Below, piece by piece: positions 1 to 64,000 of a DNA stretch of 64,000 nucleotides. Source of the stretch: Nymphaea colorata (taxonomy: Eukaryota > Streptophyta > Magnoliopsida > Nymphaeales > Nymphaeaceae); NCBI RefSeq assembly GCF_008831285.2, contig NC_045138.2, positions 38,369,115 through 38,433,114 on the forward strand. Reading direction: 5' to 3'. The first letter of the stretch is position 1. Each line of letters begins with the position of its first letter. The position numbers and the translations under genes were made by a program. Under the pieces are notes generated by a model. It was given only the letters and a program-made list of their open reading frames with translations. It was not told where the DNA came from and did not search any database.

Positions 1-3000
1 TCGAAAAGGAAAGCCGTACCTTGAGACATGGGAACTGCATATGGATCTTGATGAGGCTACGTCCCTACTATCAAGTTCAAAATGTCAATCAAATGCACTG
101 TAAATAAATGGCTGACTGAAGACATGGTCGATGCATGGCAAATTAGATGCATCAGCATAATGGTGAGTTTTAGAGGGTCATGTGTGAGACAAAAGTATTG
201 ACTATGAATAACCTAGAGTATGAAAGTTACGACAAACCCCGTACAACAAAAAGGGAAGCAGTCCCGTCAGACATGCGAACTGCATATGGATATTGATGTG
301 GCAACGTCCCTACCATCAAGTTCAAAATGTCAATCACATGCATTTGAAATAAATGGCGAATTGAAGACATAGCCGATGCGTGGCCAACTAGATGCATCGA
401 CATAATGGCATGTTTTATGATGTTATTTGTGAGACAAAAGTATTGTCTATGAAAATTCTATGGTAGTTAAGATTCGATGAACTCCGTACAACAAGGGAAG
501 CAGTTTCGTAAGACATGCGAACTGCATATAGATATTGTTGAGGCAACGTCTCCACAGTCAAGTTAAAAATGTCAATTACACGATTTTGAAATAATTGGTG
601 AATTGAAGATATAGCCGATGCATGGCCAACTAGATGCATCGGCATAATGATCCATTTTAGGGGGTTTTGTGTGAGACAAAAGCATTGATTCTGAAAAAAC
701 TTGGGCAGGAAAGATTCGATGAACCCTATACATCAAAAGGGAAAGCAGTATAATGAGACATAAGAATTGCAGATGGATCTTGATGAGGCTACGTCCCTAC
801 TATCAAGTTCAAAATGTCAATCAAATGCACTGCAAATAAATGGCTGACTGAAGACATGGTCGATGCATGTCAAATTAGATGCATCAGCATAATGCTCTTT
901 TTTAGAAGGTCATGTGGGAGACATAAGTATTGCCTATGAAAAACCTAGAGTATGAAAGATACGATGAACCCCGTACAACAAAAGTGGAAGCAGTCCGGTA
1001 AGACATGCGAACTGCATATGGATTTTGATGAGGCAACGTCCCTACCATCAACTTCGAAATGTCAATCACATGCATTTAAAATAAATGGCGGATTGAAGAC
1101 ATAGCCGATACGTGGCCAACTAGATGCATCGACATAATTGTATGTTTTAGAATGTTATATGTGAGACAAAAGTATTGTCTATGAAAATACTATAGTAGGA
1201 AAGATACGATGAACCCCGTACAACAAGAGGGGAAACAGTTCCGTAAGACATGCGAACTGCATATGGATATTGTTGAGGCAACGTCTCCACAATCAAATTA
1301 AAAATGTCAATTACACGCATTTGAAATAAATGGTGAATTGAAGATATAGCCGATGGATGGCCTACTAGATGCATCGGCATAATGATCCGTTTTAGGAGGT
1401 TATGTGTGAGACAAAAGCATTGATTCTGAAAAAACTGGGGCAGGAAAGATTCGATGAACCCTATACATGAAAAGGGAAAGCAGTACCTTGAGACATGGGA
1501 ACTGCATATGGATCTTGATGAGGCTACGTCCCTACTATCAAGTTCAAAATGTCTATCAAATCCACTGCAAATAAATGGCTGACTGAAGACATGGTCGATG
1601 CATGTCAAATTAGATGCATCAGCATAATGCTCTTTTTTCTAAGGTCGTGTGTGAGACAAAAGTATTGACTATGAAAAACTTAGAGTATGAAAGTTACGAC
1701 GAACCCCGTACAACAAAAGGGGAAGTAATCCCGTAAGACATGCGAACTGCATATGGATATTGATGAGGTAACATCCCTACCATCAAGTTCAAAATGTCAA
1801 TCACATGCATTTGAAATAAATGGCGGAATGAAGACATAGCCGATGCATGGCCAACTAGATGCATCGGCTTAATGGTATGTTTTAGGAGGTTATATGTGAG
1901 ACAAAAGTATTGTCTTTTAAAATACTATGGTATGAAAGATACAATGAAACCCGTACAACAAGAGGGGAAGCAGTTCCGTAAGACATGCGAACTGCATATG
2001 GATATTGTTGAGGCAACGTCTTCACAATCAAGTTAAAAATGTCAATTACACGCATTTGAAATAAATGGTGAATTGAAGATATAGCCGACGCATGGCCAAC
2101 TAGATGCATCGACATAATGATCCGTTTTAGGGGGTTATGTGTGAGACAAAAGCATTGATTCTGAAAAAACTGGGGCAGGAAAGATTCGATGAACCCTATA
2201 CATGAAAAGGGAAAGCAGTACCTTGAGACATGGGAACTGCATATGGATCTTGATGAGGCTACGTCCCTACTATCAAGTTCAAAATGTCAATCAAATCCAC
2301 TGCAAATAAATGGCTGACTGAAGACATGGTCGATGCATGTCAAAGTAGATGCATCAGCATAATGCTCTTTTTTCTAAGGTCATGTGTGAGACTAAAGTAT
2401 TGACTATGAAAAACCTAGAGTATGAAAGTTACGACGAACCCCGTACAACAATAGGGGAAGTAGTCCCGTAAGACATGCGAACTGCATATGGATATTGATG
2501 AGGTAACATCCCTACCATCAAGTTCAAAATGTCAATCACATGCATTTGAAATAAATGGCGGAATGAAGACATAGCCGATGCATGGCCAACTAGATGCATC
2601 GGCATAATGGTATGTTTTAGGAGGTTATATGTGAGACAAAAGTATTGTCTTTTAAAATACTATGGTAGGAAAGATACAATGAAACCCGTACAACAAGAGG
2701 GGAAGCAGTTCCGTAAGACATGCGAACTGCATATGGATATTGTTGAGGCAACGTCTCCACAATCAAATTAAAAATGTCAATTACACGCATTTGAAATAAA
2801 TGGTGAATTGAAGATATAGCCGATGCATGGCCTACTAGATGCATCGGCATAATGATCCGTTTTAGGAGGTTATGTGTGAGACAAAAGCATTGATTCTGAA
2901 AAAACTGGGGCAGGAAAGATTCGATGAACCCTATACATGAAAAGGGAAAGCAGTACCTTGAGACATGGGAACTGCATATGGATCTTGATGAGGCTACGTC

Positions 3001-4297
3001 CCTACTATCAAGTTCAAAATGTCTATCAAATCCACTGCAAATAAATGGCTGACTGAAGACATGGTCGATGCATGTCAAATTAGATGCATCAGCATAATGC
3101 TCTTTTTTCTAAGGTCGTGTGTGAGACAAAAGTATTGACTATGAAAAACTTAGAGTATGAAAGTTACGACGAACCCCGTACAACAAAAGGGGAAGTAATC
3201 CCGTAAGACATGCGAACTGCATATGGATATTGATGAGGTAACATCCCTACCATCAAGTTCAAAATGTCAATCACATGCATTTGAAATAAATGGCGGAATG
3301 AAGACATAGCCGATGCATGGCCAACTAGATGCATCGGCATAATGGTATGTTTTAGGAGGTTATATGTGAGACAAAAGTATTGTCTTTTAAAATACTATGG
3401 TAGGAAAGATACAATGAAACCCGTACAACAAGAGGGGAAGCAGTTCCGTAAGACATGCGAACTACATATGGATATTGTTGAGGCAACGTCTTCACAATCA
3501 AGTTAAAAATGTCAATTACACGCATTTGAAATAAATGGTGAATTGAAGATATAGCCGACGCATGACCAACTAGATGCATCGACATAATGATACAGTTTTA
3601 GGAGGTTATGTGTGAGACAAAAGCCTTGACTTTGAAAAGACTGGGGTAGGAAAGATGCGATGAACCCTATACATCGAAAGGGGAAGCAGTGCCATGAGAC
3701 TTGGGAACTGCATATGGATATTGATGAGGCTACGTCCTTACTATCAAGTTCAAAATGTCAATCAAATGCACTGCAAATAAATTGCTTACTGAAGACATGG
3801 TCGATGTGTGGCAAATTAGATGCATCAGCATAATGGTCAGTTTTAGAGGGTCATGTGTGAGACAAAAGTATTGACTCTGAAAAACCTAGAGTTTGAAAGA
3901 TTTGATGAACCCCGTACAACAAAAGGGGAAGCAGTCCCGTAAGACATGCGAACTGCATATGGATATTGATGAGGCAACGTCCCTACCATCAAGTTCAAAT
4001 TGTCAATCACATGCATTTGAAATAAATCGCGGAATGAAGACACAGCCGATGCATGGCCAACTAGATGCATCGGCATAATGGTATGTTTTAGGAGGTTATA
4101 TGTGAGACAAAAGTATTGTCTATGAAAATACTATTGTAGGAAAGATACAATGAACCCCGTACAACAAGAGGGGAAGCAGTTCCGTAAGACATGCGAACTG
4201 CATATGGATATTGTTGAGGCAACGTCTTCACAATCAAGTTAAAAATGTCAATTACACGCTTTTGAAATAAATGGTGAATTGAAGATATAGCCGACGC
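1..4297. repeat. Homogeneous tandem satellite array, ~245-bp monomer with 735/1470-bp higher-order period
   Basis: The motif gtgagacaaaag recurs about every 245 bp (near 189, 430, 671, 1160, 1407, 1651, 1895, 2138, 2630, 2876, 3119, 3365, 3612, 3856, 4102). Monomers come in three recognisable types, told apart by the bases after this motif (tattgactat, tattgtct, cattgattct), in fixed order. This gives a trimer of 735 bp. Every second trimer is even more alike: the segment from about 1147 matches the one 1470 bp further on almost base for base, while the intermediate copy carries shared differences. The array is open at the left window edge and is cut abruptly at about 4297 in mid-monomer. Open frames seen on the minus strand in each unit are treated as non-coding. 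Confidence 0.95.
2574..2603. repeat. Perfect 10-bp dyad (hairpin) inside the satellite monomer
   Basis: The arms gccgatgcat (2574-2583) and atgcatcggc (2594-2603) are exact reverse complements around a 10-base spacer. The same dyad recurs in other monomers, for example 4045-4074, and near 3310-3345 and 8595-8630. In the other monomer types it is degenerate (arms like gtcgatgcat and atgcatcagc). It is the only strong dyad I see in the monomer. Confidence 0.8.
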
Positions 4298-4424
4298 ATG
4301 CAAATGCTTCACCAGTTTGTGTAGAAGACTTTGAAACATCACTTTCATCCACTTCCACACTACATGAAGAGCCTATTGCAGGAGAATCTGAAACAACTTT
4401 TTTTCCTTTCGTTCTGTTTGCCAT
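4248..4424 (-). pseudogene. Truncated open reading frame (58 aa) cut by the satellite junction
   Basis: An ATG at 4424 opens a frame starting MANRTKGKK, followed by a Ser/Asp/Glu-rich stretch. This composition is unlike the satellite and resembles the disordered N terminus of a plant nuclear or transposase-type protein. After about 42 residues it crosses into satellite sequence at about 4297 and stops at 4248. The simplest reading is the 5' end of a former gene or transposon whose remainder was lost or displaced when it became joined to the array. I do not recognise the family, and no downstream exon is visible. Confidence 0.3.
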
Positions 4425-6500
4425 CTTTTATGGTTTTACCTTCAAAGTCCAAGATCAATGTGTGGTGTATTAGAAAGTAGAAACATAGTGTACTACAAGA
4501 TGCTTCTTCATTTAAAAAAATCATGAATGAAATGAAGTGTTCGCCGAAGAAATGGGAGAACACATTAAACAAAAGGAGTGACAAGTCATAACAATTTTAC
4601 AAAGTTTGTTTGGTAGGGAAACCAAAAATTCTACATGAAACATGAGATGCTCATCTAAGACTACACAGTGGTCTCATGTTTGTGCCCTCATTTTTCATTC
4701 ATGATCAGACCATATGCAAACTAATATTAATATACAATTCTTCCTAAAAAATATCCACCCAAAAACATATTCTTCACATTTAATCACCACAAACACCAAT
4801 GTGATAACAACATCAAGTATTGCCATTGTTGGTAGTTAAATAAAAGCATCTACAAAAATCATACAAAATAACATGCAATTTGTGCCCTCATTTGTGAACA
4901 AGCTATGATAAGTTGATAACAGATAGATATCCCCTTTGAGGAACATTCTTTGGGACCCCAAACACCAAGATGTGGACTAAAGATGGATGTTAGTGACACT
5001 ACATGACTCAGACTTCAATGTCAATACCAAAAAAACAACACATAGAATGCTGTAATATAAGACTAAGGTTGGGAAAAGAAGTGTTCTCTTCTATGGCAAT
5101 TGGCAATATGACTCTTAGATGGCTGCTCCTACATGTATCAATAGGCACTACATCACAGTAAGATAGGATGCAGTGGGTGCCAACTACTTTTTAAATCAGA
5201 AAACTAAGTACACAATACACAGGGGCCAAAGGGCCCAAAACTCCTGAACTGAGCAATCACATATTTCTGGAATAGTGAGCAAATTTTGTATACTGCGCAT
5301 CACACAGCTAGTAGCCTAGTACTGCAAAATATACTTTAATAACATCGAATAGTGAGCAAATTATGTGGTTAGATGAATAGCCATAACTAGCGAATCAGCC
5401 ATAACATTGTACTCTGACACTTTGATACATTTTATCGAGAGCAGAAAGTAATTATATGTACAGTAAATGAGTAAAGTACTTCACATCCACGTCGGGCTGC
5501 AAAGAGATTCTATAAACCGAAACCAGTGGCACCTAAAACATTGACCGCCATTTCATTAGCAAAATGTAACCCACAAAGAGGGCAGTAAAGCGTTGAATTC
5601 TAGCTCGACAGAAAAGGTTTCACTCCATCACTCCAACAACTAACCAACCAAGAAGCTGCAAGTCAAAGTTCCTGTGTTTTCCAAAAAAAAAAACGTATGT
5701 GAAAGAGAGATGATCTACCTTTTAAGGCAAACAATTAGTTCAAAGGGTGAGAAATCTGCAAACAAGAAGTTCGACGGTCACCTTCTGCCACAAGCGCAAC
5801 AGATCCGCTCACCAAACCTCCAATTCAGAGCTCTGCAAGGGAGATAAAGACCCATCACTACTCTGAAGAGTCTGAACTCAACGCATACAAAGACGCGCTC
5901 ATTAAACACAATCACCACTCCTTCTACTCCAATCCCCTCCTTGCTCTTCAAGAAGAAGGAGAGACAGAGAGAGATTGTGTGTGTGTGTGCGTGTGTGTGT
6001 TTAAATTTTCCAGAGATCAGAACTCCGGAGAGCAAATGGGGAGTTTAGAAAGAGCAGAAAAATGTCACCAAGAACACTTGGAAGCAATCAACATTCATGG
6101 ATCGTCTTCCGAAAACCCCAAAAACGCCCAAGTCGCGACTAACTTCCAAAGTAAACCACCAAAAACCCACACAGAAATCCGGAAGCAAATGAGGAGAGCA
6201 GAATGTCGATCAGATCACCGAAGAGCTCAACCCAATCCCCCCCACATCCTTCAGCTCACCCAACACTTCTGCCATCCAAGAAAAGCAAAAGGAAACAAGA
6301 AGAAAAAGAAAACAACGACAAGACAGAAAAAGTGAACAACGAGCAATTCCCCGGCGAGGATCACCCCCGAAGGGGAATCCCCGTCAAGCAAAGTGATCTT
6401 CTGCTCCCAGAAACCAAATGTGGGCTGCCTCCTTCCTCTACCCAGTAGGAAGCGGAGATCAAAGTGTACATTACATCAGTCGTTCAGTACATATTAAAGA
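4425..6500. other. Non-satellite intergenic block, no gene recognised
   Basis: AT-rich to 5.7 kb. From 5.9 to 6.45 kb it is purine-rich, with a short (GT)n run near 5978-6001 and a GC-richer stretch (6340-6440) containing small inverted repeats. Small open frames on both strands are low-complexity and show no family resemblance. The composition of 5.7-6.45 kb resembles a plant 5'-leader/promoter, possibly of the truncated frame at 4424, but nothing proves this. Confidence 0.5.
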
Positions 6501-6509
6501 GTGAGAGAG

Positions 6510-6780
6510 AGAGTTTACCGCACGCAGCGCAGAGAAGAGCGGCCGGCAGCGTCGCAGAGAGGGAGCAGCGGGTTTTGGCCTTCTGGGTGAGGGAGCAGCA
6601 CAGAGAGAGGGAGCAGAGAGTTCCCCAAGCGTCGCAGAGAGAGGGAGCACCGGAGCAGAGAGAGGGAGCAACGCACAGAGAGGGAGCACCGGAGCAGCGA
6701 GTGCTGAACGTCTGGCCTTATGGGTGAGGGAGCAGCACAGAGAGCAGAGAGAGGGCTGGAGGGAGAGGGAGAGAAGCCGA
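6510..6780. repeat. AG-rich minisatellite (gagggagca units)
   Basis: Imperfect repeats of gagggagca(g/c) and cagagagaggg. A larger segment, ggcctt(c/a)tgggtgagggagcagcacagagag, occurs twice about 137 bp apart (near 6577 and 6714). Arg/Glu-rich or Leu/Ala-rich frames across it are by-products of the repeat. Confidence 0.8.
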
Positions 6781-7011
6781 GCGTGCCCTAACCTAAGTTA
6801 AAAATCATGTAAAAATTAAAAAAACGCCCAAACTTTTGACGAAAAAGGGCAAGTGCGGTTTGACCGCACCCGACTCGCGTCTGCGCGTCTGGAAATGGAC
6901 GAATTCAGTCAGGTGCGGCTGACCGCACCCGACTCACGTTGACCTTTTTGGGTGCGCACCCGCAACGCATCGACACGGGTGTGGGTCCAAGTTGGACGCA
7001 CCCAGGTATCA
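6781..7011. other. GC-rich repeat-like segment, unidentified
   Basis: Contains two near-copies of a tgaccgcacccgactc(g/a)cgt motif (about 6859 and 6920), followed by cgcacccgcaacgcatcgac. It abuts the broken 3' edge of the Copia gag. It may be another element's terminal region; I cannot name it. Confidence 0.4.
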
Positions 7012-7434
7012 TTGCAGACAAGTCACCCTGTTTAAGAGAATAGATGTTGTGTTTAATCTGGTATGTACGCAGGACTCTCTTTTTACGGCCATACGTCCTC
7101 GCAAACACAGTCCACATGTCATATGAGGTCAACTTTCGCAAAATAAGGGGCTGAATATCAGCAGAAACAGAACTAATAATCCAAACCTTAACTTGACTAT
7201 CTTCCAACGCCCAAGTCGCCCATCCAGGATCAGTTTTACTAGGCGCAGGTTTCTCCCCAGTGATATAGGGCAGACGACCGTGACTAGTGATCCCAATTTC
7301 AAGCGCAGCAGACCAAGAGAGATAATTGTCTTTGTTCAGCCGAATAGAGGTGACTTGAACAGGCACATTTTCGCTCTTGGTATTGCTATCGTGTCAAAGG
7401 TAACATCGGTCTTGGAGGTCATCTCTTCAGTCAT
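7012..7434 (-). pseudogene. Partial Copia gag (UBN2-type), frameshifted
   Basis: The ATG at 7434 opens MTEEMTSKTD. The frame slips near 7389, where one base appears missing. It then continues in a second frame as SIRLNKDNYLSWSAALEIG, the typical gag N-terminal motif (L-x-x-x-N-Y-x-x-W), followed by WALEDSQVKVWIISS and a tail ending KQGDLS. After that it runs into unrelated sequence at about 7012. The family protein would continue with its zinc knuckle and pol domains, none of which is present. It is non-functional by frameshift and truncation. Confidence 0.8.
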
Positions 7435-7760
7435 ATCGTCCACAAAAGAAATCCAACAGTCAGAGAATACCAGAAAAGCACACGATGAGGACGGGCAGCG
7501 GCAGAACAGAGAGCTGCATCGACGGGAAAAAGGCCAGGCGACGACGGCGGTCTTGGCGACGGCGGCGGTCCAGGGGGCGGTGGTCCTGGCGACGGCGGTC
7601 TAGGCTACGGCGGCGATCCTGGCGACGACGGGGGTGCACGCCAGGCGACATCGGCGGGCTGCGTCGGCAGGCGGCGTCGGCGAGGATTTAGGGTTCAGAC
7701 GTAGGGTTCCAAGAAAACCCTAAATCACAAACGAACAAAGAAGCCAAACATCACGACTTT

Positions 7761-7773
7761 GGCTCTGATACCA
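7761..7773 (-). other. Primer-binding site for initiator Met-tRNA
   Basis: The minus strand reads tggtatcagagcc, the standard plant Copia primer-binding site complementary to the 3' part of initiator methionine tRNA. It starts immediately after the LTR terminal CA, which fixes the LTR end and the element's strand. Confidence 0.9.
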
Positions 7774-8060
7774 TGATGAAACACGCAGCGAAAGAAGAGA
7801 AAGAAAAGCCAACATAGGATTTACGTGGAAAACCTCAGAAAGAGGTGAAAAACCACGGGAAGCTCTAACCTAGGGGCAAAACCGCAACCCTAGGAGAGAG
7901 AAAACTTCATTCACTTAATCAGCAATTACAATAAGTGATTAGAATTAAAAGAGGGAGGAAGAGAGGCCTGCCTAGGGAATCGAGCCTATCCTCGGTTCCC
8001 ACGCCCATGGGTATCGGGTCCATATCCGGACCCGGTTCCCTATAACACTGTATTCTAACA
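7774..8060 (-). repeat. Copia 5' LTR (287 bp)
   Basis: On the minus strand it begins tgttagaatac and ends tttcatca, the TG...CA termini of LTRs. The end lies directly against the primer-binding site, and the other end lies directly against satellite sequence at 8061. Only one LTR copy is present in the window. Confidence 0.8.
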
Positions 8061-11000
8061 GTAGGAAAGATACGATGAACCTCATACAACAAGGGGGGAA
8101 GCAGTCCCATGAGAGATGAGAACTGCATATAGATCTTGATGAGGCAACGTCCCTACAATCAAGTTCAAAATGCCAATCAAATATACTTGAAATAAATGGC
8201 TGACTGAAGACATAGCCGATGTATGGCCAACTAGATGTGTCTACATAATGGTCAGTTTTAAGAGATTATGTGTCAGATAAGAGTATTGACTATGAAAAAA
8301 CTAGGGTAGGAAAGATACGGTGAACCCCATACAACAAAAGGGCAAGCAATCCCGTGAGACATGGGAACTGTAAATGGATCTTGATGATGCAACGTCCCTA
8401 CCATCAAGTTCAAAAGTACTGACTATGAAAAAACTAGGGTAGGAAAGATACGATGTGCCCTGTACAACAAGAGGGAAAGGAGTCCCGTGAGACGTGCGAA
8501 CTATATATGGATATTGATAAGGCAACGTCCCTAGCATCAAGTTAAAAATGACAATCACATGCACTTGAAATAAATGGCGGACTGAAGACATAGCCGATGC
8601 ATGGCCAACTAGATGCATCGGCATAATGGTCAGTTTTAGGAGGTTATGTGTGAAACAAAAGTATTGACTATGAAAGAACTAGGGTTGGAAAGATGCGATG
8701 AACCCCGTAAAACAAAAGGGGAAGCAGTCTTGTGAGACATGGGAACTGCATATGGATCTTGATGATACGATGTCTCTACCATCAAGTTCAAGATGTCAAT
8801 CAAATGCACTTGAAATGAATGGCTGACTGAAGACAGCCAATGCATGGCCAACTAGATGCGTCGACATAATGGTCAATTTTAGGTGGTTGTGTGAGACAAA
8901 AGTATTGGCTATGAAAAAACTAGGGTAAGAAAGATACGATGAAACCCTGTACAACAAGAGGGGAAGCAGTCCCATGAGACCTGGGAACTGTTAAACGATG
9001 TTGTTGAAGCAACGTGTCCACTGTCAAGTTAAAAAATGTTAATTTGATGCACTTGAAATGAATAGCTGACTGACGACATAGCCGATGCATGGCCAGCTAG
9101 ATGCATCAGCACAATGATCAGTTTGAATAGGTTATGTTTGAGACAAAAGTATTGACTATGAAAAGACTAGGGTAGGAAGGATACGATGAACCTCGTACAA
9201 GAGGAGAAGCAGTCCTGTGAGACATGGGAACTGCAGATAGAACTGGATGAGGGAATGTCCTTGCCATCAAGTTCAAAAAGTGTGTTATGTGAAATTCAAA
9301 TAAATGGCTTGCTGATTGCAGTGGTAAAGTTAGCGAATGTTGCATCTGCAAGTCGGCAGCATTCTTGACGAATAGAGATGAACGAACATAGTCTTTGTTT
9401 GGGATTATTATTGACAATCTCGTGCATCTTTTCTCATCGTCTTGGCAAGTAAGTGCGTCACTTATAACTTAAGGAGCACTCAAGAGATGAGTTGTCAGTG
9501 ATGTGTGATTGTCTCGGTATGGGTGCAAATGATACGATGAAACTCGTACAACCAGAGGTGAAGCAGTCCCGTGAGACATGGGAACTACATATGGATGTTG
9601 ATGAGGCAACGTCTCTACCATCATGTTAATGATGTGTGATTGCCTCAATATGTGCGCAAATGATGGGACAATGACACCCATACAACCATAGGAGATGCAG
9701 TCCCGTGAGACCTCGGAACTGCATGTGGATCTTGATGAGGCATCGTCTCTACCATCAAGTTCAAAATGTCAGTCAAATGCACTTGAAATAAATGGCTGAC
9801 TGAAGACATAGCTGATGTATGCGAACTAGATGTTTCGGCACAATGGTCAGTTTTTGGTGGTTATGTGTGAGACAAAAGTATTGACTATGAAAAAACTAGG
9901 GTAAAAAAGATGCGATGAACCCCGTACAACAAAAGGGGAAGCAGTACCATGAAACATGGGAACTGCATATGGATCTTGATGAAACAACGTCCCTACCATC
10001 AAGTTCGAAATGTCAATCAAATGCACTTGAAATAAATAGCTGACTGAAGACATAGCCGACGCATGGCGCCTTGACCAACTAGATGCGTCGACATAATGGT
10101 CAGTTTTAAGAGGTTATGTGTGAGACAAAAGTGTTATCATGAAAAAATTGGGGTAAGAAAGATACGATGAACCCTGTACAACAAAAGGGGAAGCAGTCCC
10201 GTGAGGGCTGGGAACTGCATATGGATATTGACGACGCAACGTTCCTACCATCAAGTTAAAGATGTCAATCACATGCACTTGAAATGAATGGTTGATTGAA
10301 GACTTAGCCTATGTGTGGCCAACTAGATGCATCAGCATGATGATGAGTTTTAGGAGGTCATGTGTGAGACAAAAGTATTGACTTTGAAAAACTAGGGTAG
10401 GAAAGATACGATGAACCCTGTACAACAAGAAGGAAAGCGGTCCCGTGAGACAAGGGAACTGCATATGGATCTTGATGAGGCAAAGTCCCTACCATCAAGT
10501 TTAAAATGTCTGCTATGTGAAATTAAAATAAATGGGCAGCTGATTGTCGTAGTTAAGTAAGCGAATTTTGCCTCTGCGAGTGCATTCTTGATGAATAGAG
10601 ATGAACGTACATACACAGTGTTTGTTATTATTGTTGACAATCTTGTGCATCTCGCCTCATCGTCTTGGGAAGAGAGTGCGACACTTAACTTAAGGAGCAC
10701 TCAAGACTTGAGTTGTTAATCATGTGTGATCATCTCATTATGGGTGCAAATGATACGATGAAACTCGTACAACCAGAGGAGAAGCAGTCACGTGGGACCT
10801 GGGAACTGCATATGGATTTTGATGAGGCTATATCCCTACCATCAAGTTGAAAATGTCAATCAAATGCACTTGAAATAAATGGCTGACAGACAACCTAGCT
10901 GATGCATGGCCAACTAAATGCATCAGCATAATGGTCAGTTTTAAGAGGTCATGCGTGAGACAAAAGTATTGACTCTGAAAAGCATGCAATACTATAAAAG

Positions 11001-13400
11001 TGCAAGAGCATGATGAGAATAGTTAAGTAAATGTTAGATTACCTGAGGTATATTTTTTCACAATATGAACATCATGTCGCCTCCTGCATTTTGAGATCAG
11101 ATGGGGCACAATTTTTTATGAAAGGGGTCATGACGACCCTTGTCATCTTGATGAATTTCATCTCGAAATAAGATATAAGGTGCATGTCATGAATTTAGGA
11201 TATGATGTCCTTGACATATGTTCGTTTCCTTTACAATGAAAGATAAGACAAAATGTTGGTTGAAATCAGTGGTCGATGTTCAAATTAGTAAATGAGAGAA
11301 GATGCAAAAAGGCTATTGAAAACAAAAAAATTTCCATTTGATTACATTGAACTAGGGTAGAAAAGATACGATGAACCCCATACAGCAAGAGGGGAAAGCA
11401 ATTCTGTGAGACCTGGGAACCACATAAGAATTTTGATGAGGCAACGTCTCCACCATCAAGTTCAAAATGTCAGTTATGTGCAATTAAAATAAATGGTTGA
11501 TAGGTTGTCATGGTTAAGTAGCAGATATTGCATGTGGGAGCATATTCTTGACATATAGCAATGAATGAACATAGATTTTGTTTGGGATTATTATTGACAA
11601 TCTTATGCATCTCACGCAAGAGAGAGAGACGCTTATAACTTAAGGAGCACTCAAGAGATGAGATGTGAATGATGTGTGATCGTCTCATTGTGGACACAAA
11701 AGATTAGATGAAACCCGTAGAACCAGCAAAAAGCAGTCCCGTGAGACCTGGAAACTACTCAAGGGTGTTGATGAAGCAACATTCCCACCATCAAGTTAAA
11801 AATGTCAATCAAACATAATTGAAATAAATTACTGACTGATGACACGACCAATGCATGGCCAACTCGATGCATCGTTATAATGGTTAGTTTTAGGAGGTTA
11901 TGTGTGAGACAAAAGTATTGACTATGAAGAAACTAAGATAGAAAAGATACGATGAACCTCGTACAACAAGTGGAGGAAGTAGTCCCGTGAGACCTAAGAA
12001 CTGCATAAGGATCTTGATGTGGCAATGTCCCCACCATAAAGTTGAAAATGTCAATTATGTGCAATTAAAATAAATGGCCTCTGGTGGTCATGGGAATGTA
12101 GTGTATGTTGCATGTGGGCGCACATTCTTGACAAATAGTGATGCACAAGCATATAATTTGTTTGGGATTATTATTGACAATCTTGTGCATCTCACCTCAT
12201 CGTCTTGGCAAGAGAGAATGACACTTATGACTTAATGGTTTTTGAAGGTTGAGATGTAAATGACATGGCATCATCTCATTATTAGCAGAAAAGAATGGAT
12301 AAAATTGGAGATTATTTTGAGCAGATATTGGCATGCATTCAAACATTTGGACTCTTATGACACCGCACTTTTACAAGCATGGTAAAAAAGATGTACAAAT
12401 GGTGCAAGTATTTACTAGGTTGGGTAATGACGCTTAATCCAACATGTACAATCCCGACTAGCATGATCACCCCAACATTTCATGCAAAAATGTAGAACTT
12501 GTTGTCTTTGTTCCTTTGCTAGAAACATTAAAGAATTATAACAGCATAGGTTCTCGTAAACACAACTAATGCATGGCGGCATGGTCAACTAGATGCATCG
12601 ATATAATGTTCAGTTTTAGGTAGTTATGTGTGAGACAAGGGATGACAATGAAAAGTAGACAATACTAGAAAAGTGGGAGTAGCTGAGTACATGGTGAGAA
12701 TGGTTTACATATTCGACTAGTTAAGGTGTATTTTTCCCTACACAAATATCAAGCAGCTTCCTACATTTGAGACCAGGTGGGGGAGCTGCTCAATTTTTAG
12801 TGGCAAAAAATGCTACTCTTTGTTTATGAAAAAAGTCATGAAGACCTTTATCGTCTTCATGATGAATTTTGTCTTGAAATACGATATAAAGTGCATATCA
12901 ACAATTATGGTGATGATGCCCTTAAGATATGTTTGTTCCTTTTCAACAAAAGATAAGAAAAAACACGGGTTGAAATTGTTGGGCGTTTTTAAAATAAGTA
13001 AATGAGGGGAGATGCAAAAAGAGTTTTTGGAAAAAGGATTTCTATGTAGGTAAATTGAAATAGGATAAAATGGCTATGATGGAGCCCGTTCAACAACGAC
13101 CAAAGCAGACTTCTGACACCTGAGAACTGTTTATGGATCTTGATAAAGCAACATCCCCACCATTAAAAATGGTAATTAAGTGGTATTAAAACAATAGGCC
13201 AATTGGTTGTCATACACAAGTAGTGGATGCTGCATGTGGGAGCACATTCATAATGAAAAGCTATAAAAAAAATTATACTTTATTTGGAACTATTTTTTAT
13301 GTCTCATCATCTTGGGAAGAAAGAATGACATATGTAACTTCAAGGGCATTCAAGAGGTAAAAGTTAAATTTGGTGTAATCGTCTCATTATGGGCACAAAA
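8061..13400. repeat. Decayed outer part of the satellite array with mixed longer units
   Basis: Monomers of the same family continue (cagtcccgtgagacatgggaactg, gatgaggcaacgtccctacc and the vicinity of the dyad recur). They are increasingly diverged towards 13.4 kb. A second unit type carries an extra block (gacgaatagagatgaacgaac ... attattattgacaatct ... cttaaggagcactcaag), seen near 9340, 10590, 11545, 12130 and, very worn, 13250. Blocks at 10985-11340 and 12650-13030 are related copies of a non-satellite segment, spaced about 1.67 kb apart. The right limit is approximate. Confidence 0.85.
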
Positions 13401-13651
13401 GGCTGGGGATGAGAAGTAAAGGAGGTGTAATCATCCCATTGAAGTTGAAAGATCTCGTGTTGAACCTATAGAATCTAGCTAACAATTTTATCCTTAAGAG
13501 TATGTGTCCCACAATGAATCGCACGTTTGTTTTGCTATAGTGTGGTAAGCTAGGGTAACTGTGATATGTTTGAATATTGTTCATAATCCAATACATGACA
13601 ATACTATTATTCTCTCGCCATGCTGCATATTTTCCAATCTTCTCCTTGGGT
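13401..13651. other. Intergenic, nothing recognised
   Basis: AT-rich sequence between the last worn satellite unit and the gag fragment. Short frames only. Confidence 0.4.
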
Positions 13652-13840
13652 TTAGATTTTGAAAGAATATTCTCTTTGATGCCCTATCAATGACATCATA
13701 AGACTTCTTGACCACCTTTCATTGTTGTTGTTGCTGTCAAGTTTGATAGACGACCCATATGAGAAAGGATTAGCAAATGCCTTATACTCAACCACATGAT
13801 CAAATGTGGACTCACTCTTGTGACCCTTTTCCTCAGCCAT
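13652..13840 (-). pseudogene. Second Copia gag N-terminal fragment
   Basis: From an ATG at 13840 the frame reads MAEEKGHKSE, later ANPFSYGSSIKLDSNN and RWSRSLMMSLIGHQ, then stops at 13652. The L-x-x-x-N-x-x-x-W-S-R-S-x-x-x-x-L-x-G pattern is the start of plant Copia gag proteins of the UBN2_3 type. An Asn run (NNNN) replaces the usual N-Y, and the protein breaks off after about 62 residues where family members have several hundred. No LTR or primer-binding site was found upstream. A remnant. Confidence 0.55.
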
Positions 13841-15771
13841 GGCAGTTAAAAAAATTTTTAGTCGCCAAAACAATATTCAGCAGCTAGGGATGCATGACCA
13901 AGAAATTCTAACAATCAACAACCATCAGGTAACTCCAACAATTAACATCCACACAAACTTCAAGCAATAATCAGTTGTGAAGATCCAATCATTGATCAAA
14001 TAGGATCTAGGCAACAAAATCAAATCTGGTTCTGTCTTTAACGCAGATAAACACCATGATCTAACTATTATATCCAAGTGACACAACTAGCAGTATCATA
14101 AATCCAATGATAGGATCACCACAATCAGCAAACAAGAACTCAGATTAGACGTCAGCTGCAACAACTAACAGAAATCCTCTATACCTGACATCTATTTCAT
14201 GTAGAAAATTTCATATCTGAAAAAAACTGAATTAACATCGTCAACAACATGTGAGGGCTGCACTAGACGACTTATGAACAACCCACCCAATTTGGACTGT
14301 GTTTGAAAGACCTCAGATCTTCCATGGCTTAGAAACCTTTTTGCAGCTCACCAATTGTGATCCATGACCATTGACATCAACAACACGAACTAGAGAAGTC
14401 TACTCACTGCTCCATAACAGTCAGCAGCGATCAGATCCCTGATCTTCAACCAATGGCTACCTCCTTGCAGCAATCAGGCGTGTACCAAGAAAAAAAGAAA
14501 GTAGCGAAGAGAGTAGCGAAGAGAGTAGTGGAATTGCCTTATGATTTCACTAGGAAAAGCATAGTAGGGGTAGGCATATCTGCTGCAAATTGTGGCAATA
14601 TATTGCTTACATCAAGGAAATGTCTTAGTTTCTGCTAGGAGTTCTTTGGGAATAGCACCTGTTAACTATAGATAAACTATTTTTACCTTTACTAGTAACG
14701 TGTGGGTGGAAGTCTTCAGTTGAGTTCATGTGGAGAAATCTCAAATATCCTCTCTCCATGGTCATTGATGGTACATTTCTGCAGGCCGCAGTGACAGGTA
14801 CATATGCAATAGATGGTGGTGATCTTATACTTTTCTACTGTGAATAACTTTTGCAAATGTTTGGGCTTTTTGGACACTTGTTTAACATTTTATGTTGTTG
14901 CAGGACAATACTCAAGATGGCATTGACTGGATGAGGGTTGATTTGAAGATGATGAAGATTGTGTAAGCTTGACATTTCTAGGGCAAGGAAATAACAAGTT
15001 AACTATTTTCTTCCATTCTCACGATGTTGTCTGTGCCAATGTGCCATGTTTAGTATACTATTAAGACAATTATTATGCCTGCCTGTGCACCAAATGAGGG
15101 GAGAGGTGCTTAAAAGGAGTTCTTAATAAATCATTTTGATTATCTAGGTAACTGCCCTTACCATAGTACAATTTGAAGATTGCTTTGAGATGCATAAAAG
15201 AAAAGAAAGAACATAGTATTTGTGTTAACAGTTAAGCAAAGTAAAACATGTTCACATTTAATAATTATTTTATTTATCAGGTGCCCTTACCATATAATCA
15301 ACACAATGTGAAGATTAGGTAAAGTGCATAAAAGAACAGAAAAATTGCCATATAATCAACACGATGTGAAAATTACTTAAAGTGCATAAACAAGTGCAAA
15401 AAACAAAGCTTCGATGTCAACTGAAGTAAAAGATGCTCATATTTAATATGTTATGATAAAGGTGTCCTTGTCATATGTAAATTAAGTTGTAAATTATAGC
15501 TCAAAGAAGAGACCCATTTTTTCCTGAAGCGGTCTTTTATTTCCAATTTCAAGGATCTAAATAGATGCTGCAAAAAAACCTGCACTTCCTCAAGCTTTTT
15601 TTTTTGTTCCTTTTTTTTACCCTTTTTCCTTTTAAATAAATACTTAGTTTAGTGTTTACCTTCTTGAGTTTTTGATATCTTGGTCTTGTCTGTAGTTCTT
15701 GACAGACATAATAAGGACGTCATGTGTTAATTCATGTTTTATTTATTTGAATCTTACATGATTTTCCACAG
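13841..15771. other. Intergenic, nothing recognised
   Basis: The first 600 bases could be leader sequence of the gag fragment (minus strand), but I see no primer-binding site. The rest is AT-rich with only short frames. I looked here for upstream exons of the IREG3-like gene and found none I could support. Confidence 0.4.
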
Positions 15772-16061
15772 GTTTGAACCCATATGTAATAGGTGGATTC
15801 AGTGGACTGTGTTCATTTATGGGTCTTATTGCAACCCTTTTATCTGTAGGACTGGTCAAGTGCCCTGGCATTGTAAAGGTCTGAGTAAACCACCTTCTAC
15901 AGGCTACTACAGCCATAGATCTTGGCTTCTATTTTTATATTTGCTTGTTGTCAATGAATAGACTTATATGGCAATTATGAAATGCACCATCACTTTGAGC
16001 ATATCAGGGAGGTGCAGCAGGTCTGCTTTTCCAGGCTGTGCTTCTTATTGTTACAGTTTAG
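15772..16061 (+). pseudogene. IREG3: Orphan exons of a ferroportin/IREG3 (SLC40-type) transporter
   Basis: The exon at 15772-15878 (preceded by ttccacag, followed by gtctga) reads [18 protein letters not shown] and continues as a hydrophobic helix ending GIVK. The next segment, from 16008 after atatcag, reads GGAAGLLFQAVLLIVTV and then meets TAG at 16059-16061. Together they match the late transmembrane region of plastid iron/multi-antibiotic transporters of the IREG3/MAR1 type (family memory: [16 protein letters not shown] ... GILKAGAAGL). The functional protein is about 600 aa. I find neither the upstream exons nor the conserved C-terminal exons in the surrounding 5 kb, so this is a gene fragment. 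An alternative donor before the TAG could hide an intact continuation, but no later exon was seen. Confidence 0.65.
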
Positions 16062-17869
16062 CCGAGAGATAGGATACCAGGTCTTTGAGAATAATAAAAG
16101 AAAAGAGATGGCTTAACTAGCCAACTGGAAGTAGATTAATAATGGGAGAAGGCTGCTGAATTACTTGTTGTTGTACATCGTACTTTTGGCTGGACTTGAG
16201 GTCAACTACTCTTGTGGTCCAGTTTTTTGGCTTTGATCTTATTGGCAGTTACTGGCCTACTCTATCTGACCGCTCTGGGAGGACTAAATGTTGATCAGCC
16301 TCGAAATCTTGCAAAAAGTGTTACCGCACAAAAAGAACTGAAAGAAAGGTTCTTCCCAGGTTATTCTTGCCCTTGTCTGTAGAACTGTAGATATTATAAC
16401 AGAAGCTTTGGCATTTTAATGTTCATAGCATTATCCAAAGGCATCATTTATATAAAATGGCTCAGATAAATGTCCTAATTTTCTCCTGCCAGCATTTGCC
16501 TAAGTTTCATCACATAACTGTCATTTTTTCTAAAGATGCAGGTGGCCATGGTAGTTGGTCTCGCTTTTATTCGTTACTTCTTGTTCCTTCTACTCTTACC
16601 ACTTGAGATTTAATTGAGGTTTTATGACTATATTACCTATTTGAAACACCATATCTGCGAGCCACTTTATTTTATGAACTTAGGAGCAGTAGAGCACATT
16701 TATTCTACATGATGCGAAATATTGAGCATCAACAAATGATTGTTCTTATGTTGAAAGTGTATCAGCTTACTTTATACATCGGATGTGCTGCTAATGGTTG
16801 AAATGGCTGATATTAACAAACTAATAAGTAATAGACATAAGCGAAATCTGAACCGGGCAGGTTATTTCGTTGGTGCCCTGTTGAACTTGAGCGTTTTGTA
16901 CCTTTTGCTGCGCTGGACGAGCGTGTGTCAGGGTGATGAACATTTTACAGCTTCATGGAGCCGTTGTAGCTTCAGAATTTCTTTTTTCCTTGTTCTGTTA
17001 ATTGTGGCTCTCCCACTATATCGAATGCTATATAAATGGGTTGTTTTTGTGAAGATTTTCAGGTTCGAGACTCACAAAGCTGGATTTGGAAGCAGAAAGG
17101 TTCCTACTTTTGAATATATTCCTTTCTTCCACATCATTGTGAAACAGCTTTCTGGATAGAAGGAAATTTTCTCTCACTGCAAAGGCACCTGTGATGCCTG
17201 TAACTACTTTCTAGTCCTGCTTATTCGTAGACCAGTCCTCTAACCCTGAACATTCCAGTGTCATCATCATTTGGTACCGCTGCAATGCCTAGTCATGCTT
17301 CTCCATTAAACGAATGTTTTACCATAACAATTAGACCCTTGAAGTTCTAAGTTCTAACTTGGTATATATTCAATTTCGATAGTTCAAAAGTTGTTTTGAC
17401 TAAATCAACTTTATATATCACATTTGCAAAGTTATATTTATGAAAAAATTAACAAAATAAATAGTCCGTAGTGAGATTGATCCTAACAGGTCTACAAACT
17501 TGGTATATTGTATTGATAAATTCAAATAAATGAAGTTGGTTTCCAGGAAAATTGGTCAAATTCCGTCAGTTTCTCAGGTTATGTCAAAAAAGTGGACATC
17601 ACGGGGGAAATTTTTCTGTCAAATCTGAACAAAAAGAACGTGGACTTCCGGGTCGCTGTCGCACTCGGTTCTATTTAAATGTATTTTTTTTTATTAACTC
17701 AAGAGAATTTAAATCAATTTTTGCATCTGCTGGTGTGAAGTCCAGTTTGATGGTATTTCTTTCTTTGGATAATGTTGTTGCTTTATTACTCGTAAGTTGT
17801 AACCAACTTGGTGGTCTCATTTCTTTATCATTTTCAGATTTATAATTTTACATTTGTATCCACACACAT

Positions 17870-17921
<52 letters not shown>

Positions 17922-19314
17922 AAACCAGATAAATTGTTTAAAAGCGACTAAAATCGAAAATGAGAAATCTCAAGATTCACCTGCAGTCTCGTTTCATCTA
18001 GAACAACAAAATAAATACGTTTTCGGTTGGACACTGGATAATATCGATCAACTTTTTACTAACAAAGCTTCCAAGTTACAGGACATGTTTAAGTTTTCCA
18101 ACTTCTGTACCATTACCATACAATATCGTCCGATCAGCAGGAATATGCGTGGCTATACCCATGCTTGGCTTGGAGAAGTCTCGGTCTGCCTAGTTCTCCT
18201 AATCAGTAGTATAGTGGTCTGTTCCAGTGAGGCTGTTGAGATTTTAGATGCTGGAGGCCTGACTGTCAAGCTGGGAGTCTAGGTCCACAAGCAAACCGTT
18301 CAAAGTGATTGTTAACAAACTAAGCATGACCTTAAAATAACCTGTACATGAATCAGATTATATCAGATTCAACCAATCTGAATACCCATTTGTAGCCAAT
18401 GTAACCATTTCTCGTTGTCAGAACTGATTTCTATCCGGAGGCAGTGAGTGAAATCAGAAGTTTTCTGAGTTGAACACAGCATTTCTGGAGATGCCTAATG
18501 CTTGGTTTCAAAGTTTCAGTCTCCAATATCGGTTTGGCTCATGCATGGCACTTCCTGGTTTGGCTTCTATACTCCAGGATCAATTTTTCGGGATTTAATA
18601 TATGCTCTGCGAGGTCGTCCGGGTGATTCAGACTACAACGTTCCCACAGTACAAATCTGTAGGCCTTTTATTTTGTTCAAATTCAAAATGCCCTAGTGAC
18701 AAATAGCAAATCTGCTCAAAGTAACTCACGTTGGAAGCCATAGACATTCTTATCTGTGCATGTCTGTGTGTGAAAGAGGAGAGAGAGAGAGAGAGAGAGT
18801 ATGATCTCACTTTGTGCATCTTTTCTTTTTTAATCCATAACTGTCTTGCAATTAGAGATTCTCCGCAAATTGTGCAAATAGAAAAAGCGTTAGGCATATT
18901 GGTCCATCGACCACTCACCAACTTGGTCCCTCCACCAATTGTAGCAAAACCTTTTATACAATGCAAAAGTTTACAATACCCATGACACAGTGGCATTACT
19001 TCAGAAGGTTCCAAGTCAATCTCATTATGCTCCAGTGTACAACAGACATCACGGGATGTAACTATCCCCAAGTAAACCCCATCGGCCATCACATCAAAAA
19101 AATCCGTAACATATAGCAGCTCCTTAAAGAAATTTCACAAATAAGTTCTTTAACACATCGGGTTGAATCAAGTTTGCATTAGCTAGTTAGGCTAATTTCT
19201 TTGGTTCCAAAGTCAAATAAACCAACTTTAGACCCTGTGCTACTGATTGAACATGTCAAGTATGGAAGGACGACTCCACGTAAAAAGTGTCCAGCAACTC
19301 TCAAGACTCGGTAT
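16062..19314. other. Intergenic, no gene recognised
   Basis: Frames of up to 124 codons on the plus strand (for example 16785-17159, hydrophobic) have no recognisable family, no convincing splice context and ordinary length for AT-rich DNA. Holds a (TA)n run at 17874-17918 and a (GA)n run at 18778-18799. Confidence 0.5.
17874..17918. repeat. (TA)n microsatellite
   Basis: About 22 uninterrupted TA units, directly visible. Confidence 0.95.
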
Positions 19315-22300
19315 TCATACTACACAGACCTTTGATGACGGGTCACATCCTGCATAAACCTCCAACCCTGGCTGGTCAAGCTCATCTTCCTTGAAGCATG
19401 CACACCTCTGACTTATTTTTCCTGTTAAGGCAATATCTCCAGGCCTTTGAACTAATCTTGGATAGCCATCATCACACCAAACCTGAACAAAAGACATCCA
19501 CAACACAAACAAGTTCAAAGGTATACTTTGCAATATCGCCTCCACAAGGAGAATGTGAAATACTAGTGTCAGGTTTAACGGATTTGCACACCAAATCTTG
19601 GTAAACCACAGGAAAGGACATGACAAAACCACCCAGTACCAGCTGGCAAGATGATTGATGAGCTTGGGCTTTTAAGGACTGCTTTGTAACCAGTCGTGCT
19701 TCTACTTGAAAGGATAAAAGCGAGCCTTGGTTTGAAATAAATTCTTTAAGAGAAAAATGGCACAGATGGATTCCCGACTGTATCATCATTTTCAATATAC
19801 CAGAAACAGACTACAGAAAAAGTGGCCTTTGATGTGAAGAAAGAAGTGCAGATGGAGTTACTTGGTCCAGTGATTAACACAAAACCACATGCCCCTCCCC
19901 CTCAGATCAAGTTATTAATTGCAACACGTGTTGTGTGTGTGTGGGGAGGGGGGAGAGAGAGAGAGAGAGAGAGAGATGACCTGCCCTCCATCTTCCTGGC
20001 TCCATCTAGAATTGCAATTTGGTCTCTTAGCTTCTTCAATCTTCTGTTTTTCTAAAAGTTGGGCACCTCTAGCAGCCTTCGCTTCAACTCCTTTTAGCAG
20101 TTGGGTTGGGGTTCCCTGATTGTTGTAGTATCGGCCAATAAGTTTACCTACATATCTATTAGAACAATGAATTTGACCATGGGCTCTCTTAGCCTTTAGC
20201 TGAAAAAACTTGCCATACTTGGTAAACCTCATGTCATGCTTGGTACAAATAAAAGAACACAGCCAATGCATGCCAAGAAATACTGTACACAGAATACTGC
20301 AGCAGATGCATTTTCCTAGCATAAACATAATTGCACACCCTAACACAGGGAAAACACATAATAAAATGGTCAAAGATTGTGAATCAAATCTACCGGTCAA
20401 ACTATTTGCCAGAAAAACCCTACCGATGTACTAAACCTCTAGATAGAGATTCCAACTTATTGATCAATGGCCTAATTTATATTTTATAGTCAGGTTATTT
20501 TGTTGATAAAGAAAACAAATTTGAAACTTTCTGGAATAGAAGGTTGACACATAGTGCAAGCATTACATGTATGAAGTTTGTTTTTCTACCTTCAGGTTCC
20601 AATACCACTAAGTCCCACAATGCATGCATTGACCACAATATGGGTGGGTGGCAATACACTAATAACAAAGACAACATACAAAGGCACGTGTACAAAGTTC
20701 TATAACTAATTTATACTAGAATATGAAAAGAAAAGTGCCACTAAACCAGTAAATTAACAACTTTAGATCAGCAAATTGAAAAAAGAATCTAACAAATAAG
20801 TCAATTCAGTCTCCACTTTTCATCATTGACCCCAAGGAGGTCTATACAGGAGCTGAACCAGATTTACCCACAGTAAACTAACAGTTTTCCACTTCGGTAT
20901 TCTAAATAAATTAATATTGTTATATTACTTCACATAATCTGATGATTCATATCAACAGCATGCATTTCTATTTATTGCATGTCCAGATAACACGTTTCAG
21001 CAACTTTTCTTTGCCTTCAAAGAAGGGCTGTTTTCCAGTCCAAAATACTTAAGAGTCTATGTGAGTGCATTCTACAGTTCACACAAAAAAACTAAACCAC
21101 AAAAAGACAAGTTGACTACAAAATATACAATAAGTCACCAATTCCTAAGAGGAATTCTAATAGGTATTTGAACCTCAACCTGTAAAGGCACTCACTTGTA
21201 TCTTTTGAAGTAAAAATCTCGCCAATCAACTACACTTTTGATCTACAAGGGAAACAGAGATGAATAGAGCTTGTCAGTAAAGATGAAACAGAAAATAAGG
21301 AAGCCAACTAGGCTTTGTAATCTCAACCATCAGAATGGTTACTAAATCAACCATAAAGCGACGCAATCAGTTTGACAAGAACTGACTGCATTAATTTGAT
21401 AATAAATAAGATGGACAAAAACATGTAGGGCCCTAGGTGGTGGCCCTCCAAAAAGCCTATGCAGCATTTAGGTGGGCCAAAAACAGTACGTGAAAGGAAA
21501 AAAACAAGGAAGAAGAGGGAGAAGGAGAAGAAAAGCAATAAGAAAAAGGGAGAAGGAGAAGAAAAGCAATAAGAAAAAGGGAAAAAGCAGAAGAAAAACA
21601 ATGAAAGAGGTGAGTATAAGAAAATAGGAGAGGAAAATGTAGAATTTTTTAAAAAAAAAAAACTTAGGCACCTAGGTGGCCCAGCCTAGTCGACAAGGTG
21701 GACAGCTAGGCACACTTTTGACTACTAAAAGGAAGAGCCGAGAATTACCTCCGAGATAGACAAACCACGCAAAGAGTCTGTTAAACCATCATCTAAGTTG
21801 CAAAACAGTTACCAAGATGCAGTATAAGAGCCAGATTTACATGTAATAAGGAAACAAGATAAAAATTAACCAAGAAAAATTGAAGCCTAAAATATTACAT
21901 CAACAAGAAGACAAGAACGAGAAAATCTTTTAGTGCAACAGTAAGGTATTCATCTTGTATGTTACATGACATGAGCAGAAGACTAATTTTGACTTATTAA
22001 CTGTTTGGGCCTTTTATCCTTAGTTTACAATTATAGAAAAGGCAATTACTAGCATGTATGAGCATACACACTACACAGGGTGCATGCATTTAAAAATGAA
22101 TCCGTAAGAAGGAGCCTAAGGTGCTTAATGAGTATGCTTATGATAGTTAGGAGCAAATGGAAAAATTTAAAAATTTTCTTTGCAATAATAGTTTTTGCTT
22201 TCAAAGTCAATTGTGATTTTGTCTTTCTATGCATTTATTCTTGATCTACTTATTGTAGACAGTTAGATACTTCCTACGCACTTATCCTAGTTCCTTATTT

Positions 22301-24611
22301 ATTTCACAGTCCAGTATTTTGAAAATCTTGGTTTTTCTGCATAATTTTTCTAATTTTAAATTTATTCTTCAATGTTTAAGCACATCCTACATGAGTTCTA
22401 GTATGATAAACTCATTTTATTAGATGTCTTTCTAAAAAATGCACAAAAAAATAACTTTAGCTTCTGATATAGTTATTGAGTGCTATATAGAGGTAGAGAC
22501 ATAGTTCTCAAGGCATTTTCAAATGAACAATATTTTCCTTATAATCACAACTTTGTGCACTTATAATGAGATTCTGGATCCCTTCAGGTGGAAAACTGAT
22601 TCCTTGGGAACTCCAATCATAGAAGTGTGACAACCACCTGTACTCTTTTTAGTTGAAAATCAAAGACTTAAACATGTAATTTTCGAAAAGGTCAAAAAAG
22701 TTCACTAGAAACAGTTCAATGCACGGATATGTTGAAAATTTTGAACCAATTTCCATCTCGCTTGCTTGCCTCTAGTTCCTACACCATTTCTTGCTTACAC
22801 TCATAATATAACAACCATGATTTACCATTTTGACACAGGAACCTCAGATATTGACTATATAATCGTTATTAAGTCCATCCCAATGACAAATTTATGCACA
22901 ATTTTTTTGTCCATTATATCAGCATTTGGTATAGATCTTATATTAACATCTTTTATAAGACAATTAAGAGGATAGAAGGTATGATTTGGACAAATATGAG
23001 ATTAATTGGACTTGTGCCATCTATTCTCATTCAGTTCAGCAAATAAAAGGTCTAGCTTATCATGAAGCTTCAATCTTAAAAATAAGGTTAGCAAGTCAAT
23101 AACTCTATATTTGTTCTTGCATTTTAAGACATGCATCATCCAAGGCCATTAAACATGCTCAATGATTGCAAATTTAGTACACAAAGACGACATATGTAGG
23201 GTACAAGACAATAGCAAGAATAGGTACATTGTTTTTATTTTTGAACAAAGCATAAGGTTCTAAGAGCAGGATGCATAAGTTTTACCTGTAAAATTTCCAG
23301 AAACAAAGGCACGCGACGCATCTCTGTAGGGGAAAAAGGTTTCATAAGAACTTGAAACTTTAAGAAGTAAATTAAGAATCAGCCAACAGAGAAAACTTTT
23401 GCCCGTGTAGGCAACAAAGCGAATATGAATCCTTGAAACCAACGTCCAATACTCCGCATCTATAACAGAATTTTTTATACTCACTCATATAGGCATTAAA
23501 ACATCAATCTGCATGAAATATGTCAAACTAAGTGCCATCTGAGCTTGTATTTGAGGTTAACCTGCCTGCAAAGTGATGGTAACCTCCACCTACGCCATAA
23601 TGAGTTCTACCTTCAGTTACGTCAAACACAGAGCTGTAATAAAAATCTCAAAATCAATCAAACCAACGAAGCCAAAAGAACCAGCTTAATAATATCAAAT
23701 TCTACAATCCAAGTTGATCTTCAAAGAAACACAGAACAGTACCCAAGGATTCCTAGAAGAATTGGCAACTTATCATCTGCCCCATTGTATCTAGCCAGCT
23801 CTTCTACAGTCCACAGCTTCTGGAAACATGTATTTGAAAAGTGAAACTCAAACAATTGGTTCAAGCAATTTAGAAAATTAAGAATTAAGATCAACACAAA
23901 CGCCAAATGTCTACCATTACCACGAGAAAGAAGTAGCACGAACAACTCACAAAATCTGTGTTTTCCTTAAAAAACCGTCTTACCTACCACCATGGGAATG
24001 GAAATCAAACTGGAGGGTTTTCCGCTCACGAAAAGGAGCACTCCCCTGCCCGGATAGACCGTTCGTTTCAGGCCACTTTCACAGGAAAATGCAAGTCGGG
24101 CACTGCCTTTCCCATGACGGATGACACAAGAAGCAAAAGGAGGGCCTCCTTTTCCTCGGCAACTCATTCTCCTCCATTTAATATTATACAAATCACTGTT
24201 CCGCAAAATTCTTTAGATTCACAAAGATTACTGCCTCGGGTCACTTAGATTCTACAGCACACTTATTCAATTAACAGTCAACTATATCTAACCATTCTCT
24301 ACAGAACCACCAGCCGGACACATGCTGGAGCCCTCCTTCCCCAATCGACAGGCAGTAAAGAAGTAAACAGCAGAGCTCTTACTAAAGAGTCAAATCCCTT
24401 CGACGGACCAAATTTTTTGCGAAGGAAAAAAAAAATGCCGAACATCTACTGAGAAACTTATATTCATCCACGAAAAAATGGCAAAAGATAGGAATGGACT
24501 AACCACTCGTCCGAACGGGTTCAGCGACGACCGGAGGAGAAGAACGGCGAGGAGAGCCACCGGGATCGAAGAAACAACCAGGAAGCGAGGAATCGACGGC
24601 TTGAACAACAT
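19315..24611 (-). CDS. CYB5D2: Neuferricin-like (CYB5D2-type) cytochrome b5/steroid-binding-domain protein, 8 exons, 242 aa
   Basis: Exons on the minus strand: 24611-24504, 23819-23743, 23633-23562, 23323-23286, 21792-21749, 21242-21196, 20155-19981, 19482-19315. They total 729 nt, all with GT-AG borders and compatible phases. The ATG at 24611 gives a membrane anchor (residues 10-28, FLVVSSIPVALLAVLLL). The heme/steroid-binding domain begins LWTVEELARYNG (about 38-49). It contains the family signature HYGVGGGYHHFAGRDASRAF (73-92), with Tyr74 and Tyr80 at the positions that ligate or contact heme in membrane-associated progesterone-receptor (MAPR) family proteins, and ends SVVDWRDFYFKRYKYVG. 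A plant-conserved C-terminal extension follows, with Lys/Ala-rich helix EAKAARGAQLLEKQK and a Cys-rich tail (WCDDGYPRLV, RCACF, GCDPSSKVCVV). Animal neuferricin is a secreted or membrane heme protein; the plant role is little known. A longer-frame ATG at 24705 lies in another frame and is not used. The intron after exon 7 opens with a long (CT)n tract. Confidence 0.9.
19947..19975. repeat. (GA)n tract at the donor of neuferricin intron 7
   Basis: Read on the coding (minus) strand, the intron begins gtcat followed at once by (CT)n. The tract lies within about six bases of the 5' splice site at 19981/19980. Confidence 0.9.
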
Positions 24612-25739
24612 TGCCTGAGGGATCGTAGGGCCTGCCCCCCGGAGACTGCGATGATGAAGGAAGAAGAGAGAGAAGCTTGAGATGAAGGAAGTAGTCCCTC
24701 AACAAAGAGAAAGAGCGGTTCTGCAGCCGTGTGCTTCAGTTTCTGTACTGGATCGGATCACGTACTTGGCGCTCCAACCGTGATTGGAAATGAACCGGGA
24801 TTTTCTTTTCTTGGATCTTTTGTTCTATTGTGGAAGATTGGAGGTTTTACTGCTTAGATTGTTTTACATGTTCGCTTGTTTTTAGACCGTAATTTTGGAT
24901 TTGAATGAGGGTTCAGATCCAATTTTGATGCACCAGGGTTCTCTTTTGGATTTTGGATTTTCTGATGTCTTGGGAAAGAGGAGTATTCAAATGCTTAAAA
25001 TTGAACAGAATATTTGCTTTCTGGATTGCACTTTTAGATTTCAAACGAAGTCCAATTCTGATTTTGATATGTGGTGCAATTGGCGTTTCTTGATGCGAGG
25101 ATTTTATGTTTAAACCAATCCACAATATTAGCTTTATGGATTGCAATTTTAGATTTGAATGAAATATCTAGATCCAATTTTTTTATGTAGCAGAATTTTA
25201 CATTTTGTATATATGTAAGAAAACATAGCAGTTTGCATGCAATCATAGCATAATGTGAGGGATCGCATCATAGATCTTAAGATCTGCAATAAGATATTCG
25301 TATCAAAAAATTAATCCAAATCCACTATCATGAATTTCTTTCCTATATATGTAGAAGGCAGGCACAAAACCCATTCATTCTAAATATCGTGTCAATGTAG
25401 GTTTTTTTAATTACCAAATAAAAAACTTATAAATCTGAATTCAAGACTTGTAATCAATTTATGCAAACCTTTCTCCAAGCATATCAATCACTCATTGAGG
25501 TCGGAGGTGTTGAGTATCCATGATTTTAAGGGGTGTTTGATTGCCCAAACATAAAATCCTTAGGATTTGAGATTCGTGGACTTAAGATCATACTCTTCCA
25601 CATCTGTTCTTAAATCAGACATCTTTTTAGAGCAAACCATTCACACATTTGAAACGCGAAATGTGTGTCACGTTCTAATCCTAAGTGGCCTTGGATTTAG
25701 TCTACCATGTTTGATCTTCTTATTGGATTCGACAGACAA
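24612..25739. other. Upstream region of the neuferricin-like gene
   Basis: The first 150 bases (24612-24760) are GC-richer and probably hold the 5' UTR and transcription start of the minus-strand gene. Beyond 24.8 kb the sequence is AT-rich without a recognised gene. I cannot place a TATA box with confidence. Confidence 0.4.
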
Positions 25740-26170
25740 CAAACTCAGATTTCACTTGGGCCCAATCCGGCCCGACCCAAGTATGGGTCAACCCAGCCCT
25801 GGCCCGACCCAGTCCAATTTTAATAAAAGAAAATTAAAATATTTATTTGTTGTATATAAATATAAGACAAAGTGTATTAAAATATACTAAAATATTAATG
25901 GTAATATGTTTTACCGAACCAAGTTGGGTCCAGACCAATGCAGGCCCAGGATCACGCTTAGCCTGGCCCAATGTCGGCCCAGGCTCAAGCCTAGTCAGAT
26001 TTATTGTCAGGCTCATCCATGCCCAATGTCGGCCCGGGCCAGTTCCTGTCTCCACCCAATGTCGGCCGGCCAAGGCCCGATCCCGGCCCCACCCAATGTT
26101 ACCCCAAGCCCATACCCTATCTGATTCATTGTTGGGCCCGAGCCATTCTGAACCCATTTTTACCGACTGG
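25740..26170. repeat. GGCCC-rich degenerate repeat cluster
   Basis: Many copies of motifs such as cccgaccca, aatgtcggccc and ggcccaatg (25765-25815 and 25915-26140) flank an AT-rich core of about 100 bp. This pattern is typical of subterminal repeats of plant non-autonomous DNA transposons. Clear terminal inverted repeats or a target duplication were not found. Pro-rich frames across it on both strands are by-products. Confidence 0.6.
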
Positions 26171-26279
26171 GCTCCAGCTGGGTGCCCAACCTTATTTTTT
26201 CATTTAAAAGATTTCCCCAGTGAAGGAATTGGAATGGGTTTGCATGGTTAAACAGAAACTTATATCTGCTTTTCTTGCA

Positions 26280-27970
26280 TGTGAAAACAAATTCCATCCA
26301 AACAGGTCACTGAAAGTCCTAGACCCAGGAATTTGGGAACGCCTTTTAGTCCAATGGCCATCCAGACATGCCTCAAACACCCCAAAACGACTTGTGGGGA
26401 TACCTTTGCCATGCGCTTTGCATGCTTCATCTTGTTTAGCATATTATGCAGCCAACAAATATATGTCTCCGATTTTTTGCAGTTAAACATGCCAACTACC
26501 ACCGAGGGTCCGAAATCGTGTTTGAATGTAACAGATTCTTTAAATATGTAGAAATCTCTTATCTATAATCATATAATCACGAGTGTGAAGCTGTGTGGGC
26601 AACTGCTCACATGGCCAGCATGGGCCCCAGCACCCCCCGTAATTTTTTAATTTACATTTAAATTAAAAAAATATTTATCCTATATAAAAAAAATTGAAAA
26701 GCTATATTTTGACTGCTGTCAAAATTTTGAAACTATAATTTAGCTCCCTTCATGAAAAAAATGTAAACTAACGGCGTGTTTGAATGTAAACTAACTTTGA
26801 ACGTAATTGAAAGAACTGATCTAAGATTTGAGCTCGATGTACCCTAACTTGGCTACTTTAATTTCTCTTTCATGTGATGAGATCGACATTAATATGGCAG
26901 TTAGCCCCTTATTTTCAACATGATATTGATATCATGTAAAGTAAAGTTCTGACAATGACATAAACTTTATCATAAATTGGTCAAAGTTTATATCACGCAT
27001 TTGGTTGACAAAGTTACCTCTTGGGTAAGATTTCTTATATTCTTTCAAATCACCGACCTCATGAAAATCAAAGAGATAATAGATTTAGTGGCTCTCTTGC
27101 ACTAAAGTTGGGAAGAGGATAATACGCGACTAAAGTAGCGTTCATATGACATGCTTTTAAAAAAAGGGTTTTGTGAAAGCAGTTTTTTTTTTTAAAAAAA
27201 AAGGTTTTTAATCAGTTTTAAAACCCAGGTCTATATGTTCGGATAATATGACCAAAACATTTTTTCTAAAAATGACATGGGAGTGCTAAATTAATCACTC
27301 CCTTTTCAAAAGCAAAACCCATATTTTATACCATCCAAATGCGTCTCAAATGTTTTAAAAGTAAAGCCATTTTTTACTTTAAAAATTAGTTTATGGGTGT
27401 CATCCAAACGCTAAGATAAATGAAAACGGTGGTTCATATTAATTTAATAACTGGTACCAAAATTAATCAAAAGTTGATTTCCTTATTCTTGTTTCGTGCT
27501 TTTTATTCTAGAGCTTCTCTAGGTATTCTTATTATCTGGCACAGCATCCGGTTACAAACCAGATGGTGGTCAAGAAAATTGTTGGAATTCTTAAAAAAAA
27601 AAAGTAAATATTTAAATATAAAGGGGAAGAAAAAGATGGTGGTCGAGACAATAGTTGATTTTTTTTAAAAAAATATATATATTTTTCAGTTAAAATGTAA
27701 TTATACAATGAGAAAAGAAAGCGTGATATGGCTCCATATTTATTGGCCGACACGCCTAGAAGAATGCAATTTCATGCGACACCGACGACACCGACGGCAT
27801 TGGTTGAAGGAAACGGGAAAGAAAATAGGAAGAACGGTTTCTTGGAAGTTAATGTCGCAAACGTTGATACCCGAGTCGGTTTATTCTTTTTATAACGTTG
27901 ACTCAGTCAGGCTGTATCGGCTGATGCATTTTGACCCGATTCATTGTTCTTTTCAAATCTTATTACTGTT
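26280..27970. repeat. Left copy of a diverged direct duplication
   Basis: Blocks in this segment recur in the same order further right. A: 26285-26540 (attccatccaaacag...cactgaaa, gcatgcttcat, tcgtgtttgaatgta). B: 26880-27110 (acataaactttatcataaattggtcaaa, tgcactaaagttgggga). C: 27447 (ggtaccaaaattaa). D: 27726-27965 (atggctccatatttattggccga, gactcagtcaggctgtatcggct). See the right copy at 28430-30960. Confidence 0.65.
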
Positions 27971-28429
27971 TAATTAAAAAGAAGGCTCATGTGGATCACA
28001 TCGATTATGTAGCCAATTTTAGGGACACAAAGTTGCTTAATTACATTTTATGATTTGATTTACTTTTTGTTTAGCAGAAATATTATATGAGTGTTTTATG
28101 AATCTACTTTAAAAATTGAGTAGAATCATGAAATAAAAAAACAAATGAATCTGTATCGAGGTATTAACGGTGATTCTCAAACATCCAAATCAAACATGTA
28201 CTCACCAATCCAATAAATATAATAAGTACACCAACCACCACACTTAAATTTGTTAGTTTTTTTTTGCTTTTCATAGATGGCAGTTCAGAGTTCAGAATAA
28301 GAGTTCTCTACGAAACCCCATGTTTGGAACAGATTTAGGTGCCTCGTTTCCATAGAAAATCTTTCAGGCCTCACGATATTTCTCGGTGCCCTTACTGAAA
28401 TTTGTGAAATGTGCAGCTTTGAAAATAAA

Positions 28430-30040
28430 TTCTATCCAAACACATCACTGAAATTCCTACCCTTGCAAACAAGAAGCATGAGATCAGCACCGGCACCGGC
28501 ACCGGCACCCCGCATTATGGTGACATAGATGGGAACATGTTCATTTTATGCTACAACGGCTTTTAGGGCACCTTTGTCATGCCTAGTGCATGCTTCATAA
28601 AATTAGCATATCGTCGTCCAACCCAATAATGTGTATCTCCTATCAAGTAGGAATTTTGGTAGTTTGAAAAAAAAAAAACAATCATGTTGGTGACACCATT
28701 TTATTTTTGCAATGCATACTCTTTAAAGTGTGTTTGAACGACCTATCGAGCCAAGCCAAACATCCAGTGGCGGATGTCTTAAGTCCATCATCTTCAAAAT
28801 CCGGCAACCTTGCTATTGTCGCTAGAATAGAAACTCATATATCGTGTTTGAATGTACAAGAACTCCAACCTAATACTTTGGGGCAAAGGTAAGGCATAGC
28901 AGGTCATATTGTTAGAGCCCCTAATAGTAGAGGACCATGTGTTATATGCCGAAAATGACCAAACCCCTCCTCCTAGTAGTGAAACATATAAAATATTTAT
29001 CTTATAAAATTACCAAAATGCCCCTTCAGTAAAAGGTGGAAACTTGTCTTCTTATGCTAATGACATAAGATAAAGACTGCCTTCAAGATATATGGTCTTA
29101 AATCCACAATTCTCGAAATATTAGAGAACCCATAGATGGCGATGGTCATCGGCTGACTGGAAAGAACAAAACCTACTCAACCTTCTTTCTCCAATTAGTC
29201 TTATAAAAACAAAGCTAGTGAGCAATGAAATTTATTATATGGAACATAGAACAAGCTTGATATAGACTTCACGCGTTTGGAGAAATTAGATAATGCTTGC
29301 AGTTTTGCTTCGTTGACGTACCCGTATAAAAGATAATGCAAAACGACAATCAACTTTTTGCATGTCCATAATGGGAAGCGTAAAAGTACTTCAAAACAAA
29401 ATATTGGAACTCTATCTTTATATTTTGAAGCATGTATCTATTATACCACAAACACCATATCCATTTGCTTGAAAATTAAACTCGGACAATCAGTCCATCA
29501 CTTTCAGACAATGAGCGTCAGTTCCTTTTCAACATCCTATCGACGTCATGTAGAATAAAGACTTGTCGAGGACATAAATTTATCATGAGTCGGTCAAATT
29601 TTAAATCACACTTTCATTTGACTCTTGTGTATCGTTTCTTTCTTCATTTCTACCAAGACAAGTGCAGATCAAATATATAATAAATTTCGTATATCTGTTG
29701 CACTAAAGTTGGGGAATAATTTGATGTCATGGACTTACTACAGTCATAATCCACTAGATCTAAGTTCATTTCATTTCATACTGAGTCAATTAGGAGTTAC
29801 GTTGATATGGTTATCATTATATTTAGAAAGAATGCCATTCAAACGCATGCAAGAAAATGCAATATTAATTCATGTATTATTTCGTTCTCATTTATATCTA
29901 CAAGTTTTTTTTGTTTTGTTTGTAATTGGTATCAAAATTAACTTTTCCGATTTCTATTTTATTGGCTTGAAAACTAGGATCCTCTCTCCCCCCCCTCTTT
30001 CTCTCTCATATATATATATATATATTTGATTTAAGATAAG

Positions 30041-30100
<60 letters not shown>

Positions 30101-30960
30101 GAAAATGTTTGATTTAAGATCAGAGTGGAAAGGTCTAATTTTAAATTCATGGGGATTCAAATCACGAGGACCTCAAATCCTAGACAATCAAATGCGTCCT
30201 TGAACGGTGAATTAAGAATATTTCTTCCCCTTCTCTACTCACTTTTTTAATTATAAATGATTAAGAAGAATATGACTTCGAGAACCAAGTTCGTGAAACT
30301 TTTCATAAACAATACTTATTTTGACCAAGATCAAGACAAAAGGCATATATACCACGGGCAATAGATCAATAAAAAAACACAAACAATTGTTTAATATTTA
30401 AAGACAGTGGCTCCAATTAGAGTCAGGTAGTAAACGACGTGTTATCCGAAAAGGGTCTTCCGTCGTCAGAATTGAAAATAAGTATATGTTTTTCAAAGCT
30501 TACTTAGGCATATGCTTGCGTCTTCATGTCCGTAAATTTTTTTACTGTATTTAAGAGTTTCAAGTCAAATTGGATGAAGGAATCTCACCGATAATGTAAT
30601 ATCCGAAAAAAATTTATTAAATATTTCAAGTATTTATTACTTAAATTTTTAAAATAAAAAATACCCTGATATGGCCCCATGTTCATTGGCCGATACGCTT
30701 ATCGGTCTGGAAACCGATACGGTAATAACGTTTATTTAAGTAATTAATTTCCAAAGCATGGAATTTGTAGGAACAAAAAATTCCTGCGCCAAATTTCGGA
30801 TAAAATAAAAGCAGTTTCAAGGCAGTCAGTGTGGTAGACATTGATACTCGAGCCGGTTCATTTTTCTAAGCACTGTCCCAGTCAGGCTGTATCGGCTAAT
30901 GCATTCCGACTTGAATTGTCTTATCTGCGCGATAAAAATTTGAAAGCATATGCTTTGTTA
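28430..30960. repeat. Right copy of the diverged direct duplication
   Basis: A' 28435-28870, B' 29490-29715, C' 29923 and D' 30662-30960 match blocks A-D of the left copy in order. Offsets grow from about 2.15 to 2.98 kb because this copy holds extra sequence, including the (CT)n/(TA)n tract at 29985-30097. No coding potential seen. Confidence 0.65.
29985..30097. repeat. Compound (CT)n-(TA)n microsatellite, duplicated
   Basis: Two successive ctctctc-(atatat)n blocks separated by tttgatttaagataag. The same phrase ttgatttaagat also follows the second block, so the compound unit itself has been duplicated. Confidence 0.85.
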
Positions 30961-31739
30961 ATTATTTAATTTAAATGAAGGGCCCTTGGGAACCGATCCG
31001 GTAATAACTTTTATATAGAAATCAATTTTTGTTCTTTCATGTTTGAGCGAAATCAAACAACTTTCCAGAGCTCTCCTTTTCGTAAAGAGGATGTCGGGTA
31101 TCAAATTCGTATAAAAGATGATCGTCATCGTATATAAAACAAAATTTATCTAACAATTATTTATAGTTGAGTTGCTCGATTTGTAGGGGCCACTTATAAT
31201 TTTCGAGACAGTAATAAATTTCTACTCTTGTTAAAGACCCCTTTTAATACTCAAGAAAACTTAGATGTCATACTTTTATACCATCAAGGTTCTATTTCGT
31301 TTTGAAACTTGGCTAGACATATAATATATATTTCAATTCAATTATCATGTTTAACATTATTTGCAGTCTCTAAAAGTAACATACTGAACTTATATTTTGT
31401 TGACGTGACAACGACCACATAGTTTTTGGCTGAGTTCAAATGAGTATTGTGAAAATAATGAAATCTAATGATATTTTGTTAATCTGATTATTGGCACCAC
31501 TTAGCAGCCTTGATAAGTCACTAATTCGATTCCTGTAAAAGTCAAGTCACAAAAATTCGATTTCTGTAAAAGTCAAAACATAATACCTTAGGCGACCAAA
31601 GCTCCCGACCTCATGGTAAAAAAAAAAAAAAAAAAAGTGGGGTCGTATAAAGGGCGTTTAACTGAGGCAAAATAATTTACCATTGCAGTTAAAAAAAAAA
31701 AAAACTACCTTAATTCACGTTATAAGTTTGTTACCGTGG
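30961..31739. other. Intergenic, nothing recognised
   Basis: AT-rich with poly-A runs at about 31620-31637 and 31690-31704. No gene or repeat I can support. Confidence 0.4.
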
Positions 31740-32282
31740 TCCATAGGGGCGCGTGATCAACGGCCGAGATGATTGCGACTGGACGGCCGAGTTTGATTGT
31801 GACCGGACGGCCACGATCGCGAATCACCGGGCGGCACGTGATCCGCCGAATCACGTCCGCCCCTTATCGTGGCCGGTCCGACGGAACGGACGGTGAGGGT
31901 GGAGAGACGGCGCCGCTCTCAGTCGTTAGCTACGAGAAAGACAAGAAAGGGCTCAATGAATCCCGTGAATTCCCTGCCTCTCCTCGCGGGATCCGTATTC
32001 CGGTTTCTCTATTTATCCGTCCCTTGATTTTATCGCTCGTACTCCCCCGTGTTCCCTCCCGCCCGCACTCCTCTTTCTCTCCCTCTTTTCTTGCTTCTTG
32101 GTTTGGAGGGAGAGGGAGGAGGTGAGATCTCTTTCTGGTCTGCAAATCCCCATTTTCTGGTAGTTTTCTTGCTTCGTATCCGCGCATTCTTTCAGTTGTT
32201 CCTTCTAGATTGGGCTGCTCACGACGATTAGTGTTTCATTTGTTTCTTCTTGGTGGATAAGTGAGTGCCGCCGCCGGGGAAG
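31740..32282 (+). promoter_or_regulatory. CTP synthase promoter/5' leader with 24-bp repeats and a G-box core
   Basis: GC-rich island in AT-rich DNA. Four adjacent related units of 23-25 bp begin acggcc or gcggc at 31760, 31783, 31807 and 31831. The last contains CACGTG (31835-31840), the G-box core bound by plant bZIP and bHLH factors. A CT-rich stretch (32000-32110) resembles plant 5' UTRs. A tataaag occurs upstream at about 31646. Transcription start not determinable by eye. Confidence 0.45.
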
Positions 32283-35200
32283 ATGAAGTACGTTCTTGTT
32301 TCCGGAGGAGTCGTCAGCGGGCTCGGCAAGGGAGTGATGGCGAGCAGCATCGGTGTGGTTTTGAAGGCGTGTGGTCTGCGTGTAACATCCATCAAGATAG
32401 GTATCTCTCTCTCTTGCCTCCTTCTTGTTCTTGTTCTTCTTTCTAGCGAGAAGATGGCGGGCGCGGAGTTGCTTTTATGCACCCAATGTGCAGAAATTTT
32501 GTTTTCAGGGCTTCGACCTGAAATATTTCGTTCGTTTTCGCGTTGTAATGTGAGGAAGAGTAGGGGATTTATTATTTATGCCGTTTGTCGGAAGTTTCGT
32601 TGAGGTATTTCGTTTTTTCTTCCCTTCTGGATTATTAATGGACGCCGGCTTCTGGCAGCGAAAGGTTTCGAAGTTTTTCTCCTGATGTTGGTCACGCGCT
32701 TCCTTCGTTCTATGTGTTTATAGAGTGACACCTTCCGTGACGGCTGAGCGTTACACTATTACTCTCTCACTGTGCGCGTGCGCGTGTGTTCTGTCTCTGT
32801 CTCTCGCTCTCTCTCTCCATCTCTCTATCGATTAATATATTCGGATGATTTAAGTTATTAGACTGGCATCATAGTTTTTTATTTCGTTCCTTAATCTCCC
32901 TATACAAGTCTTTTATTTTGAGAGCGATCCCTTAGGTCAACCCTGGTAGGAAACAAGATACTGCATATAGATTATAACTTGTTCTTGACTATTTGACGGG
33001 TTTGAGGCGTTTATATGCCTCATTTTTCTTGAACTGTATTACTTCGATGATTTTGAGTCCTATATTTTTTGATAAGGAAATGAATCCTTCTTTTTCTTAA
33101 TAATCTTAGGTTTTCACACTTTTCCACTACTACTGTCACTGTTTGTTTATTTAGGTTATTACTATTTGTTATTGTTATTATTGTTGTTTTTTGTTCTGTT
33201 CCGGATTTGATTGTTGAGACGTGTGTAGTTTCTGTTTTCCGTCGTCTAAGTACTTGGAAGATTTCCTTTTTCCCCCAAGAATTTCTACCGCTTTAATTAT
33301 TTACTAAAGAGTTTTTTTTTTTTTAAAACAGTCGTGGTGTCTAGGGTTTCGAAATTTCAAATGCGACCTCGTAAAGGATTTGAGGTTCATTTCTTTTAAT
33401 ATTTACAATGGCTGCCATTCGCTTGTTAGTCAACCTTTTTTTTTGTTACAAATAGGACGGCTTACAGAAATGACGATTTTAGTTTTGTTTTAATTATATT
33501 ATCTGTTGTTGGAAAGAACACGATTCTTTTTTTCTCGGTTCAACTCCTTGTGAAAGAGCGTCAAAGAGAAAACGTGGTCGCATTTCAGCAAATGCTTGTT
33601 GTGGATTTTTTTTCCATTTTTTAGTGTAAGAACGTTCAATGTACCCCAAAAAGTGACGACCGACTCACCAGTCGTTGCGTGAAATTCAAAATCTTTATCA
33701 CCTCCCTAAGGCAGTGCTTGTCTCTCTCTATCTTATGGTGAAATAGTTGAAGTTTTGCTTTCTTTTCTGGTTTGGCTTCTTTAGGAGAAAGGTAGGCCGT
33801 CCCACCGAATCAACTTGCTTACTCTAAAAATGGATGTTGGGGTTAATTCTGGGCTATGTGGTCCCAATTCTTCTTTTTAACCCTGAAAGTTATCGAAACT
33901 TTAATTTAATTATGACGTCAGGATCTGTACAATACTTTTTAACGGTTGCCGTTGGAATTTTGGTGAAACGTTCTGCTCTTTGCACATGGCTAATAATACC
34001 TTTTGTCGTTTGCTACTTCTCCCAAGTGTCGTCAGTTTTTTTCACTTGTATGGAAAACCAGGCAAGCTGCCCACGAAAAGCAAAATTAACAGGTACCTTT
34101 GGTCTGTCCCCGTCCTTTTAATGTAAACTTGCCCTTTTGATAGTGTGTAGTAGAAGATAAAAACAGAATATTACTTTTCATGGTGCTCTTTATTACCACT
34201 TGACGGGTGGATTCCGTTTCGCTCTTTTGCAATTTAGAGTATAATCCCCACTCAAAAGAACGAGCCTTTAACGTTCCTTCAACATTTTGAATGATAAGAA
34301 AATTTAGTGCTTGTTTTCACTCTGAATTTTCGTCCACAAAGTTTTACTATCCCAAATGTAGAGTCCCCTTCTTCGTGCCCTAGTTTATGGTCCTTTTTTA
34401 CCCTTAGTTCCCAATTGTTGCACCAGCATTTTTTTTTTGACTTCCATGAATAAAGCATGAATCTTTCTCTTGAGATTTACAATTCTACTCATATTATTAT
34501 TGGCTCCTTTTTTCTTCAAAAGTTGATTTCCAGTATTATAGCTACATGAGCAAATGATGAAATGAGATATGCTTGTGATTTCTTCTTCTAAGAACCTGTA
34601 TAACCTTCTATAATTCTTCTTTGGTTTTGGTTTTTGGGAAGTTCACACTGCATTCTGTAAATTATTTGTCATCATGTTGGTTTAAGTGAAAGAATTGACT
34701 GTTTGGTGGTGAGCTCGTGGTTGGAATGCCATAAAAGTGGGGAATGTAGACATGGTTATTTTCTGGACAAGTACACCGGTATTGGGATTTACTTTCATAT
34801 TTTTGTTTTGGGTTTTCAGGAGAGTTGATTTACTTCATAAATTCTGATTTATTATATCTCAATTGCTTAGAGCAGTGTAAAAATCCACTTCAAAGTGTAA
34901 TGTGTAGGCTACAACAGGAGGCTTGCACTAAAACAAATACAACACATCAAGCACAAAGGCTTCACATAAATACATGCAAAAGTACACACATAAGGGTAGA
35001 CATAAATAATTTTGTCGATAGGGCTTGCATAAGCTTCAAAAATGGGAGGGAATCATCCTCCCAAGTGTACAACAAGAGGGAGTAAGAGGAAGCTGAGTTA
35101 TCTGTTGGTAGGTCATTCTTGGTCAAAGGCTATCCTTGACAAAAGAATGAGGATAAAATAAACTATAAAGAAACATACACTGTAAATTTAACATCAAATA

Positions 35201-37563
35201 AATTATAAGTATATTAGAATTTTATTTTTCTAAAAATGCAATAAAAACATTATATTATTCATTTTTTCAAGTGATATTATTTTTATTTTCTCCATTTTTT
35301 TCTTTATTTTTTTTAAAAATGGAGATATGTATATATGTACACAGTACACTTATATGTGTGTGTATGTGTATATATATATATATATGTAGAGAGAGAAAGA
35401 GAGAGAGGCCCATATGTATACACATGTTCTAACGAGCACTTGGATGATTCTTGAAATTCTGAAAATGAAAAAGAAAGTATTGAACTACTGATCCGCGAAA
35501 ATCAAATTAAACTCTATGAACCAAAAAAATAACTTCAAGGTGGTTGTCAAATTTGAGGGGATTCTCAGGCATTGTCAGTGTGTTTTATTTTGGCTTTGCT
35601 TTTGAAGGTTTATTATTTCGCAAAATAGCTGTGGAGTGGAAGTTATATACAGTTTTTTTTTTTTCTTGTGATCTGTGCAGATCCATACTTGAACACTGAT
35701 GCTGGAACAATGTCTCCTTTTGAGCATGGGGAGGTGTTTGTTCTCGATGATGGTGGCGAGGTATGTGCAGTGAAAAATTTATAGGTTTATCATTTGGACT
35801 CCTCATGTTTCCTGGGCTATGTATTTTATTATCTCTAGTGCTTTTTCAAGACACATGCTGCAAATATCGATGCAGATGTATGCATGATTGAATCTTTATT
35901 TGTGTGTGGATGTGAGTGTTTGAATTTGGCTGCCTCTTTTGATGTTTCTCTCTTTGAGCATACCTTTCACTGTAAAACTAGATATGGTGAACATCATTCT
36001 AACCTTGACGTTTAATGAAGTACTGCTTCTAATATAGTGCTCCATGATTATATTACAGACAGTTTGGTTGTAGTTCTCTGTGCTAGCATTTCAGACAGTT
36101 GTCTCATGTCCTGAATCTTTTTAATTCTTGAAGGTTGATCTTGACCTGGGAAACTATGAAAGGTTTTTAGATGTCAAACTGACTCGTGACAACAATATAA
36201 CAACGGGGAAAATTTACCAGGTATTAATTGGTTATCGAGTTCTAATAATTTAAATTGTAATTTTATTATTTCAATTTTCAAGTTTTCTGATGAAGATAAC
36301 TTTGCCAACTATATATATTGTTTCGTGCATGTGACTGATGATATACTGTTTCTTTGTACAGTCTGTCATTGACAAAGAGAGAAGGGGTGATTATCTTGGC
36401 AAAACTGTTCAGGTCTAGAATAACAATAAGACATTAATTTAGCTAGTTTGCCCTTGGCATTCTGCTGTTGCCTGGCTTTTGGGTTCTTACTTCTAAAAAT
36501 TAGTCAATAATCATGCCTTTATTACAGGTTGTTCCTCACATAACTGATGCTATTCAGGAGTGGATAGAGCGGGTTGCCATGATTCCTGTGGATGGGAAGG
36601 AGGGCCCTGCTGATGTGTGTGTCATAGAATTGGGCGGAACTGTTGGTAAGAGGAAATTTTCTATTTTTGTTTTATTCAGAACTTAGTCCTGCATATCGTG
36701 GTATCGTTTCCATTGTTAAAGTGCAAGCTTAACAGCCTTCACAAGAGCCGACAACATAACCATGTTCCTACCCACACAATCCCTTCCACACTTATATGGT
36801 TTGTCTGGACTTGCTTCTTTGTGTTCCTAATCTCTGTAGAGCTGCCATGAGAGTAAGATAATGAGTCTTATGTCTAAACAGAAAACATTTCAACAGCTTT
36901 TATGTCAATTTTGAGAGTAGTTGGCTGCTTGTTAACAGTGTTCCCATGTAGGTGATATTGAATCTATGCCATTTGTGGAAGCTCTTCGCCAATTATCATA
37001 CCGTGTTGGTGAGGACACATTTTATTTACTTTTACTTACTGAAGAATCCATTTTTTTGAACTTGATACTTAGTTGGTGTTTGTCTTTCTATTGATTAATT
37101 GATTATTTTACAGGCCCTGGTAATTTCTGCCTGGTCCATGTCAGCCTTGTACCTGTTGTTAATGTTGTTGGCGAACAGGTAATTTGGGTGGACTAGCAAT
37201 CTCTTATATATGGCATGGATGCTAAGTCAGTACTTGAGTGTGTGTTATAACAGCTTCGGGCGCTCAATTGACAGAACTGGTGGGGATGCTCCAAGTTTCA
37301 TTAAGCAATTAAACTCTGTGCAACTTCACTGAATTGGTCAACTTACCTGCTCTGTCATTCATATTGGGTTTAATTCTAGCAGCCTGCCTGTCTACGAATT
37401 AGTTTCTGTGTTTGGCAATCTTGGCTGACTCAGGCGAGTCAGCTAGTGACTTGGGTCGCATGATTTTTATTTAGTTTAACAAAATAAAAGTATAATTTGT
37501 GGAACAATCAGTATTTGTTCCATATGAGGAACAATTATCTATGTATATGTGTGTGTGTGTGTG

Positions 37564-37594
<31 letters not shown>

Positions 37595-38031
37595 CAACGA
37601 ATACATGCATATAAAATATAAATGAATGTTTGAGTCATCTTGAAATCTCGTCTGAGTTGGCTGAATTTGACTGAATTAGGAAAGTCAATACCATGACTGG
37701 CACTGAGTTTTGTGTTAGTCAAATCCTTGTATTTTAACTCATCTTGGCTACGATATGATTTCATTTGAATGAGTCACAAATTGATTTTCCAGGCTTGGCG
37801 AGCTGTCTGCTCTTTTTTTATTGTAGTGTCCTATATATGTGTAAGTGTTGGTCAAATAAATAACCACTTTGGAGGCATTTTACTTGTACTTCAATTGGTA
37901 GATTATGATGCAAAAAAAAAATTGTGCTGTTTTGCTGTTATGTCTACAGAAAACAAAGCCAACTCAGCACAGTGTTCGTGAGCTAAGGGGTCTAGGTTTG
38001 ATTCCAAACATTCTTGCTTGCCGCAGTACGA

Positions 38032-38104
<73 letters not shown>

Positions 38105-41100
38105 CCTCAGGGGAGCATATGCCGCTAAACTCATGCATGTGTCAAGTGCGAATATGTCTATCATGAAAAGATACGTCCTTCCCACTTCTGAGGTTAGCTG
38201 ATGTTTTAAGCAGTGTGACTTTAGCAAGGTTTAGTCAAGTTCGTGAATATCCCTAATTTTATTTTATTTCTGATCAATGGGCTCACCTGGTGGGCTTGTG
38301 TTGTCGTTAGGTAGCACCGTCCATTGATTCTGTAACCCGCTGCGACAATGTAAATGAATTTGCTGAGTCCAATGTTTATCTTGAGTTCAAAACATATTTT
38401 GTGAACCTGATTGGGAAGTGTTCCTGGATTTTGGAGACACTTAAAGGAATGAGTGAGTATCATACCGATGCTTGAGAAACCGTCAAAATTTTTGCCTGTC
38501 AAGCAATCCTTCGGGTGTTGCTTGAAATTCCCAAGACAATGATTATAGTTTTACAGACATGGAATGGAAACATTGCCATCCAGATCTTTTTTAGCTGTTT
38601 ATTGGAATCCATGTATATCATTATCTATATTTGCACATTTTTTCTTGGGTGCATGTGTTCTTGTCCATTAGCCTGATTATTGCTTGATTGACTTTACAGC
38701 CACTGGAGGACAACGTGAAAGAAAAACTCTCTCAATTTTGTCATGTTCCTGTAAGGCTTTCCCTGCCTCTTTCTTCTTTTTTTACTTTTCTGATCACGTC
38801 ATTTTTCTCAATGGTAATAAGGACATTATTTATCTTCCCGTTGTTTGTTGACTGACCGTGTAACAGGCTGAAAGCATTCTTACAATTTATGATGTCTCAA
38901 ACATCTGGCACATACCTCTGCTTCTAAGAGTATGTGTCCTTGTATTTTATCTATTGGATCTCATTCTTCACTTCTCTTTCTATTTTATTGCTTTCTCTGT
39001 ATTATGAGCATGTTCTAAGGTCCTTTTTCATTTACGTACATGTTTCTGTTTAAATTCTGTTCTTGCAGGATCAAAAGGTCCATGAAGCAATTTTAAAAGG
39101 GCTAAACCTTCTAGGGTTTGTATTCTGGAACCATCTCTTTGTTATTTAGCATCTGGATTCAGTAATGGACTTTTATAGACTTTTCTCCATAGTTATTGTA
39201 TGCCTATTGATTTTTTTGGGCATATTTTCTTTCCATTCAGCTTTGCAGGAAATCCGGAGTTGCAGGAATGGACTGCAAGAGCTGAACTGCAGGATAAGTT
39301 ATCTTATCCGGTAGGTTCTAATTTTGCAAATCAATTGATTTGGAGGCAAATGTTCCATTATTCATTTATTTAAGCTCATCTAGCTTTGAAGTTTTGAACA
39401 TGTACAGGTTAGAATTGCCATGGTTGGAAAATATACTGGTCTATCAGATTCTTATCTGTCTGTGTTGAAGGTATGCATGTACTGTGCACTCACCAGTGTT
39501 GTTAATGTTTTCAACTTTTGAATTCTTGTAGGAAATATTGCAAACATGAAGAAAATCAGTTCTGAAATGTGATTGAACCTGTTAATGCCATGATATAGAA
39601 TGGCCATGTTATTCTTGTTACTTTTTTAGCAAGACTTGGGTTCCTTGATGATTTCAAAATTTTTACAGTTCATGTATGCCTTTGAGATCTTGGGATGTGG
39701 CACTTGTTCTTAGGTTTTACTATTGATCCCTCCATGGACTTGTCAGTGGATCGGTGATTGATGAATCTGTTTACATGGAAAGCCCTTTTATTGGTACGGG
39801 ACATTTCTCAAGTGGAGGATATTGATCAAGAAGAGGTGGGACCATAGATACCAGGGACTCGATGGCTCTTTTATAACTTTTCTTCCCCTTCTGCAGTACT
39901 TCCTGCTTTACATCTTCAGATACTTAACTCACCGCTTCTTCTCCATGTACCTCTTCCTGTATCCATTTCACTTGCGTGGAAGGAAAATTACTTGGATAAA
40001 TTAGTCTGGAAAGTCCTTTTACAAAGGCAACATCTGAACCCAAAGGAGGTGCTTCTCATGAAACTTGTCTTTCTGTATCTCTTCCATAAGGGCATGAAAA
40101 ACCTTATAAAGATAGAAGTGAAGCAGAAGCACTTTGGCTTCTCTATACAAGACTGTCATTTGAGAAATCAAATGGTCCTCAATTCTAAATATTTGTATCT
40201 GGTGTATCCATGGGGCACAATATGTTGCTTGTGTGTTCTTGGCTGGTTGAATTCTGTCTAGGACATTGTTACCTTGTTTGATTGTTTTCTCATTTCTTGA
40301 TCAAGTTCTCCCTTCTTTCTGTCTCTTTTACCTCTGAAGAATTTGAGAACTTTCCTTTATGTATGAACACTTTCTTTCGCGTGTGAAATCTTACTCTTTG
40401 GAGTGTTTGTACTTAAAATTTGGAACAGGCTCTGTTGCATGCATCTGTAGAATGCTCAAGGAAATTGATGGTTGAATGGGTTGCTGCTACAGATCTTGAA
40501 GATGCTACTGCTAGAGAGGTTTCTAGAGTCCAGACATTATTAATGATCTTCTCTGCTTGTAATTCCTGTCTTTTAAAGTGCCTTAGGTAGTTAATTTCTG
40601 TCGTGCAGGATCCTGATGCCTTTGAAGCTGCATGGAATGTGCTGAAGGTAAGGCCTTTAACTCTCTCTTTCTCTCTTTTCCTCCCTTAGCTTAGGTTGTC
40701 AAGTTAATCTTGTTCAATTTGCTTTCTTATTTGTTTATTAACAGAACTAAATGATTTTGCTGTTCCTAACTCAGAGTGCAGATGGTATTCTTGTACCTGG
40801 AGGATTTGGCGATCGAGGTGTTCAAGGAAAAATCCTTGCAGCAAAGTATGCTCGCGAAAACAGAATCCCGTACCTAGGAATTTGTTTAGGCATGCAAATT
40901 GCAGTGATTGAATTTTCACGTTCGGTATGTATTGCCTGTGGGAATGGTTGATCTCTCTGTGTACTTGATTTCTTGATCTACTGAAGCACTTGTGTTTTTG
41001 AAACTTTGTTACCGCATTCTGTAAAATAATTGCCTCATTCTTGTTATTTTTCCAGATTCTTGGCCTTCATGATGCAAACAGTACAGAATTTGATCCAGAT

Positions 41101-43192
41101 ACAAAAAATCCTTGTGTGATCTTTATGCCAGAAGTAAGCCCAAACATGCATATGTTTGATACAAGGACTTATTGCTAATGTCGTTTTTTTCCTGGTTTAT
41201 TTTTGTGATGTTTATACTGTTTCTTTCTAACACACATTATCTATTTATTTCTATGAGAAGGGTTCCAAAACTCATATGGGAGGTACCATGCGTCTGGGAT
41301 CGAGAAGGACATATTTTCACATGGCGGACAGTGTCACTGCAAAATTGTGAGGACCAATACATGTTTTCACCCGTATGTTTATTTCTAACCTTGGAAAGAT
41401 GGGGAAGGACTACAAAGCTCATTGTATTAGTGTTTTTTGGTGGTGTGTGTATTCAAGTGCAAGAACTTTGGGGACCAGTAACTACTGCTTTACCAGAAAA
41501 TCTTCTGATGTAAATTTTTTTATCATATATTTCTCTTTTGTTTGACATCTCTTTTCCTTTCTCTTCCTGAACTTGGTTTGCTTAGATACGGCAATGTGGG
41601 ATATGTGGATGAACGGCATCGACACAGATATGAGGTTTGTTGCCTTATGCTCTTGCACTGCAACGCCTGAGAACTGAAAAATTTCTGGCTAATGTGCATA
41701 TTTCAAGCTTGATTGGTGTATCTGCATTTTTAGGTCAACCCTGAGATGATTGATCAACTGGAGCAGGCAGGTCTTTCATTTGTCGGGAAGGATGAGAGTG
41801 GCAAGCGCATGGAAGTGAGTATTTCTACTACTAAATAATTTTGCATTTTAGTGGACTCCGAGAGGTTGCCCTAGGGTGGGCTTTAAAGTGCTGAGTGAGG
41901 GTCCATTGGACCTGATCCCTTATTTTGTATGTTGTTTTGCCTATGGAGTTATAAACCTGGGGCGTCTTATGTTTTCATGTTGCATTATTTATACTTATGT
42001 TCCAATCTATTTTTGCTAGATTGTAGAACTTCCAGGTCATCCTTACTTTGTTGGCGTACAATTTCACCCGGAGTTCAAATCTAGGCCTGGAAAACCTTCA
42101 GCTGTTTTCTTAGGTAATCTGTGCTTTGCTGATAATCCTCAACGACTTAAACTTTTTTGCTTTCCGTGCGAACAGAATGATAACTGAGATTTTGCTTCAC
42201 TCTTTCATGTTTAATACACATGATGTGTTTTTTGTGTTAGAAATATGAGCCTGTAAATTTTACAAAAATATCTCTAATAAAATACTTCACGTCCATTTCT
42301 TCTGAAATAAATATATCGCTACTGAAATATACTACGTAATTTTCTTTGAAATGAATAAATAAAATTGTGTGTTCCTACTGGTGTCATTGCAACCAACAAC
42401 AACTTCTCTTTTCTAAATGGTAGTGACCTGCCTAATTCGAACTGGTATCTTTGCTACGGCCAACGACTTGTCCTTTCCAAATGGTGTGGTGGCTTGCTTA
42501 ACCCCATCTTACGTAATAGAACCTTGGATTGGACAACTTGATTTGAGACTCTTTAAACTTCAGAGTAGATGGAATAATTTGATTGAAGTACTTGAAAGCT
42601 TAGGTTCTTCATTTAGCAGCTTGAATTGCAAAAAACATATGAACTTGTGAAGTAGCATTAAGGGAATTTGATAATTGATGGTTTAGTTTACATTCTCTGG
42701 TTCAAAAAGTTTCACGTTCCATAGTTTTGATGTTGGACACTTGACCAGTATAAACTCGTGAAATTGTGGAAAGACATCTGAAATTGTAAAAATAACATCA
42801 AGGAAATTTGTTAACGTTTTATAAGCAATATGCATTACGCTGTTTATGTCCTCTCTTCACATCCTGTGGTTCCAAAAAAAGTTCATGTTTCATAGTTTTG
42901 ATATAAGCTTGTGAATGGTGAAAAATATCACTTTTTCATTATAGGCCTTTGCTTAAGTTGACCTTACGGTTAGTTTGATGTCAGTTGCACTTTTTGAATA
43001 TGAGCAGGGCTTATACGAGCAGCAACTAATCAACCAATTTTTGGTATGCCACATCCAAGCCACAACAAAATAGCTACTAGGAACAGCATGAGCAATGGAA
43101 CGGCAGCGCCACTCAAGTCATTCATGAATGGCAAGATAAATGGTCCACTAAGGACCAGTCTCTACTCAAACGGAAATGGCGTACATATTTAG
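32283..43192 (+). CDS. CTPS: CTP synthase, 22 exons, 601 aa
   Basis: Makes CTP from UTP, ATP and glutamine; cytosolic, last step of de novo pyrimidine nucleotide synthesis. Exons: 32283-32400, 35681-35760, 36134-36220, 36362-36412, 36528-36645, 36952-37008, 37114-37178, 37950-38033, 38700-38750, 38867-38929, 39069-39115, 39241-39310, 39408-39470, 40429-40518, 40609-40647, 40775-40924, 41056-41133, 41261-41346, 41586-41634, 41734-41814, 42020-42113, 43008-43192 (1806 nt, no internal stop). The N-terminal synthetase domain opens with P-loop [11 protein letters not shown] (7-17) and has [18 protein letters not shown] and [14 protein letters not shown]. The C-terminal class I glutaminase has oxyanion strand PGGFGDRG, nucleophile Cys398 in GICLGMQ, and His525/Glu527 in QFHPEF. 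Full length for plant CTP synthases. Ser7 and Met19 replace residues I recall as Thr in most plant homologues. Intron 1 is 3.3 kb. The gene converges on the ABCD2 gene. Confidence 0.97.
32401..35680 (+). other. CTP synthase intron 1 (3.28 kb)
   Basis: Starts gtatctctctctct and ends tgtgcag. No coding exon is needed here: exon 1 ends in ATAG and exon 2 supplies AT for the Asp codon of KIDPYLN. Frames inside it (for example 33834-34121) have no family match. Contains (TA)n/(GA)n at about 35360-35405. Confidence 0.85.
38034..38098 (+). repeat. (CT)n(TG)n microsatellite at the donor of CTP synthase intron 8
   Basis: Exon 8 ends at 38033 (AAG). The intron begins gtctctctct directly, so the first intronic bases are the microsatellite itself. 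The donor is therefore a weak match to the plant consensus gtaag. Confidence 0.9.
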
Positions 43193-44260
43193 AAAGCAAT
43201 TTGGTGGCCTTGGAAATCTGTCACCGCTGGAGTTTTGCAGTTTTACTTGGAGGGGCTTTTCTTTTTTCTGTACAGCTTGCAGGTTAGGATTTTTAACTTC
43301 TTGTGCCGCATTCTATGGACTTTTCATGACAGTTTTTTTTCTCTTTAATACGGTTTAATATTTAGTATTTTCTATTATAAGGAGTTGGACTTTTATATAT
43401 GGTACATTGTATATTAAGATGAACATTTTATTTTATTTGCCTGATGTATAAGCATGCACTGAAGTTTCCGCAGGTTATCATTCTCTACTCTTCTGACTGG
43501 AGATTACATAACTGTTTTTGGTGCTAACAGTTGAGTAGATTCGTGGCTGGAGACTGACGAGTGCCGGAATGGAGACCAAGCAACCTACTTGGTTCAAACA
43601 TGGACAATAATTTCCATTTCATGGCAGTTTTTCTGGGAGTTGTCTTCGCAGTTACCGAAGCATTTTGGTTCAAATATGGACAATAATTTAGATTTCATGG
43701 CAGTTTTTCTGGGAGTTGTCCTCGCAGTTACCAAAGTATTTAGTCTGTACTTGTGATGGAACACCTAAAACACTGCAAGATTGAGTTATCTTGTCTCAGT
43801 TTGAACAAGATCATTCCCTATAGTGGAATGATTTCTTATGCATCTGCTTCTGAAGTTTGTATCTGAGAATCGCTATCTACGTACTAATATATCCAGTGGA
43901 CGGTGAATGCAGAAAGGTCGACTTCAAAAGTGAGATGTTACGTACGGTATGAGGCTATAAGTAAAATAACAGAAACAATAAATTTACTGGATATCCGTGA
44001 AGAGTGGTCGACGTTCCTTCTCCGGAACCTCTTCAGAGTTCAACACTTCAGAAACATGCACTTCAGAAACATATGCAATCGGCTGATGAAATTGGGGTTA
44101 TAAGCACAAAATTAGTAATGCATTTAATAATATAAACATACGCATTTAATAATGTAAACATACTTTTGCACAATCAACAATAAAAATGATAATATGAAAC
44201 AAAGAATGCAAAAGTTTTCTTTACTTTTACACGGTCAGAATCTTGTAAGTGCAGCTGCTA
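43193..44260. other. 3' intergenic region between convergent CTPS and ABCD2
   Basis: Holds the 3' UTRs and poly(A) regions of both genes (T-rich with attatt/aataa-like signals around 43360-43440 for CTPS, and AT-rich about 44110-44200 for ABCD2), plus the 76-bp tandem duplication. Confidence 0.5.
43591..43742. repeat. 76-bp tandem duplication
   Basis: Two adjacent copies start ggttcaaacatgg (43591) and ggttcaaatatgg (43667). Both run through catggcagtttttctgggag and cgcagttacc(g/a)aag. About ten mismatches separate them. Confidence 0.9.
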
Positions 44261-47200
44261 TTAGAATTTTTGGGTAGGGGCACGATCATTTGGCTCGAGA
44301 ATCCAGTTTCGCTCGGAACTACCATCGGATGCTGCCTTGGATATTCGGAGGATACAGCTGTGGTAGTTACGTAGAGTCGTCCTATGGCCGATGCTAACAT
44401 ATGTTATTCCAGCACCTTTAATTTCTCCATACAGATGGGCCTGTCGACGATAAATAGACATTGAACTGTTAGTACCTCATTATATGCAGTTACATGGGTT
44501 GGCAGACCAGGATGATGGCCGATGACCTGAAACTGCAAAAGGGAGCTCCCAAGGTAAATAACAGGAAAGGGGAAAGCTAAAAGAAGTTTTACCTCATTGG
44601 CTTCATCTAAGGCACTAGTTGACTCATCCAAAAAGACCAACTTTGGCTGTGCCAGCAGCAAACGAGCAAATGCCAGCCGCTGCTGCTCTCCAAGTGAAAG
44701 GACACTAGACCATTCAAAGATTGAATCAAGACCAAAACGTCCTACGATATCACCGAGGCGAACTCTCTGCAGGGCTGCTAGGATGTCCTTATCTGTGGGT
44801 TTGTCAACAGTTCTATAGGCATCCTGCCAGCTTGGAACCCTAGATAAGAAAGGCAGCGATCCTGCAAATCATGTCATGTGTGTAAGATGATCGCAAGTAA
44901 CTTTGTAATGATTCACCAACATGAGTTGAAAACACTGAATGCGCAAACTAGGCAGAAATACTACTTCATATGCTCAACAAATGCCATTATCTTAACTCTT
45001 GTCAAGAAGATCTCAACCAGTTTGATTAGTTCCAGCTAAACTTTAGGGCTTAATAGAGTTGTTTCAAACTTCTGATTTTGACAACTTATGAACTGATTAT
45101 TCTCAATTATCTTCTTGTATTGAAGGAACTTATGGACTCCAGTATCCTAGACATCCAGTATAATACATCTCCTTCCATCTGGACACATTATACTAAAGGA
45201 AGCTTCTTTTTTTTTCCTGGAAATTATGGGAAATAACAATTCACTCATAGGACTGGCAGAAAACTCTCCAATTTGATAAGCATGGTAATACTTACCAACT
45301 GATTGACTTTGATCCGTAGTTGAAATAGCCTCATCTCGCCATGTTGGATAAAGTAACTGCTGACGGAGAGTCCCTAGAACCATATATGGTCTTTGTGGAA
45401 GGAAGAAAATATCCTGAAATCTTCTATTCCGAGAGCTTTCATATTCATTAATTACAGTATCTGCCACTCCATCCTCTAATGTCTTCCTCAATCCACCGGG
45501 AGCTGTTTCTGAAGAAACAGTCTCTTCAAGCTCCTTCAAATCTCCCAAATAGAATGTGATCTTGCCTTTTCCACTGCTCCAAAGACCAGCCATCGCTCTC
45601 AAGAGAGAAGTTTTTCCACTTCCACTGGGACCCATGATCTACAAAATAGAATTAAATTCAGAGCACTTCCACATTTAAGCTACTCAACTACAAGCAAGAT
45701 GCATAACTAACCAGTAAATTATCTTTGTTGCAAATATCCAGGGACAATTCCTTAACAAGAGTAATGTTGCTCCTTGGTGTCCATAGAGTGAGATTCCTAA
45801 TTTCCAGAAATTTTGGGTGATCATTTGAAGGCACAGATCCATTTTCTTCCATAGAAGAGTGGGTTATGTTACTATAGGTGAGAGCAATCTCTTCCTTGGG
45901 GTCAGACAAACCTGGAGTACTTGAACCGTCTAGAACATCATCAAACTCACCTACGAATAAATCAATTCTCATGATCAAAATACTGTCAGATAAATTTAAA
46001 TTAATCAACGATATGCAAATAAAAGATAATAAAATTTTCAGAAAATATGTGGTGAGTCCAAGAAATAAAAGTTAGATATAGATCGCTTTATGAATGGATG
46101 CTGTGAAGCTGTGAAGGTATCAGTTCCACCACTTTGTTTTTAGTTTTTTTTTTCCTTCTTTTTTGCATTCCTTGGTCTATGGGTACTGCTACTATATGGC
46201 AAATGAAGTGTAACATTTTTTTGTTACCAAATCGACTTATATATTCTTACAAGAAAAAATTGATTTACCTAGTCGATCTATAACAGCTGAGAAGGCACTG
46301 ATGGCCTGAAATTGGTACACAATAAGCGAAAAATCCCCAAGGATGTGATTGAAGGCAGATACTGATTGATTGATAACTCCAAATTCAATCTTTCCTGAGA
46401 AATACATAGGAGCAATGACAGCAGCAGGAAGAATTTGAATCAGATAGCGGTAACCATTCGTGAAGAACTCCAAATTTCGGGAAGCAATCAATAATTGCTG
46501 CAGCATAATCCCAAATAAAAAACATTAGTGTCTTAATAAAGTAGAAGAGTACATCATTCAAACAATTATAGAAGTAACAGACAGACCTAACGTGTCTTTT
46601 GTACATGATAGAAACACTAGCAAATCCCTAGCATTTATTTTTGACAAAAACCGTAGTGAGCAATTTGAAGCATAGGATTTCTTAATAAGAAGATGTTGCT
46701 TAACAAAAATCAAAAGTTGCCTAAGCACTAAAAATTACACATGCATTTGAAGAGAGTATGTTCTAATTTGACATTAGCTGGTATAAACTTTCTAGGCTCC
46801 AGCTGGGGAGAAAAAAGGAATTTCTTATAGTTTTTTTTTGGGTACATAACGTAGTTCCACAAAGAGTTCATGAAACTGGATGATGCATAATTAGAATTTA
46901 GAGAAGGATAATGTTAGATGAAAGTCTGCTCATGACAATGCAAGACATATCAATTATACGATCAACTACAGTTTAATGCATAAGTTGCACACATTGTGAA
47001 AGAAACCTACTATACTAATTATTCATTACGTCAAAGGCACAGAAACAGAATAAATGTTCAAAGAAAAAGCTAGAGGAATAGGTTAAAGGAAGATACCATC
47101 AAAAGGATGTGTATCTTTTTTTCCATTCGTTCACCAGAATGTATCATTATGCCTCATTCACAACATAATGATGAACTGTAGAAACACATTCTGTGAGATA

Positions 47201-50200
47201 TGGCTAGATTGTCAGTTCCCTTTTTACCACAGTTTCTGTTTATCTTTTAGAACATTTAGAGGTATCAGGTAAATGTATCACCTAGTTCTGCTGTTACAAT
47301 ATAAATATCAGTTGCTACTAAATGAAGATTTGGTCATCATCATAAGAAATAAATGGACAAGTGAAACTCATAAGCCAACCCCATTAAGGCAGATAAGGTT
47401 TGATGATGATGAAGAATAATCTTTCTCAAAAATCGTGTTAAGTTTGTTTTATCTTTTCCTCTTCCTCTTTCGCTGCTACTTTCATTCAAATATACGCCGA
47501 GGAGAAAAAAAAATGAAAAGCTGAAATCACTTGTTGCAAGGATGACATAGGTATCAGGAACATGTAGAAAAAGTACATAACTGTTGGAACAGATCTTGAT
47601 GAGTATGAGGCCAATTCAACATATAGAATATAGTTTTCTATTCTGTGCATTCATCTATTTCGGTGCACATGGACTCTCATTTTTCTTCCCGAACAGAAAG
47701 CTCATATTCTTCAATGGATATTGCTAAAAATGGAAATGCATCCTGAAGAAATAGGCAAACATTCCATAGATTTAAGATAGCTAGGTATAATGGCAAAAAA
47801 TTTCAAAGCAGTTTTGCCAATACTAGGCATTTTTGAATGACAATGCAAAAGGGAAAGGTGCAGTCTTTACAGTTAGGTTTTCGAAAGCTCTTCTAAAGCG
47901 ATACAGCAGAAGTTGCATCTCATTTTCCTCGCCACCATAAAATGCAATAGATTCAGCATTTTCACGAACACGAACAAGCCCATAACGGAAGTCAGCCTCC
48001 TTCTTCTCTTGCATGAAATTTAATGTAACTAGTCCCTGTCAGACATGATACTTCAAGTCAGTTCATGTGGTCCATCGGAAGAAGAACGACTATTCAGAAA
48101 AAATCCAGCATAAACTTGAAGTATATCGTTCTAATCAAAATTATAGAAAAAGCAACATTCAAAGATGCCAAACATACCCTTCCTAGGAAGACGCTGATAG
48201 CAGTGCCACCAATTGAGTAAACAATCAGCACAACAAACAATGGCGGATAGATGCCAAAAAGAATGTTACTGAATGATATCAAATCTACTGCAGCATTGAA
48301 TAATGTCAAAGAAAATCCAAGCGCTGTCCCAGTAAAGGCACTGAGATCATCAACAATTCGCTGGTCTGGATTGTCGACAATTGACTGGGACTGGATTCTA
48401 TAAAACATCCGATTCTTAAAATACCGTTCCATATAGTAGCTTGTCATCCAAGATCTCCACCTCAAACCAAGAATTTCCCTTGCATAATCTCTTAAAACAA
48501 AGATCTGCAAAGCAAGAAGTCAAAATCACAGGTTTCACCTTAAAGCAAGAGTTTGGCTCACATAATCTCTTAAAAAAATGAAACGCAGAGCAAGAAATCA
48601 AAACTGCATATTTGAAAACAACATAGATCTGGATGTAGAATGTCATATATTTATATAGTTCCACATTGCACATAGAACCAGCATTGATGCACGTCTTAGT
48701 TCACTAAACAGTGAGAAAAATCTTCTAGCAATAGTCCGCAATGCTAGGGAAAAAAGGCAAGTTCTATTTTGCCGTATACTGTACCTTGTAAAAATTTACG
48801 AGCTTCTTTTTCTTGAATGAAAAATAGAAACAACTAAATGAAAACTTTAGAAGTAGATCTACGGGCAACAAACTCATGGTAAAAATTCACTCTAAAGAGG
48901 AGAAAACTTTCAGACATTCAATAATTTGTGTAACCATATTGGTCTTGCTATTTGTATATATGTCTTTCATCGTTGATATAGAACTTGCACTGCCAATCGT
49001 TGAATGAAAGTTAAAAGCGTGAAGTGAGTCTAGTTATCAAATCACATAAACTTTCCTTTTCACTGAACCACCAGCAACTTCACATCCAATGTCTCACTCC
49101 ATCCATTAGGGAACACTCGCTATGCTGCCTGCCAGTCTCACAACGAACCAATACATGTTTTTCATAAAGACTTTTCATATGGCTTGGAGAGAAATACCTA
49201 AAAGAGTGCAGCAATATGCTCACCGGAATTCCTCCAGCAAAACCCCCCAGGTAGTAAAGTAGCTGCCTCATGAACTGTTCTTGGTCCTTGTCTTGCAAAT
49301 CAGAAAAGGAAGAGCAATCAGCATTCATTGAAAGTAAATGTAACAATCGTTATGAAAGAAATGGAAACATTATAAGTTTTAAAACCATGTGAACAATACA
49401 AACCAGATAAGGAGCATAAGAAATCAAGAGTTTACTTACTTGCAAGGGCATTATAGAAGTCCCTGCCTAAGAAATTGAATCCAACACTTATTCCTGTTGT
49501 TCCAAGTGTTAGCAGGAAAACAGCAAGCAGCCTTAACCTTGCTTGAACTTTATCTTCAGAGAACCAATATGGAGCAGCTACCTTCCAAAATCTCCGCATT
49601 AGGGTTTTAAGGTCAGTCCTCTCCCGCTGTTCTTCCTGATGGAATTATGGTAAATGGTGACCACAGGTGCCAAAAAAAAAATGGTAGCCAGAAAGAGAAC
49701 TGAGTTAGATAGCCATAATAGAGAAAAACTCTAGCAGAATCTTGTAGCCAAATAACAGACGAATGTAACAAATATATTTTCTCAAAAGTGACCAACTGAA
49801 AGTTCAAATTAAGTCAATCTGAATCAAAGAACACATATTTTTGAAAATATATGTTATTGCATTGGACAGTTGAAATGACGCAGTTGAAGCATATAGATAA
49901 AGGAGACTTCAAGCAAAGAGACCACGTCATATTTTATTTGGACAATCTCTAAACCTTTCCACATACATGTATATCAAAGGGAAAGTTTCTTGCACAAACC
50001 ATGATGCTCATATCAAACTACATAATCACGCTATGCAGATCCACGATATATACAAATTATTAACCAGGAATATATTCATCTCTCTAGAAGTAATTTCGTC
50101 ATACCAATGCGTATACCGATGCATAAGCTGATGTTTGGGACACCTGTCCTTGGTAGTAATCAAATTATTTATGAAAATTCATACCTCTTTTCCCTGACCA

Positions 50201-50814
50201 AACATGCCTGACTATCATAAGCTACATATACATGCATCCCTCCATAAAAGTTTATGGAGAAAGTAACCGGCAACAACTTGTAAAGGATGTTGTAAAAGGG
50301 GAATCTCAATAACAAGTTTTGTTTCACCAGGATGCATGTTCTGCGATATCACGTCATCTCACGAATAGCTAGCGTATAATAAATAGAAAACTGTATAGCC
50401 ATCCATTGTCTTTGAGTGGTTTGGCGCAGTACCTTCGGTAAAGCATCCTACGCTGTAAAAGTTATGTACTTTAACTACAAAGATGGATACATAAGCAACG
50501 CTAAAGCCTAAAAGGCAAGAGAACCAACATGGCAAAATTTCATAAAACTACAAACACATAGATAGATAGAGAGAGAGCTTTACCTTGTCATCTGGTTGGG
50601 TTTGGATGATGGCAGCAGGCGACTTGATGCTCTTGGTAATGGAAAGCCTCCTCCTACGCAACGATGATGAGGATGAAGAAGGCATGGCGGATTTCGGTAT
50701 ACGGAGACGGATGGGCGAAGGCAGGGATGCAAAGGAAAAAGAGAGTGGAGAGCTCTTGCTCGGTCTTAAAGACGGACTGGACGGCAGGAGGGACACGGCG
50801 AGAGGTAGATCCAT
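44261..50814 (-). CDS. ABCD2: ABC transporter D family member 2, chloroplast type, 10 exons, 748 aa
   Basis: Half-size ABC transporter (one membrane domain plus one ATPase, expected to dimerise) of the plant plastid branch of the ALD/peroxisomal family; substrate unsettled. Exons: 50814-50584, 49635-49440, 49291-49224, 48504-48178, 48035-47871, 46497-46269, 45950-45712, 45638-45296, 44861-44593, 44440-44261 (2247 nt). The first ~75 residues are Ser/Arg/Pro-rich and nearly free of acids (MDLPLAVSLL...RRRRLSITKS), fitting a plastid transit peptide. The membrane domain (~90-410) has TLGTTGISVGFNFLGRDFYN, LRWRSWMTSYYM and QSIVDNPDQRIVDDL. The ATPase has Walker A GPSGSGKTS (488-496), signature LSLGEQQR (654-661), Walker B LVFLDE, D-loop SALDE and switch His708 in SIGHR. 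All catalytic motifs are intact. Family members I recall are about 700 aa; the extra length lies in the N terminus and the linker before the ATPase. Intron 1 starts gtaaag followed by (CT)n. Confidence 0.96.
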
Positions 50815-53243
50815 TTTCCTTTTTTTTTTCTTTAATTTTTCTTTTTCCTTTTTTCCTCTGCGCTGTCTCGGTAAGAGAGAGAAGGAAGGAGAGCTCAGGG
50901 AAGCACGCGCCTCATGTCTAACACTCCAAAGCTGGAGCTGTCCTTCAGAAACAGGATGAAGTGCGCGTAAGTAATTTACGTAAATACCCTTCACAGTATC
51001 ATAAAAAAAATTCAGTTTGTTCTCACATCAAAATCCGGCAGGAAAGCAAACCATATGTCTTGGCCAAATTTTCTCTGCAAATCAGTTTTTGCCACCCTTA
51101 AGAGTTGTGTACCAAAAGAATCTTTACACACGGGAACCATTCACTGGACAGGAAAAAGAAAAAATAACTATTTACCGGCAGGCGAAGTTCTGTACTGGGA
51201 TACAGGGGATGTCGCAGCCCCCTCTCATGTTCGATCAAGCTACTTGCTTGTTCCAAGAAGATCAGAACAAGTGTCGAGTTGAAGATCAGAACAAGTGTCG
51301 AGTTGACATGGCTTCACTCCTCAGTATAACTTTGGTGGAAGTAGATATCGATGAATTTCCTCGGAAAAGTAAAATGTTAACGAACAATTGCCTGCAGATG
51401 ACTAGGTGAATAGGCTTAAAGCCCCGAGTTAAGTAAGTCTTCAGTACAATAACCAAAGTGCTTGTTTGATCCAAGGGAGAAGAACACTGTGTCACAGAAT
51501 TTTGAGTTCGATTCCACCATTTCACCAGAGTGTTCCATTCTGCCATTCCATCAAAGAATTTCTAAAAGATATTCTCCAGGCCAAAAGGGACACAACTCTT
51601 GCCACACCGGAAACCCGCGCAGGTGGATGTTGGGCGCGGAGGGGAATGCAAATCAAGCGTTTCCAAAGTGTGCAACTCCTGCTGTAACTGTAAGAACGAG
51701 TCACTCTTCTCTGTAAGAAAGAAAGAACAACTCCAAAAGAACTCAACATTTCAATTGTCCTTGAAGTAAAGTGTCGTGTCGTTTTCTGAGACGCCTTACC
51801 ATGCAAGGGCTGGCTTTACTTGGCCATGTAACCTTCAAGCCACGATGGCCTCGGACCCTCGGTAATAACTCGGAAACACGAGACACAGAGAGGGGGGAGA
51901 GAGAGAGAGAGAGATTGTGCGGGTGGTTTCCTGTAGTGGGGTGGGTGATAATGTAATTAGACAGGCTTATCAACTTTGCCTTGCTTTGCGGGTTGACTTT
52001 AGCCACGACGAATAATTCATGCAAAAATATATATATATATATATATATATAAAAGAAAAAAAGAACTGATAAAATGAAAATATAAAATGAAAATATATAA
52101 CAAAATACGAGAACAATAGGGTCCTAGGTAAGAGAGAGAGAGAGAGAGAGGGGGATAAGAACAATAGGGTCCTAGGTAAGAGAGAGAGAGAGAGAGGGAT
52201 AAGAACAATCCACGTTAGCCCAACCGGCAACCCTCAATCCTAACTCATTAACTCCTCAATACCACCATTACGATTGTGCCCTCCTGAATCGAATTGAAAA
52301 CGTGGGTTTACACACCACCTAGTTGCACCATCCATCATTTGATGGGAAAGAGAGATCCAAGCAACAGGACCGTGATGGAGCGATCAGACTAGGTTTGAGT
52401 CACAAACATCTATAGATTATAAAATTCCCATCATGAATCTGACCCCTTTGCATCTAAATCCATATTGGTTTCAAAGGACAAGTAAAAGTTTCCGGCGTCG
52501 AGCTAAGGCCGTCTTAAAAAGGAAATGGGAAAGGGGGGTTCCACATCCGATGACGTTCAAATTTGGGGATGCGGGAAGAAGTAGAAGGGCAAGAGGAACT
52601 CCCCAGCAGGCAGCAGCTGCATCTTCGAAAATTTTCAACCACAGCACAACTTGCTGTGGCTAGCAACCTTGTGTTGACTTGGGCTCCCAACGTATCATCA
52701 ACACTTGCCAGCGACAAGGGATCAAGGGTACAAACAGGGTTGCCTTTTGTCAGTTGCGCAATCTGGATCCATCATATATTATCATATTTAAACCTGTGTC
52801 CTTGGACGTTTTTCCAGGATTTAGAAGTCATATGTGGAAAGATTTCGACATACCCATGCTCATGACAAAGATGGAATGCCGGTTCGCTATTATAGTTTTG
52901 GTCCGATCAAGCCTCTTCCTAATCCTAATAAATGAAAGTTGCTTCGGAGTCACCGTAGATTCTTCGTTGGGTCATCGGTAGACTGTGCCGCTGAGGAACT
53001 TGCTTTGAAGTTCGAGCCAGAATAAAAATAAACCGGCCCAAGCCCGAACACAACCACTGGTACAAGGAATTTGGACCGGCGAAAATCGGACGGCCGTTGG
53101 CCAATGCAAAATATCTGTAACTTCAAAAACTATTCCCATTTTAGGATGCCAGACCAGAGAGAGAGGGGGGGAGGAAGGAGAAGAACAAAAACTACACTAG
53201 GAACAAAAAAAAAGCACATAATACATTACGAATGTGATAACCT
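50815..53243. other. Intergenic region between ABCD2 and S2P
   Basis: Just upstream of ABCD2 (50815-50990) is the A/G-rich leader (coding strand) and presumably its promoter. Further on there is a 23-bp tandem duplication at about 51268-51315 (agatcagaacaagtgtcgagttga twice), (GA)n at 51893-51915, (TA)n at 52028-52051 and the 48-bp duplication. S2P's 3' UTR lies just below 53244. Frames of 80-100 codons at 51.5-51.8 and 52.5-52.9 kb have no recognised family. Confidence 0.5.
52111..52206. repeat. 48-bp tandem duplication with embedded (GA)n
   Basis: The phrase gaacaatagggtcctaggta followed by (ag)n and ggataa occurs at 52111 and 52159. A third start, gaacaatcc, follows at about 52203. Confidence 0.9.
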
Positions 53244-56200
53244 CTAGCGGGCAAAATTTTGTTGAAGGGAGAGATTATAAATGAATATCCTCAAGAAAGC
53301 AAAAATTGAGAGGACTGTGCCTCCAAAAAGACATACTTTCAGAAGCTTTGATCGTCTTCTGGGGCTCCACCAAGTAAAGGATGACACAGCAACTTCCATT
53401 ATACAATCACCATCTAGTCGAACTACCTGTTCAAGATAAAAAGAAATAAATGGTTCAGCAATGATGTTGGGTACAATCAAATGAAAATTTTTATCGTCAA
53501 CATTCACATCTTGCGGAGCTCTCTTTTACAAGTATAAAACTTTAGGTTCCAATTCAAGGTTGCCAATACGGCAAAGCAGGAATGAAGCAGGAAGAAGTGG
53601 AAAATAAAAAATACTGTAGGCTAACCAAAAGCCAAAATAAGAAGCAAACACAGAGGGAACTAAAAAACACATTCTGTGAACAAAGATAGCAGCGGAGAAG
53701 CACATTTTTAATCTGAAATTTTAAAATGAACGCTTCGCATCTCTAATTGGTTATGGATTGGACAATCTTTTTTCTTTTCAAGAAGAAACTTTTTTTCGAA
53801 AATCAGAAAACATATATGTAAAAAAAATTAAAAAGAAGAGAGCTCTTACAAATACTTAAAACTATTTTACAAGCTGACATGTGGCACTTTTGAATTGCCC
53901 ATTGCATTGTATTGATTTGCCATAATTCAATCCAATTCACTGTATTCAGGCTGATTCTGGTAACGTTAATCAACGTTCAACTATTATGAATCTATGATAA
54001 CTACCAGTCAACCATCAGTCCATCACTTGAACATAAAATAGAGCTCAAGCCTTCTCACTCAGAAAGAGGTCATGGCAAAAATCAACAAAATGGTCGGGAA
54101 CGAGAACAGGACTATTGGTTTATGTGCTCTGAAATGAAAAGAAACAGCAATTGTATAAGGTCATGTGGCATGATTGCATCTGTAAGAAAAAATAATAGTA
54201 TCCTCCAAACCATATCGAGGATGAGAAAGTCTTGAGTGATACCGGCAAGACGTTGAGCAGAGCCAGGCCTGCAGATATGTGGAGAGTAAATGCTAGCAAA
54301 TTTTCAAGTGCAGCTGGAAAATATCCATTAGAAAAGAAGAACCAGCGTGGCCGATATGCTGTTAGCTGAACAGATTTAGCAATGGAGAGAGCATTATCTT
54401 CAATTACAAAACTCCCCCCACAATTCCTTCTTTGCTCACCATAAAAGCACCCGAACTCATACGGAGTTGAATATCCAACCTCAAGCCATGTGGACCCAGG
54501 TACTTTCACACGACTAAGGCAGGATTCTCCCTGAAGAAAAGAAAAACTTTAATTTAAGAAATGACCAACTTTTTGTTGAAATACAATCTCTACACAGAAA
54601 TAGTTCAATCTCAACAATCAGGCATAATCTACTGAAGCAGATACTTTGAATCAAGAAGGCTGCCACTAACAAAAGGACAGCAAATGCATTTCCTAAATAT
54701 CAAAACACAAAAAGGTTCTCTCTTTAAACAAAAATTATCATGAAAATGGAAGACAAGTACGTCTGTTCATTATTCGAAGCATCATAAAAATATGCACCTA
54801 TATAATTCCATCTACAACCATATCTGGTTTCATTCAGCATGCTTCTGTGAATAAACATGTATTCATATTGCATACGTATAGGTATCTTCTGGGAATTGTG
54901 GTAAATCTAAAATCAGCATGGCAATCTTACCTCAGGACATGAACAGCTGTTGTTGCCTGTCTCAGGAGTTGGCCATCCATCCCCACATTTTTGGAGGCCC
55001 ACAATATCTTTTGCAACCAAACAATACATGTCATCAACTCTTTGCCCAGTACTGTTTAGAGCATCAACTTTATGAAGAAAAGTGGAATTTGGACATGGTT
55101 CAACCACAAAAGCTTTAAGCCCATCAGGACAACCAGATGTATCAGGTAAAGCTTGAAGGTTCCTGCTCTCCTCTAACCATGAAACAGGAACACAATAACC
55201 TTTCCCATTACCGGAGGAGAAAAAATTGTGTGTGTCCCCAGAGTATACAATATTTTCAACTGCTTTTGACTCTATTGAAGCCAATTTCGTCCTCCATTCT
55301 TTGGGGTCATTAATATTGATTCCATCCATGGAGACAATAACATCTCCATAACCTAATTTCTTGGAAAGTGGTGAAGTTGGAGAGACACTTAATACCTGCC
55401 AAGAAAGTGGTTACTACGGCAGTAAGCACGCACATAAAATAATTCAAAGGCAACAAACATTATTAAATAAATGCTTAATGGGAAAAATGACAATACCATT
55501 GGATTGCTTCCATGAATATAGAGGGGGGATAGAAGTAATGGGAGGAAAAGCAGCATAAGCCAACAAGCTGCAGACAACTAAACATATTTGAACAATTTGT
55601 TAGTTTTGACTAAAATGAGACAGTGTAAAAAGGAAAAAGAACAATGAAGTGAAAAGTGCACACTGCACAGCCTACAGAATATATTCCAGAACTCCAGACA
55701 CATATGGCACACATCCTGGAAACACATTTTGTATAATGGTCTAAGAGATAGCCCACATCCAGGAAGCACATTCTCTCGATGTTCTCAAAAGGACAAGAGA
55801 GACATGAATATCTAGAAAGAACCAAATGAATGTAAAATAAGACTATAAAATGGCAACAACTATAAAATAAGACTGTAAGATGACAACTATGCCAACAGAC
55901 ATTACATGCTGAGAGCTGTATTTTTAACAAAACCAATAGATTAAATATCATAACTTAAATGGAAGATAAATAATCCTATGAACCTAAATTTGCAGCAATA
56001 AAATTACAAAGTGAAAGCAGCTATTCAGCTCAGGCAGCCCATGTCTACTAACATGTTCTGTCTAATTTGTCTACCATATTAACATCCTCAAATCAAAAAT
56101 CAACATAAGAATCAGATAGCTCACCACTGCATTATGCCATACACCAGCACAGTAAATTCGAAGGTTAGTACAGCGTGGTAGGCTCTGCAGCACTTCATTG

Positions 56201-56740
56201 TCAAAAGAAACCAAAGCCCCAGGAAATAATGTTGCAAGAAAGATTGCAACATATTCAATGCGCAAACCCTCACTGTTAGTGCACATAATACCACCATTAG
56301 AATGTGCTTCCCAACAGGAAAGAAGAAATAAAGCCAGAAAGAATATTATTTTCCCCAGAATAAGATGGACAATTTTCATCAAACCGCTCAGCCTACGGCC
56401 AGAAACTATATTGCAGTAATTTCACCTTCAACAATTTATTCTTCTGGAGAAGGCACAGAACATCCAAACAATTTATGTCTTATGGCACAACAACAACAGA
56501 TTCAGAAATTCATTCAAACCCTATCTAAGTTTGCATTATCAAATGTCAAACTGAAGCAGATATATCCATGTTAGTCACTTGAGCCGACAAAGTTTAAGTT
56601 GTCAGAGCCGATAGGCCCGATACGACCAAAGTAACTCACTTTATGGAAAAGAATTATGTAGTAGCAAATAAAAGATCCAAAACCAAGTTAGAGGAAGTTA
56701 TTAAGAGCCCTGAATTTAACTCATGGAGGTAACCATCAAA

Positions 56741-56788
<48 letters not shown>

Positions 56789-59700
56789 TGTAGCAGCTTC
56801 ATAACACCTTTTTTAGAAATTTTTTAAAGAAAAAAGTAGTAGTAGTGAAAGCACCACATATATGAAGTTCCAGAATAATGGGATCGGATATAACATAATA
56901 AAAACTGAGAAAATGCAATTGTATCATCTGAATATAACTCCAGAGTCCCAAGCACCTGCAAAGGACATAGAGCAATTCAGTGAATTCGTTTATAATTTTA
57001 TCAGATAGCAACACAGAATTATTCACTCTCCATATTGAGGTTCATTTGTTTCCTATTGACTTCCCTTCTTTTTAGGCCAGGCTCACTCAGCATCTAATTC
57101 AATTACTCACTTTTCAACTTTATGTCACTCCATCTTTTTCTGTGACTTGAATGAATAAAGGCTAAAGCTGTTGTGTGACTGCCACATACACAATACTAGA
57201 TGCAGAAATCAATCAGCCACGTACAAACAACTATGTATGTTATTGGCGTTTACAACTTCAGTTCAAATGCAGAAAACATTACATGGTTTCTGGTGCACAT
57301 GCATGTTGATCCAGCTTAATAAATAAATAAATAAATGTCCACCCTTAATAAAACACACCTGAATAACAATAACGAAAAACTGCAATGTTAAAGAACTACA
57401 CCTTGCTGCAGCAAGAGCATGGCCAAATTCATGAATAGCCACAGCCAAAATTGTTGAGAATATCACATATCCAGCATCTACGAGAGATGTGCATGAACTA
57501 GGAGCCTATACAAGATTATAGTAAGTAACAAACAGTTGGTTGAAATAATATTAAAGGGATTAACCACTAATTACCAAGTGAACACTTACCAAAATCAGAT
57601 GACGCAACAAATGGTTATTGGTTAGATCCCACACTGCCATACCCTGGATATACATATACAATGCATTTGCAAATTGCCAAACTAGGACCTGCAGTGGCAT
57701 GAAATACAACAACAGCATGCCATATTATCATATGGCATCTTCAGTCAGAGAAGAAACAATCACCAAATGCACAAGTAATAGCAAAAATCCAATAAAATCG
57801 AACTTAAGTAAAGCAAGGAATAAAATGAGAGGATTGTTTCACACTTCACTAAATTTATGCAATCATATGAAGAAAAAACTTAAATTTTTTATAGTCAAGC
57901 AGATGCTCACTAGATAACAGAACAGGTACTTAAATATGAAAACAGGAACAACAATAAGAAATAGTGCCTGAGTGATTCTCTTACCACAATGCAACAGCAT
58001 TAGCAAAATTTCTTTTCTTCATTAGCTCTTTCATTTTTTTTTAAAATTTCTTTATCAAACTATTAATGGATAAACATACAGAAGTTGCATGGAGCCGTCC
58101 TTGAAAGCAAATGCAATCTTTACCTCACATGGGCACTAATTCCCCACTGACTGCTAAATTCACAAAAAGTAAACCTTAAAGGCATAACCATGTACCTGTT
58201 GACAATATAGGTAGACATGAACTTCTGGTCTCATAAAAACATGCATAGACAGAAACTCTCAAATATAAGAACGACTAAACATGAGAATCAAGTGTGCTGA
58301 TTTTGCAAATCTGGCTGCATGCATGCACTTCCAGAAAATGTCGGATTAAGAAGAAAAATTATTGTTTAATGCATAGATGAGATTATACAAGGGTATATTT
58401 GTCAACAGAAGTCACCTGGGGGACCTTTACCAGGATGACTTTACCATAGTAAAAAACTACATATAAGGATACAACTTCTCGTCCGCCCTTTTTTCGTAAA
58501 AATGGACAGAAAGTGGACAAATTTTCACTGTTGCCATGCAACCATGTCTGAATTATGTGTATGGGCGGGACATTCTTGAAATGTCCCACCCATCAGACAC
58601 CCCCTAAGGCTTAAAGTTCACTTTTCTGAAAATTGTCAGCTAAGAAACTCTGATGTACACATTAGAAAATCAGAACTTATGTTATTGGACATGGACAGTC
58701 CACTTGATTAGATTTACAAAATCATGTTAAAGTAGCCATGAGAACACAATTATTCAGTGACAGTGGTATTGCCAAAGAAGCAATTTGCAAACAAGTAACT
58801 TGAGATTTTAGCCTTTAGCAATTTAGAATGATATTTTCTTGCTTACAGTTCAGCAATTATAAATGATATAAAATATAACAAAATGCAAAACCACATGGTT
58901 GTAGAGCATAAATAATTGAAGAGACAAAAACATTTATAAAAAACACTATCATTCTTGACAACAAGGGCTTTACTGACCATTGTAACACCAATAAATGCCA
59001 TCAAGCTGAATCCAAGTCCGATACTGAACCAAACCTTCAAAATCCTGCAGTCACAGGGGATATATGACATCTTTCAGCACATACATATCCAGATACATGG
59101 TTGCTTGAATGTTGATCGCCTGCATTACAACTCTATATAACTGTCATATTAAAATATATTAAAGAAAATCAAGAATGAAATGATAAAAGGATGAAAGATG
59201 TATCCAGTTTTATTAGAACATAAATATATGTGGAGAATAATAACACCTCAAAACTTGTTTTGACCATGCACCTAACAACGAAAGACAGGTTCTCCTGCCA
59301 AAAATGTTGTTAAAAGGTCTTGGACATTTCAAAAACAGAATGCCATATAAATCCTTGTTCTCTGCAAATGCACTTCAGTTCCAATGAGTTTGTTAAGAAG
59401 GAAAAAGGACCATGATAATGTAAAAGGAGCACAGGTTGAATACTTAAGAGGTCATTCATAAACACAAATAACCTAAGTCACTTGTTGGTCTCCATGATCC
59501 TAACAATCTGACATGGAGAAGAGGCGGCAGATGGATGGCTGGTAAAGTTTGACGCCAGGTCCCAAAAGATCTAAGTGATAATCATTCAAGCAATGAATTT
59601 TCATTACAAAAACTTCAATACAGGAAACTATCAACTTAAAAGAAGCTCTCTCGAAAGGAGATAGAAAGAATAATATTTTTATCCCTACTATACTTTGACA

Positions 59701-61154
59701 AGATGTAATCATAGAAAAGGAATGAGAACTATTTTATGTATGAGGGCTAAAGAGAAAAAGTCTAATAACTGATTTGTTATCATAAAAAGATAGTTCCTCA
59801 AAGATGCCTGTTGATCTAAGGATATCCCAAAATATTCCCTAAATTCAGAATATTCTGTCAGCTATATGCTTTAGAAAGATATCAGAATTTTATAAGCCTG
59901 TTTTATACCTTGGAAAATGCTATTATTATTTTTGGCTTATATATCCATTTCAAAGACGTTTCGGAAATAAACAGCATAAACATAAATACAAAGAAAGAAC
60001 AATATAAGTTTAAATCAACTTAAAGTAGCTGAACTTGTGTCCAGAATGAATTCCACATAAGCATATCAGTATAACACAAAGATAGGAAGCATGTGGTTGG
60101 CAGTTGCAATTACCATATAAATTTCTTGCAGTACAGTAAGGCGATTTGAATAGAATAATGAGGTTGGATAAAGAAACAAGCATTTTCAGGAACGTCTTTG
60201 TTTGTAAAGAAAGTATCATCATGCAAGAGAAAAGCAAGCAAACGTGGAAGAGCAAAAAATTTATCATGTTGAAGTGCATTATAATCTTCATAGGTATCTG
60301 CACTACAACTAGAAAAGGTAACCTAATCCAAATGCTCATGTAACAAGTCCTTCACGCTTTCAACGTTAACGAACAAAATCTCCTCCATAAAAAACTACTT
60401 ATCATACCTTCAAACAGCTTTTTCATGCACAAAAAATATTGTTAAATTGCCTACATCCCATTCCAGGTTCGAGGAACCAGCTTCATGTGGAACAGTTATA
60501 GTCGGCCTGACCAAGTCCCCGCCACGGTATTCCATTAATGATCAAAGAACACAAGAAATTACCTTGAGTATTTTAATCCCAGTGAAAGGAGCATCTCGTT
60601 GAAGACGAACGTCTTGTACTCACAATACCTAAAAACGAAAAGAAAAAGCAGGGGGCATAAAAAATTCAGCTACTCTTTGATACAAAAAGACACAAATTTG
60701 TGTAAGCCACACAGGACAGAAGAGAAAGATACATCCTTGACAGATAAAAAATTTAACGACCGCAAAAACATATGTAGAAATTACGCAAGAACCAAAAGAT
60801 AAAAAATACAATATATGCTACAAAAGATTGTTAATGGATGTCTCACACACACAACACGGAGAGAGAGAGAGAGAGAACAAGTTGGATTGATCAGCCTGAA
60901 GTAAAAAACTAAAAAAACAAAATGAACTCGAAACAAGAAAGACCAAGGAACCCAAATGTTGCCACAGAAGCAAAGTTAGTTTGACTATTCAATATTCATG
61001 AACAAGCTGTTCCAGTTACAACAAGAAGCATAACAGGTAGAGTTGAAGGAGAGGGGAAGAATCACCAGCAAGAAAGCGAAAGAGTTTGTGTCCTCCTCTG
61101 AAGGGGAATAAGTGCAGATTGCCCTCTTCTTCCCCATCTTCGTCTTGGACCCAT
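53244..61154 (-). CDS. S2P: Site-2 protease (membrane-bound transcription factor protease), 10 exons, 529 aa
   Basis: Intramembrane zinc metalloprotease (M50A). In plants it acts in the Golgi after site-1 protease to release membrane-tethered bZIP factors such as bZIP28 and bZIP17 in stress signalling. Exons: 61154-61066, 60628-60563, 59044-58978, 57688-57590, 57505-57402, 56272-56125, 55577-55497, 55395-54931, 54530-54243, 53426-53244 (1590 nt). Start chosen because only the frame MGPRRRWGRRG joins exon 2 as SCWYCEYK. The frame giving MGKKRAIC would hit a stop there. Features: conserved WYCEYK (~30-35), first helix (KVWFSIGLGFSL), active site HEFGH (His132, Glu133, His136), cytoplasmic/lumenal PDZ-like insert with LGYGDVIVSMDGININDPKEW, Cys-rich region (CGDGW, CSCPE), RPRW, and the second zinc-binding motif LDGD (Asp474; family usually LDGE). 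All metal ligands and the catalytic Glu are present. Full length for plant S2P. Confidence 0.95.
56741..56781. repeat. (CT)n microsatellite in S2P intron
   Basis: About 20 CT units, intronic (between exons 5 and 6), read (GA)n on the gene's coding strand. Confidence 0.9.
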
Positions 61155-61182
61155 CTCTCTCTCTCTCTCTCTCTCTAACCAT
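61155..61182 (-). promoter_or_regulatory. (GA)n directly before the S2P start codon, with an upstream out-of-frame ATG
   Basis: On the minus strand an ATG at 61182 is followed by gttagagagag... and then the main ATG at 61154. The spacing is 28 nt, so the two starts differ by one frame. The upstream frame reads [13 protein letters not shown] and continues through exon 1. If transcription begins upstream of 61182, this is an overlapping upstream reading frame. Confidence 0.6.
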
Positions 61183-61828
61183 GCTGATGGAAGGAGGGAG
61201 GCTCCTCCCATTCAGCTCGAAAGTTCCAGGCGACGGACGACCGTGTCCCGTTTGGGGGAACGGGTCGGACATTTTGACCCAATTGAATTTGGAACTTGAA
61301 AGGGTGATAACTGGATATTGCTTGATCGCATCGCCTTCAAATTCAAATTCTGATACAAATGGGAGATAGCGAATTTTGACAAAAAAAAGAAAGAAATATG
61401 AAATGTTCTATCCATTTTGCTTTTTTCTCATTGTATTAGCGACAACTCTGTTGCATTATTAATAATAATAATAATAATTAATTCTTATGTCTGATTTACA
61501 GGGAGATATAAAAATGAAACTAATCCTAAGGAGTAGTAAGTGCAACTAGGAAAGGCTCTGGCTTGAATGGCAACCTCAACTATTAACCACGTTTGGGCTA
61601 TTAAGTATAAGAATGGCAACAATAACAGCATACAACACTCACTATATCTACACCAAATATTAAGGCAGATTCATATGACAATGTAGCATGGCATTTCCTA
61701 TAAAACTCAACAAAATGTGAAAAATTAACAGAACAGGACAATTAAGATACAGGGGAACGAGGCGAATGGAAGGAGAGAGAGGGAGAGGGAGACTTTTCCT
61801 TCAAGAATCGTTCTCGGATGTCAACGGA
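61155..61828. other. S2P upstream region
   Basis: Likely 5' UTR and promoter of S2P. Contains an (AAT)n run at 61456-61480 and an AG-rich stretch near 61765-61790. No gene seen. Confidence 0.5.
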
Positions 61829-64000
61829 TCATATTTGGATCGGATATCTGATCTGAATTGCTTGTAAAAATCGGATATGGTTAGCAATTTGACATCCGAT
61901 TGAGAAATCGGATCGGATTCGGATTTAAGAAGTAACATCCGATCGGATACGGATTAGGATTCGATTTTAAGTAAATATCTGATTAAATATTTTACCATCT
62001 TATTTGATCGGATACAAATTTGGATTCGGTTTTAAGTAAATATTTAATCGGATACTTAACTATTTTAACAAGTATATCTGAATCCAAACCGTGAGTTGAT
62101 ATCTGAATCCGAACCTGAGAGTTGAGTTGGTGTCCCAATGTTTTGAAGTTTCGACCTATGAATGGTTAGGCAAAACGTTAATCCAAACACACCAACTTAA
62201 AGTTATGATATAAAAAAAATATAAATTGTATATCAATGTATAATCTGATTAAGAGCTGGTGGTTTTTATGAAGTTACATATAATAATAGTCATATAATTA
62301 CTATGTACACCATTTAACTTAAAATATTAAAACTATATCATATACAACTACTTATTAATAATTAATATTATATTTAATTATACATTTTTATGTAAACAAG
62401 CAAACTATTATAGTTAAGCCATCAACAAAATAAGACATCTTAAATAATGTATTTATTTAATTAAAAATAATAATGAACAACTTCTACCAAATTTTTTTAA
62501 TAAAATTAGTATTTTTAAAAATATTAAAATTAATAGCAAGTAGATACATTTAATATGTAAAACTCTTGAACTGATAAAAAAAGTTTTAATTTATCAAATT
62601 GAAAATTATGTTATTTAATCAATCAAGTAAATCATTTTGTATAATCATATAATATAATATGTCCAAAAGTCTTAGGTACGTGATATATAACACATAATTA
62701 ACAAATTTGAAAACAAAAGCCTTTAACTATTAGAAAAACAATAAATTGTTTAATTTAATAAACTATCTCACATATCATTGGAGTAATTATACAATTTTAC
62801 ATGTGTAACACATTATTTCAATTAACTCAATAAAATGAGAAAAAATTATTAAATAACATTTTTTAATGACAAATATGGGTCATATGATTTAATAATTCAC
62901 AATAAGTGATCATCATGAAATAATAGTTTACTTAAATAAAATATGTTATTAGTTAAAAATAAATCAATTAATGTTTAATATTCACAATTTTTATAACGAA
63001 AGTATGAAAGGTGTATTTTAAACATAAACCAATTACTGTTTAATATTCACAAATATGATAGCAAGAAAATATAATTTTTAAAAAACTAACTTAAAAAAAA
63101 TGTTTTATAACAAATAGAAAATCTTAAACACATTATGATATTCATTTTAGTTGAAATCTTCTTCACTATATATAATCTCAAATAAATATATTTAATATTA
63201 AAAAAAATGCTGAACTCATAAAAAAGTTTTATTTATCAAATAAATTCTTATTCAAAAGTCTTAGGTATTTGATATATAACACATAATTCACAAATTTAAA
63301 AACAAAAACCTTTAATTAGTAGTAGAACAATAAATTGTTTGATTTAATAAATTATCTTATATATGATTGAACACTCTTTTTTACGCATGTAACAGGAAAT
63401 ATATTTGTAATTAATTTTCATATTTTTAAAAATACTCATTTTATTGAAATTTCTTGATACAAGTTTTTATTATTATTTTTAATTAAATAAGTACATTATT
63501 TAAGATATCCTATTTAGTTGATGTTTTAACTATAATAGTTTGCTTGTTTACCCAAAAAACGTTTAATTAAATACAACATGAATTATTAATTAATTAATTT
63601 TATATGATATAGTTTTAAATACTTTAAGTTGAATTGTGTATACGATAACTATTTGATTATTATTATATACAATTAAATTATATATCCTCGTATGCAATTT
63701 ATATTTTTTTTATATCATAAGTTGATGCATTTGAGTAGACCTTTTACCAAATCATTCATAATTCAGATATTATAACTTAAAACTCAAATTAAATGTAACT
63801 TAAAATTCGAATCGAATTCAAATATAACTTAAAATTCGAATTCAGATGTAGATTTTACAGTCAAATTCGAATATGGTATAAATTTCTTCTCAACTGAATT
63901 CGAATCCTAATCCTTCTCATCCGAATTAGAATCCTAATCCGAATATATAAATATCCAAAAAATTGAATATAATAAAAAAATATATCCAATCCAAATCTGA
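61829..64000. mobile_element. AT-rich foldback-like element with long inverted arms, right end beyond the window
   Basis: The reverse complement of the last ~550 bases matches 61829 to ~62480. Examples: tcatatttggatcggatat at 61829 against the window's last bases; gatataaaaaaaatataaattg at ~62208 against ~63690-63715; aactataatagtttgcttgttta at ~63520 against ~62395-62420. The outer arms carry degenerate tandem motifs (ggatcggat, ggattcgga; complement cgaattc/aatccga). The ~1-kb loop carries two direct copies of a block (62570-62830 and 63210-63400, e.g. aagtcttaggta, gatatataacacataatt, aacaataaattgttt). No transposase frame is present, so it would be non-autonomous. Element class uncertain. 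Confidence 0.7.

Follow-up and report, generated by a model that had tools for sequence, protein, structure and literature searches.

Does a satellite array of textbook regularity, on a stretch of DNA that also carries genes, mark a centromere, or can such order arise elsewhere? Higher-order repeats (HORs) are often taken as a sign of centromeres, and an array of this kind opens the window analyzed here, a 64,000-nucleotide stretch of Nymphaea colorata (C1:38369115-38433114, in an assembly of 407.8 Mb and 783 contigs, of which C1, C2, and C6 are named below). We favor, with a probability of roughly 0.8, a dispersed plant satellite of 245-bp (S) and ~345-bp (L) monomers, which forms arrays of ~8 to 80 kb, is re-amplified locus by locus, and is most likely non-centromeric and functionless. 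The regular trimer in the window would then be one local pattern of a sparse satellite. The features of the window are listed in Table 1.

Table 1 Features of the window, with positions counted from its first nucleotide
Feature	Position	Strand	Remarks
S-monomer array, 245-bp unit, strict ABC order, 735-bp trimer HOR	1..4297		Homogenized
Right end of the second copy of the 8486-bp tandem duplication	1..2702		0 differences from the sequence 8486 bp leftward
Near-identity at lag 1470	1236..3565		The only such stretch; 1236-2095 versus 2706-3565, 860 bp, 5 mismatches
Array interruption, 3.76-kb insertion	4298..8060		Unclassified from 4298 to ~6.8 kb, then truncated minus-strand copia-type retrotransposon
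copia gag fragment	6905..7393	-	Retrotran_gag_2 E 2.5e-5, Retrotran_gag_3 E 3.7e-4; both below the Pfam gathering score
Primer-binding-site-like 11-mer	7763..7773	-	
LTR of the copia fragment, 276 bp, TG...CA	7785..8060	-	Adjoins satellite at 8061
Divergent array edge	8061..13166		S monomers (~245 bp), S monomers shortened by deletion (133-134 bp), L monomers (335-354 bp), inserted C block; trimer matches
L monomer, 354 bp	9220..9573		First ~90 and last ~45 bases common to S; middle different and longer
L monomer, 347 bp	10448..10794		Has relatives on C1 and C6
C block within an S monomer	10981..11340		Recurs in part at 12820-13021
CTP synthase exons	32265-32600	+	Pfam match
ABC transporter exons	44407-45638	-	Pfam match below gathering score
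PDZ domain and peptidase M50 exons	54916-57505	-	Pfam match below gathering score

TRF reported a period of 245 with 17.5 copies at 24-4300 of the window, in line with the 245-bp array of the original prediction, which was made from the sequence alone. Seventeen full monomers were cut from the array (245 bp in fifteen, 242 bp in one, and 246 bp in one), all pairs were aligned, and identities were averaged per lag. Mean monomer identity was 80.3% at lag 1 (n = 16), 80.1% at lag 2 (n = 15), and 94.6% at lag 3 (n = 14), with lags 9 and 12 giving 92.2 and 90.9%, respectively; the lag-3 value was matched by none of 10,000 random monomer orders. These results indicate that three monomer types alternate strictly and that the 735-bp trimer is real, as had been predicted. 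The trimer shows both a fixed order of variants and a multimer identity far above that of monomers, the two properties by which an HOR is recognized. The three types (A-B 84.9%, B-C 85.7%, and A-C 79.2% identity) each formed one group in a midpoint-rooted tree, in which monomers from the array edge had no ABC order. Neither Rfam families at the gathering threshold nor tRNAs were found in the whole window, and a literature search for a 245-bp plant satellite and with four monomer stretches did not find the repeat described.

A second level, a 1470-bp hexamer in which alternate trimers are nearly identical, had also been proposed, with the pairwise identity matrix as a check. The matrix peaked at lag 3 but showed no separate rise at lag 6, where the mean of 94.4% (n = 11) did not exceed that at lag 3 and was reached by 604 of 10,000 within-type shuffles. 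Trimer T3 matched its neighbor T4 (98.0%) as well as the alternate T5 (97.6%), and the other alternate pairs were less alike (T1-T3, 91.8%; T2-T4, 94.8%). The hexamer was rejected as a general level because lag 6 is no higher than lag 3 and a single 860-bp stretch is seen twice; one event, and not a further tier of HOR organization, lies behind the near-identity at this spacing. Homogenization at the level of multimers, which the hexamer had been taken to imply, finds support in the trimer and in multimers at other genomic loci but not in the hexamer. The simplest explanation for it, and a likely one, is exchange out of register or gene conversion within arrays; rolling-circle amplification or re-insertion, which would leave much the same pattern as exchange, may have acted instead.

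The array is present at 1-4297, as first delimited, but these limits are too narrow, since the family also occupies 8061-13166 and continues for at least ~69 kb left of the window. Identity declines toward the right-hand edge, where monomers were 84-93% identical to their own consensus. The consensus of nine edge monomers was nearer to A (89.8%), B (92.7%), and C (86.5%) than these are to one another, a position that fits an older, less homogenized edge, although a consensus is central by construction. We infer that the change ran from edge-type monomers to ABC order.

Each S monomer of the window also contains a dyad, GCCGATGCAT-N10-ATGCATCGGC (e.g., at 614-643), which is perfect in some of them. 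The dyad is present in the edge consensus, and any such 10-bp dyad arose in 2 of 2000 shuffles. Over 26 sites, 212 of 260 positions were paired, with 5 compensatory cells versus 47 one-sided changes. We rejected the dyad as a conserved structure because its changes are mostly one-sided, with no sign of selection for pairing; inheritance accounts for it. The exact 30-base dyad had no match in collections of viral and genome contigs, a result that says little about a plant repeat.

The homogeneous array and its edge are separated by an insertion that includes a truncated retrotransposon, with an 11-mer that we take to be a Met-tRNA primer-binding site; no second copy of its LTR was found in the window. 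On the right, the nearest gene with Pfam support, among the ten ORFs of the window that were tested, is that for CTP synthase at ~32.3 kb. Intact genes had been placed within 20 kb of the array, a distance that holds for this gene from the last recognizable monomer (19 kb) but not from 4297 (28 kb). Gene content and element types point to a plant.

Counting its copia insertions, the locus as a whole covers ~82 kb. Left of the window, satellite occupies C1:38319115-38342459, the left bound being the edge of the joined sequence, and it was found in 3 of 20 one-kb samples from C1 34.0-38.316 Mb (38300, 38305, and 38315 kb); it was absent at 38310 kb and in all 16 samples between 34.0 Mb and 38290 kb. 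When 143 monomers were typed against A, B, and C, the order shifted along the locus, from B/C alternation on the left through three CBBCACAB octamers (1960 bp) from 38333341 and a mixed stretch to ABC order from ~38349 to 38373 kb. In the left part, mean identity at lag 8 was 95.1% (n = 33), and the type letters there denote the nearest type only, with a mean best identity of 93.2%. A 1336-bp insertion at C1:38351046-38352381 consists mostly of imperfect internal repeats.

Two copia-type insertions were delimited, one of 5449 bp with a 459-bp LTR pair of 99.6% identity and one of 5242 bp with an LTR pair of ~330 bp and 81% identity, flanked on both sides by GCAAC; pieces of them matched copia gag with E values of 4.7e-22 and 6.3e-24, respectively. 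The 5242-bp element, together with the array on its right, is doubled in tandem at an offset of 8486 bp (C1:38354869-38371840), with an identical run of 8383 bp. The duplication reaches positions 1-2726 of the window, and TGTGAG is common to copia and satellite at the junction. The doubling may have arisen recently in the chromosome, by tandem duplication, or only in the assembly. On C6, satellite-bearing blocks were observed at 84-107, 122-132, and 154-178 kb and at 17.264-17.274 Mb, 99.6-99.8% identical in part and some of them inverted. The block at 17.27 Mb matched that at 0.13 Mb in inverted orientation (99.8% over 8.8 kb), and 84-99 kb matched 154-169 kb (99.6% over 14.7 kb), with the likeness extending into the flanks; these blocks may likewise represent segmental duplication or assembly duplication.

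Such copies bear on whether the higher-order pattern is largely a product of assembly, as when segments are duplicated in resolving a repeat graph. The perfect 8383-bp run and the C6 blocks agree with this explanation, and assembly error could account for the duplication and for runs of units that are 100% identical. However, the ABC trimers differ by up to ~9%, so their order is independent of copied blocks, and TGTGAG is common to both sides of the junction, as is often the case in real tandem duplications. An assembly artefact had been named beforehand as a danger to the repeat structure; the exact copy of positions 1-2702 lying 8486 bp to the left lends it substance, but the ABC order persists to the right of the duplicated segment. 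We regard a largely artefactual pattern as improbable.

A 26-base monomer probe (up to 2 mismatches) found 737 sites genome-wide, compared with 0 for a control pattern, with sites on C1, C2, and C6 among the matches listed. With ~3 sites in each kb of satellite (20 kb of C1 gave 3.3 per kb), this corresponds to ~0.2-0.25 Mb, or ~0.06% of the assembly. Genome searches give lower bounds: the 23-kb array at C1:38319-38342 kb, evident in the sequence of the region itself, escaped a query with the trimer, so absence in such searches is weak evidence. Separate loci on C1, among the matches listed, lie at 26.54-26.58, 29.41-29.45, 33.22-33.23, and 38.30-38.38 Mb, and the L monomer had at least 302 matches, with C1 and C6 among those listed. 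At C1:29.428-29.442 Mb, the nine units compared, of 1564-1567 bp, form a 1565-bp superrepeat unlike that of the window; units 1-5 are 99.9-100% alike and units 6-9 94.1-99.0%, and one unit, read twice, is made up of six steps, five of S length and one of L length. At C2:1274774-1286201, exact probe sites were mostly 1.38-1.47 kb apart, a hint of another superrepeat.

The array could also belong to the centromere or pericentromere of its chromosome, or lie at its margin, with the HOR as the centromeric unit. Centromeres can have HORs, copia insertions, and a decayed edge around a homogeneous interior, and the array is longer and denser leftward than in the window. Nevertheless, the very high abundance and long arrays of a centromeric satellite were not found in this assembly, which may under-represent the family; 737 sites in 408 Mb speak against a main centromeric satellite, although centromeric arrays may be collapsed or missing. 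Several separate loci lie on the one contig C1, 17 of the 20 one-kb samples were without satellite (including all at or below 38.291 Mb), and Pfam-supported genes occur in the window from 32 kb on. The original prediction had described young HORs as known mainly from centromeric or heterochromatic satellites, but an HOR alone is no centromere mark: PMC12046899 describes non-centromeric arrays in Salicaceae that are organized in HORs and have no CENH3 peaks. Judged from the sequence, centromeric identity is unlikely, and an explanation of the locus as centromeric seems very improbable. The least probable explanation places the repeats inside a mobile element, as internal tandem repeats spread by it, for which the near-identical C6 blocks in both orientations and the precedent of satellites from retrotransposon subrepeats (PMC7004042) could be cited, but the elements at the window locus are insertions into the array and not its carriers, and the C6 homology passes beyond the satellite into the flanks, which fits segmental duplication.

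The preferred reading is therefore a low-abundance dispersed satellite with locus-private HORs, probably made by unequal exchange and local duplication. Re-amplification at each locus would start from a few neighboring monomers peculiar to it and so yield a private HOR, such as the unit of five S and one L at C1:29.43 Mb; sub-locus-private HORs may also arise within one locus, as with ABC in and beside the window and the octamer further left. Out-of-register exchange or gene conversion would keep the array interior homogeneous at the multimer level, and the edge at 8-13 kb would escape homogenization, decay, and retain older S and L monomers. Retrotransposon insertions and the microhomology-flanked 8486-bp tandem duplication would have reshaped the array afterwards. 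The locus most likely has no function beyond repetitive DNA. A more specific and doubtful proposal is that one non-centromeric, low-abundance family keeps at least three private HORs (the 735-bp trimer, the 1960-bp octamer, and the 1565-bp unit) at gene-bearing arm loci, with older S and L monomers still readable at the edge. If true, these three HORs would form a compact natural experiment on how local homogenization picks its unit without centromere selection. The family is otherwise unremarkable, a product of ordinary repeat turnover, and it argues for homogenization as a local copying process and for caution in calling centromeres from HORs alone.

Primate alpha satellite has a homogeneous HOR interior, divergent edge monomers, and locus-specific HORs, and the present family resembles it in all three respects. 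By contrast, the monomers here are 245 and 345 bp long, the arrays measure tens of kb, and their abundance does not point to a centromere function. Among 171 species with Sanger data, 76 were reported to show clear HOR structure in their candidate centromere repeats (PMC4053949). As described there, these plant and animal satellites share ordered variants and a multimer identity far above monomer identity with the array studied here, but they exceed all other tandem repeats of their genomes in abundance, whereas the 245-bp family has 737 probe sites. Tandem repeats associated with LTR elements are also known from the retrotransposon-derived FabTR satellites of Lathyrus (PMC7004042); unlike in those satellites, the copia elements here are inserted in the array. 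The Salicaceae satellites Palv148 and Salix180 are, like ours, plant satellites off centromeres with HORs and homogenization (PMC12046899), with other monomer lengths by name in a comparison made without sequence. According to that paper, the Salicaceae arrays are abundant and monomers of different chromosomes mix, whereas the 245-bp family is sparse and carries its own superrepeat at each locus examined.
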